Assembly: GCF_035083965.1 (NCBI RefSeq)
Contig: NC_089736.1
Location: 1,193,001 to 1,257,000 of the forward strand
Direction of reading: 5' to 3'
DNA from: Branchiostoma lanceolatum
Lineage: Eukaryota > Chordata > Leptocardii > Amphioxiformes > Branchiostomatidae
DNA length: 64,000 bases
This document shows, piece after piece, positions 1 to 64,000 of this stretch. The number at the start of each line of letters is the position of its first letter. Position 1 is the stretch's first letter. Position numbers and translations under genes: made by a program. The notes under the pieces were generated by a model. That model did not search any database. It had not been told where the DNA came from and saw only the letters and a program-made list of their open reading frames with translations.

Positions 1-315
1 TATTGTTTGAGTCCGCGGAGCTGAGGCCTACTGCCCATGCTGTTAACTGCCAAACGCCGTATGTACAGTATCCATCCGCCAACAGCTATCTCTGCGCCCC
101 CTCCCCTTCTCTACCCTAATCCCCGTCGTGGTGCGCGTTTCCCCCGTAGCGGAAGGGTGGCCCTAAGAAAGTGCGCACTATCAGAGATAGACGTGGAAAA
201 CTAGAAACCAACAAAATAACGCACATCGATTCATCTGCTTGTCGAATTCATGCATGACCTGGCTGACCTCTTGACCCCCATCTTACTCATTAGAGGAAAA
301 CAAATTCTGTCTCAC
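1..315 (-). other. Intron of off-window ZNF gene Z0 (partial)
   Basis: This stretch follows, in minus-strand sense, the splice donor of the leader exon at 316. It resembles the introns of the other array members, with a Pu/Py-rich segment and a CAAGCAGATGAATCGAT-like stretch near 225-245. The coding exon it should lead to lies beyond the left edge. No open reading frame of note is seen. Confidence 0.55.
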
Positions 316-545
316 CTTAGCAGTGACTCTAGAAGTCCGGATTCCACAATAAGTCTGTCTTGGAGTTCTAAGGAGTCTGTGCTGCTCTGATTTGTAACCC
401 TCCGAACACCTTGAGACTGAGATCGGAGGCACAGATGACACTTCCAGACGCCACGCGTTCCTCCTGTCAGGATAGCGGTCCTTAGGTGTCAAAGGTCAAG
501 ACGGAAAGGTCACGACGATGTTATGAAGCCTGATAACCCAAACCA
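316..545 (-). promoter_or_regulatory. Promoter block and leader exon of off-window ZNF gene Z0
   Basis: On the minus strand this matches the promoter/leader block found before every ZNF gene on the plus strand. In transcript order it shows GGTTATCAGGCT, a TGACCTTTCC half-site, a DR1-like TGACCTTTGACACCT (484-498), the GACCGCTATCCTGACAGGAGG segment and an exon ending GCTAAG at 316, followed by GTGAGA. The exon appears to be 5' UTR. It cannot belong to Z1, whose coding exon lies on the other (upstream) side, so it marks another gene off the left edge. The transcription start is not known. Confidence 0.75.
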
Positions 546-863
546 GCCTTTTTTTACAGTACAACGGATAACGACTAATCTTAGAAGCATAGAGCCGGAG
601 GACGGCAAAAACTGCATTTCAAAACAAGACGCTTCCATACTTTTTGTGTGTCGCAACCAAACATTCATAAACACAGCGGAATTAGTGTATGCAGATGAAC
701 AAGAGAGCAAAAAATCGACGAAAATCCTGTCTTGGTTAGCAGATTTAATATGAACAGCTGTCCCGAAAACGCTTAATATGTTATAAGATTACAAACAACA
801 AATTATCATATGGATCATAATAGAAGAAGCTTCTAAAATATCTATCTACCGATCTATCTAGCC

Positions 864-934
<71 letters not shown>

Positions 935-1577
935 ATCTATTTGTCTATTCATCTGTCTATTTATCTATCTATCTATCTATTCATCTATCACATTATACTT
1001 TTTTTTACTTGATATAGAAAAGGAAATTCAAATATGTGGAATTCAAACGTTAACAAACTGAAATGTAAAACAGAAAATGACGGTTTCACAACAAATTTGC
1101 AAGTAATTATAATACTACAAACAACGTAGCTTTTTAAGAAAGACTGGAGTTGCAAAATGAAAAAAAAATTCAGGTAACTTTCAGACGATCTCAATTTCAG
1201 GTTCAGTTTACGGTGCAAATATCGTACTCAGATCAATCTAGCACGTTTGCTTACATGCACTACTCTTCCTGATGCAAAAAAAAGAAGAAGAAAAGTGTTA
1301 CCCTGTGAGGGCACGTAAAGAACATAATAGGGTTCTATAAATGTTCACAAAATGTTCACAAGTTCAAAGTTCTTGTCTCTCTTAGCAAAAGTTCCTCCAA
1401 CACATCACAGTCATCATAAGCAACACATGAAGTCTCTTCTGCCATCTGCTTGTGTTAAACACAAGGATCTTCTTCCCTTCCGCAAGGATAAGACATACCT
1501 TTTTCCAAGGCAAGGAATTTGGTCTAAGCTTCTTGGTCATTTGCTTATTTCTTAAGATTTTCTTCAGGCACTTAGAC
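546..1577 (-). other. 3' UTR of Z1 and spacer to the Z0 promoter
   Basis: Read on the minus strand, 560-790 is the counterpart of the conserved 3' UTR end seen after the plus-strand ZNF genes (TTGTAATCTTATAACAT, GACAGCTGTTCAT, then a TTAAAT that is a weak poly(A) signal near 748). The next gene's promoter starts only about 200 bp further on. The rest is AT-rich and contains the TCTA microsatellite. Short open frames here are not supported as genes. Confidence 0.55.
839..996. repeat. (TCTA)n microsatellite
   Basis: A long, nearly pure tetranucleotide run, TCTA repeated with a few interruptions (TCATCTATTTGTC near 932-950), inside the 3' UTR/downstream region of Z1. Confidence 0.95.
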
Positions 1578-2930
1578 TCAGTCCTTAGCATGTTTGGCCA
1601 TGTGGCTCTTCAGATTAACATTCTGTGCAGCAGAGTAGTCGTACTGGTCACATTTGTAGGGCATCACAACAGCGTGTGTGGCCATGTGGCGTATCAGGTT
1701 ACCTTTCACTGCTGCCGCATAACCACAAACCTCGCACACGTATGGCTTCTCACCGGTGTGTACCCTCATGTGATGAGTCAAGTTTGCTTTGTTGGTTGTG
1801 AAATACTCGCATTCCTCACATTGGTAAGGCTTCTCACCGGTGTGTTTAGTCATGTGGTGTTTCAAAGAGGACATGTGTGCTGCCTCATAGCAACATATCT
1901 CGCATTTGTATGGTTTCTCACCAGTGTGCGTTTTAATGTGCCGCTTCAAGTTGTTGATAAACACTGTAGAATAGTCACAAACATGACACTTGTGTGGTTT
2001 GCTGGTACTGTGTGTGGCCACGTGCTCTTTCAAAATCTGCTTTCGCTGGGTGGCGAAAGGACACATCTCACACTTGTAAGGTTTCTCCCCACTGTGGGTA
2101 CCCATGTGGTACTTTAAACTCTGTTTAGTTGCTGCAGAATAGTCGCACAGCGTGCACTTGTGCGGCTTGGAGTTGGTGTGTTTAGCCATGATGTGGTTGT
2201 TTAGGTAAACATTTCGTGTTGTAGAATAAGCACAGTAAGTGCAGTGGAAAGGTCTCTCATCAGTGTGCACAGCTAAGACATGCTGCTTCAGGGTGCTATT
2301 CAGTGATGCAGAATAGTCGCACTGGTCACACTTGTACGGTCTCTCACCAGTGTGCACAGCCAGGGCGTGTTGCTTCAGGGTGCTATTCAGTGCTGCAGAA
2401 TAGTCGCACTGGTTACACTGGTACGGTTTCTCACCAGTGTGGGTCCTGATGTGTTTTGTCATCTCCGACTTATGCATTGTTTCATACTCACAGTGCGGAC
2501 AGCTGTGTTTCTTTCCCCTTTTTCCACTTTCGCCACTTTCACTTTTGCCTGCATGACCACGTTTTTGGTTACACCCGGTGTGCCCAGCCAGGACGTGCTT
2601 TTTTAAGTTGCTCTTCTGTGCTGCAGAATAGTCGCACTGGTCACACTTGTACGGTTTCTCACCAGTGTGGGTCCTGATGTGTTTTGTCATCTCCGCTTTA
2701 TGCATTGTTTCATACTCACAGTGCGGACAGCTGTGTTTTTTCCGCTTCTTTTTATTTTCACTTTTATCAGCAAGATCAGGGTTTCGTCCTCTTGATGTAG
2801 AAAACGTTTGGTGTGGCCTCTCACCACTGTAGTGGATCTCGAGTTGTTGCTCTCCTGTTCCTCCGTTGTCAGTTTCTGGACAGGTGGGCTCCTCTCCCGG
2901 CTCCAGATGCTGACCTTCAGTCGACTCCAT
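1578..2930 (-). CDS. Z1: poly-C2H2 zinc-finger protein, 13 fingers
   Basis: A 450-residue single-exon coding region with an acidic N-terminus (MESTEGQHLEPGEEPTCPE) and 13 C2H2 fingers joined mostly by TGEKPY/TGERPY linkers. It is likely a nuclear DNA-binding protein; targets are unknown. The acceptor AG lies at 2935-2934, directly before ACGATGG; the first ATG of the ATGATG found in most paralogues has become ACG here. Fingers 1-2 and 3-4 are an internal duplication: the N-terminal linker (NQKRGHAGKSESGESG) recurs between fingers 2 and 3 and is followed by a second HSCPHCEYET finger. The last finger reads KCDQYDYS, so its second zinc-binding Cys is Tyr and it is probably dead. No KRAB, BTB, SCAN or ZAD domain is visible. 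The leader exon lies about 1.9 kb upstream, at 4832 and above. Confidence 0.9.
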   Translation of the reverse strand: MESTEGQHLEPGEEPTCPETDNGGTGEQQLEIHYSGERPHQTFSTSRGRNPDLADKSENKKKRKKHSCPHCEYETMHKAEMTKHIRTHTGEKPYKCDQCDYSAAQKSNLKKHVLAGHTGCNQKRGHAGKSESGESGKRGKKHSCPHCEYETMHKSEMTKHIRTHTGEKPYQCNQCDYSAALNSTLKQHALAVHTGERPYKCDQCDYSASLNSTLKQHVLAVHTDERPFHCTYCAYSTTRNVYLNNHIMAKHTNSKPHKCTLCDYSAATKQSLKYHMGTHSGEKPYKCEMCPFATQRKQILKEHVATHSTSKPHKCHVCDYSTVFINNLKRHIKTHTGEKPYKCEICCYEAAHMSSLKHHMTKHTGEKPYQCEECEYFTTNKANLTHHMRVHTGEKPYVCEVCGYAAAVKGNLIRHMATHAVVMPYKCDQYDYSAAQNVNLKSHMAKHAKD

Positions 2931-3448
2931 CGTCTAATTTTAAAGAAAAGTCAATAAGGAGGCTCATAGTTTCAACTGCACATGCGGAGCAAAATGCATG
3001 GTGGGAAGTTATCTACCCTTCCACAGTTTAAAGCAGCCCTGAGCTGATGCGTGAATGCACCTACCTGGCCTCTGACCTCTACTGACCTAATTCTGTTTAA
3101 CCTTTGGTCCAAGCGAGGGACTGCTCAAACAACACACTGGGAACAAACATGTAGAAAGTATTGCTGAGTTACCCGGCAACACAAGGTATACTAACAAAAC
3201 AAATCAGAATTGATCAGCAGTAACTGAACTGTCACAGAGCAAGCCTGTAACACCGGTGTTTGGGAACCATGTAACAACTTGGTCTAGTGGCCAGCCAGGA
3301 CTTGGGCTTCTTATCTTACGTGTCAACCCAACGTGTCTGTAACCAAAGTGTGCTCTCACCACACTAAGCAAACGGTTTACAGTTTGATGTGATGTTTATT
3401 CGAGATACCGCTGTCGATGACATACAACGGACTAACGAAGCTTACTCT

Positions 3449-3623
3449 TAGGCTCTACCAGCCTCCGTGGGTCGCTGGGAAAATAGTAGAAATTGGCCAA
3501 AATAGAGTCAATTGTATGAAGGGAGTCGGCTACGGAGATAGGCTGCGAATGAAACCCTCCATGGCCAAAGTCTCACGGCAAATATTCTCCCTATAGCCGG
3601 CGCGGTTAGTCTGGTAGAGATCA
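3449..3623. mobile_element. TAG-type MITE (MULE-like), 175 bp
   Basis: Ends TAGGCTCTACCAG and CTGGTAGAGATCA form an imperfect inverted repeat. It is flanked by an exact 9-bp direct repeat, GCTTACTCT, at 3440-3448 and 3624-3632. The body (AATAGTAGAAATTGGCCAA) matches the elements at 10405-10621 and 11052-11224. No coding capacity. The 9-bp duplication fits the Mutator-like superfamily. Confidence 0.85.
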
Positions 3624-4247
3624 GCTTACTCTAGCGGATGGAACTTAACAACCAAGAACAATTAAGAAGACACAAATACCTGAAGTTGGCTGAACAGAAG
3701 TTGACTGACGGCGGTAATACTACTCTAAACCGGCGCTAAGACAGGACTACAGCTGGACGATCCTCGGCTCTGACTGACTTACCGACATCGTACCACGATC
3801 TTTATCACATTTCTGGGAGGCGGGGCTAGGCGTGGCCAGGCTGACGTCAGGACGCGCCCGTGTCACGTGCTCTCACCACGTGACCCCGGGCTGTCCTGCG
3901 CTAATATGACGCGTGTTACACCATAGTGGAAAGCACAATGGTTACACCAGGAACGGATTGGACTTTGATATTTGATTTGGCGCTCCGGATTTTATTTGTA
4001 CCCATTGTAGTTTGCCCTCTTTTCCTCCTGCCAAACTGTAACACGTGCTGTGACTAATGTCTGTGCATATGTTATACTGGGCCCCAATGGAAATTCGCTA
4101 CCATAGCTGTTTATGCCACCCAGGTGTCTCAAGGTGAAATAAATAAACTAGAAACGGAACATTTGCAAGCAAATGTATAATGTTTACCTTCACATGGTTT
4201 GGCCTTAGAGAAACTCATGCTGTTTATTCTACTCAAACACATTGATA

Positions 4248-4457
4248 TACTGTAAATGTATTTACGTTCGCGTGTTTTTTATTTCGCGCTAAGGCGAAAA
4301 TTGAGTGTTTGCGGTGGTTTTAAGTTTGCGACAGCGCTATAGTCACTATAGCTACAGTATTGGACAAAATGTTCGCGGTGGTTTTAAGTTCGCGGTGAAA
4401 CGTCGCCGCGAAAACCGCGAACATAAAATCATCGCGAATATTTCTGCATTTACAGTA
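4248..4457. mobile_element. MITE with TACTGTAAATG ends
   Basis: About 210 bp bounded by TACTGTAAATG and CATTTACAGTA, with inner inverted segments rich in TTCGCG and CGCGAA. It has two internal copies of GCGGTGGTTTTAAGTT. Non-autonomous, no coding. No clear target duplication seen, so the superfamily is open. Confidence 0.7.
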
Positions 4458-4502
4458 CTTGTACATGGTGACCAGTCCCTCACTCAAGCTCTGTAATGTT
4501 TG

Positions 4503-4722
4503 TTGCTACATTATGTAATCGAACACTACGGTGTTTACCAGTAACCATGGCGACAGCCGGCTGGTTTAGGTCGTTGACCCTATTTGTGCGGAGAAGAAGA
4601 AGGGGAAGAAACTTGCTACATTATGTAATCGAACACTACGGTGTTTACCAGTAACCATGGCGACAGCCGGCTGATTTAGGTCTATCTGTGCCTGGGGAGA
4701 AGAAGAAGAGGAAACAGCAAAA
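4503..4722. repeat. 110-bp tandem duplication
   Basis: Two adjacent copies begin at 4503 and 4613 (TTGCTACATTATGTAATCGA) and run through GACAGCCGGCTG to an AGAAGAAG-rich end. They differ by few changes, so the duplication is fairly recent. Confidence 0.85.
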
Positions 4723-4831
4723 CAATATGTTTACCTTCTGTGAAGGTGCACATTTACCTTCAGTGAACTACGGTAAACATAATGAATTCATCTTTATCAT
4801 TTCTCGAAGAAACTCCAAAGCTTTTTCTCAC

Positions 4832-5515
4832 CTTACCCGCGACTCTGGAAGTCTAGATTCCTCAAGAAGTCTGTCTGGGCGTTCTAAGAATTCTGTCCTG
4901 CCCTGAGATGTAACTCTCTGGTGACCCCGAGACCGAAGTTCTCCAGATACGGACACTACTCCTTGTGCCAACACAACGCATATATCCAGTGAGATAAGGG
5001 GAGGGACCTGTTAATGGACCTGCGCACAAAGCCCGGTTTGAAGGTCCACGTTTTTTTTCTTGTTATTATTTTTGAGAATTTTTTCCTGGTGAAATCTTAG
5101 GTCAATTTTGGCCAGTTTTCAGGCAGGGGGACCAGACATGTGTTTAATTTTCAAATCCAGAAAGAAATTGTGACCTTTGACCTTTGTTGTGGTATAGAAT
5201 TGCATCATTTGGGAGGGGATTTTCCTCTGCTTGACCAGTGATTCCCAGCTGCAGGGGGTAAGATCAGGGATTGTTTACGTTCAAACACGTCTAGCGCGTT
5301 AGAATGCAGGAGTCGAACCCCGGCTTTTTCAAAAAACGGCAACTAGACATGTTTAGCTGTCCAGTGGATGGAATGTTTTGGACATTGAAATACTGTTAAG
5401 TGTACTTTGAAGCCTGTTTTTGTTCCTTGTTTTGTATATATTCTGATGGAAGTCTGTTCAACTGGTCCCTCCCCATAACGGTCCTTAAGTGTCAAAGGTC
5501 AGAGTGGAAAGGTTG
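4832..5515 (-). promoter_or_regulatory. Promoter/leader exon of Z1, split by a MITE
   Basis: Minus-strand copy of the array's leader exon. The exon end and donor are at 4832/4831 (reads GGTAAG then GTGAGAAA) and the leader runs to about 4990. It is then interrupted by a TAA-flanked MITE (4998-5475) and resumes at 5479 with CGGTCCTTAAGTGTCAAAGG. The DR1-like element lies at 5487-5501, followed by the TGACCTTTCC half-site. The further upstream GGTAATCAGGCT motif is not evident. The insertion moves the DR1 site about 480 bp from the leader exon and may change or lengthen the 5' UTR. Confidence 0.7.
4998..5475. mobile_element. Harbinger-like MITE, 478 bp, in the Z1 leader
   Basis: Terminal inverted repeats GGGGAGGGACCTGTT and AACTGGTCCCTCCCCA (imperfect) are flanked by TAA at 4995-4997 and 5476-5478. 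A 3-bp TWA-type target duplication is usual for PIF/Harbinger elements. No transposase reading frame. It interrupts the conserved leader block of Z1. Confidence 0.75.
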
Positions 5516-5962
5516 TGTTTGCGGTGCCATTTATATGTGTGTGTTGTTGGTGTGTTGGTATAGACAGCTAGCATGACTCGAGAAGGGGTGGAAGGATGTT
5601 TACAATATTTGGTAGGTGGGTAGCGGGCGGGAAACTGAAGATCAAGTTCGATATTGGGACTCCTAGCGACTTTCTAAGGTAGTGTAGCGGGAATTCGGGG
5701 GTTGATATCTCGTCTTCTGGACCTGCTGTGATGGTGATTTCTGGCGGATAGTAGCCACCTTTGCAGTAGCCTGGAATCCATCCTATTTAGCTTCCGGCCG
5801 CTACCCTAGCCTGCAGCGGAGCTTGGGTAGCGCAGCGGAGCTAGGGTACCGGCCGGAAGCTAAATAGGCTGGATTCCAGGCTACCTTTGAAGGCCTTCTT
5901 GTAAGGACTCACAGACAGCTCTAACATTAGACCAGCCCAAGTGTTTACCTTGCAATAACATA
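5516..5962. other. Spacer between Z1 promoter and FKBP 3' end
   Basis: No gene seen. Contains the palindromic MITE at 5767-5883. Confidence 0.5.
5767..5883. mobile_element. Foldback MITE with TAGCCTGGA ends, 117 bp
   Basis: Near-complete palindrome, TAGCCTGGAATCCA to TGGATTCCAGGCTA, with inner arms TTAGCTTCCGGCCGCTACC. Flanked by CCTTTGCAG (5758-5766) and CCTTTGAAG (5884-5892), a 9-bp target duplication with one mismatch. Same family as 8045-8149. Confidence 0.85.
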
Positions 5963-5968
5963 TTTATT
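5963..5968 (-). terminator. Likely poly(A) signal of FKBP gene
   Basis: TTTATT on the plus strand is AATAAA in FKBP sense, about 350 bp after the stop codon and past the 48-bp repeat tract. No other canonical signal was noticed nearer the stop. Confidence 0.5.
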
Positions 5969-6064
5969 CATACATACAAAGCGAATATACAATACTCGTT
6001 AAACTCAAATTCGTGAATCTCAAACGAAGTCGTCAGTTTTCTCTGACGTTCGTGACTGTTCGGC

Positions 6065-6320
6065 ATTTTCCGTCAAAGTCCGTGAACGGGATCTGATTCG
6101 GGACGCTTCGGCAATCTTCGTCAAAGTCCGTGAACGGCAACTGATTTGGGTCGCTTTGGCAATCTTCGTCAAAGTCCGTGAACGGCAACTGATTCGGGAC
6201 GCTTCGGCAATCTTCGTCAAAGTCCATGAACGGCAACTGATTTGGGTCGCTTTGGCAATCTTCGTCAAAGTCCGTGAACGGCAACTAATTCGGGACGCTT
6301 CGGCAATCTTCGTCAAAGTT
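6065..6320. repeat. 48-bp minisatellite at the FKBP stop codon
   Basis: CGTCAAAG recurs at 6071, 6119, 6167, 6215, 6263 and 6311, a strict 48-bp period. Two variants alternate (GGGACGCTTCGG and GGGTCGCTTTGG), so the higher-order period is 96 bp. The copy at 6311 overlaps the FKBP stop codon; the other copies lie in the 3' UTR. Confidence 0.95.
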
Positions 6321-6477
6321 CGTCGTGCGTTTTCGGGCCGGAAAACTCCGAGTGCGAGATGAAGCCGTCGCGGTCTCGGTCCTCGTGCTGGAAGATTTCC
6401 CACAATACCTCAGTCATGTTCTTTCCGTCCGGGATCTCAAGACCCTCGGCCACCAACGTCTTCACGTAGCCTTGGAC
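6313..6477 (-). CDS. FKBP exon 4: EF-hand 2 and HDEL
   Basis: The acceptor AG at 6479-6478 follows TCTCTCCTTTA. Encodes [19 protein letters not shown], then [14 protein letters not shown] (EF-hand 2) and GPKTHDEL with TGA at 6315-6313. HDEL is a classical ER-retrieval signal bound by KDEL receptors. Confidence 0.9.
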   Translation of the reverse strand, partial: VQGYVKTLVAEGLEIPDGKNMTEVLWEIFQHEDRDRDGFISHSEFSGPKTHDEL

Positions 6478-9400
6478 CTTTAAGGAGAGAAATTAAGACG
6501 TCAAGTGAGGATGAACTAGCTTGATGACAATAATAAAACGTACTCATTTATTTGCGTTCTTTCAACCAATATATTGGTTACTAGTAACATATCGGGTTAG
6601 GAATGTGGAAATAATCTTATAATAGAATAGATGTTTTAAGATACTAAGGAAAAAAGCAGTGCACACTGTGGTTTATCATACTAAAAACGAAGCAAATAAA
6701 GCTACCAATATATCATGCTGTTCTAAGTACAGAGCGCCCTCCCTCCTCCCTTGTCTCACCTCCACAACAGAAAGAAGCTTATCTCCGTCCTTGTCGATCT
6801 CCGCGAATGCGTCAGGAGCGGGGGGTGAGTCCAGTATATCCAACAGCTCAATGTTGAAGACCAGTGGCGACTCGTCCAACTGTTTACCTTGAATAAAGAA
6901 ATATGAAATACTGTCAGATTCGCAAAAACATAAACGTCAATAACATGCAAATCTAAGCAGTGCAGCCAGTGACCTGTTTTTGACAGACATTGCTATGCAG
7001 TTCCATTTCTAAACGCCAGGTGGCGCGCGCAAGCAGTGCAGTCAGTGACCTGCACGTTACAGACATTGTCGTGCAGTTCTATTTTTGAACGCCAGGTGGC
7101 GCGCGTGAGCAGTGACCTACATTTTGACCGGCGAGGAAGACGAAACTTCTAGACCAGGCGGGGCGCCCAGGTCTCCTGCGGCGTCGGGAGTGGCACACGT
7201 GGCGCGAAGGGGAGGAAAAAACAACACCGCGAATCTCCAAGCAGATGTTAGGGAGGACGATGCTAACGTTTTGTGACTGCCAGGAAGAGAAGTTAAAAGG
7301 CTTCTCTGTCAGCCGTCCATTCAAAACGTGTCGCCTCAGAAAACATTACGATTTTCCACTCCGACATCTGTTTGGAGATTTCCAAAGAGTCGGACATGTC
7401 GGAAGGATCGTTCTCTATGGGCAGCGTGTGTTGCCTCTAATGTGTGTTATTAGCCTCGAAATTAGGACAGCGCTGTAGGCATTAAATGAAGATTGAGTGC
7501 ATTACCAAAGGTAGCCTTGGAAACAGACTTCCTACCGAACAAGATTTGTGGGGGAAATCGACCACATATATATTAGACACCGAAGGAACACGGAATCAAA
7601 TTCTTAGTCTTACTACTAAGAGCGACAAAGCATGGTTACAACTGCAGGCTCCGTTAAACGGGCGAAATGTGATCTTCACTGTGGACTGACTCTACTGGCT
7701 AATTAGTCCTTTTTCTGCCGAATTCTACGATTCATACGCCCGTAAGAGGGCCTGGTGGACTTTCAAGGAGGCTAGGTTACAATAACCTACAGTAAAACAG
7801 ATGTTGGAATGCAAGATTCTCACGTTTTGTCTGATAGTCGAGTTTCAACACAGATCATCTTAGCTCCGGCGTCAGAATACGCCACAATCTTCCCTTCATA
7901 CATCTGCTTGAAGACAAGGCTCCGGAAAGAAGCTTCCCAGCCAAAATATAGCCTGGATTCCAGACTGGGCCTACACACCAGTTCCTCGGCTAAAGGGGCA
8001 AAATATCCCAGGGAAATTTTCCCACAGCTAAGGGCCTGACTCGGTAGCCTGAGTGCCCGCCTTTTTAGCTTCCGTCCGCTACTTAAGCTCCGCTGCGCTA
8101 CCCAAGCTTAGGTAGCGGACGGAAGCTAAAAAGGCTGGCACTCAGGCTACTGACTCGGGGGAAGCTATGGTAAAAGTTCCTCGGGGTCATGTTGGCTCTG
8201 GACCCGAGGAGCTGGCCTGGGCATTCCCTGGAAACAGTCTGCCACCCAGGCTAGCCACAACACTACAGGACTGAGTTACAGAATAACACGGTGCTGACAC
8301 GATTTCACAAGGACCGTGCTTCGAACACGAAACATTGCAACACCGAAACCTCCGACCGTCCAAGAAACGATCTGGTTCCCTTCAAGACTGCCGGGCGTTT
8401 TTCTTCTCCTTTTGAGATTGTCACGTCTTCTTCAGTTGTTTGCTATCTTAAGATTCTCTTAAGGAGCCCTCCGCGAACTTCAGGTGTATGTAAGAAACTC
8501 AATATCGACTGCTTCTGTTTTTAGTGTGGTTTGAGGAAGCGCAAGGTCTGTGTAGGTATGTCGCGGCGGAAAGACGAATCTTTGTTTTGTCATTGTTGGA
8601 AGTCGGCGACCTGCCATGGACATGGTGACCGAAGACGCTATACATCTTATATGTTATCAGTTTGAAGGTACAACTTCTTTCAAGCTTGTATGGCAGGGGT
8701 ATGCATATCGCGATGTTGATATCGATGAAGTTAGAATGACACATGCATTGCCATCACGTCAGTACTGAAGTACATGGATTCCGAATCCTTAAAAAATTGG
8801 TGATTTTTCTGCTTTATCAGCCTATTAGAAAGTAAATCTAGAACGGTATTTAGGCCCTCTGGATATGCAATAACTTTTGATTGTTTGATCATTTAAGCCA
8901 ATGCATCTGAGTAATATACTACACTAGTATTGTCGTGGTACGCTGAGTGAGAGCCAGGGCCTGGTTCAAAGCCACATCTAGCGAAGGGATGTCTATCATG
9001 ACGATGATGTCCATACGGAATTCCTCTGGATCCCATGCAAATCGTAATCTCAGTTGGGTACGATCTTTGCCATCGATAGATCTGCTTGGAGATTATGCAA
9101 GTCGTGCGGTTTCGGCAGCTCCCGAACCCAGCGGGGAACAAGTATCAAACCGTCCCGAGGAGCCAGCCCCACATTTGGGACGAGTTTGCACCGAGAGGTT
9201 CCCATTACCCGGTCGGTCCCCTGCGGACTCGGGACCGACGGCCTTGGGCGGGCCTTCCGTCGGTCGCAGGGGACCGTAGACTGTTTCCAGGGCTGGACTA
9301 GAGCCTGAGCTAGAACTACAGCCTACCAGGCCAACTCCTTGGCTTCTGGCCCAACAGAAGAAGGGCCGAAGACTAGCCTGCGTGCCAGACCCTAAATCTT

Positions 9401-12400
9401 AAATACATGTACTTCTATGGTCTTCTATCGTGTGATACCCTGTGTTTACACAAGCTCTGAGTCTCAGGCGGAGGTTAATGACCCCCACGTTGACCTAACC
9501 CAAGATTTAAGAGGGTCTTGGGGGCGGTATCCGTCGGGCCGGCCGCTAGGAGCGCTAGGCTATATCGTGTGATATCATAGAGATTCATTGGGGGTCTGGC
9601 ATCCAGGCTAGTGTTAGGCCCTATAAGCTACTTGCCTCAGCTCATAACAAACATCTTCGGCCAAGGTGCCAAGGCATTTGCACACCCTGGAAACAGTCTG
9701 GCATCCAGGCTATGGGAACATACGCCAAACTACATCCCTTAAGTGTCAAATGGAACCGTCCTTTCTGTGTAGAGACCTACCTACCTGAGTGCAGGCCTGG
9801 TCCAAGGTACGCCATGTGGGAGGGGTGTGGAGGGATCATCAGTTCGCGCTTCTCCCCGACGCACATGTCCATCAGACCCTGGTCCCACCCCGGGATCATT
9901 TGGTCCCGTCCGACCACGAACTGGAGGGGCTGGTTTCGGTGGTAGCTGTAGGGAGAAAACAATTTTTTATCATATCGTAACAGCTTGTATTGCAGTGAAC
10001 TACCATCTAACAAAACAAACAAAAAGATACATTGGCTCTATAGATATAAACGGATAATTTTATTTGGTCTTGATCACTCGCACTGAGTTGAGTTGAGTTT
10101 ATTGACTGAGGATATTCATTCACCTTCCTCCTTTTTTAAGTCGATATTTTGTTTGGAAACAGGTATTATTTCACTTTCAAGTATTGAACAAGCAAAATGA
10201 AATCACTGAAAAAGCATTTGGGCCTTATTTCTTTCTTTCTATCTTTCTCTCTTTCCATATCATCCTCTCTTTCTGTTCCTCCCACTCTTGTTGTTGTAGA
10301 ACTCTCATTTAATCTTTTCTTCTTCCAATCCCTTCTCATTCCTTCACTCCCTCATTCTCTCCTCTCTCACTAGTCCTTTTTTAGTCCTTATTGTAGCCTC
10401 TGTTTAGCCTCTACCAGGCTCCGCGGGATGGCTGCAAAAATAGTAGAAATTGGCCTAATAGAGTGAATAGTATGCCAAGGGAGTTAGCTGCGGAGAGAGG
10501 GTCCAATCTGCCATCCATCGAAATGGAACCTTACTGTATAGCGGACCTACCCTGTATAGCGAAGTACCGCGGCTGATTTCTACTATTTTCCCAACGATAT
10601 GACGGAGCCTGGTAGAGGCTAGCCTCTGTTGATCTCTGGTCTCTATCAGTAGAGGATAAAGTAATGAAAGTGATGACGTGTTGATGATCTGTGCCAGCCG
10701 CCGTTTAGAGTCGCAGATTAACTGCTAATCCCCCATCCACAGATACACGCAATTATCCGTCCTTTATAACTTGTTATCGTCTCGAGTGGCACCGGACGGA
10801 TTTACGGATTAGGAGGGGTGAGTCACCTCGCATGTTCTAGATTAGCGTTGTTGTTTTTTTCACAAACAAGCAAACAATCGTATTTAGTTTTTAAAATGCA
10901 AGGACAAGCTTAGTCTGGATGCGAGACTGTTTCCAGGATCTACACAGACCATCTCCTCGGCTCCAGAACCAACATAACCCCAATGAAATTTTATCCATAG
11001 GGTCCAACTCGAGGAGGGCTATGGTAAAATTTCCTTGGAGGCATGTTGGCTTAGCCTCTACCAGTCTCCGCGGGTCGCTGGGGAAATAGTAGAAATTGGC
11101 CAATTGAGTCAATTGTATGAAGGGAGTCGGCTACGGAGAGAGGGTCCAATAGGCTATCCCCCATGGCCAAAGTCCCCCGGCAAATGTTCTCTCTATTTCC
11201 GACGCGGTTAGTCTGGTAGAGACTATGTTGGCTCTGGAACACAGGAGTTGGTCTGTGTAGACCCTGGAAACAGACTGGCTTCCAGGCTATTTGCATGTGT
11301 AACAAATTAAGAAATAACAGTAACAGATTTGCAGTGCGTCCCGCTGATGTGGCAGACTGTGACGACTCCATGACTCAGTCCGACTTTCCCTAGCCTCCGA
11401 TGCAGACTCCTCCCGGCTGTTTTCTTTTGCAAGTTTAAATACTGTTTTTATACTATCACATTTTTTTCTTCTTATTGCCTTCCCGACCAGCAATAAGAAG
11501 GAAAAAACGTAGTAGTATAAAAACAGTAACTTGCAAAAGAAAACAGCCGGGAGGAGTCTGCATCGGAGGTTAGACTTTCCCTAATCTCTACCAGACTATT
11601 AAACTACGCCCGGACCGTAGGAAGCCTGGTGGAGGCTAGAGTTTCCCGCCGTGAGCAGCCAAAAGGCACAGGCGATACTCATTACGGGTCCGGACCCAAC
11701 ATTCCGCCGTGCTGAACGGATATGGGGAGAAGTCCTTTACTGATACTTTCGTCCTCACAGGATTATATAAACAAACGTCAGTATGGATGGCGTATACAGG
11801 ATCTCCGTTTGCCGATGTATCTATGTACTCTCCAAGCAGAGGAGTGGGTCCGGCAGGTTTTTGACGTGTTTTTAGGCGTTTTTGTCGGGCTTTCTACTTT
11901 GTCATGGTTCCTTTCTATCTTTAAACCATGACAAAGTAGAAAGCCCGACAAAAACGCCTAAAAACACGTCAAAAACCTGCCGGACCCACTCCTCTGCTTG
12001 GAGAGTAGTATCTATGTATCAATCCTTGTTCCTATCTATGTACATGTATTTGTCCATCCATCCATCCCTCTTTTTCTCTCTGTCTGGCTGTTTTTGTCCC
12101 TCTCTCCCTTTCTCTTCCTGTCTCCTTACCTTTCTTTCTCTCTATACCTACATGACCCATCCCATCTCACTCTATCTTTCTCTGCCTCTTTTTCTCCGGT
12201 CTCTCACTGTCTTTCTTTTTTATGTCTCTCTGTCTGTCTCTCTCTCTAGCCAAAAACCAAGAGCAATGCGCGCGGGGCTTCCGTTCATAAAAGCAAATCA
12301 TTTATGTGACCTACTAACCTCCTAGAAGACCCACAGGTCGACAAATAAAAAGGAACAAAGCCAAAAATTCTTTCCAACATCTGCTTCGCGACCAAAACTC

Positions 12401-15400
12401 CTCAGAAGTCATGTCAACAGTCCTTGAGTCTAACCCAGTCATTTCTAAGAAAACGATTAGATCTATTTCGGTGCGAGTCGCAAATACAAAGCAGGTGCAT
12501 ATGTATCTTATTTAGGAACGTTGCCAGTTTAACGGCGTTGATAGAAGTTGTTCTAGACACAACAGGGTATGATGGATTTGGGAGGCTAGGTTAGGGGTTC
12601 ACAGATACCAGCTATTCACTTTTGGCGGCACTCCGAAAGGTCAATGTGTAACAAAAACGTCAGTCACTACTAGAATAATATCTGGAGCTTTTAGAATTTC
12701 AGACATGAAACTCTAGGGAGCTTTTAGGTGCAAGCATCAGGCGTCGAACACATTTGAAGGCAAAATATAAAAGAACCCAACACACTTTCAAGAAGAGTAG
12801 GGGTGATTACTTAGATGAATACGCGAGCCATAGCGAAGCCGCATCGCACTACTGGCTAACGAATAAGCGTCATGCTTCGTCCTCAGTTTGAGGTTGCTCG
12901 CTTTACTTTATTTACCTACCTCCAGAACCCCCTCCACGCCCTCCCCGTGTACGTGCCGGTCCCCCCGGACGGCCCGCGATAAGCGCGCGGGTTAATTGTG
13001 CGCGGCCTCCCGAACATTTGGTTCGGATTTCCCCGCGGCGACGGGTCAGCACGGCACGGTCTTTAACTCGTAACGGCATCTGTCTGGGGAAAACACTGGA
13101 GACCGATACAGCTTCTCAACAACCGGACCTAATTCAATTTCAATAGTCAGACGAGATGAATTACAGTAACGTTAATCATCGTACAGCTTTTCAAGAACGA
13201 GACATCACCTAATTTCATTCAATTTGTTTTTTTTTATCAACCAGCGGCAGAAACATCAGATCTCTGGTCAGACGATTGAGCTTATCTGATAATCAACTCA
13301 TCACGGAATCTGTCTTGGAAAAACACTGGAGTGTGATACAGCTTTTCAAACAATCAGACTTCACCTAATTCCATTTGGTTCTTATTCACCAGCAGCAGAA
13401 ACATCAGATCTCTGGTCAGACAAGATGAGGTTATCTTAAACTCATCACGGAATCTGTCGGGGGAAAACACGGGAGGCTGAAACAGCTTTTCAACAACTTT
13501 GCTGGACTTTATCAGTGTGGGTACCTACTAAATAGCCTGATCAAATAGACTACGAAATCTATTCTATTTCGAATTCTGTTCTATTTCGAATTCTGTTCTA
13601 TTTCGAAACCGATTCTGTTTCGAATTCTATTCTGTTTCGAATTCTGTTCTATTTCGAATTCTATTTTTTTCCGAATTCTATTCTATTTCGAATTCTATTT
13701 TATTCCGAATTCTATTTCATTCCGACTTCTATTCTATTCCACTCTACCCTAGTAGTCGAAAAGACTGACGCAAAATATCCTAGAGGAGATGCTGGCCCTG
13801 GAACCGAAGAGCTTGTAAGTTGTAAGAGCCCTGAGAACAGTCCGGATTCCAGGCTAAGTCTATCCAACGCTACTATTTCAAGCATGTGAGTTAAAAACTG
13901 GTCTGGTTTTGGATAAGCGATTTTTAAGTGCCACCTGTGACTCTGAATACAGGTTAACGTCCAGTTAGAAATGTCTGTAGGTTTTACCAGAATCTACCAG
14001 TAGCACCGCTATCGGGGTAACGACTCCCCACTGCTAAATAACTTCGGGGCATGCTGGCCCTAAAGCCACAGAGCGTGTATAGACCCTGGCAAAAGTCTGA
14101 ATTCTATCAAAACGCAACTATTCTGAGCATGTGAGTTGGAAACTGGTCTGGTTTTGGATAAGCGATTTTTAAGTGCCACGTGTGGCTCTGAATACAGGTT
14201 AACGTCCAGTTAGAGATATCTGTGAGTTTTACTAGCAGCTATCCTATCGGTGTTTACGACTCCCAACTGCAAAATAACTTCGGGGTTATGTTGACCCTGG
14301 AGCCCAAGAGCTTGTATAGATCTTGGCAAAAGTCTGGCTTCATGGCTAATGTCTATCCAAACGCTACTATCCCGAGCGTGTAAAGGGAAACTGGTGTGGT
14401 TTCCGACGACCGCTAGAAATGTCTGTACAGAAGGTTTTATTTAACAGTTGCGCCGCTATCGTATTTTTACGACTCCCTACTGTAAGTCTTGGATAACTGA
14501 ATCGTAAAACATCATATACGATAACCAGGCTACATATCAACCAGGGATACCACCAAGGTTACAATAGGCTGGCTCAGTGCGTGGACACTGTTGTCATGGC
14601 TATAGAACACCTTGCTGTTGCTTTTATACTTAGCAATTGTAGTGCGAGGCTTGTGTTTTTTTCTACACGTGTAACGTTACTTCTGCAAAGCGCTCTCTCT
14701 CCCTCTCTCTTATTCTCTCTCTCACACCCCCTCTCTCATTCTCTAGCTCTCTTTCTATCTCTTGTTCTCTTTCCATCCATGATCTATCACTGTCTCTCAC
14801 TCTCTCTTTCTCTCTCTCTCTCCCAATCTCTGATCTCCCTCTCTTACTCTCTCAATGTCTCTCAGTGTCTAGAAAGACGTACAAAATTGCCGAAAAGGTA
14901 AGCGACCCTACATCTGCTTGGCGATAACAGGGAGGGCCTGGCGGTGAAAATTGATGTCTTTCCGTCACGGTTAGCTGTGAAGGCGGGAAGACTTGTCATC
15001 ACAGGAAACAATTTCTTAGACAGCTCGTATCAAGGGAACTCGTCTAGAAGGAGGGAGTAGGAGCCTTGGGACGTAAGAAAGAGCCTAGAACTTGACTTTG
15101 AGGCCATCTGGTCAAGGTTAAGGCGACGAAAACGTCTTCACCTTGGGTGACCTTGTCGACCGTGAACGGATTTAGTCCCAAGGAGCCTCAAGACAAACAC
15201 GCCGTCTTGACAGGAGGTCCTGTACTTCGTGACTTGACATTCGTCAAGGTCAAGTGTGAAGCAAGTGCACAAGGAGAGGTCGCTGACTCCTTGAGCTTAC
15301 AAGCTGCTATTTATGTCTCCTCGGATCAAACAAGAACGCGGAGCTGTCAGAAAGGAAGCCGTATTGGGAGCGGGGAGTAGAAAGTGTTTACGGTTTGAAA

Positions 15401-16682
15401 GTAGGGTTATCTTTGATGAGAGATATTGAGAGTGTTCAAAAGCAGGGGAGAGTACATTCTTCAAGCAGAAGCATCTTGGCTTTTAATTTAACTGCGAGAG
15501 TTTGAAAAGTACAAAAAAGGCTGAAGAAAAAGACTCGAATGTTTAAATCTTGATTAATAATTAAGAAGAAGAACATAACAAGTTAACAATTGCTGTGATA
15601 CAGTTTGGGATTAAGCGCGTCGAGTTAGAGAGAGTGAACATGGAATTCGAGATATTTTTAGGTCAGGAGTGTGCATGTGTTCCCCTTCTGTTTTGTGTGA
15701 ACTTTCTCTTGAAGTCAGGAAGTCAGCTACGCAAAATGTGACCATCTCGATACGAATACTGGGAATAAAAAGGCTTTCCCTACAAATCACAGTAAATCAA
15801 AATAGCTCTGCTGTGCCTAACAGAAAATGTCCATTATTGTAAATAAATAAATTCACAATCTTGGTGCCATCCTAGTTAGTTTTAATACCGGGGCTCCCAT
15901 ATCCTCCTCTAACATAGGGCTCTAGGGGAGTTGAGAGCAGGATGGTAGCCCCTACGATGTTCTGACTAGGATGGCACACAGGCAAAATATAAAAGACTTA
16001 CAGACCCCCTTCGCTATTTCCGGAGATACCTCTGTCCAAAGCTCGCTTCATGTGTACCAGCTTAGGTCACATTCCCACGTGCTCACAGTGTGACATGTAC
16101 AGTATCAGTCTACATCTATCTGTATGTTCGCCACATTTGTAAGCGATATAGAAAAGGGGGGCGTTTCATTGATTACTAGTACCGAGGAGAGGGGTATTTC
16201 ATTAGATATCAAAGGGCGTGAGATAGCTGTGGCAACAACAATCCAGAATATTTCTCTGTCGTTGACATAAAGTTGTTTTTTTCACCACTTTATTCACCTC
16301 CACCCATTTTTACAACCAAGAAGAAAATCATAAGATCATACTAAAATTGGAGCAATACTTGAATGTCGTCGACATAAAGTAACAAAGCTACATAAGTTGA
16401 GTAGTGTTACAAACGTGAAGTCGAATTCTACATTTCTGTAAAAGAGAAAAATAACATTAGTTTCTCCTACCTTGAGTCGAACACCCTGCCGTCCGTTGAC
16501 CCCAGTGACCCCATGAAGTGGACCGACAGCAGATCCCCCTCCTTGGTGACCCTGTCGCACGTGTACGGGCGGGACACCACGCGCACGCGCATGCCCATGG
16601 GAGCCTCCACGTTGGTCACGAGAACGGGGAAGCCCAGCACGCCCAGGAAGATCGTTCCCAGGATGGCCAGGAAGCTGCGCAT
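6313..16682 (-). CDS. ER FKBP-type prolyl isomerase with two EF-hands and HDEL
   Basis: Joined from four exons (16682-16471, 9945-9785, 6887-6760, 6477-6313). These give 666 nt, a 221-residue protein with all junctions in phase. Order: signal peptide ([20 protein letters not shown], residues 1-27), FKBP domain (about 33-143), EF-hand 1 ([12 protein letters not shown]), EF-hand 2 ([12 protein letters not shown]), C-terminal HDEL. The FKBP pocket keeps FDSS, the Phe of PLQFVV, the Trp of [10 protein letters not shown] and the Phe of LVFNIELL. The usual Tyr in VHY is Phe and the usual Val of QVIPGW is Met. This layout and length fit the vertebrate FKBP14/FKBP7 group, ER-lumen isomerases acting on collagen and other secretory clients. 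A methionine further upstream is open (16775), but 16682 places the signal peptide at the N-terminus. Orthology to FKBP14 rather than FKBP7 was not tested. Confidence 0.88.
6760..6887 (-). CDS. FKBP exon 3: end of FKBP domain and EF-hand 1
   Basis: The acceptor TTCAAG precedes GTAAACAG and the donor GTGAGAC follows GTGGAG. Encodes [18 protein letters not shown], the last FKBP strands, and [18 protein letters not shown], an EF-hand loop with D-x-D-x-D and Glu at position 12. Enters in phase 1 and leaves in phase 0. Confidence 0.9.
7008..7110. repeat. 73-bp direct repeat with CTCF-like core
   Basis: GCAGTGCAG(C/T)CAGTGACCTG ... AACGCCAGGTGGCGCGC occurs twice, with the cores near 7015 and 7088. 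The core AGGTGGCGC fits the central part of the CTCF motif; the upstream CCA part is weak. Confidence 0.5.
7955..8260. mobile_element. TAGCCTGGA-type foldback element carrying a nested MITE
   Basis: Left end TAGCCTGGATTCCAGACTGG and right end CCTGGAAACAGTCTGCCACC then CAGGCTA are an imperfect inverted pair. Inner arms include GTTCCTCGG and GAGGAGCTGG. Flanks GCCAAAATA and GCCACAACA agree at 7 of 9 positions. It is interrupted by 8045-8149. Related pieces lie at 9670-9710, 10907-11290 and 13790-13860. Confidence 0.65.
8045..8149. mobile_element. Foldback MITE nested in an older element
   Basis: Palindrome TAGCCTGAGTGCC to GGCACTCAGGCTA with inner arms TTAGCTTCCGTCCGCTAC. The 9-bp duplication CTGACTCGG is exact at 8036-8044 and 8150-8158, both within the older element's sequence, so the order of insertion is clear. 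Confidence 0.9.
9785..9945 (-). CDS. FKBP exon 2: core of the FKBP domain
   Basis: The acceptor TTCTCCCTACAG precedes CTACCACC and the donor GTAGGTAG follows ACTCAG. Encodes [20 protein letters not shown] then [19 protein letters not shown], the diagnostic central FKBP segment. The first base completes the Ser of FDSS with exon 1. Confidence 0.92.
10225..10380. repeat. Polypyrimidine (CT-rich) tract
   Basis: Dominated by TTTC, TCTT and CTCT runs, low complexity. Confidence 0.7.
10405..10621. mobile_element. TAGCC MITE, 217 bp, exact 9-bp duplication
   Basis: Ends TAGCCTCTACCAGGCTCC and GGAGCCTGGTAGAGGCTA, perfect over 18 bp, with inner arms AATAGTAGAAAT and ATTTCTACTATT. Exact 9-bp duplication GCCTCTGTT at 10396-10404 and 10622-10630. 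The most intact member of this family in the window. Confidence 0.93.
10907..11290. mobile_element. Older foldback element split by a TAGCC MITE
   Basis: Left arm GTCTGGATGCGAGACTGTTT and right arm with GGAAACAGACTGGCTTCCAG are inverted; CTACACAGACC pairs with GGTCTGTGTAG. It is interrupted by 11052-11224. Confidence 0.7.
11052..11224. mobile_element. TAGCC MITE nested in an older foldback element
   Basis: Begins TAGCCTCTACCAGTCTCCG and ends GTCTGGTAGAGACT. A 9-bp duplication ATGTTGGCT is exact at 11043-11051 and 11225-11233. The body matches 3449-3623 closely (GTCAATTGTATGAAGGGAGT). Confidence 0.85.
11391..11572. mobile_element. TAGCCTCCGATGC palindromic MITE, 182 bp
   Basis: Near-perfect foldback: TAGCCTCCGATGCAGACTCC pairs with GGAGTCTGCATCGGAGGTTA, and the arms continue for about 75 bp through GGCTGTTTTCTTTTGCAA. 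Exact 9-bp duplication GACTTTCCC at 11382-11390 and 11573-11581. A second copy lies at 47854-48031. Confidence 0.93.
11826..12007. mobile_element. TACTCTCCAAGCAGAGG palindromic MITE, 182 bp
   Basis: Arms of about 85 bp are almost perfectly inverted around a short loop near 11915-11925. Ends TACTCTCCAAGCAGAGG and CCTCTGCTTGGAGAGTA. Exact 9-bp duplication GTATCTATG at 11817-11825 and 12008-12016. A decayed relative starts near 60621. Confidence 0.93.
12017..12250. repeat. CT-rich low-complexity tract
   Basis: Dominated by TCTCTCTTTC-like runs. The plus-strand open frame over it (Ser/Leu/Phe-rich) is a composition effect. Confidence 0.75.
13076..13505. repeat. Tandem repeat, three imperfect copies
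   Basis: (G/C)ATCTGTC ... GAAAACACTGGAG ... ATACAGCTTTTCAA recurs starting near 13077, 13309 and 13450, with CAGAAACATCAGATCTCTGG shared by two of them. Confidence 0.75.
13556..13745. repeat. About 17-bp minisatellite
   Basis: Repeats of CGAATTCTGTTCTATTT with variants, about ten copies. Confidence 0.85.
13861..14500. repeat. About 245-bp tandem repeat, 2.6 copies
   Basis: TATCCAACGCTACTAT-like starts at 13861, 14105 and 14353; GGTCTGGTTTTGGATAAGCG and ACAGGTTAACGTCCAGTTAG are shared by the first two. Periods 244 and 248 bp. Confidence 0.85.
14690..14865. repeat. (CT)n-rich tract
   Basis: CTCTCTCT-dominated low-complexity sequence. Confidence 0.85.
15861..15978. repeat. Inverted-repeat-bounded segment, possible MITE
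   Basis: TGGTGCCATCCTAGTTAG at the left pairs with CTGACTAGGATGGCACA at the right. No target duplication was made out. Confidence 0.45.
16471..16682 (-). CDS. FKBP exon 1: signal peptide and start of FKBP domain
   Basis: Starts at the ATG 16682-16680. Encodes a hydrophobic signal peptide ending near TNVEA, then [19 protein letters not shown] and VHFMGSL ... GRVFDS. The donor at 16470 reads GTAGGAG after TCAAG. Confidence 0.88.
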
Positions 16683-17100
16683 GCCCGATGACGTCATCAA
16701 GCTCATCTTCTTGTCTGTTTCCATCTTCAGATTCTGCATCACTTTTGGAAGAAAATCAGCTGTCCCTAGTATCAAACTCTTTGTTTTCCTAGAAAGCTTT
16801 GCTCAATAAGCGAAAATAAATCTCCCAATCTTTCTTCACAGCAAGTTTCAAATTCCGTGCGTCTGCCAATTAATTACAAAGCGGCTAAAAGCTTTATCCA
16901 AAGCGCGGCGTACAAAGTTTTCAACTTCTCTGTCGGCGCGTTTGGGCAGCTGAAAGCCTGCTTTTATCCTCGGGGAAGAAAACTCCGACACGGTCCTGCC
17001 AAATTGGAAAACCCAACTTCGGAAATTAACCAGGACGTTTCAATTGACCGTACGGGAAAGTCTGGAAGTTTGACGTTCCGGGTGTGAATTGAGAGACCGG
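16683..17100 (-). promoter_or_regulatory. FKBP 5' UTR and promoter region; palindromic CRE at 16689-16696
   Basis: A full TGACGTCA palindrome lies just 5' of the chosen start codon. CREB/ATF factors bind this sequence, and ATF-family control would suit an ER chaperone, but the site may simply lie in transcribed 5' sequence (an upstream in-frame ATG exists at 16775). No TATA box is evident. Confidence 0.3.
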
Positions 17101-18720
17101 AAGCTCGATCCAACAACAGTTCTAGTCAAAATTACTCCCCTAGACGGACAACTTAGCAACAAATAAAACGTATACTACAGATAGCCCGTATCTAGGATTC
17201 CGGCCGTTAAAAAAGGAAATACTGTAGTTACAAAATACGGCCTTTGCTTGTTCCGCAGTTCACACCTCTCGCAATCCGGCAAGTTCGTGTTGAAAGAAAG
17301 TCTCGGAGTTTGACGTCCAGGGTCTGAACTGTTTGAGCGGAAGTTTGACCCAACAACAGAGGGGAACAGACCGTCTCCGATGCCGTAACCAGTCCCAAAT
17401 GTGGGACGGAGAGACGGATATGTCCGGCCAGCTGGCCTGGTGTCAGGATGGCCGGCACGGTGTGAGAAAAACTCGCCCAACTGCAACAACACGACCACAA
17501 CCCCGCACAGACGGTCCTTTGTCGTCGGAAACAACTTTGTCTTCCTTCCAATCCGCTGTCCTCACTGCTCCACCTACGAACAGACCAACAGACGAACGCA
17601 CGGTGACGATCGAGCAACTTGTTTTGGTGAAGACCTACGACCGGCCGGCTTCCACTAGTCCTCAGGCGGTGAATATAATCCTCAAGTCGCTCAGCTAGTC
17701 CAGGTTGCGATGTAATGATCACAAGTCCGGTTTTGTCCCAGTTCTTGTCGAAAAGATGTTGTTGGATGGGCAGCTTGGCAACAAATAAAACGTATGCTAT
17801 AGATAGCCAGGCCTCTAGAATTCAAGCCGTAAAAAAGGAAATAGTCACAAAATCCGGCCTGGGCTCCAGGCTTGCTCCGTTGGGATTGTAGCTCAATCCT
17901 CCAAGATCACACCTCACGCAAACCTGCTGGTTATGTCCCAGTTCTTGCCGCGATGACTGTTGAAAAAGTAAAATCCCATTTGTCAACAAGCCGCCCGCCG
18001 CTGTGACGACGCGAATCGATCTCTTGTCTCTTCTCGGCTATCTGTCCACAGTGTGCTTCCAATAAAACGACCCCCTCTAGCTGACCGCGGACTGGAACAA
18101 ATAGAACCCGTACAGCTGAGTCCTGATCGCTAGGAATAGTGATGTTTTCACCGCCAGGAAGCGACCATTAAAGTATTTAAGAAGACACACGAACGCGCGA
18201 ACGTGTGGACCGACGTGTCCGGCTCGAGCCCGTCAGGTCTGACCCCCGGGTGTCGGTTGCACGGCTTGCGGGAGCAGGCTGCGGTGGCGCCGAGGGAAGC
18301 GGTTGGTTGGACACGGGCCAAGCAGGCTGAGTGCTGAGGGCCGGCTTTAACTGGGGGCTCGCTTGGGAGATGTAGGGACCCTCGATACGAACACCAGTGG
18401 AGGTTTCAAATCGTATCAAACGAAGGAGGTTATATATTCTTAAGCACTGGCTCTGTCGTGAACAAGATCGTTTTCAAAAGGGATGCTTGGAAAAGAACAA
18501 AGATATCTCCTTTTATTCGGTACGCCCGCTACGCCTTCTGTTTCATGAGGCAGACGTTGTCGCCGGAAACCTCCTTATAGAGCCTCTTGATGACCGCGTG
18601 GTACACTTCTGTTTCTTGTTTGGGGTTTTCCGGTCAAAGGGCAAATTAGAATCGTCTGCAGTTATATCTACAGTCGCAGGGGGTCACTGCTGTAGGGTCC
18701 GTTGTACTGTAGAAATGAAG
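17101..18720. other. Intergenic region between divergent FKBP and Z2
   Basis: Contains a diverged direct repeat: GCAACAAATAAAACGTAT(A/G)CTA at about 17157 and 17777, and TTTGACGT ... CCAACAACAG at about 17070-17120 and 17310-17355. Open frames at 17228-17722, 17333-17698 and 18177-18419 overlap each other on both strands and show no recognisable domain. Confidence 0.5.
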
Positions 18721-18722
18721 TT

Positions 18723-18948
18723 TGGGTAATCAGGCTGTTGAGATCACTGTGATCTTTCACCTCTGACCCTTGACACCTACGGCCGTTATTCTGACAGGAA
18801 GACCACATAGCGCCTCGAAGTGTCACAATTTGTGCCTCCATTCTCAGCCTCAGAGTCATCAGAGAGTTTCAAATTAGGACTAGACAGACTTCTTAGAACG
18901 CCAAGACAAACTTCGTGTGGAATCTAGACTTCCGGAGTCGCGGCTAAG
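18723..18948 (+). promoter_or_regulatory. Promoter block and leader exon of Z2
   Basis: GGGTAATCAGGCT, then a DR1-like TGACCCTTGACACCT (18764-18778, one change from the array consensus), then the leader to the donor at 18948 (CGGCTAAG then GTGAGAAA). The intron runs 742 bp to the acceptor at 19690. The intron carries TTCTCCAAGCAGATGA, a motif also found at MITE ends. Confidence 0.75.
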
Positions 18949-19690
18949 GTGAGAAAGAACTTTTGTTTTCCTTGGAATACTAAAGATGGAGGTCAGAAGG
19001 TCACGGGTCAGGCACGCCATGCAGGAATTCCAACATTCTCCAAGCAGATGAGTCGATCGGGGGTGTTTTGTTGGTTTCTGCTTCTCTACATCTATCTGTA
19101 ATAGTGTGCACTTTGTTTGCGCCACCCCCGCTACGGTGAAAGCGCGCACCGTGTGAGAATTTTTGGCAGGGGGAGGGGGGCGGAGAGACAGCTGTTGGCG
19201 GAATGATACAGTACATACAGTGTGTGGCGGTTTACAGTGTACGAAGTTTGTGTATGCTTCAATCAGGAACCGGCTACTTTGGCTCAACAGTCATTTTATT
19301 TAACGTAGTCATTTTAAACTTCTGTGTTAAACTTGCATGATATGGCAGCCAGTCCCATACTAGACCCATACTACCGTGCTTTGGCCAGGCTCTCCTCGGA
19401 GCAAATGGGACTTTCCGCCGCCGGAGTTTTCCTTTGCACCCGGTACGGTAAACAACCACCAGGTGCAAAAGATAACCTAGCCTTCAGAGATCTCCGCCTG
19501 TCCTGAAGAAACCGTGACCAAAGATAGCCTGACCTAACGACCACGGAAGTTGACGGTCCCTGACCATTCTTCATGTATCGCTAGGGGGCTTCAACTTCAA
19601 CAAATTACCCACAACGCATCAGTTCTTTACATTGTGCATGTGCACTTCAAACCGTGATATACCTTACTGACAATGTTTTTCAACTATTAG

Positions 19691-21637
19691 ATGATGGTAT
19701 CGACTGAAGAGGAGCATCAAGAGTCAGGACAGGACCCCAGCTGTCCAGAAACTGACAACGGAGGTGAAAGTGAAAGTGACGAAGAGCAGGGCATGACAGG
19801 TGACAGTGAGAGTGAAAGTGTGGAGAAGCGGAAGAGACTCAACTGCCCGCATTGTGAGTATGAAACGGAACACAAGCAGATGATGACGAAACACATGAGG
19901 TCCCACAGAACATACCAGTGTGACCAGTGCGACTATTCGGCAGCACGAAGGGAGCGACTAAAAAATCACATGCTTGTACACACCGGTGAGAGACCTTACC
20001 ACTGCGGCCACTGCAACTTTTCATCGGCAAGGAAAGACGGTCTATTTAGCCACGTAAGGGCAGTGCACAATGGTGAAAGACCTCACCAGTGCACTTACTG
20101 TGATTATTCTGCAGCACAAAATGCTCAACTCAAGGACCACATCATGGCAAAGCACACCAACACTAAGCCGCACAAGTGCACGCTGTGCGACTATTCCGCA
20201 GTCACCAAAAAGAGTTTAAAGTTTCACATGGCTACCCACACTGGGGAAAAACCATTCAAGTGTGAGATTTGTCCTTTCGCCACCCATCGAAAGACAACTT
20301 TAAAAATGCACGTGGCCACCCACAGTGCCGACAAACCATACAAGTGTGAAGTCTGTGACTATTCTGCAGCCCAAAAGGCAGCTTTGAAAATACACATGGC
20401 CAAACACACAGAACCTAAGATTAAAGTTAAAAAGGAGCCGAAGAAACACAGCTGTCCACACTGTGAGTATGAAACAACGCAAAAAGCATCAATGGCTCTA
20501 CACATCCGGACCCACACTGGCGAGAGACCGTTCAAGTGTGACCAGTGCGACTATTGTGCTGCACAGAAGGCGCGACTGCAACGCCACATGGCTAAACACA
20601 ACGGGGAGAGAGCTTACCACTGCGGCCACTGTGACTTCTCTGCGGCGAGGAAAGACGGTCTTTTCAGCCACGTTAGGGCGGTGCATGGTGGTGATAGACC
20701 TTACCAGTGCACTTACTGTGATTATTCTGCAACACAGAATGTTAACCTGAAGAACCACATCATGGCTAAACACACCAACACTAAACCGCACAAGTGCACA
20801 CGGTGCGACTATTCTGCCGTAACCAAAAAGAGTTTAAATATTCACATGGCTACCCACACTGGCGAGAAACCATTCAAGTGTGATATGTGTTCTTACGCCA
20901 CCCACCTAAAGTTATATTTGAAAAAGCACATGACCACCCACACTGGTGAGAAACCATTTAAATGCCAAGTCTGTGACTATTCTAGTGCACTAAAGTCAAC
21001 TTTAAAAACTCACATGGCCACTCACACTGGCGAGAAGCCGTACAAATGTGAAATGTGTGATTATTCAGCTGTGAGCAAGTCTTCTTTAAAACTGCACATG
21101 GCCAACCACACTGGGGAGAAACCCTTCCAATGTGAACACTGTGACTATTCCACCGTGCACAAAAACAATATGAAGCGACACATGGCCAGACACACTGGTG
21201 AGAATCCGCTCAAATGTGAACTGTGTGACTATTCTACGGCAGAGAGTAGCCATTTGAAGCGGCACATTGCCACGCACACTGGCGAAAAGCCGTACAAGTG
21301 TGAACTTTGTGACTATGCATCGATAGAAAAACACTATTTGAGAGACCACATGACAAAACACACCGGTGAGAAGCCTTTCCAATGTGAGGAATGCGAGTAT
21401 TTCACAACCAAGAAAGCACACTTAACGAAGCACATGAGAGCACACACCGGTGAGAAGCCCTACAAGTGTGATGTTTGTGGTTATGCGGCAGCAGTGAAGG
21501 GTACCTTGAGGCAGCACATGGCCACACACGCTGTTGTGAAGCCCTACAAATGTGACCAGTGCGACTACTCTGCAGCACAGAATGCTCATTTGAAGAGCCA
21601 CATGGCCAAACATGCCAAAGAAAAAAGCACAGCATAA
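19691..21637 (+). CDS. Z2: poly-C2H2 zinc-finger protein, 21 fingers
   Basis: A 648-residue single coding exon. The acceptor ACTATTAG sits directly before ATGATGG. The N-terminus is acidic (Glu/Asp/Ser-rich, residues 1-50) and is followed by 21 C2H2 fingers. Fingers 1-7 and 8-21 are separated by a basic linker (TEPKIKVKKEPKK). Fingers 2-5 and 9-12 repeat the same order (CDQC, CGHC, CTYC, CT(L/R)C types), so the long form arose by internal duplication. No effector domain of a known class. A nuclear DNA-binding role is inferred from the finger family; the target is unknown. It opens the plus-strand array and is a close partner of Z10 at the other end. Confidence 0.93.
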   Translation: MMVSTEEEHQESGQDPSCPETDNGGESESDEEQGMTGDSESESVEKRKRLNCPHCEYETEHKQMMTKHMRSHRTYQCDQCDYSAARRERLKNHMLVHTGERPYHCGHCNFSSARKDGLFSHVRAVHNGERPHQCTYCDYSAAQNAQLKDHIMAKHTNTKPHKCTLCDYSAVTKKSLKFHMATHTGEKPFKCEICPFATHRKTTLKMHVATHSADKPYKCEVCDYSAAQKAALKIHMAKHTEPKIKVKKEPKKHSCPHCEYETTQKASMALHIRTHTGERPFKCDQCDYCAAQKARLQRHMAKHNGERAYHCGHCDFSAARKDGLFSHVRAVHGGDRPYQCTYCDYSATQNVNLKNHIMAKHTNTKPHKCTRCDYSAVTKKSLNIHMATHTGEKPFKCDMCSYATHLKLYLKKHMTTHTGEKPFKCQVCDYSSALKSTLKTHMATHTGEKPYKCEMCDYSAVSKSSLKLHMANHTGEKPFQCEHCDYSTVHKNNMKRHMARHTGENPLKCELCDYSTAESSHLKRHIATHTGEKPYKCELCDYASIEKHYLRDHMTKHTGEKPFQCEECEYFTTKKAHLTKHMRAHTGEKPYKCDVCGYAAAVKGTLRQHMATHAVVKPYKCDQCDYSAAQNAHLKSHMAKHAKEKSTA

Positions 21638-22575
21638 GTGTCTGACGAAAATCTCAACATTATCTGTGAAAAATGAACTGTTTGATCATTGACGATGATC
21701 TTTGCAATGAACGAAGAGAAGAAATTACAAATGAGACTTCGATTTGTGCTTCTGGTGACAGCGTTATACTGAAGGAACTTTTAGTCAGAAAATACGACCT
21801 TTGCACTTTTAGGTTGGTTGCGGAAATGTTGTAAACCTTTTCAGAACTGTATGTTCTGTATGTTCAAGGGGGTCCAACAAAGTGGTTTACCAAGGGATGT
21901 GTCAGGAAAGGTAGGGGACGTATGCAAACGGACGATATTGATTTGAGCACGTAATCTGCAACGTAAACTGAACCTGAATTTGAGAGATTATGGTTACATG
22001 AATGTTTGCATTTTCAGCCTTTCCCCAAAGTATCCCAAGTTTGTAGTATCTTCTAGCCTGTTTGTTATAGAAAACAACATGCGTTTTGATTATATTTTAG
22101 TAGTTTTCTAATACCTTCATCACTGTTTTAGTTTATGTTTTTTTATATATTAAGTTAAAGTTAAGCATATTAGATAAGTACTAATTTACCACTTGTTCTG
22201 TTCTCTGTTGGTTCTTTTAAGATCACCTAGCTACACCCCATTAAACAATAGGTTATATATTAACAGTAGGCACTAATGATAATAAGTATGTTCATTCGCT
22301 TCGATACATCTATTTAACTTTCGTATTGTTGTAGGCACATAAACGGTAGAACAAGAAGGTTATATAAGTTCACAAACATGTCAATCCGGGGAAAACGCCT
22401 CCTTTTTTCCCACTACCTAGTCGACGTCTCTGGTATAGAGAAATGTGCTTATTAGCTTTTGTACGATAGAAATTTAAGAGAAAAAGTTTTTTCTAACATT
22501 ATCTTTATCATATTTGATGTTTGTAATTTTATAACATGTTAAATGTTTTTGACAAACTGTTCATAATAAACTTGA
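21638..22575 (+). other. 3' UTR of Z2
   Basis: The conserved array 3' UTR: CTGTTTGATCATTGA soon after the stop, AACTGTATGTTCTGTATG, GATGTGTCAGGAAAGGTAGG, an AT-rich middle, then a poly(A) signal AATAAA at 22565-22570 after GTTCAT. Confidence 0.65.
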
Positions 22576-22795
22576 TAGCCAAGACAGCACTGACGTCCAT
22601 TTTTGTTCTGTTTTGTTCTGTTTTGTTCTTCGCCCATCTGTATACTATAGCGATCTGTGAGTTCCGTTGAGTTGAAGAATGCTTTGTTGAGAAAAAAAGG
22701 TGGAAACGTCTTGTTTGGAATACAATTTTCCCCGTTCTTCGGCTTTATGCTTCTAAGATTAGTCGCTATCCGGTGTACTATGGAAATAAAGTTAG

Positions 22796-23020
22796 ATTGG
22801 GGTAATCAGGCTACAGAACAGCGTCGTGACCTTTCCTATCTGACCTTTGACATCTACGGACCGCTAGCTTGACAAAAGGAACGCGTGGCGTCTGGAAGTG
22901 TTTTGTCTGGAGAATCCTACGTCTCAGGGTCATCAGAGAGCTTCAACTTTAGACAAGACAAACTTCTTAAAACTTCAAGACATGTCTTGTGAAATACATC
23001 CTTCCAGAGTCGCTGCTAAG
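22796..23020 (+). promoter_or_regulatory. Promoter block and leader exon of Z3
   Basis: GGTAATCAGGCT at 22801, DR1-like TGACCTTTGACATCT at 22841-22855, leader to the donor at 23020 (CTGCTAAG then GTGAGAAA). This leader contains an in-frame TAG early on (GACCGCTAG), so it cannot add coding sequence to Z3. The intron of 529 bp carries TATCTCCAAGCAGATGTATC. Confidence 0.75.
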
Positions 23021-23549
23021 GTGAGAAATAACTTTGTTTTCCTTGGAATGCTATTAAAAGATGGAGGTCAAGAGGTCATGCGGCGGGCGCGCCATGCAGG
23101 AATTCGACCAGTATCTCCAAGCAGATGTATCGATTGGTGTTGGTTACTGACTGTACTGACTGTGTTGGTTTGTGACTGTACAAGCAGGAACAGTCTACTT
23201 TAGTTAAAGTGTAGATAAGGGTGTTTACTTATCCAACTGCGCATGTGCAGGTCAAAGGTGAAGTTCCCTAACGTAAGTAAAAGTGAACAAACACGTTTCG
23301 ACATCAGGATGCAAAACGATCGACGGACATGTATAATTTATACCATGGTCGACACAAGAACTGTTTACAAATCAGGGGCCTTCACTAGACTTGGGCGACT
23401 ATTTCAAAATTAAAGAGGACATCAAAACAATACAAATACTTTCTTGAGGGGATTTTTGTGTGAAATCTTGACATTCTGGGGTGGTTATGTCAGGTCAGAC
23501 TTCATACTTCTTACGTTCATAATTAAACTTTTGACTTGCTCAAAATTAG

Positions 23550-24521
23550 ATGATGGAATCGACTGAAGTTGAGCATCTAGAGGCAGAAGAGGAGCCCAGC
23601 TGTCCAGAAACTGACAACGGAGGGACAGGAGAACAGCAAGCCAATATTCACAGCGTTGAGAGACCACACCCAGAGTCGGTGACATCAACCGGGAGTGACC
23701 AGAAACGTGGTCATGCTGGTAAAAGTGAAAGTAAAAAGAAGCGAAAGAGACACAGCTGTCCGCACTGTGAGTATGAAACGATAGATAAACCAACGATGAC
23801 ATCACACATCAGGACCCACACTGGTGAGAGACCGTTCAAGTGCCAACAGTGCGACTATTCTGCTGCACAGAGGGGGCACCTAAAGCGGCATGTCCTGGCT
23901 GTGCACACCGGTGAGAGACCTTACCAATGCACTTACTGTGACTATTCTGCAGCACAGAATTTTAGCCTAAAGAACCACATCGTGGCTAAACACACTAACA
24001 CTAAGCCGCACAAGTGCACGCTGTGCGACTATTCTGCAGTAGCTAAACGGAGTTTGAAGTACCACATGGCTACCCACACTGGGGAGAAACCTCACAAATG
24101 TGAACTTTGTGACTATTCTACAGTGGATACAAGAAATTTGAAGCAGCACATGTTCACGCACACTGGTGAAAAGCCATACAAATGTGGCATTTGTGGCTAT
24201 GCGGCGACATATATGTCCTCTTTGAAAGCCCACATGACTAGACACACTGGTGAAAAGCCTTTCCAATGTGAGGAATGCAATTTTTTCACAACCAGCATCG
24301 CAAACTTAAAGAACCACATGACTAAACACACCGGTGAGAAGCCCTACGTGTGTGAGGTTTGTGGTTATGCGGCAGCACAGAAGGGTACCTTGAAACAGCA
24401 CATAGCCACACACGCTGTTGTGAAGCCCTACAAATGTGACCAGTGCGACTACTCTGCAGCACAGAAAGTAAGTTTGAAGATCCACATGGCCAAACATGCC
24501 AACGACAAGAGCGAAGTTTAA
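23550..24521 (+). CDS. Z3: poly-C2H2 zinc-finger protein, 9 fingers
   Basis: 323 residues in one exon; the acceptor CAAAATTAG precedes ATGATGG. A short acidic lead (MMESTEVEHLEAEEEPSCPE) and a basic hinge (SESKKKRKR) precede nine fingers. The order of finger types is CPHC, CQQC, CTYC, CTLC, CELC, CGIC, CEEC, CEVC, CDQC, the layout shared by the short members of the array. Compared with Z4 it lacks the CDMCPYAT finger. It ends KHANDKSEV. All nine fingers keep both Cys and both His. Confidence 0.93.
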   Translation: MMESTEVEHLEAEEEPSCPETDNGGTGEQQANIHSVERPHPESVTSTGSDQKRGHAGKSESKKKRKRHSCPHCEYETIDKPTMTSHIRTHTGERPFKCQQCDYSAAQRGHLKRHVLAVHTGERPYQCTYCDYSAAQNFSLKNHIVAKHTNTKPHKCTLCDYSAVAKRSLKYHMATHTGEKPHKCELCDYSTVDTRNLKQHMFTHTGEKPYKCGICGYAATYMSSLKAHMTRHTGEKPFQCEECNFFTTSIANLKNHMTKHTGEKPYVCEVCGYAAAQKGTLKQHIATHAVVKPYKCDQCDYSAAQKVSLKIHMAKHANDKSEV

Positions 24522-25455
24522 GTGCCTGTCGAAAATCTCAACATTCCTTGTCTTCTCCTTGGAATCTGGTAAAGGAACTGTTTGATCATTGAAGTTTTTT
24601 GTATGAAAGAAACACAAATAACAAATGAGTGTAGCCTCTGATGACTGTTGTATTGGAGGGTTTTCTATTTAGACATATGATACAATTGTACTTAGAGATT
24701 GCTTTTGGACATGTTGTAAACCTTTTTTGAACTGTGTGTTCTGTTATTGCCCTCCCAAGGGGATGTAACAACGTAGTTTTGCAAATAGATGTGTCAGGAA
24801 GGATTGGGGACGTGTGCAAAAGGACAAGACTTATCTTAGTACGTGATCTGCACCGTGAACTGGACGTGACATGGAGAGCGTCCGACGGTTCAGTGAAAGT
24901 TTACATGTTTGCATTTAAGTATAAGTATGTTGTAAGTTGTTTGTTATGAAATCACGCATTTTTGATTATATTTTGTGTAGTTTATTTGACACCTTAATTA
25001 CTGTTTTAGTTCCACACGTTTTGATGTGCCTTTTTTATAGTAAGTTAAAGTTAAGCAAGTTAGATTATATCTTAACTATAGGCACTAATGATATTGAATA
25101 TGTAGTACGAATACTTTAATTTAATTCGTTTCGATACATCTATTTAACTTGGGTATTGTTTTAGGCACATAAGAGGTAGAACAAGAAGGGTGGGTATATG
25201 AGTACAAAAGTGGTAAAAGTTGATGTGGTAAAATATACATGAGGCAGACGGAAGAAAAGTCAATCCAGAGAAAACACCTCCTCTTTGCCCACTACCCATT
25301 CGACGTCTCTGGTATAGAGAGATATGCTTATTAGCATTTGTACGATAGAAATTTAAGAGAAAGAGTTTTTTCTAACATTATCTTTATCATATCTGTTGTT
25401 TGTAATTTTGTAACTTGTTAAGCGTTGTCTGGACAGCTGTTCATATTAAACCTGC
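24522..25455 (+). other. 3' UTR of Z3
   Basis: Conserved array 3' UTR (CTGTTTGATCATTGA, GATACAATTGTACTTAGAGA, GATGTGTCAGGAAGGATTGG) ending with the variant poly(A) signal ATTAAA at 25445-25450. The last part and the following Z4 promoter (about 25.2-25.96 kb) are almost identical to 33.8-34.59 kb. Confidence 0.65.
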
Positions 25456-25737
25456 TAACTATGACAGGACTTCCATCGCTTTTTTGCTCCCTAGATTATC
25501 TACATACACTAGAGCAACGTTCTGAGTTTATGAAAGCTTCGTCTGGGACAAATAAAAAGTGTAAAAGAAGCATCTTGTTTGGAATCCCAATTTTTCCCAC
25601 CTTTAGCACTCTTCTTCTAACTGTAGTCTTATATCCGCCATATCATCAATGAAAGTTAATTTGCAAGTAACTGCTCCATGGCTAGATGCAAGGACGTAAA
25701 CTTCAGAAACATACGTGCTGTGTAGAAATGAAATTTG

Positions 25738-25963
25738 ATTTGGGTAATCAGGCTTCAAAATGGATATGACCTTTCCTCTCTGACCTTTGACACCTAAGGA
25801 CCGCTATCCTGACGGGAGGAACGCGTGGCGTCTGGAAGTGTCATCTGTGCCTCAGATCTCTGTCTCAAGGTGTTCGGAGGGTTACAAATCAGAGCAGCAC
25901 AGACTCCTTAGAACTCCAAGACAGACTTCTTGTGGAATCCATCCTTCTAGAGTCGCTGCTAAG
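25738..25963 (+). promoter_or_regulatory. Promoter block and leader exon of Z4
   Basis: GGGTAATCAGGCT at 25742, half-site TGACCTTTCC, DR1-like TGACCTTTGACACCT at 25781-25795, leader to the donor at 25963 (GCTAAG then GTGAGAAA). The leader is open in the frame that would join Z4 but has no ATG and is preceded by TGA. Nearly identical to the Z7 block. Confidence 0.78.
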
Positions 25964-26293
25964 GTGAGAAAGAACTTTGTTTTCTTCGTATGGGTAAGAT
26001 GTAGGTCAAGAGGTCAGGCAGTAGTTTGATCAATATCTCCAAGTTGATAAATCGTTCAGGGTTATTTTGTTAGTTTCTAGGTTTTTTTACGTCTATGTGC
26101 GACAGAGCGCACTTACTACATAAAAAACGTGGTAGGGGGGGCAGCTTTAGCGCAGGCACCTAGACCGGCCCACGTTGAGCGAGGATCAAATTCAAAATAA
26201 AGGAGGACATCAAAACTTTTCTTGAAAGGGGTGAAATCATGGCAATTCGGGGGTGGTTATGTCATATTAACCATTTTTCTTGCTCAAAATTAG

Positions 26294-27340
26294 ATGATGG
26301 AGTCGATTGAAGGCGAGCAAATAGAGTCAGGAGGGGAGCCCAGCTGTGCAGAAACTGACAACCGAGGGACAGGAGAGCAACTCGAGATTCACACTGGTGA
26401 GAGACCACACCCAGCATCTTCTGCGTCAACCGGGCGTGACCATGAACGTGGTCATGCTGGTGAAAGTCAGAAAAAACGTAAGAAACACAGCTGTCCTCAC
26501 TGTGAGTATGAAACGAAAAGGAAAGATACGATGACATCACACATCAGGACCCACACTGGTGAGAGACCGTTCAAGTGCCAGCAGTGCGACTATTCAGCAG
26601 CACTTACGAGTAACTTGAAAAAGCATGTCCGTGCAGTGCACACCGGTGAGAGACCTTATCAGTGCACTTTCTGTGATTATTCTGCAGCACAGAATGTTAG
26701 CCTAAAGAACCACATCTTAGCTAAACACACCAACACTAAGCCGCACAAGTGCACGCTGTGCGACTATGCTGCGGTAACCAAAAAGAGTTTGAAGCTCCAC
26801 ATGGCAACCCACACTAAGGAGAAACCATTCAAGTGTGATATGTGTCCTTACGCCACCCATTACAAGCGGAGTTTGAAACTGCACATGGCCATCCACACTG
26901 GTGAGAAACCATACAAATGTGAACTTTGTGATTATTCTACAGTAAGTTCCAACACTTTAAAGCGGCACATGGCCACGCACACTGGTGAAAAGCCATACAA
27001 ATGTGGCATTTGTGGCTATGCGGCGACATATATGTCCTCTTTGAAAGAACACATGACCAAACACACTGGTGAGAAGCCTTACCAATGTGAGGAATGCGAC
27101 TATTTCACAACCAGCAAAGCACACTTAACGAAGCACATGAGAGTACACACCGGTGAGAAGCCATACATGTGTGATGTTTGTAGTTATGCGGCAGCAGAGA
27201 AGGGTAACCTTAGGAAGCACATGGCCACACACGCTGTTGTGAAACCCTACAAATGTGACCAGTGCGACTACTCTGCAGCACAGAAAGTAAGTTTGAAGAG
27301 GCACATGGCCAAACATGCCAAGGACAAGAGCGACGTTTAA
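26294..27340 (+). CDS. Z4: poly-C2H2 zinc-finger protein, 10 fingers
   Basis: 348 residues, one exon; the acceptor CAAAATTAG precedes ATGATGG after a 330-bp intron. An acidic lead, then HTGERPHPASSASTGRDHE, then ten intact C2H2 fingers. It has the CDMCPYATHYKRSL finger (fifth) that Z3, Z5 and Z6 lack; the equivalent in Z2 is CDMCSYATHLK. One linker is TKEKPF instead of TGEKPF. Ends KHAKDKSDV. Likely a nuclear DNA-binding protein with targets unknown. Confidence 0.93.
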   Translation: MMESIEGEQIESGGEPSCAETDNRGTGEQLEIHTGERPHPASSASTGRDHERGHAGESQKKRKKHSCPHCEYETKRKDTMTSHIRTHTGERPFKCQQCDYSAALTSNLKKHVRAVHTGERPYQCTFCDYSAAQNVSLKNHILAKHTNTKPHKCTLCDYAAVTKKSLKLHMATHTKEKPFKCDMCPYATHYKRSLKLHMAIHTGEKPYKCELCDYSTVSSNTLKRHMATHTGEKPYKCGICGYAATYMSSLKEHMTKHTGEKPYQCEECDYFTTSKAHLTKHMRVHTGEKPYMCDVCSYAAAEKGNLRKHMATHAVVKPYKCDQCDYSAAQKVSLKRHMAKHAKDKSDV

Positions 27341-28445
27341 GTGCCTGGCGAAAATCTCAACATTCCTTGTCTTCTCCTTGGAATCTGGTAAAGGAACTGT
27401 TTGATCATTGAAGATGATTTTCCATTCAAAGAAACGCAAATAACAAATAAGTGTAGCCTTTGATGACAGCGTTGTATTGGAGGGTTTTCCATTTAGACAT
27501 ATGATACAATTGTACTTAGAGATTGCTTCCTAACATTTTGTAAACCGTTTTAGAACTGCATGTTCTGTATGTGCCCTCCCAAGGGGATGTAACAAAGTAG
27601 TTTTGCAAATAGATGTGTCAGGAAGGATTGGGGGCGTGTGCAAACTGACAAGGTTTATTTGAGTACGTAAACGTGAAATGGAGATCAGAGCGTCTGAAGC
27701 TCACGTCAAGGTTGACATGTTTGAATTTTCAATCGTTTCCAAAAGCTTGTAGTATCAGTATGTTGTAGCCTGTGTGTTAGGAAAACACGCGTTTTTAAAT
27801 TATATTTTGTGTAGTTTTTTATACCTTTATTACTGTTCTCATTCTACACATTTTGATTGGTTTTTTTAATATCAAGTTAAAGTTTTGTGCTGGATTAATA
27901 CTAACAAGTTAAGATTTTATGCTGGATTAATACTAACAAGTTAAAGTTATGTGCTGGATTAATACTGTTTGGTTCTCTGTTGGTTCTTTTGTGATCACCT
28001 AGCGGCATCCATTTGAACAACAGGTTATACATTAACTGTAGATTCAGTTGTGTAGTTACTGATGATATCAGAGATTATTGCATTCGTTTCGGTAAATCTA
28101 TTTAACTTGGGTCGTTTTGGCATTCTAAGAGATAGAGCCAGAAGGGTCGGGTTATGAGTACTCTAGTGAAGATCTGATGTGTTAAAACATACACAAGGCA
28201 GCTAGAACATAAGTATCAAAGAAAACTTTTGTCACAGAAACATATCAATCTCGGGAAATACCTCCCAACTGCCCACTTCACAGTCGACATCTCTGGGACA
28301 CAGTGATATTTTTGTCAGCTTTTCTACGACAGGAGATTTTCTGTATATCTTTCAAGGTTGCTTCTTCTCATATTATCTTTATGTAATCTTATATCTGTAA
28401 TCTTATGACGTTTAGTGTTTTCGGGACAGCTGTTCATAATAAACA
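27341..28445 (+). other. 3' UTR of Z4
   Basis: Conserved array 3' UTR with an internal short triplication near 27870-27965 (AAGTTA(A)AG ... GTGCTGGATTAATACTAAC repeated three times). Poly(A) signal AATAAA at 28438-28443. Confidence 0.65.
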
Positions 28446-28704
28446 TGCTAACCAATACAGGACTTTCGTCGTTTTTTTTCTCCTTTGTCCATCTGCGCAC
28501 ACTAACGTTCTGAGTTTATAAAAGATTTGTCCGGGACAAATAAAAAGTTTGGAATCCAGTCTTTCCCACCTTTAGCACTTAACTTCTAACTGTAGTCTTA
28601 TATCCTCCATATCAGCAATGGAAGTTTATCTGCAAGTTAGTGGTCGAAGGCTAATTACAAGTACGTAAACTTCAGAAGTAAACGTGCGGTGTAGAAATGA
28701 AATT

Positions 28705-28933
28705 TTATTTGGGTCATCAGGCTACAGAAATCGACGTGACCTTTACCATCTGACCTTTGACACCTACGGACCGCTATCCTTACCGGAGGACCGCGTGGCG
28801 TCTGGAAGTGCCATCTGTGCCTCCGATCTCTGTCTCAAGGTGTTCGGAGGGTTACAAATCAGAGCAGCACAGACTTCTTGGAAATCTAAGACAAACTTCT
28901 TGTGGAATCTATACTTCTAGAGTCGCTGCAAAG
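28705..28933 (+). promoter_or_regulatory. Promoter block and leader exon of Z5
   Basis: TTGGGTCATCAGGCT near 28709, TGACCTTTACC half-site, DR1-like TGACCTTTGACACCT at 28751-28765, leader to the donor at 28933 (GCAAAG then GTAAGAAA). The donor is GTAAG rather than GTGAG, as in Z7. Confidence 0.78.
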
Positions 28934-29285
28934 GTAAGAAAGAACTTTGTTTTCTTCGAATGTGTAATGGTGTGGGTCAAGAGGTCAAGCAGGACAGGAA
29001 TTCGAACAACATCTCCAAGTAAATAAAACTTTCGGGGTTATTTTGTTGGTTTCTAGTTTTTTTACGTCAATCTGTGACTGTGCACTTGCTAGGGCCACCG
29101 TCCCGCTACGGAGAAAGCGTAGTAAGGGGCACACCAGCTTTAGTGCAGGCGCCTAGACCCCATGGACATTAAAACATTAAAAAGCCTTTTTGACGGGGTT
29201 CTTGGAGAAATCTTAGCAATTCTGGGGTGGTTGTGACTTCATACTCGTTTTCCATAATTAACCATTTTTACTTGCTCAAAATTAG

Positions 29286-30353
29286 ATGATGGAGTCTACT
29301 GAAGGCAAGCATCAAGAGTCAGGACAGGAGCCCAGCTGTCCAGAAACTGACAACGGAGGGACAGGAGAACAGCGAGTCAAGATTCACAGCGGTGGGAGAC
29401 CACACCAAAACTCCTCTACATCAAGGTGGCGTAACCTGAAACCTTGCCATGCTGGTGAAAGTGAAAGTGGCGAAAGTGGAAGAAAGAGAAAGAAACACAG
29501 CTGTCCGCACTGTGAGTATGAAACGATAGCTAAATCAGCGATGACAAAACACATCAGGACCCACACTGGTGAGAGACCGTTCAAGTGTGACCAGTGCGAC
29601 TATTCTACAGCACAGAAGGGGCACCTGAAACAGCACGTCCAGGCAGTGCACACCGGTGAGAGACCTCATCAGTGCTCTTACTGTGATTATTCTACAACAC
29701 AGAATGTTAGCCTAAAGAACCACATCATGGCTAAACACACCAACACTAAGCCGCACAAGTGCACACTGTGCGACTATTCTGCAGTAACTAAAAGGAATTT
29801 GAAGTACCACATGACTACCCACACCGGGGAGAAACCTCACAAATGTCAACTTTGTGATTATTCGACAGTCGATAAAAGAAATTTGAAGTGTCACATTAGC
29901 ACGCACACTGGCGAAAAAAAGCCGTACAAATGTGGCATCTGTGGCTATGCGGCAGCACGAATGACCTCTTTGAAAGAACACATGACTAAACACACTGGTG
30001 AGAAGCCTTATCAATGTGAGGAATGCGAGTATTTCACAACCAACAAAGCACACTTAAGGAACCACATGACAAAACACACTGGTGAGAAGCCTTTCCAATG
30101 TGAGAAATGCGACTATTTCACCACCAGCAAAGCAAACGTAAGAAGGCACATTACAAAACACACAGGTGAAAAGCCCTACAAGTGTGAAGTTTGTTGTTAT
30201 GCGTCAGCAGAGAAGGGTAGCTTGAAGAAGCACATGGCCACACACGCCGTTGTGAAACCCCACAAATGTGACCAGTGCGACTACTCTGCAGCACAGAAAG
30301 TAAGTCTGAAGAGGCACATGGCCAAACATGCCAAGGACAAGAGCGAAGTGTAA
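29286..30353 (+). CDS. Z5: poly-C2H2 zinc-finger protein, 10 fingers
   Basis: 355 residues, one exon after a 352-bp intron; ATGATGG follows the acceptor directly. The N-terminal lead is MMESTEGKHQESGQEPSCPE, the hinge GESESGESGRKRKK. Ten intact fingers, with two consecutive CE(E/K)C fingers (7 and 8) that look like a recent single-finger duplication ([24 protein letters not shown]). The linker before finger 6 is TGEKKPYKC, one Lys longer than the canonical TGEKPY, which may alter finger spacing. Ends KHAKDKSEV. Confidence 0.93.
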   Translation: MMESTEGKHQESGQEPSCPETDNGGTGEQRVKIHSGGRPHQNSSTSRWRNLKPCHAGESESGESGRKRKKHSCPHCEYETIAKSAMTKHIRTHTGERPFKCDQCDYSTAQKGHLKQHVQAVHTGERPHQCSYCDYSTTQNVSLKNHIMAKHTNTKPHKCTLCDYSAVTKRNLKYHMTTHTGEKPHKCQLCDYSTVDKRNLKCHISTHTGEKKPYKCGICGYAAARMTSLKEHMTKHTGEKPYQCEECEYFTTNKAHLRNHMTKHTGEKPFQCEKCDYFTTSKANVRRHITKHTGEKPYKCEVCCYASAEKGSLKKHMATHAVVKPHKCDQCDYSAAQKVSLKRHMAKHAKDKSEV

Positions 30354-31300
30354 GTGCCTGGCGAAAATCTCAACATTCCTTGTCTTCTCCTTGGAATCCG
30401 GGACTGTTTGATCATTGAAGATGATATCGCTTTGGAAGAGACGCAAGTAACAAATGAGTGTAGCTTCTTATGACAGTGTTGTATTAGAGGATCTTTCATT
30501 CAAAAATATGATACCATTGTACCTGGATATTGTTTCCGGTCATTTTGTAAACCGTTTTAGAGCTATATGTTCTGTATGTTCCCTTACAAGGGGATGTCAC
30601 AAAGTAGTTTTGCAAATAGTTATGTCAGGAAGGATTGGGGACGTGTTCCAATTGACAAGATCTATGTTAGTACGGGATCTGCACCGTGAGATGGACAGCG
30701 TCCGACGGTTAAGTAAAAGTTTACATGTTTGCATTTAAGTATAAGTATGTTGTAAGTTGTTTGTTAGGAAAACACGCGTTTTTGATTATATTTTGTGTAG
30801 TTTATTTGACACCATAATTACTGCTTTAGTTCCAAACGTTTTGATTTGCTTTTTTCATAGTAAGTTCAAGTTAAGCAAGTTAGATTATATCTTAACTATA
30901 GGCACTAATGATATTGAATATGTAGTACGAATACGTTAGTTTAATTCGTTTCGATATATTTCATCTTACATTTATTTAACTTGGGTATTGTTTTAGGCAC
31001 ATTAGAGGTAGAACAAGAAGGGTTTGGTTATATGAGTACACAAGTGGACCGTTGGTGTGGCAAAATATACATTAGACAGACGGAAGAAAAGTTTTGCACA
31101 GACATGTCAATCAGGAGAAAACACCTCCTCTTTGCCCACTACCCATTCGACGTCTCTGGTATAGAGAGATATGCTTGTTAGCATTTGTACGATAGAAATT
31201 TAAGAGAGAAAGTTTTTTCTAACATTATCTTTATCATATCTGTTGTTTGTAATTTTGTAACTTGTTAAGCGTTTTCTGGACAGCTGTTCATATTAAACCT
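30354..31300 (+). other. 3' UTR of Z5
   Basis: Conserved array 3' UTR; variant poly(A) signal ATTAAA at 31292-31297 after CAGCTGTTCAT. Confidence 0.65.
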
Positions 31301-31638
31301 GCCAACTATGACAGGACTTCCATCGCTTTTTTGCTCCCTAGTTTATCTACATAAACTAGAGCAACGTTCTGAGTTGATGAAAGCTTCGTCTGGGACAAAT
31401 AAAAAGTGTAAAAGAAGCATCTTGTTTGGAATCCCAATTTTTCCCACCTTTAACGCTTTGCTTCCAAATGTAGTCTTATATCCGACATACATGTATCAGC
31501 AATGAAAGGTTATTTGCAAAGGAATTGGGGAAGGAGGCACTCAAGCTAACCGACAAAGTTCATTTGCAAGTTAGTGCTGCAAGGCTAGTTGCAAGTAGGT
31601 AAACTTCAGAAACATACATACGGTGTAGAAATGGATAG

Positions 31639-31865
31639 ATTTGGGTAATCGGGCTACAAAAATCGACGTGACCTTTGCTATCTGACCTTTGACACCTAGT
31701 GACCGCTATCCTGACAGGAGGAACGCGTGGCGTCTGGAAGTGCCATCTGTGCCTCCGATCTCTGTCTCAAGGCGTTCGGAGGGTTACAAATCAGAGCAGC
31801 ACAGACTCCTTAGAACTCCGGGACAAACTTGTTGTGGAATCCAGACTTCTAGAATCACTGCTAAG
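31639..31865 (+). promoter_or_regulatory. Promoter block and leader exon of Z6
   Basis: TTGGGTAATCGGGCT at 31641, DR1-like TGACCTTTGACACCT at 31683-31697, leader to the donor at 31865 (CTAAG then GTGAGAAA). The upstream 31.43-31.63 kb, with an extra GGAATTGGGGAAGGAGGCAC segment, is nearly identical to the Z8 upstream region and absent from the other units. Confidence 0.78.
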
Positions 31866-32242
31866 GTGAGAAAGAACTTTGTTTTCTTCGAATGAGTAAG
31901 ATAGAGGTCAATCAGGTCATACCTTGAGGATACGAGAATTCGAACAATTTCTCCGAGGAAATAAATCGATCGGGGTTAATTTATTGGTTTCTAGTTTTCT
32001 AGATCTATCTGTCACAGAGCGCACTTGCTAGGGCCGCCCTCCCGTTTCAGAAAAACGCGGTAGAAGGGGGGGGGGGGCGGCGGGAGGTGTCAGCTTTCAC
32101 GCAGGCGCCTAGACTGGCCCAGGTTGAGCGAGGATCGAAATAAAGGAGGACATCAAAACTTTTCTTGGGGGACTTTTGGTGAAATCATGGCAATTCGGGG
32201 GTGGCTATGTCATATTAACTATTTTTACTTGCTCAAAATTAG

Positions 32243-33130
32243 ATGATGGAATCGACTGAAGATCAACATCAAGAGTCAGGAGAGGAATTCAGCATTCTAG
32301 AAACTGACAACGGAGGGACAGGAGAACAGCAACTCGAGATTCACAGTGGTGAGAGACCACACCAAACATCTTCTACATCAACAAGGAGCAACCAGAAACC
32401 TCGTCATGCTGGTAAAAGTGGTAGTGAAGAGAAGCGGAAGAAACACAGCTGTCCGCACTGTGAGTATGAAACGATGAATAAAACAGTGATGACATCACAC
32501 ATCAGGACCCACACTGGTGAGAAACCTTACCAGTGCCAGCAGTGCGACTATTCAGCGGCAGAGAAGAGTAACCTGAAGCGGCACGTCCTGGCTGTGCACA
32601 CCAGTGAGAGACCTTATCAGTGTACTTACTGTGATTATTCTGCAACACATAATGTTCACCTGAAGAACCACATCATGGCTAAACACACCAACACTAAGCC
32701 GCACAAGTGCACGCTGTGCGACTATTCTGCAGTAACTAAACAGAGTTTGAAGTACCACATGGCTACCCACACTGGAGAGAAACCTCACAAATGTCAACTT
32801 TGTGATTATTCTACAGTGCAAATCAGCAAATTGAAGCAGCACATTTTCACGCACACTGGCGAGAGGCCATACAAATGTGGAATTTGTGGCTATGCGGCGG
32901 CACATATGTGCTATTTGAAAGACCACATGACTAAACACACCGGCGAGAAGCCATACAAGTGTGATGTTTGCGACTATGCGACAGCAATAAAAAAGACTTT
33001 GAAACAACACATGGCCACACACGCTGTTGTGAAGCGTCACAAATGTGACCAGTGCGACTACTCTGCAGCACAGAAGGCATGTTTGAAGAGGCACATGGCC
33101 AAACATGCCAAGGACAAGAGCGAAGTGTAA
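32243..33130 (+). CDS. Z6: poly-C2H2 zinc-finger protein, 8 fingers
   Basis: 295 residues, the shortest intact member. ATGATGG follows the CAAAATTAG acceptor after a 377-bp intron. The lead MMESTEDQHQESGEEFSILE has lost the usual PSCPE Cys. Eight intact fingers; the CEEC finger present in every other complete member is missing, so the CGIC finger is followed directly by CDVC. This suggests loss by unequal exchange between finger repeats. Ends KHAKDKSEV. Confidence 0.93.
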   Translation: MMESTEDQHQESGEEFSILETDNGGTGEQQLEIHSGERPHQTSSTSTRSNQKPRHAGKSGSEEKRKKHSCPHCEYETMNKTVMTSHIRTHTGEKPYQCQQCDYSAAEKSNLKRHVLAVHTSERPYQCTYCDYSATHNVHLKNHIMAKHTNTKPHKCTLCDYSAVTKQSLKYHMATHTGEKPHKCQLCDYSTVQISKLKQHIFTHTGERPYKCGICGYAAAHMCYLKDHMTKHTGEKPYKCDVCDYATAIKKTLKQHMATHAVVKRHKCDQCDYSAAQKACLKRHMAKHAKDKSEV

Positions 33131-34085
33131 GTGCCTGGTGAAACTTTCAACATACCGTGTCTTCCCCTTGGAATCCGGTAAAGGAACTGTTTGATCATTG
33201 AAGATTATTTTGTATGAAAGGAACGCAAGTAACAAATGAGTGTAGCCTCTGATGACTGTGTTGTATTGGAGGATTTTCTATTTAGACATATGATACAATT
33301 GTACTTAGATATTACTTCCTGACATTTTGTAAACCGTTTTAGAACTGTATGTTCTGTCTGTAGCCTCCTAAGGGGATGTAACACGTGGTTTTGCAAATAG
33401 ATGTGTCAGGAAGGATTGGGGACGTGTGCAAAAGGACAAGATTTGTCTAAGTACGTGATCTGCACCGTAAACTGGACGTGACATGGGGAGCGTCAGATGG
33501 TTTAGTGAAAGTTTATATGTTTACATTTAAGTATAAGTATGTTATAAATTGTTAGGAAAACACGTGTTTTTGATTATATTTTGTGTAGTTTATTTGACAC
33601 CTTAATTACTGTTTTAGTTCCTAACGTTTTGATTTTATTTTTATAGTAAGTTAAAGTTAAGCAAGTTAGATTATATCTTAACTGTAGGCACTAATGATAT
33701 TGAATATGTAGTACGAATGCGTTATTTTAATTAGTTTCGATACATTTCATCTTACATTTATTTAACCTGGGTATTGTTTTAGGCACATACGAGGTAGAAC
33801 AAGAAAGGTGGGTTATATGAGTACACAAGTGGAACGTTGGTCTGGTAAAATATACATTAGGCAGACGGAAGAAAAGTATTGCACAGACATGCCAATCCAG
33901 AGAAAACACCTCCTCTTTGCCCACTACCCATTCGACGTCTCTGGTATAGAGAGATATGCTTCTAACCATTTGTACGATAGAAATTTTAGAGAAAGAGTTT
34001 TTTCTAACATTATCTTTATCATATCTGTTGTTTGTAATTTTGTATCTTGTTAAGCGTTGTCTGGACAGCTGTTCATATTAAACCT
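33131..34085 (+). other. 3' UTR of Z6
   Basis: Conserved array 3' UTR, variant poly(A) signal ATTAAA at 34077-34082. Its final kilobase is nearly identical to that after Z3. Confidence 0.65.
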
Positions 34086-34364
34086 TCTAACTATGACAGG
34101 ACTTCCATCGCTTTTTTGCTCCCTAGATTATCTACATACACTAGAGCAACGTTCTGAGTTTATGAAAGCTTCGTCTGGGACAAATAAAAAGTGTAAAAGC
34201 CTCTTGTTTGGAATCCCAATTTTTCCCACCTTTAGCACTCTTCTTCTAACTGTAGTCTTATATCCGCCATATCATCAATGAAAGTTAATTTGCAAGTAAC
34301 TGCTCCATGCCTAGATGCAAGGACGTAAACTTCAGAAACATATGGCTGTGTAGAAATGAAATTT

Positions 34365-34591
34365 GATTTGGGTAATCAGGCTTCAAAATGGATATGACCT
34401 TTCCTCTCTGACCTTTGACACCCAAGGACCGCTATCCTGACGGGAGGAACGCGTGGCGTCTGGAAGTGTCATCTGTGCCTCAGATCTCTGTCTCAAGGTG
34501 TTCGGAGGGTTACAAATCAGAGCAGCACAGACTTCTTAGAACTCTAAGACAAACTTCCTGTGGAATCTATACTTCTAGAGGCGCTGCAAAG
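34365..34591 (+). promoter_or_regulatory. Promoter block and leader exon of Z7
   Basis: TTGGGTAATCAGGCT at 34368, DR1-like TGACCTTTGACACCC at 34409-34423, leader to the donor at 34591 (GCAAAG then GTAAGAAA). The 5' part copies the Z4 block while the 3' part and donor match Z5, so the block looks recombinant. The intron is the shortest, 247 bp. Confidence 0.78.
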
Positions 34592-34838
34592 GTAAGAAAG
34601 AATTTGTTTTCCTCTAATGAGAAAGATGGAGGTCAAGAGGTCAGTCAGGTCATACTGGAATGGTTTGTTTGTTTGAACCTCTGTTTATTAATGATATATG
34701 GGGGGGGGGGCAGCGCACCTAGTCCGGCCCACGATAAGCGAGGATCAAAATTAAAGAGCACATTAAAACTTTTCTTCTTTGTGACAGGTCATACTTCATA
34801 CTTATCCATAATTAACCTTTTGACGTGCTCAAAATTAG

Positions 34839-35897
34839 ATGATGGAATCGACTGAAGTTCAGCATCTAGAGTCAGGAGAGGAGCCCAGCTGTCCAGAACC
34901 TGACAACGGGGGGAAAGAAGAACATCATCTTGAGATCTACACTGGTGAGAGACCACAACGAGCATTTTCAACATCAAGAAGGAGCGAACAGAAACGTGGT
35001 CATACTGGTAAAAGTGGGAGTAAAAAGAAGAAGAAGAAGAAACACAGCTGTCCGCACTGTGAGTATGAAACGATGAATAAAACAGTGATGACAGAACACA
35101 TCAGGACCCACACTGGTGAGAAACCGTACAAGTGTGACCAGTGCGACTATTCTGCTGCCAAGAATTGTACCCTGAAACAACACATCCTGGCTGTGCACAC
35201 CAGTGAGAGACCTCATCAGTGCACTTACTGTGATTATTCAGCAACTCGAAATGTTTACCTAAAGAACCACATCATGGCTAAACACACTAACTCCAAGCCA
35301 CACAAGTGCACGGTGTGCGTCTATTCTGCAGCAACTAAACAGAGTTTGAAGTCCCACATGGCAACCCACACCGGGGAGAAACCTTACCAGTGTGAGATGT
35401 GTTCTTACGCCACCAATCTAAAGTGGAGTTTGAAACTGCACATGGCCACACACACTGGGGAGAAACCATACAAATGTGAACTTTGTGATTATTCTACAGT
35501 AAATACCAACACTTTGAAGTATCACATTAGCACGCACACTGGCGTGAAACCATACAAATGTGGCATCTGTGGCTATGCGACGGCACGAATTTCCTGTTTG
35601 ACAGACCACATGACTAAACACACCGGTGAGAAGCCTTACCAATGCGAGGAATGCGACTTTTTCGCAGCCAGCAAAGCAAACTTAAAGAACCACATGACAA
35701 AACACACCGGCGAGAAGCCATATGTGTGTGATGTTTGTGGTTATGCGGCAGCAATAAAAAGTACCTTGCGGTACCACATGGCCACACACGCTGTTGTGAA
35801 GCCGTACAAATGTGACCAGTGCGACTACTCTGCAGCACAGAAAGTAAGTTTGAAGAGGCACATGGCCAAACATGCTAACGACAAGAGCGAAGTTTAA
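34839..35897 (+). CDS. Z7: poly-C2H2 zinc-finger protein, 10 fingers
   Basis: 352 residues, one exon, ATGATGG at the acceptor. The lead has PDNGGKEEHHLE in place of TDNGGTGEQQLE; the hinge is a Lys run (GSKKKKKKKHS). Ten fingers with intact Cys/His ligands, including a CEMCSYATNLKWSL finger (fifth). Two linkers differ from consensus (TSERPH, TGVKPY). Ends KHANDKSEV. Closest in layout to Z4 and Z9. Confidence 0.93.
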   Translation: MMESTEVQHLESGEEPSCPEPDNGGKEEHHLEIYTGERPQRAFSTSRRSEQKRGHTGKSGSKKKKKKKHSCPHCEYETMNKTVMTEHIRTHTGEKPYKCDQCDYSAAKNCTLKQHILAVHTSERPHQCTYCDYSATRNVYLKNHIMAKHTNSKPHKCTVCVYSAATKQSLKSHMATHTGEKPYQCEMCSYATNLKWSLKLHMATHTGEKPYKCELCDYSTVNTNTLKYHISTHTGVKPYKCGICGYATARISCLTDHMTKHTGEKPYQCEECDFFAASKANLKNHMTKHTGEKPYVCDVCGYAAAIKSTLRYHMATHAVVKPYKCDQCDYSAAQKVSLKRHMAKHANDKSEV

Positions 35898-36860
35898 GTG
35901 CCTGGTGAAACTTTCAACTGTCTTCTCTTGTGAATCTGGTAAAGGAACTGTTTGATCATTGAACATTATTTTCTATGAAAGAACCGCATTCAAGTAACAA
36001 ATGAGTGTAGCCTCTGAAGACTGTGTTGTATTCGAGGGTTTTCTATTCAGACATTTGATACAATTGTACTTAGAGATTGCTTTTGGACATGTTGTAAACC
36101 TTTTTAGAACTGTGTGTTCTGTATGTGCCCTCCCAAAAAAGGGGATGTAAGTGGTTTTGCAAATAGATGTGTCAGGAAGGATTGGGTACGTGTGCAAAAG
36201 ACAAGATCTATCTCCACCGTAAACTGGACGTGACATGGAGAGCGTCCGACGGTCAAGTGAAAGTTTACATGTTTGCATTTAAGTATAAGTATGTTGTAAG
36301 TTGTTTGTTAGGAAAAAACGCATTTTTAGAAATTATATTTTGTGCAGTTTATTTGACACCTTAATTACTGTTTCAGTTCCAAACATTTAGATTTGCTTTG
36401 TTATATTAAGTTAAAGTTAGATGTTAGATAAATACTGAGTAGCCACTTGTTCGGTTCTCTGTTGGTTCGTTTGTGATCACTTGATGACATCCAGACAACA
36501 GGTTATATCTTAACTGGTCTCTAACTCTAATGATATCAGATATGTAGTACGGATACCTTCGTTCCCACATCTACTTAACTTGGGTATTGTTTTAGGCAAT
36601 TAAAGAGGCAGAACAAGAAGGGTGGGGTTATTTGAGTACGAAACTTGGGATCTGATGTGTTAAAACATACACAATGTAGCTAGAAAATAAGTAAGGAAAC
36701 TTTTGTCACGCAAACACCTCGATGGGGAGATTAACTTCACAGTCAGCTTTTGTACGACAGACAATTTTTCTCTGTATTGTTTAAGGTTTCTTCTAACATC
36801 TTTATCTAATCTTTTGTCTGTTAAGTGTTTTCGTGGTTGTTCATAAAAAATCTTCTAACC
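35898..36860 (+). other. 3' UTR of Z7
   Basis: Conserved array 3' UTR. The terminal AATAAA of other units has decayed to CATAAAAAATC near 36842, so the poly(A) signal is uncertain. Confidence 0.55.
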
Positions 36861-37183
36861 AAGACTTTCGTCGTTTTTATTTTGCTCTTTTGTCCATCTG
36901 CGCACACATAAGTTCTGAGTTTATAAAAGTTTTGTCTGGGACAAATAAAAACTGTAGAAGAAGCATCTTGTTTGGAATCCCAGCTTGTCCAACCTTTAGC
37001 GCTTTGCTTCCAACTGTAGTCTTATATCCGACATACATGTATCAGCAATGAAAGGTTATTTGCAAAGGAATTGGGGAAGGAGGCACTCAAGCTAACCGAC
37101 AAAGTTCATTTGCAAGTTAGTGCTCCAAGGCTAGTTGCAAGTAGGTAAACTTCAGAAACATACATACGGTGTAGAAATGAATA

Positions 37184-37411
37184 GATTTGGGTAATCGGGC
37201 TACGAAAATCGACGTGACCTTTGCTATCTGACCTTTGACACCTACGGACCGCTATCCTGACAGGAGGAACGCGTGGCGTCTGGAAGTGTCATCTAAGCCT
37301 CCGATCTCTGTCTCAGGGTCTTCGGAGGGTTACAAATCAGAGCAGCACAGACTCCTTAGAACTCCGAGACAGACTTCTTGTGGAATCCAGGCTTCTAGAG
37401 TCGCTGCTAAG
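37184..37411 (+). promoter_or_regulatory. Promoter block and leader exon of Z8
   Basis: TTGGGTAATCGGGCT at 37187, DR1-like TGACCTTTGACACCT at 37229-37243, leader to the donor at 37411 (CTAAG then GTGAGAAA). Nearly identical to the Z6 block. Confidence 0.78.
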
Positions 37412-37766
37412 GTGAGAAATAACTTTGTTTTCTTCGAATGGATAAGATGGAGGTCAAGAGGTCAGGCAGGTCATGCAAGAATTCGAACAACATCTCCAAG
37501 TAGATAAATCGTTCGGGATTATTTTGTTGGTTTCTAGTTTTCTACGTCTATCTGTGTACTTGCTAGGGCCGCCCTTCGCTACGGAGAAAGCGTAGTAAGG
37601 GGCATACCTGACCAGCTTATGTGCAGGCACCTAGACCCCGAGGACATCAAAACATTATAAAAAGCCTTTCTTGACGGGGTTCTTTGAGAAATCTTAGCAA
37701 TTCTGGGGTAGTTGTGACTTCATACTCGTTTTCCATGATTAACAATTTTTACTTCCTCAAAATTAG

Positions 37767-38840
37767 ATGATGGAATCGACTGAAGGTGAGCATCTAGAGT
37801 CAGGAGAGGAGCCCAGCTGTGCAGAAACTGACAACGGAGGGGCAGGAGAACAACAACTCGAGATTCACAGCGGTGAGAGGCCACACCAAGAGTCTTCTAC
37901 ATCAAGGAGGCGCAACCTGAAACGTGGTCATGCTGGTGAAAGTGAAAGTGGTGAAAGTAGAAAGAAACGAAAGAAACACAGCTGTCCGCACTGTGAGTAT
38001 GAAACGATAAATGAATCGACTATGACTCGACACATCAGGACCCACACTGGTGAGAGACCGTTCAAGTGCCAACAGTGCGACTATTCTGCTGCACAGAAGA
38101 GTGCCCTGACACAGCACGTCCATGCAGTGCACAGCGGTGAGAGACCTTATAAGTGCACTTACTGTGATTATTCTGCAGCACGAAATGTTAACCTGAAGAA
38201 CCACATCCTGTCTAAACACACTCATTCCAGGCCGCACAAGTGCACTCTTTGCGACTATTTTGCAGTAAATAAACAGAGTTTGAAGTACCACCTGGCTACC
38301 CGCACTGGGGAGAAACCATACAAATGTGATCATTGTGATTATTCTACAGTACGCGTCACCAGTCTTAAGCGGCACATGGCCACGCACACTGGCGTGAAAC
38401 CATACAAATGTGGCATTTGTGGCTATGCGGCGGCACACATGTCCTCTTTGAAAGAACACATGACTAAACACACTGGTGAGAAGCCTTTTCAGTGTGAGGA
38501 ATGCGACTACTACACAACCAGAAAAACACACTTAGCAAGCCACATGACAAAACACACTGGTGAGAAGCCTTTCCAATGTGAGGAATGCGACTACTTCACA
38601 ACCTGCAAAGCAAACTTAAGGAGGCACATGGCTCAGCACACTGGTGAGAAGCCATACGTGTGTGAGGTTTGTGGTTATGCGACTGCAGAGATGGGTAACC
38701 TGAGGAAGCACATGGTCACACACGCTGTTGTGAAGCCCTACAAATGTGACCAGTGCGACTACTCTGCAGCACAGAAGGCACGTCTGAAGATCCACATGGC
38801 CAAACATGCCAAGGACAAAAACCAGAGTCTAAGTGCCTGA
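37767..38840 (+). CDS. Z8: poly-C2H2 zinc-finger protein, 10 fingers, one impaired
   Basis: 357 residues, one exon after a 355-bp intron. Ten fingers. Finger 4 ends YHLATRTGEKP, so the last zinc-binding His is Arg and the finger is probably unstable. Fingers 7 and 8 are two CEEC fingers in a row (YYTTRKTHL, YFTTCKANL), as in Z5. The C-terminus KHAKDKNQSLSA differs from the KSEV ending and resembles that of Z9, so Z8 and Z9 may share a more recent ancestor at their 3' ends. Confidence 0.93.
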   Translation: MMESTEGEHLESGEEPSCAETDNGGAGEQQLEIHSGERPHQESSTSRRRNLKRGHAGESESGESRKKRKKHSCPHCEYETINESTMTRHIRTHTGERPFKCQQCDYSAAQKSALTQHVHAVHSGERPYKCTYCDYSAARNVNLKNHILSKHTHSRPHKCTLCDYFAVNKQSLKYHLATRTGEKPYKCDHCDYSTVRVTSLKRHMATHTGVKPYKCGICGYAAAHMSSLKEHMTKHTGEKPFQCEECDYYTTRKTHLASHMTKHTGEKPFQCEECDYFTTCKANLRRHMAQHTGEKPYVCEVCGYATAEMGNLRKHMVTHAVVKPYKCDQCDYSAAQKARLKIHMAKHAKDKNQSLSA

Positions 38841-39955
38841 GGAAAATCTCAAGAATATGCTAATGACCAAGCAGCTTTGACCACAGTCCTTGTCTTGGAA
38901 AAGGGTTTTTTATCTATCATTGCGTTGAAGATGGAAATGGAGATTCTGTGTGTCGCTTCTAATGACTGCGATGTGTTGCAGGAGCTTTTACTTAAAGATA
39001 CACGGAGTTTGAACATTTTGTGAACATTTATAGAACATTTATAGAACCCTATGTTCTTCACCTGCCCTCACAATGTAAGGGGGGCAAAGTTTTTTGGGGG
39101 TTGTTTTTTTGCAAAGGAGCGTACCAGGAAGCATTGTGCATTTTAGCAAACGGACAAGATTTATATGTGTAAGAAATTTGCACCGAAAACTGGACCTGAA
39201 ATGGTGGGCGTCTGAATGTTACGTGACAGTTTACATGTTTGCATTTCCAGTCTCAAAAACCTACCTTGTTTGTAGTATCCTAATTACGTGCTGTAGCCTG
39301 CCTGTTGTAAAAACGCGTGTATTTTATTACATTTCGCATGGTTTGTATACCTTGATTATTGTTTTAGTCACACACATTTTAATTTTTATTATATTAAGTT
39401 GAAAAGTAAGATGTTAGCTATTAAGTTACCACTTGTTCTCTGTTGGTTATTTTGTCATCTCCTAGCGACACCCAGTTAAACAATATATGTTAACTATATG
39501 TACTAATGGTAGTAAATATTTAGAAATAATATATTCGATTATAGATCTGTTAAACGTAAATCTAAGCGGTTTAACATTCAGTATAAATTAGTACACAAGA
39601 AGAACTGGTCATTTTTTTAAACTGTAGTTACTAATGATAATTGATATGTAATGCTTTCGTTACTACATCAATCTAACTTGGATGTTGTTTTGGGCGTTTT
39701 AAGATAGCAGACCGAAAGGAGATTATATGAGAACTGGAGTGGAGAGCTGATGTGGTAAAATATACACTAGGCAGTCAGAAGAGGCTAAGGCTACGTCTCT
39801 GGTATACAGTGACATCTTTAATACCAGCTTTTGTACCATTTAATTTCCTCTATATTATTCAAAGTTTCTAATAACATGATCTTTATTAAGTCTGTTGTTT
39901 TTAATCTTGTAACATGTTAAGCGTTGTCGGGACATCTGTTCATAATAAATCTTCT
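38841..39955 (+). other. 3' UTR of Z8, diverged type
   Basis: Differs from the Z3-Z7 UTRs at its start (GACCAAGCAGCTTTGACCAC, also seen after Z10) but keeps the same end. Poly(A) signal AATAAA at 39944-39949. Confidence 0.6.
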
Positions 39956-40156
39956 AACCGAGACAGGACTTCCGTCGCTTTTTTTGCTTCCTGCATGGAG
40001 TAGCGACCTGCGAGACCCGCTTGTTGATGAATGTTTTGTTGCGACAGACAAAAAAACGTGGAAGCGTCTTGTTTTAAAACACCATTTTTTCCGTCCTTCG
40101 GCACTATGCTTCTAATCTAAGATTAGTCGTTATCCGTTGTACTGTGGAAAAAGTAT

Positions 40157-40386
40157 GATTTGGGTAATCAGGCTATATAACATCAATGTGACCTTTCCTA
40201 TCTCAACTTTGACACCTGGTGACCGCTATCCTGACAGGAGAAACGTCTGGCGTCTGGACGTGCCTTTTTGTCCGGAGAATTTCGGTCTCAAGGTCATCAA
40301 AAAGTTACAAATAAGGTAAACACATGCTTCTTAAGACTCTAAGACAGACTTCTTGAGGAATCCATACTTCCAGACTAAGGTGTAAG
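40157..40386 (+). promoter_or_regulatory. Promoter block and leader exon of Z9
   Basis: TTGGGTAATCAGGCT at 40160, degenerate DR1 TCAACTTTGACACCT (40203-40217; the first half-site has lost TGACC). The leader ends at 40378 (ACTAAG then GTGTAAG) or 40386 (GTGTAAG then GTGAGAAA); the second donor matches the array consensus better. Confidence 0.7.
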
Positions 40387-40820
40387 GTGAGAAAGAACAT
40401 CAAGCAAATAATATTCTCCAAGCAGATTTCGTTAGTATTTTCTGCATTTGCCCGTCTTTCTCTAATGTTGCAAATTTTCTTGGGGCCACCCCTCCGCTAC
40501 AAAGAAAGCGTGGAATGTATCAGAGCTAGCTACGTAGACCTAGTATCCGTCCGCGTAGGTAAGAGATTAGGCCGAGGGGGGAGGGGGCGGCGAGACAGCT
40601 GTTGGCAGATGGATACAGTTACAGTACATACGGTGTGTGGCGGTTTGTAGCATGGGTGCCTTCCTTATAAACAAATGTAGTCTCCACCATGCTTGGTAAT
40701 ATCCATTAGCGTTTTGTTTATGTCTCACCTTTGACATCATGGCTTCCCACAATGCATATCGCCGCGCATGCGCAGTCGTAACTATGAACCTCATTGACTT
40801 TGCTTTACTTTTCAAATTAG

Positions 40821-41885
40821 ATGATGGAATCGACTGAAGATCAGCATCTAGAGGCAGGAGAGGAGCCCAGCTGTCCGGAAACCGACAACGGAGGGACAGG
40901 AGAACAACAACTCGAGATTCACAGTACTAGTGGTGAGAGATCAGACCAAGAGTCTTCTACGTCAACCGGACGTGACCTGGAGCATAGTCCTGCTAGTAAA
41001 AGTATAAAGAAGCAAACAAAACACAGCTGTCCGCACTGTGAGTATGAAACGATCTATAAACCAGGGATGACATCACACATCAGGACCCACACTGGTGAGA
41101 GACCGTTCAGGTGTGACCAGTGCGACTATTCTGCTGCCAAGAATTGTACCCTGAAACAACACATCCTGGCTATCCACACCGGTGAGAGACCTTTCCAGTG
41201 CACTTACTGTGATTATTCTGCAACACAAAATGTTTACCTAAAGAACCACATCATGGCTAAACACACAAACTCCAAGCCGCACAAGTGCACGGTGTGCGAC
41301 TATTCTGCAGTAACTAGACAGAGTTTGAAGTCCCACATGACTAACCACACTGGGGAAAAGCCATTCAAGTGTGGGTTGTGTTCTTACGCCACCAATCGAA
41401 AGACAAATTTGAAGCTGCACGTGGCGACGCACACTGGGGGGAAACGGCACACATGTGAACTCTGTGGTTATTCTACAGCGGATATAAGCCATTTGAAGCG
41501 ACATATGGCCACACACACTGGTGAAAAGCCATACAAATGTGGAGTTTGTGGCTATGCGGCGGCACAAAAATACACTTTGAAAGCCCACATGACTCAACAC
41601 ACCGGTGAGAAGCCTTTCCAATGTGAGGAATGTGATTATGTCACAACCAGAAAAACAAACTTAGCTGATCACATGACAACACACACCCGTGAGAAGCCAC
41701 ACGTGTGTGGGGTTTGTGGTTATGCGGCAGCAGTGAAAGGTAACCTGATACGCCACATGGCCACACACGCTGTTGTGAAGCCCTACAAATGTGACCAGTG
41801 CGACTACTCTGCAACACTGAAGGCACGTCTGAAGATCCACATGGCCAAACATGCTAAGGACGAAAACCAGAGTGTGAGTTCTTGA
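40821..41885 (+). CDS. Z9: poly-C2H2 zinc-finger protein, 10 fingers
   Basis: 354 residues, one exon; the acceptor TCAAATTAG precedes ATGATGG. Ten intact fingers; finger 2 ([14 protein letters not shown]) is the same as in Z7, and finger 3 is nearly so. Non-consensus linkers are TGGKRH before finger 6 and TREKPH before finger 9. Ends KHAKDENQSVSS. The flanking UTR is the most diverged of the short members, which suggests an older copy. Confidence 0.93.
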   Translation: MMESTEDQHLEAGEEPSCPETDNGGTGEQQLEIHSTSGERSDQESSTSTGRDLEHSPASKSIKKQTKHSCPHCEYETIYKPGMTSHIRTHTGERPFRCDQCDYSAAKNCTLKQHILAIHTGERPFQCTYCDYSATQNVYLKNHIMAKHTNSKPHKCTVCDYSAVTRQSLKSHMTNHTGEKPFKCGLCSYATNRKTNLKLHVATHTGGKRHTCELCGYSTADISHLKRHMATHTGEKPYKCGVCGYAAAQKYTLKAHMTQHTGEKPFQCEECDYVTTRKTNLADHMTTHTREKPHVCGVCGYAAAVKGNLIRHMATHAVVKPYKCDQCDYSATLKARLKIHMAKHAKDENQSVSS

Positions 41886-42477
41886 AGAGCCTAAACAACT
41901 ATGACAACATTCCTAGTCTTTTCTAGGGAAAAAGGAAATGTTTTATCCTTGCGGAAAAAATATGATCATTGCACTGACTGGAATTTGATGTCAAATTCAA
42001 ATGAGGTTTCGTATGTTACTTCTAAAGAATGTGCTGTATTGGAGGACCTTCCACTTGATGTTTAACGTTTAGATTGTTTCAGGACATTTTGTGAGCCTTT
42101 CTAGATCTTTTTAATGATAGAAAATGCGAATTCTGTGACCATTTATATGTTGAAAATGAAACCCACCTTTAAATCGATTGTTCTTTATATGAAGATGAGC
42201 GCCAATACATGTTTAAGACAATAGAATTGGACAAGAAATGTACAAAAATGTCAAAGCAGGACACTTATATACCTAATGTCATGTAAGAACGAACATATAA
42301 TAGACATACATGTATAATAATGTAGTCATGTTTCCAAATGTGATCAATATTAGTTTAGCAATAGTCCACAGTTTGTCTGTAAACTGTTCATGTTTCTTGC
42401 CCCTTTGTAATTGTGCACACTAGCGTTCTGCGAGTTTCGCTGAGTTTATTAAAAGTTTTGTTGGTACAAATAATATC
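41886..42477 (+). other. 3' UTR of Z9, diverged
   Basis: Only partly alignable to the array UTR. The usual end (CTGTTCAT...) is present near 42383 without AATAAA. The poly(A) site is not determined. Confidence 0.5.
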
Positions 42478-42741
42478 AGGTGTATTTGCAGCCAGTGCCA
42501 CAGGCAGGTACCCAATGTGTAGGGTAATGAGGCTGTTTAACGTGTTCGAGGCACCTCCTCGAGCACGGGACCCCCGTTTTACGTCCCTCCCGGAAGACGA
42601 TTTCGTGGAAAGCTTCGTGAGGCTACAGCAATCCGGACGTCCTTGGTTGGTCCCCCATCCAAGCACTGTCCGGACCGCGCGTTGCTTAACTTCCGAGATC
42701 GAGGGATCGGGTGTATCCAACGCGCCACGCGGCCGTAGCAT
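42478..42741 (-). mobile_element. SINE with 5S rRNA-like head and Deu-like body
   Basis: On the minus strand from 42740: GATCTCGGAAGTTAAGCAAC, then CAGTGCTTGGATGGGGGACC and GCTGTAGCC, the internal-promoter and 3' parts of 5S rRNA. A body with GGGACGTAAAACGGGGGTCC follows, the same block as in the two elements at 58970 and 61624 (GACGTTAAATGGAGGTCC). Flanked by ATAAT on both sides, a likely target duplication. It sits in the Z9-Z10 spacer at a point where other units read GGGACAAATAAAAAG. It belongs to the SINE3/Deu-type group. Confidence 0.8.
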
Positions 42742-42907
42742 AATAAAAATCGTGAAAAGCGTGTTGTTTAGAATCCCATGTTTTCCCATTTTAAGCACTT
42801 TGCTTCTAAATGCAATTTTATGTTCGAAAATTAAGGAAAGAAAGTTTATTTGCAAGTTAGTGCTACAAGGCTAGTTACAATGTACATAAACTTCAGACAT
42901 TAAATTT

Positions 42908-43133
42908 GATTTGGGTAATCAGGCTGCAAAAATCCCCGTGACCTTTCCTATCTGACCTTTGACACCTAAGGACCGCTATCCTGACAGGAGGAACGCGTGG
43001 CGTCTGGAAGTGTCCTTATCTGGAGAATTTCCGTCTCAGGGTCATCAGAGAGTTACAAAACAAGACTAGACAGACTTCTTAGAACTTCAAGACAGACGTC
43101 TTGAGGAATCCTACTTCCAGAGTCGCGGCTAAG
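42908..43133 (+). promoter_or_regulatory. Promoter block and leader exon of Z10
   Basis: TTGGGTAATCAGGCT at 42911, TGACCTTTCC half-site, DR1-like TGACCTTTGACACCT at 42953-42967, leader to the donor at 43133 (GGCTAAG then GTGAGCAA). The leader has an in-frame TAG (AAGACTAGA). The intron is 1,028 bp and carries AATCTCCAAGCAGATGAG, a second AATCTCCAAGCAGATAT near 43632, and a MITE at 43852-44034. Confidence 0.75.
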
Positions 43134-43851
43134 GTGAGCAAGAAGTTTGTTTTCTTCGAATGGAGGGGCAGGACATTGAATGATTAATCTCCAAGCAGAT
43201 GAGAATCGGTTGAGGTTATTTTGTTTGCATTTTCTGCATTTCTTTGTCTTTCTTTTAGTTGTGTGCGTTTCTTGGGACCACCCTCAAATTTCGGGGAAAA
43301 CGTACACAGTCACAGAGAGCTGTAGAAACCCAGAAAAGGCCGCAAAATACCAACAAAATCACCCCGACCTACTTAGAGGTCCTTGGAGATTAGGCATGCG
43401 CAGGGGGCAGAGGCAGCTGTTGGCGGATGGATACAGCACGTACAGTGTTTGACGGTTTACAGACGGTTGGGTTTGCGTGTGTACAAGCAGAGGCAGTCTT
43501 TTTGGGTTCATCTGTCTTTTAAAGGTAGCTTTATAGAACTCTTTATGTTTCGCAGGGTTGGGGTTAGTCTTGCCCCATGATGTTATCTTTACCGCCTGAC
43601 AGCCCTGCTGTCAATTACCGCTACCCGTCTAATCTCCAAGCAGATATTTGGCGGGCGTGTGTGGATTTGGGATTGTTACCTCATCACTATCATCTTTGAC
43701 ACTAAACTTTATTTATAATACTACATGGGAGACTAAAACGTCTGAATTGGGTATGTTAGCTCACAACAAGTCAGCTCACATTAAAACCAATATCGTTATA
43801 TACAAAAGTACAAATATCGTTTAATAAATTCATCAGTCACGTGTAATAACA

Positions 43852-44034
43852 GTACAAGAACATTCTTCAAACAGTGACTTAAAAAGAAGGGTCACAAGTC
43901 TCGGCCTATAGTCTCGTGCTCTCGCGAGACTAGGCCACTCCGTGAACAAGACGTAAATTAGACGTCGAAAATTTGGAGGTGCGTTTTTCGCTACCCTTTT
44001 TTTATTGTCACTGTTTGAAGAATGTTCTTGTTAC
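43852..44034. mobile_element. MITE with GTACAAGAACATTCTTC inverted ends
   Basis: Left GTACAAGAACATTCTTCAAA and right TTTGAAGAATGTTCTTGTTAC are inverted; the pairing goes on through CAGTGAC and AAGGGT for about 45 bp. Lies in the Z10 intron, about 130 bp before the coding exon. Target duplication unclear. Confidence 0.75.
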
Positions 44035-44161
44035 CAAAATTACAGGTATACAGGGTATTTTAGTGCGATTTAAAAACCCGAGTACATTTTAGATATAATA
44101 TTGGGTTTGTAAAAAAATTCAAAAATGAGTAACGCTGTTGACAATATTGTTCAACTATTAG

Positions 44162-46114
44162 ATGATGGAATCGACTGAAGAGGAGTATCATGAGTCAGGA
44201 GAGGAGTCAAGCTGGGCAGAATCCGACAACGGAAGTGAAAGTGGAGAAGATGAAAGTGACGGTGGAGAAGGCGAAAGTGAAACTAGGGAGAAGCGGAAGA
44301 GACTCAGCTGCCCGCACTGTAAGTATGAAACGGAACACAAGCAGATGATGAAGAGACACATGAGGTCCCACAGAACGTACCAGTGTGACCAGTGCGACTA
44401 TTCGGCAGCACAAAAAGAGCGACTGAAACGCCACATGGCTAAACACACCGGTGAGAAACCCTACCACTGTGGCCATTGTGACTTCTCCGCGGCCAGGAAA
44501 GACAGTCTTTTCAAGCACGTTAGGGCAGTACACAGCGGTGAGAGACCTTACCAGTGCACTTACTGTGATTATTCTGCAGCACAGAATGCTCAACTCAAGG
44601 ACCACATCATGGCTAAACACACTAACACTAAGCCCCACAAGTGCACGCTGTGCGACTATTCTGCAGTCGCCAAAAAGAGTTTGAGGTTCCACATGGCTAC
44701 ACACACTGGGGAAAAACCATATAAGTGTGAGATGTGTCCTTTCGCCACCCGTCAAAAACAAAATTTGAAACAGCACGTGCTCACACACAGTGCCGACAAA
44801 CCATACAAGTGTGGAGTTTGTGACTATTCCGCAGTCCAAAAGACAGCTTTAAAAAGACACATGGCCAAACACACGGAGCCTAAGGTTAGAATTAAGAAGG
44901 AGCCGAAGAAACACAACTGCCCGTACTGTGACTATGAAACGATCTATAAACCGGCAATGACAAAACACATTAGGACCCACACTGGTGAGAGACCGTTCAA
45001 GTGTGACCAGTGCGACTATTCTGCTGCACGGACAAGTTCACTGAAAAAGCACATCCGGTCTGTACACACCGGTGAGAGACCTTACCATTGTGGCTACTGT
45101 GACTTCTCTGCAACAAGGAAAGACGGTCTTTTCGTGCATGTCCGGACAATACATGGCGGTAAGAGACCTTATCAGTGCAAGTTTTGTGAGTATTCAGCAC
45201 AACAGCCGGGTCATTTGAAAGAGCACATCATGGCTAAACACAGCAACGACAGGCCTCACAAATGCACCGAATGTGACTTTTCTTCCGTTAGCAAAAAAAA
45301 GTTAAAGCTGCACATGACTACCCACACTGGTGAGAAACCTTACAGCTGTGAGTTGTGCAGTTATGCCTGTCGTCAAAAGGGCCAACTCAAGTTGCACATG
45401 GCTAAACACACCGGGGAGAAACCTTTTAAATGTAAACTCTGCGATTATTCTACTGCAGCAAAGTCGCGTTTTAAAAGTCACATGGCCACTCACACTAGTG
45501 AGAAGCCATTCAAATGTGAACTGTGTGATTATTCAGCCGTTACTATGTCTGATTTGAAAAAGCACATGGCCAACCACACTGGGGAGAAACCCTTCCACTG
45601 TGAACTCTGTGACTTTTCCACAGTGCACAAAAACAATATGAAGCGACACATGGCCACACACACTGGTGAGAAACCGCTCAAATGCGACCTTTGTGACTAT
45701 TCTACAGTGAATAAGTATCATTTGAAGCGACATATGGCCACGCACACTGGCGAGAAGCCATACAAATGTGAAGTTTGTGGCTATGCGGCGGCACAAAGAT
45801 CCTCTTTAAAAGAACACATGACTAAACACACTGGTGAGAAGCCTTACCAATGTGAGGAATGCGATTATTTCACAACCAGCAAATCAAGCTTAGCGAAGCA
45901 CATGGCTAGACACTCCGGTGAGAAACCTTACATGTGTGACGTTTGCGGTTTTGCTGCAGCTGTGAAGGGTGGCTTGAGGCAGCACATGGCCACACACGAG
46001 AAGCCCCACAAATGTGACCAGTGCGACTACTCTGCAGCCCTGAAGTTTCATCTGAAGAGGCACATGGCCAAACATGCAAAAGAAAATGGCTGTTGTGAAG
46101 CCCCACAAATGTGA
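44162..46114 (+). CDS. Z10: poly-C2H2 zinc-finger protein, 21 fingers, 3' finger lost
   Basis: 650 residues in one exon; the acceptor ACTATTAG lies before ATGATGG. An acidic, Ser-rich lead (residues 1-45) precedes 21 intact fingers, with the same basic linker as Z2 after finger 7 ([13 protein letters not shown]). Finger order matches Z2, so these two are sister long forms. The frame ends [10 protein letters not shown], but the bases from 46086 in another frame read [17 protein letters not shown] and on through [10 protein letters not shown] to TAG at 46184, a complete extra CDQC finger. A frame change after finger 21 has cut this finger off. Finger 20 lacks the AVVKPY linker that normally leads to the last finger (it reads ATHEKPHKC), consistent with a partial duplication. 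Confidence 0.92.
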
Positions 46115-46184
46115 CCAGTGCGACTATTCTGCAGCACATATAGCTCATCTTAGGAGACACATGGCCAAACATGCCAAAGAATAG
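46086..46184 (+). pseudogene. Out-of-frame terminal C2H2 finger of Z10
   Basis: 33 codons in a frame different from Z10: [20 protein letters not shown] then HMAKHAKE and TAG. The other array proteins all end with this CDQC finger. It is joined to Z10 by overlapping, out-of-frame sequence, so it is not translated in the Z10 frame. Confidence 0.8.
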
Positions 46185-47110
46185 AATGGAAGTGTGACTC
46201 CATGAAAAAAGTCTGAAGAAACGCGCTGATGACCAAGCAGCTCTTACCGCATTCATTGTCTTCCATGAGAAAAATGAATGTTTTATCTTTGGCTTTGCAG
46301 ATGGAAAGTTGAAGAGAAGCAAATAACAAATTAACTTTTTGTACTGCCTTTCCTGAATGTGTTATACTTGAGGACCTTTTATTCAGAAATGGAAGGACGT
46401 TCACAAAGCCGAGGGCGTTTTAAGAGGCAGAACAAGAAGAGTTTGAGTTTGAGTTTTATTTAGATCCACAATTAACCTCATAAGAGGCTATTCTTCCTGT
46501 GGTCTACACAATATCTACACATTACAGTCGGGATATACAAAGACATACAACATGACAGTAGAGGACAAAAATTCCTTAAAAGCATTAATTACAGTTCAAA
46601 AGCAATAATTACAGTCCCATTATTTGCTAATTGCCGCCGGTCTTGTTCCATAGCTGAGCCATTCTGTACAGGAAGCGCCTTTTCTGAGAGTTGGATTTTG
46701 GTTTTGGAAGTCTGATTGTGTTCGTTCTGGTTGAGCGTGTTTGGTAGCTGTTGATGTCTGACTGGAATGTTAGTTTGTCATACAGGACCCTAGGTTGTTT
46801 GGTGAACATTATCCGTCTAAGAGTGGGGTATATGAGGACTTGAATGAAGCGTTAATGTGATAGAATACATACAAGCTAGTTGGAAGATATTAAAGGAAAC
46901 TTTTGTTACACAGAGGAAAACACTTTTTCGCCTATTACCTAGTCGACGTCTCTGATATACATACAGTGATATCTTAATCAGCTTTTGTACGATTGAATAT
47001 TTTCTGTATAGCTCTTTTAGTTTTTTTTTCTAACATAATCTTTATTAAATCTGTTGTTCGTAATCTATAACATGTAAAGTGTTTTTAGGGCAACTGTTCA
47101 TAACAAATCT
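46185..47110 (+). other. 3' UTR of Z10, interrupted by a LINE fragment
   Basis: Begins with the GACCAAGCAGCTCTTACCGC type seen after Z8. The conserved AAGAGGCAGAACAAGAAG is broken by the LINE at 46443 and resumes as GTGGGGTATATGAGGAC. The usual end near 47100 reads CATAACAAATC, so the AATAAA is lost. Confidence 0.6.
46443..46818 (-). mobile_element. LINE 3' fragment (CR1/L2-like), 5' truncated
   Basis: In minus sense it encodes the end of a reverse-transcriptase ORF (STRTNTIRLPKPKSNSQKRR then FLYRMAQLWN), the typical last motif of CR1/L2-type LINEs. It ends with an AATAAAACTCAAACTCAAAC tail. AAGAGT lies at 46437-46442 and 46819-46824 as the target duplication. Heavy 5' truncation leaves about 376 bp. 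Confidence 0.8.
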
Positions 47111-48430
47111 GACAACCCAGACAGGACTTTCGTCTTTACAAGGCTGCATAGGCTAGTGGAAAATAGTTGAAACTTTACCAAATAGACGGAATGATATATC
47201 AAAGTAGTTAGCCTGCCAGATGAGTAGTTTCCAGCAGTACGATGGACAAGTACCCAACATCTGACTATATCTTTATCAGGTTGTGTACAATAGAAATTAA
47301 GTAATTCTTTAAAAAGTTTTTTAAACGTTATACTTATCACTTGTTTTGTTAGTAATTTTATAACATGTTAAGTGTGCCTGGTGCAGATGTTCTTTCGTCT
47401 GTACCACACTCCATAGGTTTAAAAAATAGTTAAAATTGACCAAATAGACGGAATGATATATCAAAGTAGTTGCCTGCCAGATGAGTAGTTTCCAGCAGTA
47501 AAGTTAACAAGTACCCAGCCTCTGGCCTGGGTATGCAGCAATATCTTTACCAGGTTTTATACGATAGAAATTAAGTATATCTTTTTTTAACAAGTTTTTT
47601 TTAACGTTATATTTATCAATTGTGTTGTTCGTGATTCTATAACATGTTAAGTGTGGCTGTTCATAATAATTTTGGTAACCAAAAAAACAGATCTGCTAAC
47701 ACGACAGGACTTTCGTCTCTACTTCATAGGTTGGTTGGAAAATAGTTGAAATTGTTCAAATAGAGGAAAAGGTATGTCAAGGTAGTTAGCCTGCTAGATG
47801 AGTAGTTTCCAGCAGTAAAGTTGACAAGCACCCAACCTCTGATGTCCTAGCCTCCGATGCAGACTCCTCGCGGCTGTTTTCCTTTGCATGTTACTGTTTT
47901 TGTACTATTTTTTATACTATTACATTTTTTTCTTCCTATTGCTGGCCGGGAATAAGAAGAGAAAAATGTAATAGCATAAAAACAGTAACTTGCAAAAGAA
48001 AACAGCCGGGAGGAGTCTGCATCGGAGGCTATGATTTCCCGGGTATGCAGTGATATCTTTATCAGGTTTTGTACGATAGAAATTAAATATGTCTTTAAGA
48101 GTTTTTAACGTTATTTTTATCAATTGTGTTGTTAGTAATTTTATAACATGTTAAGTGTGCCTGTCACAACTGTTCAGAATAAATCTGCTAACCAAGAGAA
48201 GAGTTTCGGAGTAGTCTACAATTTTATCTAAGTCTCGCGTTTATGCCAATGTTCCATAGTTAAAAAGACCCAGAGAAATATCTTATTCATGAGTCAACGT
48301 AAAAAGCAGACGCAGTGCAAATATTAACATGCAATTGATGCTTTTTATCAATTGTGTTGTTAGTAATTCTATAACATGTTAAATGTGTCTGTCACAGCTG
48401 TTCATAATAAATTTGGTAACCAAAAAAAAA
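47040..48430. repeat. Satellite-like copies of the ZNF 3' UTR end plus MITE piece
   Basis: TAACATGT(T)AAGTGT(G) ... CTGTTCA(T)AATAAATCTG recurs near 47066, 47358, 47639, 48141 and 48371. Between copies is AATAGTTGAAATT ... CCAGATGAGTAGTTTCCAGC (47160, 47415, 47745), a relic of the TAGCC MITE body. Period about 290 bp for the first three. It looks like expansion of a degenerate array tail. Confidence 0.7.
47854..48031. mobile_element. TAGCCTCCGATGC palindromic MITE, second copy
   Basis: TAGCCTCCGATGCAGACTCC and GGAGTCTGCATCGGAGGCTA are inverted, with long inner arms. Same family as 11391-11572. Flanks TGATGTCC and TGATTTCC resemble each other but are not an exact duplication. It is inserted within the satellite-like field. 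Confidence 0.85.
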
Positions 48431-48575
48431 GGGCTTTATTAGTCTTATGTCAGAGTCTACAAGTTGTTATACGTCTCGTCTTTATAGTTAAAAGGGCCCA
48501 TAGAAACGTCTTAATCATGAATGAACGTAAAAAGCAGACTAGACGCAGTGCAAATATTAACATGCAATTGATACT
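48295..48575. repeat. Direct repeat, period about 230 bp
   Basis: AACGTAAAAAGCAGAC ... GACGCAGTGCAAATATTAAC then ATGCAATTGAT occurs near 48297 and 48524. Confidence 0.8.
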
Positions 48576-48599
48576 TTAATTGATGTTGATAAACTTCAG

Positions 48600-50560
48600 C
48601 TCCACTATGAATAGCCTATACTTAATGTCATCTACTGTTTTTGATTAATTCTTAATTATTCTTATATTCATTCATTGAATATAATGTTTATTAGAAGAAT
48701 TTGGTATCCGTGTCATAGAAGTAATATGACACACAGATCAGGAATGATAATGATGTTCCAAGAAATGTGCAAACTCATTTTGAAATTTAGTTTCGAAAAA
48801 TGCCATTAATATTTGGAGATTCATGCTGAAGTTGATCTTGAGTATTGAAAAAAGTCGATACAAAGGATCTAAAGAGAATGATAAGAAATATTATTTCCAC
48901 ATTCAAAAATCCCTCCCAGTTGAAAAGGTGCTTGTATATTGCAGTAAGTAAGTCATATTGCATTACTATGAATAGTCTTACTTAAACCCATCCATTTTTT
49001 TTACTTATGTTAACTACTAGAGCTTGGTAATTCTGTCTTTAAAGTAATATGACACACAAAACATGAAGTGTCATGATATTGCAAGAAATTTGCAAATCTA
49101 GATTGATAAATATATTAGTAGGAGATTAATACTGAGCTGATATTGAAGTAGGTAAAATTGGACGGGTCTGTTAAAAAACGGCTTATGACTGGAGGGGGTT
49201 GGTCGTCCAACTAGGCTTGACTGTACTTTTGTCATTTTTTATCACTGCTTGGTTTACCATAGAGATAGTTGACAGTAGGGGTGGGTACCGGTACATAAAA
49301 TTCAGGTCCGGTCCAGGTCCAGAGGGTCAGGTCCAGGTCCGGACCTGTACCTGTACCTGATTATAGTAGTGTCGCAGTACATCATATTTTGGAGAGCGAG
49401 ACACGCGTAAAAGTCTCCAAACGTCAAGTCTGGAACGATATAATTTCTTAGGTTTGCACTTTGTCTCAAAATTATAACTATACTCTCTTCGCCGTCTGTT
49501 TACTCATCCTTTAAGTGTTTCTAGATATGATTCACAGCTAACGTTATCGAAAACGACTCGTTAATCTGCTGTTTTGTATTTTCTTACACCAGTTATGTGG
49601 CCGCCTGCTGGTAGCCTGGTACTATGAATTTTCTAATCGGTCCATATGCCGGTCCACGGCTTTTTTACGGACCGGTTTTTTTGGACCGGTCCATTAAGAA
49701 ATACCGGTTTTGTACCGGTACTACCCACCCCTAGTGGACAGTATAAAGCGAGTTGTTTAGTTACACAGTGACAAATAAAGACCTTGCAATAAAGACCTTC
49801 TGGATTATCTTGAATTCCTGCTACTTTGCATTCGATGAATGAATTTGTACCAAATACTTACAACTCTTCGTATAAAGTAGATTATTACTGGGGCATTTGA
49901 TTGATACCCTAATTACTTATTAATGAAACTAAGCTTCTTTCACGTGTTCAGACTAGTTGTCAAATACCATGATAACAGATATACACGCTTCCCGTACAGA
50001 CCTGTTGGCATTAAGTTACATGTCCCAGGAGTCTTGCTGGGACCTATTTTTGATAATCATTGGTTAATATTTTTGGAAATATTTATTCGATAGTGTAATA
50101 TAAAGAGCTATATGTCAAAATTTTTTATCTGTATTACATAGATCATAATGTAGATGATTGTGTTTAGCATAAACCTTGAATGTACCTTGTGTCATTGGGA
50201 CAACCGCAAAACCATTTTTTTGTCACATACTGGATCTCCGGTTATAATGCAATACTTTTACATAAGTCATGATGATGGTGATGTACATAAGTACTAGCTA
50301 CTGTTAAATATCATACAGTTCTGTTGCCTTTTGTTGACTTAAAAGCCGTCCACAAATAATTTGAAGTAATATTTACGAGTTTGTATCATCCATAACCTCA
50401 TTTCCCAACATCCGATGTATAATCTTATTCATTGGCTGTTGCAAATCAGTGTATTTGACCTTCTATAGGTGACAGATTACAGTTTCAGGTCACCTTGCTA
50501 CTCATGAACAGGGCTCTGTTTCACAGCGAGGCATCAAGGGCTTCTTACTTTGTTGCTGAG
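48600..50560. other. AT-rich intergenic region
   Basis: No gene, domain or RNA recognised. Contains the hAT-like MITE at 49276-49733. A direct-repeat flavour (AATATGACACACA at 48724 and 49047; GCAAGAAATTTGCAAA-like pieces) suggests an old local duplication. Confidence 0.5.
49276..49733. mobile_element. hAT-like MITE, 458 bp
   Basis: Inverted ends TAGGGGTGGGTACCGGTAC and GTACCGGTACTACCCACCCC then TA. Flanked by GTTGACAG (49268-49275) and GTGGACAG (49734-49741), an 8-bp duplication with one mismatch, as expected for hAT elements. The body is rich in CCGGTCC/GGACCGG. No transposase frame. Confidence 0.85.
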
Positions 50561-50634
50561 TAATTCATTTTGCGGTGGATCGTTCATTCCTTGACAAAGA
50601 CTGGTGTTGTACAGTCGAAAATTTGTGTTAAGTC

Positions 50635-50637
<3 letters not shown>

Positions 50638-50668
<31 letters not shown>

Positions 50669-50731
50669 TTGTATGTGTCTGCCAGTGTCTCTATCTCCCT
50701 CTGTGTGTGTGCTTGTATGTGTCTGCCGGTA

Positions 50732-50799
<68 letters not shown>

Positions 50800-50800
50800 G
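50638..50800. repeat. (GT)n and (CT)n microsatellites
   Basis: GTGTGTGT run at 50641-50667, then a pure CT run at about 50734-50796. Lies 3' of the receptor gene. Confidence 0.95.
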
Positions 50801-50979
50801 TGTCTGCCGTTGTTTCTTTGCTTCTGTTTCTAAGGATTGAAATTAGACACTGGTGTCTTCGTCATCTCCGAACGCCTGTCTTTAGCCCTGTTCTTTTCCA
50901 CATCAGCGAAAGTTGCCGTGAGCATGTCAGCACCAGGGCCGGTTCCACCAGCCGTTACCTCGGCTTTCTCTCCGGCGGT

Positions 50980-51720
50980 CTACTGGTTGCTGGTAGTGGT
51001 GGTTCGTCCACTGTCCTGACGAGGCTTATCCAGCGGAATGCGCGCTCCGTCCTCCTCCACATCAGCCACAGTAGTCTTGGGCATTTCTGTGCCAGCGTCG
51101 GCTGCACCTACCGCTGCCTCAGTCCCACCTGCGGTGGTCTGCTGGTTGCCGGAAGTTCGTCCACTGTCCTGATGAGGCTTATCCAGTTGAGGAGGTGCCC
51201 TGGTCTCCCCCACATTGACGCAAGGCATTTCTGTACCAGGGTCGGCTACACCTGCCGTCGCCTCAGTCCCACCTGCTGTGGTCTGCCGGTTGCTGACGGT
51301 GGCGGTTCGTCCACTGTCCTGACGATGCTTATCCAGCGGAATGCGTGCGCCGTCCTCCTCCACATTAGCCACTGTAGTCATGGGCATTTCTGTGCCAGCG
51401 TCGGCTGCATCTGCCGTTGCCTCAGTCCCACCTTCAGTAGTCTGCTGGCTACCGGCAGTGGCGGTTTGTCCACTGTCCTGGCGAGACTCACCCAGTCGAG
51501 GAGGTGCCCTGGTCTCCCCCACATTGACGCAAGGCATTTCTGTACCAGAGTCGGCTACACCTGCCGTCGCCTCGGTCCCCCCTGTGGTGGTCTGCTGGCT
51601 ACAGGCAGTGGCGGTTTGTCCACTGTCATGATGAGGCTCACCCAGTTGAGGAGGGGCTCTTGTCTCCTCAGCGTTCACAACGGCCAAAGTTGTCATTGGA
51701 ATCTCTTCAGCACAGCAGGT
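50980..51720. repeat. Coding minisatellite in the receptor tail, about 150-bp units
   Basis: Five tandem units in minus-strand coding sense, of two alternating types: one with EIPMTT/EMPMTT ... [12 protein letters not shown], the other with [14 protein letters not shown]. All carry a QDSGQT/QDSGRT core and begin GGTEAT-like. Units are about 46-53 codons; length differences keep the frame. Confidence 0.9.
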
Positions 51721-53596
51721 TTGTCCACCTGACGTTACCTCAGTTGTCCCACGGGTGGCCCGCCGGTTGTTGGCAGCAGTGGTTGTGGTTGCCGCAGTGT
51801 TCTGCTGAGGTTCCACCAGACCAAGCCGCGCCCTGATAGCAGACTTCCATTTCTCCACCACCTCGGACGTCATTGTCAGTAGCAAGGTCAGCAGAAGGCC
51901 TTGGGAAGCATTCAGGACTATAAAGATGTACTCGACAGCTCTGCTGTTGGTGTAAGGATAGATGAAGCCGAGAATCCAGGTGAACCCGGTCAGGAAGGAG
52001 ATACGCAAGTAGACCCAGGCCTTGCTGCTCTGTGAGCGCGAATTAGCCACGTCCGCTATCTTGAATGACTTCCGTATGGCCAGTAAGACAAAATTGACCA
52101 AGAAAGCATTGACCAGAAGGGCACAGAGGACAGGAACTCCAAACGCCACTAGACTGGCTGTCGGATTGCCGATCCAACAGTCCTGCCCGTAACCCACCCT
52201 GACAGAACCGGCGAATTCAACAATCACGGTCACCACTACTATGGCCACCGGCACCAGCCAGGTATACAACAGGTACTTGTAGAAACCCACTCTTTCTAAT
52301 CCATCACGAAAGGTAAGAAAGAGATCCATGGCTAGTGCGTTCATGGACGTGAAGGCCGTCAACAGGAGGTAGTGCAGCAGTACTGCGTACACGGTACAGA
52401 TCTGGCCGAGAGGGACAAATACGCGTACCACAAACATGAATTCAGCAAGTGCCATGCATATCATCATCTGAGCTTTCAGCTTTTCCGGAATTTTTTCCCA
52501 CTGACCAGACCTGATAGTCTGGACCACGAAACCGGCCACGGCTACGACAGACGTTGACACAAGACCGAGGGTTAACCAACCCTGGTCTGGGTCCCGACTG
52601 TCGGTGGTTTGCGTGTTGTTCAAGAAGTGCTGCAGTATGCACTCCCCGCAGATCGAAGCTGTTGTGTTCAGAATGGCCACCTGCTCAGCTGGGCAGGACA
52701 CGTTAGAACTAAGCAGGTGGACACTGCCATTGGGAAGGACATAGAACTCTTCAGCTGTGAACGTCAAAGCGGGCTCGCTACAATTCTGTAATGGGATAGT
52801 TTTGTTTGATGAGTCAGGACTTCTGTGAGCGGACGAATAATCCCGGCATGCGTTTGCAAACGGATCAAAGATAGTATCAGAGGGACACTGGTCGGGGCTG
52901 TTTTCACCACTCCCGAAGGCATTGAAGTTGAACAGATTAGTTAGTGAGAATCTTATGGGCGTATCATCCCCCTCGTCTTCTCTATCCCAAACATAAGCAC
53001 ACCGTAAATTTGAGGTTGCCGTAAGGGAGATTCCTTCACAAAGAGCACAGTGTACATTTTTGTAAATCTTATGTCCAATGCCCACTGGATAACTGTAGGA
53101 CCTACAGGCAGTGAAATCACAACTCCCATCTGAAAGATCTGTCGGGAGACATCGCCTCGCATCGTCAGAGATAAATGCTAGCTTGCTCGTTCCAGAGCAA
53201 TACAATGCCCTATCAATGATATTGCTGTACTCTTTTGAGCCGCTAGGAGTGTGTGAAGACATGTTAAGCCGCCCAGTACACTCAACGTCGCCTTCCCAAA
53301 CAGCTACGTTTGTTAAAGACGCATTGTTACAAATTGCACAAAATATGTTTCTGTACGGGACTGCCTGTGATGCAGCTTGAACAGGCATCCGGTAGACCAC
53401 GTCACTGGGGTTGAAGGGATCCACTTGTTTTACACACTGGGCCCTTGTGACGTCATCCGTCCATTCGTCAGGGCAGTCAGCAACCATCCAGTAGGATGAG
53501 GCTTTGGGATAGGGGTAGTATGCTTGTGAAAATCCAGGTACACACTTCCACTTCAGTTGGTGATAGGCAGGCGGTGTTTGAGCTAGGCTGCTTTCC
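50980..53596 (-). CDS. Receptor last exon: ectodomain, 7TM, tail
   Basis: The acceptor CATCCGCCACAG lies before GGAAAGC; the entry base completes the Glu of CCEDFE from the SMB exon. The ectodomain has two YRN.FCAICN-like blocks ([24 protein letters not shown]) and a [17 protein letters not shown] block, a pattern I associate with invertebrate Methuselah-like receptors. TM1 starts at [13 protein letters not shown] (about 52585); TM6 is [15 protein letters not shown] and TM7 is [19 protein letters not shown] (ending about 51870), good family-B signatures. The frame is also open a short way into the intron (to 53631) with no ATG, which supports use as an internal exon. Confidence 0.88.
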
Positions 53597-56500
53597 CTGT
53601 GGCGGATGTAATAAAGTCGTTCTAAGCACAATGATTAAAACCAAGACAAACTATCCCATAATGCTGCAATGTAATTCTTCTTGTCGACATTGCCACGTAT
53701 GATTTTGTCATCTGATTCCAAAAGGAGAAGAACCAATAGGAGCGCAGGATTCTCTGTTACCATAGAAACCAGTCATAACAGGCTCTCTCTAACTCCATGG
53801 TAACAGACAACTCTGACATTGCTCATTGCTAACACAAAATGTATGTATAAAATTCTCCTGACCTGATCAACGCTTCTGTCAAAATTAGAAAAAGGGCCCT
53901 ACGTGGCCCCGCGGGTACCCTGCAGCTACCTGGCTATATTTGGGCACGGCCGGGCCCTTGGATGTTTTTATCTACTCGACTCGGTACCAAAAAGACGTCG
54001 TCAGCTAATCGCGAGAGCGCCGAGAGTACAAGCAACCCCCCCCCACACACACACACCCTAATCTCCAAGTAGATCTATGGGTTGCATCAAGACCGTATCA
54101 AACTGGCAGAGGAAGTACTATACAAGCTCCTTCTTCCAGTTGGATACGGTCTTTGCAATCCATTGGGCCTGGTTGGAGGCTAACACACCCCTCCCCGTAC
54201 CCGGCAGTCCACCGGGACAAATTTGAGGTCGGGGCTACATCCCATTCAACAGACACCGGTGCAGATTTGAACGAAGCATTCGTCAGGCTAGCAGAGATCT
54301 ACTTACTCGAAGTCTTCGCAGCAGTCGCCGAAAAAGCCACAGTCATCATCGCAATAACACAAATCCCCATCATCCCCTTGCTTGGCACACGTATAGGCCC
54401 CTTCGCAGTCTTTCCCGCTGAAGTCCCGTGAGAAAGGATCTAATAGAGAAGACGGATAAGACAGTAATGATAGTCAATCAATTTTAATTGACACAACAAA
54501 AGTGCAGCGATATTTTTAAACGTTTACAACTATACATTCAAACAAACACGTGGATACATAAATAATAACCTACGTACAAGTACATGCATGTGAATAAATC
54601 AACATGTTGAGTTTGACGTACCAATCAAACTACTAGTTCTAAGATCTAAACATTCTTTGATACAGATAGGTACACATGATTTCCAGCAACTTTTATGAAA
54701 GTCCCTGCACAGCTAGGAATGTTATAATATGATATAAACGTCTATGTGGAATATGTTGTTCTCTGATCCTTTGTCCAAAGGGGCACTTTTGTTTGGGATT
54801 TTCATTAGGATCGTGATTTTTGTCTATTCAAGACGTCTTGTAACTCATTTTTAATTGATATTAAGGAATAACGAGAATAAATCAAAACTATGGATTTGCT
54901 CGAGTTTCCCACCGGCACATTCCATTACGTCGCAGTAGTCCCACGTCTGTGCCGGGTCCGCGGTGTAGCACCAGGGCCGCTCCTTGTTGTCAGGGTTACG
55001 GCAGAAGTTTTCCTCCAGGCCTGCATCAGGATGAGCCTGCGGTGTGTGGGGATGGCTGTGGGGGGACTGGGAGTCCCATCTCTGACACTCCCGGTCTCCT
55101 GCCCTGTAGAGATGGGCACAGAATAACACATTGAGGATTATTGAGATACCCTTTAGCCCCTCTAGGGGGCTCATCTTCCATGACTCATAAACACTACATG
55201 TACATCACAAAATACATACATACACACATAATTACATATTTACATACAGGTAAAAGCAGGTAGAATTGAAGAAAAGGATTGGTTGAGGTCAAAGGTCAGA
55301 AGCTAATTATGACTGAAACCATCAGTCGACATATCTGGCAATAAAAACATACCTGCAAATTACTACAATTGCTACCTATTTACAAATCAAACTATCAGTC
55401 AATATTCACGACACGAATAAGGTTCAATCTTGTTGTGGTCAGGTGAAAACAGTAGGCCATGCAGTTTTTATTAGCTTCACGTATCGTCCTAGAGGTCGCT
55501 TTGTCCATCTGTAAACATTTTGTACACCATATGCACTATCACGTGTACTTTGGATGTGCATGTTTTGGTGTCGATGATTTGGAGGTTCCTAAACTTCCGA
55601 AAATAATTTCATCAGGTTGGTAGAATATAGGATATAGGAGATTCTTTTTACACAACCAGGTAATCTCATCTGCTAACGTTTATTCCCGTTGGATTAAGGA
55701 AGCCGTCTGGGTAAGGAAGACAACACCAGTGATGAACCGAGACGAGGGGGGATACAAGCTTAGCCACGTTTGGGACAGTGTTCTCACCGCAAAAGCGCCA
55801 CCTACATCGGCTACTTATAGCGGTGAGAAGCAGTACTCCAGTCAGAAGCTCTGAAGAAGGTGTCTGATAGACATCGAAACGTTAGCAGGTGAGATTACCT
55901 GGTTGTGTAAAAAGAATCTCCTATATCCTGGCTCCTAAACTGTTCAGCTAACCTCACCTGTTTATCTGCCCTGCGTAGCTCCTTCCCTTGTCCATTGCGT
56001 AGAAGCAACGCGTAGGTGGGGCTGAAAATATACAACAGGGGAATGAACATAACCGTGTACGAATTGGTAATCTCCAAGCAGATCTAAACGGGGCGCGAAA
56101 ATCGTATATGCTAGCCAGAGAAGGTCCAGTCAGCCAGATAACCTCCAGCCAGCCCCGTACTGGCTAGCATATACGATTCTCGCGCCCCGTGCAGATCTGC
56201 TTGGAGATTACAAATTGGCACGTCGGGTACTATACATGCCATCATTATACCAAGCTCAAACATAAATAGAGTTTGGAAAGGTGCCCATCACATTCTTTTG
56301 AGGTCTCAATAATTCAATGTAAAGTTTTGTCTACAGAAGCTGCTACATTTTATCCGTCCCGTGGAAGTAATAAGCGCAAATAAGAGTAATGATGGGTATA
56401 ACAAGAGAGCTCTATGGAGTCACATTAAGGTCTCAAAGGTGTAAATCGTGAATTCGTAATGTCTATACCGCTCCAACCAGTATAACTGACAAGTTCAGAA

Positions 56501-59500
56501 ATCAATTTTTTGTCTTTGGCAGCTGCAACGTTAAAGACCATAAACAAAAATATACACCGCTATCCCCGTACCTCTTCAAATTAGTGCCTGGTAGTGACCA
56601 ATTCTGGCCTTGCACCGAGAAATATCGTTGAAAATAAGTGTTAAAAGAAAAAAAATACAAAAAAGTTACCATCACAGGCGAAGACCTCATCACAGTACAT
56701 CCACCTGATGAGGGGGTTGTTTGTGTAGCACCACGGCCTGTCCTTCCCGTCCGGGTTCCTGCAGTAGTTCCGTACCAGCTCTGCCGATGGGTAGGCCTGG
56801 GGAGTGTGGTTATGGGTGTGGGGGTACTGAGATGTCCAGAACTGACAGGATTTGTCCTGGTTTGCTAGGCCCCTGTAGCTTGTCCCTCTGTCCCGTAGAT
56901 AGTAGCAGTCTGTGGATACATATGCATTATAACGCTACATCGAAATGTTGTACACGAAAGGACCATTTCGGAGGTGCTTGTAAAATTCCAGCCATTTGAT
57001 GCAGGTACTGGAAGTATGGGAAGTTTTTTTGTTTAATTCCAACCAACCAAACAAACAAATATATAGATAAATAAACTATAATCATGCATCTGAGACACAT
57101 CATTTAATTACAAGCCTATAGCTTTATGAAACGACGGGAGGGGAAAGATTATTGCAAGCAACGGTCTCCTTTGGGCCGGAATCCACCCTTTCTATAGCTC
57201 CGATTCGCTCCAACGTTTGCCTCCACGCAGAGTATCTGCTTGCCTGGATTTCAGCCTTGTTATCTTTGGCCCGCTCCCCAAGACCCGCTAGCCAGTCTAC
57301 AAGGCGGATCTTGGGGATTGGACCAAAGCTAACACGGCTGGACTTCAGGCTAAGTATTTGCAGGGAACGATAAAAGCAGCGAAAGGAGCTAGATTAGGAA
57401 TGGATGTCTGGTTGGCTAGGTCTCTTCTTTGTGGCATGACATCGTTAAAGCCCACTGTACCCTCCCTAATGAATAATTTAGGACTATGTACACTGTGATG
57501 GCGTTGTCAATAATTACTGTGCGTGGAGAACTCACCACAGTTCTTTTCATCACTGTTGTCCCCGCAGTCATCTTTGCCGTTACACCGGGCAGACGGGTGG
57601 AACAGGGCTCCGTTGTCACAGGCAGCAGGAGCTACGGGAGAGAAGGGACATCGATGAGCCAATCAGAAAACTGTTCCCTTCAACTGAGCCAATCAGAAAA
57701 CTGTTCCTTCCAACTGAGCCAATCAGAAAACTGTTCCCTCCAACTGAGCTAATTAGAAAACTGTTCCTTCCAACTGAGCCAATGAGAAAACTGTTCCTTC
57801 CAACTGACCCAATCAGAAAATTGAGCTAATTACAAAACTGTTCCTTCCAACTGATCCAATCAGAAAACTGTTCCTTCCAACTGATCCAATCAGAAAACTG
57901 CTTCGTCCAACTGAACCAATCAGAAAACTGCTTCTTCCAACGGAGCCAATCAGAAAACTGAGCTAATTAGAAGACTTTTCCTTCCAACTGAGCCAATCAG
58001 AAAACTGTTCCTTCCAACTGAGCCAATCAGAAAACTGTTTCTTCTAACTGAGCTAATTAGAAAAGTGTTCCTTCCAACTTAGCTAATCAGAAAACTGTTC
58101 CTTCTCCCAGTAAAAACAAAATTTCGTTTTACTAGTTATGCGATATAAAAAAAACACTGTGGCTAGTGCAGTGTACTTACGACAAGTCTCGTCGCTGCCA
58201 TCGCTACAATCTTCTGTACCATCACAGGCAGAATATTGTAGATCACAGCTAGGATCATCATAATCATCAACAGAACATTCGTCAGGACGTTTCTGCAAAT
58301 TTGTACAGTCTCCGTTACTGCAGGCCAACTTGCCCTGCCGCTCGCCTGGATCAAGCATAAAAATAAACACTGTCGTAAAATCTACGGCGTTAATTACTTA
58401 CGACTAGACTCGACAAGAGCACATTTTTTTTCAACAACAGATGAAACCACACTTTTAGCTATTGCCTTATTGCAAACAGCTGCATTAGCACTGTAATATA
58501 GGAACGGCAAATTAATCTATTCTTAAGTAACTCGATAGGATGTCTACAGACTAACATTGAAAGTTAAAAAGTCACTCTGAGAACCAACACCTAAGATTCA
58601 CTTTGCGTCAAACATACCAACCAACCAACACATCAACGAACTAACCAACCAACCAACCAACCAACGAACCAACACATCAACCAACCAACATACCAACCAA
58701 CCAACTAACACACAAACCAACCAACCAACCTACCTACCAACTGACTAACCAATTAACCAACACATCAAACAACCAAAAATAGCACCGAAAACACAACCTT
58801 GTCTGGTCGTACTTACAGCAGTTCTGTTCGTCTGTGCCGTCTCTGCAGTCGTCTCTGCCGTCGCACACTTGTGCCTTGTTGATTGTGACTCCGTTTGCAC
58901 AAATCTCCTCATCTATAGCTATATTCATGACAGAAAGTAGTGTAGTGTCAAAATATGGTCACAGATCCATGTGCGTAGAATGCAATGCGTAGAACCAGAG
59001 GTACTGAGTTCGAATCCGGGGTTCCCTGATTTGTCACGTTCACGTTCGTTATGCCCTTAGGAAAGGCACTTTACACTACTTTCCTCACTTCACTCAGGTG
59101 TAAATGAGTACCTAGCTTCGGTTAGGGACGTCCCTCGGATAGGACGTTAGATTAAGGGCCCGTGTTTGAGGGGAGCCACACCTTGAGCACGTTGAAGAAC
59201 CCAGCGCACTTATCGAAAAGAGTAGGGGTTCTTCCCGGTGTGAGTGGTTCAAAACCTACTGTCCTATGGCCGCACATGGGGCAATTATCGTATTGAGGCC
59301 ACCTGCGCGCCGAATGGCAGTCGCTACAGACCCTTGCGATCTATCCCCGCCAAATCTACGCTCCTCACAATTCAGCCCTGGCTGCGAAGAGAGAGTATTC
59401 GGCCCACCCAATAATAAACAATAATATAAACAATGGTAGACATAACACGAAGCCCTACTCATTTAACATCATTTATTACACATACTCGACTGGCCTGTGG

Positions 59501-60578
59501 CTTAGTGGTTTTTTTCCTCTTATTTTGTTTGATTTTTGTCTAGCAAACCCTGCTAAACTCTTTCCTGGTTCATGCCTTACCGCAGTTGTTTTCATCGCTG
59601 CCATCGGTACAGTCCACTATCCCGTCACAGATCACCTCATGCACGTCACAGTTCCCGTCTGTGCAGACCGTCCTCTCAAATCCGGAGCAAGCTGGACGAA
59701 TGTAAAGAGATACAGGATGAGGTACAAGTGGAAGCTATGCGACTGTTGCAGATTATGTTTTGAAATTGCGGCCAAATGTTTCCAGTTCTTTGTGAATGGG
59801 CGCCTGATATCGCTGCTTAAAAATTAATGAGAATTGTAGGAGGAACGATCGATGGTAGGAGGAGCCGTGGGAGGCCACGTAGTAGGTGGGGGGGACGACC
59901 TCCGTGACTGGACGGGTCTCCCACTGGCAGAGTGCACCCACAGAGCCAGAGACAGGAGGGAGTGGAGGAAGCTGGTACTGGACGCTACCATAGTCCCCGA
60001 CCCTCAGGCTGCCGCAAAGTCAGGTATGAGGATGGGACTAGGTAAAGGCTTAGGTAAAAGGTAGGAGGGCTAACAAGAAGCCCTGAAATGGTTGCAAAAC
60101 TGGTGCCCCAAGATATGTTAGCTTTGCTCTGTCGCTATACAAAGCAAATATAGTTAGCACTTACCCTGGAAAAACTTGATCTCGCTGATTTCTTTCCGAT
60201 TCCCACGCGGGAACTGTAGGCGCCAAGACTGCCCGGAGGCAAGGAGTCCAGTCAGGTCGATTTGGTTCGGACGTATGTCGTCATTCCTTACATTTGGTTG
60301 GCTACTGTGTGTCACACTGGTCCATCCTCGTCCAGTCCAACGCCAGACTGTGACGTCCATGTCTCCACTGTCGTCACCCGGGTACCACAGCCGGATCCGG
60401 GAGAGCGTCATCGACGTCTGCAGATCGAACGTCAGCTGCCAGGTGGTCTCATCGTCTTCGCGTCTCCACGTCGTCTTGAAGTTGTTGTCCAAGACGTATC
60501 CGGCAACGCGTCGGACGCCGTCGTCACCCTCCCATTCGTCCGGTGTCAACCATGTTGGGTCGGTCTCCACCCAGCCAC
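50980..60578 (-). CDS. Modular 7TM receptor: F5/8C-LDLa x4-kringle x2-SMB-7TM
   Basis: Assembled from ten exons: 60578-60165, 59691-59581, 58918-58817, 58345-58181, 57631-57536, 56909-56670, 56021-55958, 55103-54913, 54439-54307, 53596-50980. Every junction has GT-AG and matching phase, giving 1,376 codons without a break. The first exon starts in phase 1, so upstream exon(s) with the signal peptide are missing; none was recognised up to 64 kb. Order: F5/8C-like, four LDLa, two kringles, SMB, a Cys-rich ectodomain with several N-glycosylation sequons, seven TM helices of the secretin/adhesion/Methuselah type, and a cytoplasmic tail of five repeats of about 50 residues. I see no GPS cleavage motif before TM1. 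It probably sits in the plasma membrane and binds extracellular ligands through the modules; ligand and G-protein are unknown. Two adjacent genes instead of one is the main alternative, but the SMB's eighth Cys is supplied by the 7TM exon, which argues for one gene. Confidence 0.8.
53640..54306. other. Receptor intron before the 7TM exon
   Basis: No exon recognised. A partial foldback lies at 54057-54170 (CTCCAAGTAGATCTATGGGT; AGACCGTATC pairs with GATACGGTCT). Confidence 0.5.
54307..54439 (-). CDS. Receptor exon: somatomedin-B (SMB) domain
   Basis: The acceptor CTATTAG precedes ATCCTTTC and the donor GTAAGT follows TTCGA. Encodes CEGAYTC ... [19 protein letters not shown], the SMB knot pattern with CxC and CC. 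Seven Cys are here; the eighth is supplied by WKC in the next exon. Enters in phase 1 and leaves in phase 2. Confidence 0.88.
54913..55103 (-). CDS. Receptor exon: second half of kringle 2
   Basis: The acceptor ATCTCTACAG, the donor GTGGGAAA. Encodes [13 protein letters not shown] ... [16 protein letters not shown] ... WDYCDVMEC, all late kringle landmarks. The intron position inside the kringle agrees with classical split kringle exons. Confidence 0.9.
55104..55957. other. Receptor intron within kringle 2
   Basis: No exon or known element recognised. CACAACCAGGTAATCTCA (55654) and GAGATTACCTGGTTGTG (55888) are inverted, bounding about 250 bp. Confidence 0.5.
55958..56021 (-). CDS. Receptor mini-exon: first part of kringle 2
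   Basis: 64 nt; the acceptor TTTTCAG precedes CCCCACC and the donor GTGAGG follows AACAG. Encodes [20 protein letters not shown], the first kringle Cys and the Y-x-G segment. It joins the 54913-55103 exon in phase 2 to give one complete six-Cys kringle. Confidence 0.85.
56068..56210. mobile_element. TAATCTCCAAGCAGATC palindromic MITE, 143 bp
   Basis: TAATCTCCAAGCAGATC and GATCTGCTTGGAGATTA end a palindrome with inner arms GGGGCGCGA and ATCGTATATGCTAGCCAG. Flanked by CGAATTGG and CAAATTGG (8 bp, one mismatch). It lies only about 50 bp upstream, in gene sense, of the kringle mini-exon acceptor. Confidence 0.88.
56670..56909 (-). CDS. Receptor exon: kringle 1
   Basis: The acceptor TGTATCCACAG, the donor GTAACTT. 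Encodes a whole kringle: [52 protein letters not shown], with all six Cys. Phase 1 on both sides. Unlike kringle 2 it is not split. Confidence 0.93.
57536..57631 (-). CDS. Receptor exon: LDLa-like module D
   Basis: Encodes [20 protein letters not shown], then [12 protein letters not shown]. The Ca-binding D-x-S-D-E is present but only four Cys, against the usual six. Phase 1-1. Confidence 0.85.
57650..58112. repeat. 30-bp minisatellite with CCAAT boxes
   Basis: About 15 copies of a 30-bp unit (TGAGCCAATCAGAAAACTGT then TCCTTCCAAC), with a variant reading GAGCTAATTAG. Most units hold a CCAATCAG, the NF-Y core. Lies in a receptor intron. Confidence 0.95.
58181..58345 (-). CDS. Receptor exon: LDLa module C, extended
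   Basis: Encodes [13 protein letters not shown], an Asp-rich insert ([14 protein letters not shown]), then [16 protein letters not shown]. Seven Cys; longer than a standard LDLa of about 40 residues. Phase 1-1. Confidence 0.87.
58610..58765. repeat. (CCAA)n microsatellite
   Basis: ACCAACCAACC-type runs with interruptions in a receptor intron. Confidence 0.9.
58817..58918 (-). CDS. Receptor exon: LDLa-like module B
   Basis: Encodes [20 protein letters not shown], then [13 protein letters not shown]. Four Cys only; the Ca-binding acidic cluster is kept. Phase 1-1; the donor is GTAAGTAC. Confidence 0.85.
58970..59430 (+). mobile_element. SINE with tRNA-like B box and Deu-like body
   Basis: A polymerase III B-box-like GAGTTCGAATCC at 59007-59018 lies near the 5' end. 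The body has GACGTCCCTCGGATAGGACG and CTTATCGAAAAGAGTAGGGG, the latter known to me from SINE3/Deu-type SINEs. It ends in an AATAATAAACAATAAT tail. It shares over 250 bp with 61624-61945. Confidence 0.78.
59581..59691 (-). CDS. Receptor exon: LDLa module A
   Basis: Encodes [20 protein letters not shown], then [17 protein letters not shown]. All six Cys and the CDGxxDCxDGSDE calcium site. Phase 1-1. Confidence 0.92.
59835..60063 (+). mobile_element. LINE 3' ORF remnant
   Basis: Plus-strand frame reads [20 protein letters not shown] then RREWRKLV, which resembles the last residues of non-LTR reverse transcriptases. Short, 5' truncated, in the receptor intron, opposite strand to the gene. Family not resolved. 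Confidence 0.6.
60165..60578 (-). CDS. Receptor exon: F5/8C-like (discoidin) domain
   Basis: The acceptor TGTCACTGGCAG, the donor GTAAGTGC after TTCCAGG. Encodes GWVETDPTW ... [20 protein letters not shown] ... [20 protein letters not shown] ... SWRLQF ... ISEIKFF, about 137 residues, a galactose-binding-fold pattern. The usual N- and C-terminal Cys pair is not clear. Phase 1-1. It would bind lipids or glycans outside the cell. Confidence 0.75.
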
Positions 60579-60620
60579 CTGCCAGTGACAGTCTTTCATT
60601 AATATTTCATTGAGGCATGT

Positions 60621-60780
60621 ACTCTCCAAGCAGAGGTTGTGCACTGGCTGTTTTTGACGTGTTTTAGACGTTATGTCGCCACACAGAAAGAAAACGGGAC
60701 AAACCCGAAAGCCCGATAAAGATGAAAAACAAAACGTCAAAAACCAACCAAAGTCCAACTTCTGATCGGCGAGCAGGAGG
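60621..60780. mobile_element. Decayed TACTCTCCAAGCAGAGG foldback element
   Basis: Left end TACTCTCCAAGCAGAGG as in 11826-12007; GTTTTTGACGT pairs with ACGTCAAAAAC near 60736, and CCGAAAGCCCG is shared. The right end is lost. Confidence 0.65.
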
Positions 60781-60789
60781 TTTGTAAGT

Positions 60790-61620
60790 AGCCGGTGTCA
60801 CACTACGCGTTGGTGGCAGCCATTGTCTGAAGGATTTGGATTCCATCAGTCCTCTGCCAGTAGCAGTCTTTCATTAATCTTTCACGGAGGTATGTATAAA
60901 GCCGGCTTCACATAGCAGAAAAAAGAGCTCGCACCATTACCAGTCTGACTACGACAGGTGTCCTGTCGGTCACTTGCACTGTGCGATATTTAGGGCTCAG
61001 CCTGTATTTGCATTTCGCGGAGCCCTGTCCAATGTAACAGGGTAATTTTGCAGGGCAAAAATACGCTTGTTTTTTCTTGCGATTAAAAAATTCGGTCGAA
61101 TGTGGTTGGGTCGGTCTCCACCCAGCCACATGCCAGTAAAAGTAACAGTAACAAGTATCTAATACCAGCTCAGGAAAGGACAAGAAGTAGTCATGGCTTT
61201 AAGTACCAGAGTTACCAACTGAGGATTGATGTGTTCAAAAATTCGTATTTCTAGAAAACCATAGGTGAATGGACCTCGTTGTAATCAAATACTGTAGGAA
61301 CACGCTCACTGAATAGTTAAAGAACGGTTTCAGTCAAATGTGCGAGAGTTACGTGTGGCAGGTCGTTCAGTGGAATATAACCAGCTGCTGTCTCGCCGCG
61401 TGCATGCGGAGCTGTACAACTGTGTTACGCTGAAGGGCGGCTATACCGACTATACAGATGCAGATACAGAACAGCCTCCCATTAATATTTCACAGAGGAA
61501 TGTGTAATGCTCTCGTCAGACAGCAAGAAAAGAGCTGCCAATAACAGGCTTTCATTAAAGAGCTGAGCTTTGTAAGCTAATGCAATATATGTTTCTCCAT
61601 TTCATACACCTTCATCATCA
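60790..61620. other. Region upstream of the receptor's first visible exon
   Basis: No signal-peptide exon recognised. Holds a copy of the 230-bp repeat, a second fragment of the F5/8C exon edge (GTTGGGTCGGTCTCCACCCA at 61106), and several copies of CATTAAT(A/C)TTTCA(C/T)NGAGG. Confidence 0.5.
60868..61100. repeat. About 230-bp dispersed repeat, copy 1
   Basis: GGTATGTATAAAGCCGGCTT to CTTGCGATTAAAAAATTCGG. Copy 2 is at 62545-62778 in the same orientation with scattered changes. Origin unknown; may be a MITE. Confidence 0.8.
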
Positions 61621-61623
61621 TCA

Positions 61624-61945
61624 TGAGTACCTAGCTTCGGTTATTGACGTCCCTCGGATAAGACGTTAAATGGAGGTCCCGTGTTTGAGGAGAGCCACAC
61701 CTTGAGCACGTAAAAGAACACACCGCACTTATCGAAAAGAGTAGGGGTCCTTCCCAGTGTGAGTGGTTCAAAACCTACAGTCCTATGGCCGCACATGGGG
61801 TGTCGTATTGAGGTCACCTGCGCGCCGAATGGCAGTCGCTACAGACCCTTGCGATCTAGCCCCGCCAAATGTGCGCTCCTCGCAATTCAGCCCTGGCTGC
61901 GAAGACAGAGTATTCGGCCTACCCAATGACAATAACAATCATGAT
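61624..61945 (+). mobile_element. Deu-type SINE, 5' truncated
   Basis: Starts ATGAGTACCTAGCTTCGGTT and follows the 58970-59430 element to GAGTATTCGGCCTACCCAAT, with a CAATAACAATCATG tail. The tRNA-like head is missing. Confidence 0.75.
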
Positions 61946-62544
61946 ACACTTAAGCAACACAGAAAAGTTCATATTTCTAATGGCTTTAGACAAACCCTTG
62001 ATCATAAAGCACATCTGTACCTACAGTTACACCATGACTAAGAAACGTGAAGCATGTGATTATTAGACTAGCGCTAGCGTGAAATTGTTTGTATGTACAG
62101 ACGAAGCCACTTAATTGCACCTCGGATAAACGCACCTTCCATTTAATTGCACCGAATCCCAATATCCAAAACTGGTTCCCATTCACTCTATTGTTAGTGA
62201 CTCTGCATATCTGCACCGCGCATGGTCACCAATGCCGGATAACTGCACCAATTTTTTTTCAAAAATCCTCGACAAGTTAACTGAAAAGGTGCGCTAAAAT
62301 CGGCAAACGTGGTACAAATGAGCCGATACCTGCCGCTGTAAAGGCGCAATACCACCAATATGTTTAAAACTGTTTTGAGTAACAAAAGAAGGCGGTCTCC
62401 ATTGAACTTTACGTTTATAGGAATCGTATGGGAGGTCCCGGGCGGGTCACCCGTAATCAGTAACTGTATTTCTAAACTGCGACGTTTTCTGTTGTGACCT
62501 GCACTGACCCCAGTGGGTATGTGTGTACAATAAAGGCCTTCATT

Positions 62545-62778
62545 CATTAATATTTCACGGAGGTATGTATAAAGCCGGCTTCACATAGCAGAAATGAGAG
62601 TCTTGCCCACGAAATTTTCGGCCTGACTACGACAGGTGCCCTCTCGGTCACTTGCACTGTGCGATATTTAGTGCTCAGCCTGTATTTGTAGGTCGCGGAG
62701 CCCTGTCAAATGTAACAGGGTAATTTTCAGGGCAAAAATACGCTTGTTTTTCTTGCGATTAACAAATTCGGTCGAAGG
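62545..62778. repeat. About 230-bp dispersed repeat, copy 2
   Basis: Same sequence as 60868-61100 apart from scattered differences and small gaps. Confidence 0.8.
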
Positions 62779-62853
62779 TCGTTGACAATGTGAGGCCGGC
62801 TTAACAGTGAGCAGACAAATTTTAGACTGCTTCTGGTTCTGAACAACACCCCT

Positions 62854-63209
62854 TAAGCCGGCGTCACAATTCATGCGAGCGTCGGCCGACTTTGCAGATC
62901 GTCCGGAGCTCGCCGAATTTCAAAATCGCCCGAGCGTCGACCGTATTTCCCAATGAAAATATCGTGTACGTCCGTCGAACACTAAAAACTAAAAATCCCC
63001 CATGAGATGGTACCATCTCTTGGACATGGACGAAGTCAGTATCGACTAGCCTGGTAAAAAGCCAATATTTGGATCAAATTTTATTTCTAAAAATCGCCCA
63101 AAGCCCGCGTAATCGACAGGACGTCGGTCGTATTTCGGCCGAAAATGCACATTTGAAGCTCGCCAACACGTCGACCGCGCTGAATTTCTTATTTGTGACG
63201 GGGGCCTTA
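62854..63209. mobile_element. MITE with TAAGCCGGCGTCACAA ends
   Basis: TAAGCCGGCGTCACAA and TTTGTGACGGGGGCCTTA are imperfect inverted ends; inner GAGCGTCGGCCGAC and GTCGGTCG stretches are CpG-rich. About 356 bp, no coding. Confidence 0.7.
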
Positions 63210-63524
63210 GTTAGGGTGAAGCGTTCAGGGGGTAGTAGTGCACACTTATTGGTGCTTACTCAGCTGGTTCGTGACTTCCTCTCTGAACTTTTCCAGATTT
63301 TGTTCTTTTGTTATTGTCTATAATGAGCACAGTTAGTTAGTTAAAATCCTCCCAAACCATATTTGATGTATAGGGTGGTGCCCATCTCCGTTTCATAGCC
63401 CTGGACCACACTGTGGTGCAATCATTTCAGCGGGGTGCTAGTCCACTGGCAGTGGAGTGTGTTTAACTTCCATACTGTTTAAGAAGTATGTACCATTTTT
63501 ATAAAGTCTTTGGTATGACTCAAT

Positions 63525-63665
63525 GCGCCTCTTGTCCAGGAGTGTCCTAACCCAGGGCTTGAACCCGGGCCTTCTGGACGTTCTGGTCCAAGTAATTTGA
63601 ACCAGATGTGGCAAGTACCAGAAGCGCAGATCACTACACCACAGGGACACTCCCTACTGAGTACG
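63525..63665 (-). mobile_element. tRNA-derived SINE head
   Basis: On the minus strand: GTGGTGTAGTGATCTGCGCT (A-box region) and, about 75 bp later, CCGGGTTCAAGCCCTGGG (B box). The spacing is longer than in a working tRNA, so a SINE rather than a tRNA gene. Confidence 0.7.
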
Positions 63666-64000
63666 GTAGGGAGTTTCAATCTGTAGTGGTTCTTATGAAA
63701 TAAGAATATCTGTAGCAGTCTTTGAACGCCAGAGCAAAGACCAAGCACAACACTAATTCATGTCGTCTTGTACAGACCAGACCAAATGTCTGATATTGTG
63801 GAAAACCTCTGTTACCAAATGGCTCATACTGCCCCCCTCCCCTTAAATATTGAGATGAGTGGACAAAATCTTAAGATACTTTGACAATATCTTGAGATCA
63901 TTTGAGAGGTTGACATAAACTTAAGATGATTTGGGCATCTTGAGATATTTCCGAAGCATTTCTCCAGTAAAAAATGAGATAGTTGCACGCGTTTTGGCGG
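63666..64000. other. Right edge, nothing recognised
   Basis: A short AT-rich direct-repeat flavour (ATCTTGAGAT, ACTTAAGATGATTTG) but no gene or element that I can support. Confidence 0.4.

Follow-up and report, generated by a model that had tools for sequence, protein, structure and literature searches.

Ten exons on the minus strand of the 64,000-nucleotide stretch of Branchiostoma lanceolatum DNA analysed here (the window) can be joined in a single frame, and the joined protein runs in the order open N-terminus, F5/8C-like module, four LDLa modules, two kringles, somatomedin B (SMB) module, cysteine-rich juxtamembrane region, class B seven-helix (7TM) domain and repetitive tail. We consider it quite probable that these exons make up one gene for a class B seven-helix receptor of the adhesion/Methuselah-like side, in which a mosaic ectodomain works in the way proposed below.

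Exon chain and reading frame

The first-pass annotation of this DNA had described ten minus-strand exons with 1,376 unbroken codons, and both points were confirmed. All nine introns have GT-AG borders, the phases match at all nine junctions, and the sole stop is terminal, with the split first codon and the stop included in the codon count. Stops occur in every frame of each of the nine introns, so that an open frame is obtained only by splicing. Agreement of nine phases by chance would be expected about 1 time in 20,000, (1/3)^9, a figure that is overstated because the sites were chosen with the frame in view. We also searched the joined protein with phmmer against the 2,140 six-frame open reading frames of the window (at least 20 residues each); the ten matches at E ≤ 1 were the ten exons themselves, and extra exons of the same kind were not found in the window at this threshold.

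Table 1 Exons and encoded parts of the predicted receptor gene, with positions counted in the window.
Feature	Position	Strand	Remarks
Exon 1, F5/8C (discoidin-type) galactose-binding-like module	60165-60578	-	phase 1-1; no Cys; 16.6 bits; beta fold
Exon 2, LDLa 1	59581-59691	-	phase 1-1; six Cys; Pfam
Exon 3, LDLa 2	58817-58912	-	phase 1-1; four Cys of its own; Pfam
Exon 4, LDLa 3	58181-58345	-	phase 1-1; eight Cys including split junction codon; Pfam
Exon 5, LDLa 4	57536-57631	-	phase 1-1; four Cys; Pfam
Exon 6, kringle 1, complete in a single exon	56670-56909	-	phase 1-1; Pfam, PDB
Exon 7, kringle 2, first part	55958-56021	-	phase 1-2; Pfam, PDB
Exon 8, kringle 2, second part	54913-55103	-	phase 2-1; Pfam, PDB
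Exon 9, somatomedin B-like module	54307-54439	-	phase 1-2; seven of eight Cys; SUSD2 alignment, Pfam
Exon 10, whole	50980-53596	-	juxtamembrane region, 7TM, tail and stop
Exon 10, first part, juxtamembrane ectodomain of 340 residues	52576-53595	-	repeated YxNxxCAxC motif
Exon 10, middle, class B (7tm_2) seven-helix domain	51817-52587	-	rough limits, those of the piece searched
Exon 10, end, cytoplasmic tail	50980-51816	-	tandem units of about 150 nt; TAG at 50982-50980
In-frame open stretch past the TAG, tail-repeat-like	50833-50979	-	49 codons, then a second TAG

Exons 1 to 6 each have a length that is a multiple of three in addition to their phase 1-1, and the same holds for exons 7 and 8 taken as a pair. 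Exon 9 (133 nt) would shift the frame if skipped alone; with its phase of 1-2, the frame is kept only jointly with exon 10. This pattern fits the earlier suggestion that modules were added as phase-1 exons, and we infer an old core of the SMB module and the 7TM exon, to which the discoidin-like module, the LDLa modules and the kringles were joined in this manner. Two of the introns hold repeats: a 30-nt minisatellite (57655-58104) occupies most of intron 4, and an inverted repeat in intron 7 (55629-55929), with 53-nt arms that are 98% complementary, resembles a small transposon.

On the N-terminal side no signal peptide was in view. A search for a leader-bearing first exon on the minus strand between 60579 and 64000 returned no candidates, and the plus-strand control returned four; the thresholds and donor weights of this search were our own choice, and a leader divided between two exons would escape it. 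Because no leader exon appeared in this 3.4-kb stretch at the end of the window, the N-terminus is open, and the gene may have additional modules past 64000. Exon 1 also begins with a 25-nt sequence of which an exact copy lies at 61105-61129 (minus strand), 551 nt upstream, and interspersed repeats both surround this copy and adjoin the exon 1 acceptor.

Ectodomain modules

A Pfam search with the joined protein recovered Kringle (two stretches, E 1.1e-44), LDLa (four stretches, E 6.3e-15) and 7tm_2 (E 2.7e-16), and SMB stayed below its cut-off (20.7 bits against 23.1) until it was scanned as an isolated piece, where it reached 28.1 bits. NCBIfam gave nothing relevant. The order read earlier from the sequence, F5/8C, four LDLa, two kringles, SMB and 7TM, thus stood for the LDLa, kringle and 7TM parts; the F5/8C module is below its Pfam cut-off, and SMB as well as LDLa 2 and 4 are incomplete in cysteines. 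By profile, the F5/8C and SMB modules are both degenerate. Specifically, exon 1 scored 16.6 bits against the Pfam F5/8C profile, under the curated cut-off of 28.2, and showed a galactose-binding-like beta jelly roll for which DOC and CBM32 were the best fold matches, so that its assignment as F5/8C-like is based on the fold and not on the Pfam score.

At least six cysteines are present in two of the four LDLa modules, and LDLa 2 and 4 have four each; if the usual LDLa pairing applies, the absent ones are presumably the first and the third. Of the eight SMB cysteines, seven are present. The eighth had been expected from the 7TM exon, but the alignment with SUSD2 puts at that position a Ser, which the beginning of exon 10 encodes, and the next Cys follows 15 residues further on. 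We therefore dropped this cysteine as proof that exons 9 and 10 are linked; the splice phase, together with the published SMB-7TM relatives, is the better argument.

The two kringles found their best PDB matches in the kringles of plasminogen and hepatocyte growth factor, with whole-sequence E values, each covering several stretches, of 2.3e-104 and 1.8e-76. Unlike these two proteins, the gene described here has no protease domain, and in the PDB alignments both of its kringles carry Lys at the second Asp position of the lysine site, where lysine-binding kringles have Asp. Because Lys replaces Asp in both kringles, plasminogen-style lysine binding appears unlikely.

Seven-helix domain and tail

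Hydropathy analysis gave ten overlapping peaks, all of which fall in residues 843-1081 and which we read as seven segments. When the 7TM piece was compared with PDB sequences, 27 matched at E ≤ 1. Among them were 22 adhesion GPCRs, which included the best 21 matches and were headed by ADGRL2 (E 2.4e-11), and the remaining five were calcitonin/CGRP receptors (E 0.0013 to 0.024). In these alignments the Cys residues of QICTVYA and DCWIG, together with a TWILGF stretch, were paired with their adhesion-receptor counterparts; we take the two cysteines to form the TM3-ECL2 disulfide and TWILGF to belong to TM6. With its 7tm_2 profile and its mostly adhesion GPCR matches in PDB, the domain is of class B2 type. 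In viral and prokaryote contig collections, one and four pattern matches to exon 10 were found and none was confirmed; these collections are non-animal and uninformative on its distribution.

The tail is composed of tandem units of about 150 nt. Its terminal TAG (50982-50980, minus strand) lies inside one of these units, and all four of the other copies examined have CAG at this place. The in-frame stretch past the TAG scored 54 against the tail, a score attained by 4 of 1000 shuffles, and its resemblance to the tail repeat is suggestive. At the DNA level the repeat also continues beyond the stop, with 83% identity between 50922-51156 and 51225-51459. For this TAG, a recent truncation is possible, as are an allelic variant and an error in sequencing.

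Juxtamembrane region and self-cleavage

For the 340 residues before TM1, Pfam gave no significant match (the one chance match was zf-RING_13, E 1), PDB sequences gave none, and the single-sequence fold had a mean pLDDT of 33, too low for use. The region contains a repeated YxNxxCAxC motif, seen in two stretches of 11 residues, and presumably this is a repeat motif that also occurs in other invertebrate SMB-7TM receptors. Internal duplication was scored between three parts of the region: parts 1 and 2 scored 55, which was matched by 2 of 5,000 shuffles, parts 2 and 3 scored 53 (0 of 1,000 shuffles), and parts 1 and 3 scored 27, a value reached by roughly half of 1,000 shuffles, where the shuffle odds are flattering because the parts were delimited after the motif had been seen.

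GPS and GAIN profiles were absent among the matches at E ≤ 10 for both the whole protein and the 340-residue piece, a range in which the HMMER filters drop most matches above 0.1. HRM and Methuselah_N profiles were absent among the Pfam matches at E ≤ 10, the HRM test being made with an incomplete N-terminus. By eye, we found no His-Leu-Thr/Ser site, the cleavage-site motif of GPS, ahead of TM1. Since there was no GPS or GAIN match, the receptor would probably work with neither GPS self-cleavage nor a tethered agonist, and self-cleavage is unlikely as far as the sequence can tell.

Relation to known receptors

In the available text of Nordström et al. (2008), Kringle and SMB appear within a ten-gene expansion of amphioxus Adhesion GPCRs, LDLa and discoidin are named among the Adhesion-family domains unique to amphioxus, and amphioxus is stated to have no methuselah receptors (PMC2246102). 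The gene described here is alike in placing Kringle and SMB ahead of a class B 7TM and in carrying LDLa and a discoidin-like module; the comparison is by description, as that text assigns no set or order of domains to individual genes, nor both domains to all ten. The parallel with urokinase and vitronectin, in which kringle and SMB are found in interacting partners, is already drawn there (PMC2246102).

De Mendoza et al. (2016), in the portion available, assign B. floridae XP_002608881, which bears SMB, to the Mth/Mthl homologues, find Mth/Mthl among chordates only in lancelets, confine the Methuselah_N ectodomain to arthropod members, and report an SMB ectodomain for lancelet, Nematostella and acorn worm members (PMC4768249). 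Lancelet members such as XP_002608881 resemble the gene here in having SMB on 7tm_2 without Methuselah_N, but as described in that portion they come with no mention of kringle, LDLa or F5/8C (PMC4768249). The Mth-like label is therefore disputed between the available texts of these two studies (PMC2246102, PMC4768249). Zamanian et al. (2011) likewise report SMB ahead of an Adhesion-like 7TM in NvX of Nematostella and PARF1 of planarians; unlike the gene here, these have one SMB each apart from one PARF1, which has two, and kringle, LDLa and F5/8C go unmentioned in the available text (PMC3261222). Kringle is also listed among the additional domains of Adhesion receptors in the accessible part of a 2025 survey (PMC12716839). 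The first-pass annotation had known of no described receptor with this order. Receptors of this kind are already in print, judging from the available text (PMC2246102), and it is the exact module order that may be unprinted: our literature searches, with most subscription journals outside their reach, turned up no further paper with it.

Alternative readings

A single gene is the likely prediction from the frame, the leaderless exon 10 and the presence of SMB on related 7TMs. Two genes, namely a secreted F5/8C-LDLa-kringle-SMB protein and a separate downstream 7TM receptor made from exon 10, would agree with the SMB match ending ahead of its eighth Cys, where the 7TM exon has Ser, and with the existence of Mth-like receptors without kringle or LDLa (PMC4768249, available text). 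However, the phases of exons 9 and 10 agree across a GT-AG intron, no leader can be seen by eye in exon 10, whose first Met falls within SYWMVADC, and according to the available texts 7TMs of this sort carry SMB in amphioxus, Nematostella, Saccoglossus and planarians (PMC2246102, PMC4768249, PMC3261222). Intron 9 also contains no AATAAA or ATTAAA, the first one lying beyond the stop at 50087, which is a weak argument as four of the eight other introns lack both hexamers. We thus hold a division into two genes to be highly improbable. Nor do we favour a receptor gene that is losing its function, although the TAG at 50980 stands where four other tail-repeat copies have CAG and the frame is open for 49 codons more, the SMB module lacks its eighth Cys, and LDLa 2 and 4 are each short of two; the frame is intact up to this final TAG, the nine introns are all GT-AG, and the TAG costs only 49 residues of repetitive tail, which leaves a damaged or dying copy very unlikely.

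It is also doubtful, if somewhat less so, that the receptor is a canonical Adhesion GPCR in which the 340 residues conceal a GAIN domain that has diverged and that would provide self-cleavage at a GPS and a tethered agonist. Adhesion GPCRs are the nearest solved relatives of its 7TM, and the available text of Nordström et al. files the Kringle/SMB expansion under Adhesion and reports many amphioxus Adhesion receptors with GPS (PMC2246102); against this stand the lack of a GPS or GAIN profile at E ≤ 10, of a PDB match for the 340-residue piece and, by eye, of a His-Leu-Thr/Ser site before TM1.

Proposed working of the receptor

In the single-gene receptor that we prefer, the modules would bind a large extracellular partner. 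Candidates are a glycan or glycoprotein of the matrix, a binding partner of kringles, and a protein that carries lipid or is tied to a protease, comparable to vitronectin and urokinase. Binding would be relayed via the cysteine-rich juxtamembrane region to the helices and then to a G protein, and signalling would probably involve neither cleavage at a GPS nor a tethered agonist. Each of exons 1 to 6, and exons 7 and 8 as a pair, can be removed without a frameshift, and exon 9 is locked to exon 10. On this ground the gene could serve as a cassette receptor, in which alternative splicing puts ectodomains of differing ligand range on one 7TM, and the lancelet line could have acquired the modules in this order from genes of the haemostasis type; this reading is speculative and we rate it as rather unlikely.

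Other features of the window

Between 1578 and 46114 lie ten long open frames, one on the minus and nine on the plus strand, that look C2H2 zinc-finger-like by eye, and seven of the ten start with MMESTE. Eight consecutive frames, with starts 2.6-3.3 kb apart (23550 to 44162), form a tandem cluster of putative single-exon genes. Amid this cluster, at 42620-42740 on the minus strand, is a 5S rRNA match (60.5 bits, cut-off 38), the sole Rfam match in the window at the gathering threshold, which is a candidate gene, pseudogene or 5S-derived element. A tRNA scan of the window found none.

Implications

The analysis provides an exon map, except for the 5' end, for a kind of receptor known from lancelet. 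It also gives an exon-shuffling picture, in which phase 1-1 modules precede an SMB-7TM pair whose junction is in phase 2. The gene has no recognisable self-cleavage domain, yet in their available texts the 2008 work classes such receptors as Adhesion GPCRs and the 2016 work groups the SMB-bearing lancelet receptors with Methuselah-like ones (PMC2246102, PMC4768249). Since no self-cleavage domain was seen and the two filings conflict, the class assignment of this lancelet receptor is worth testing.
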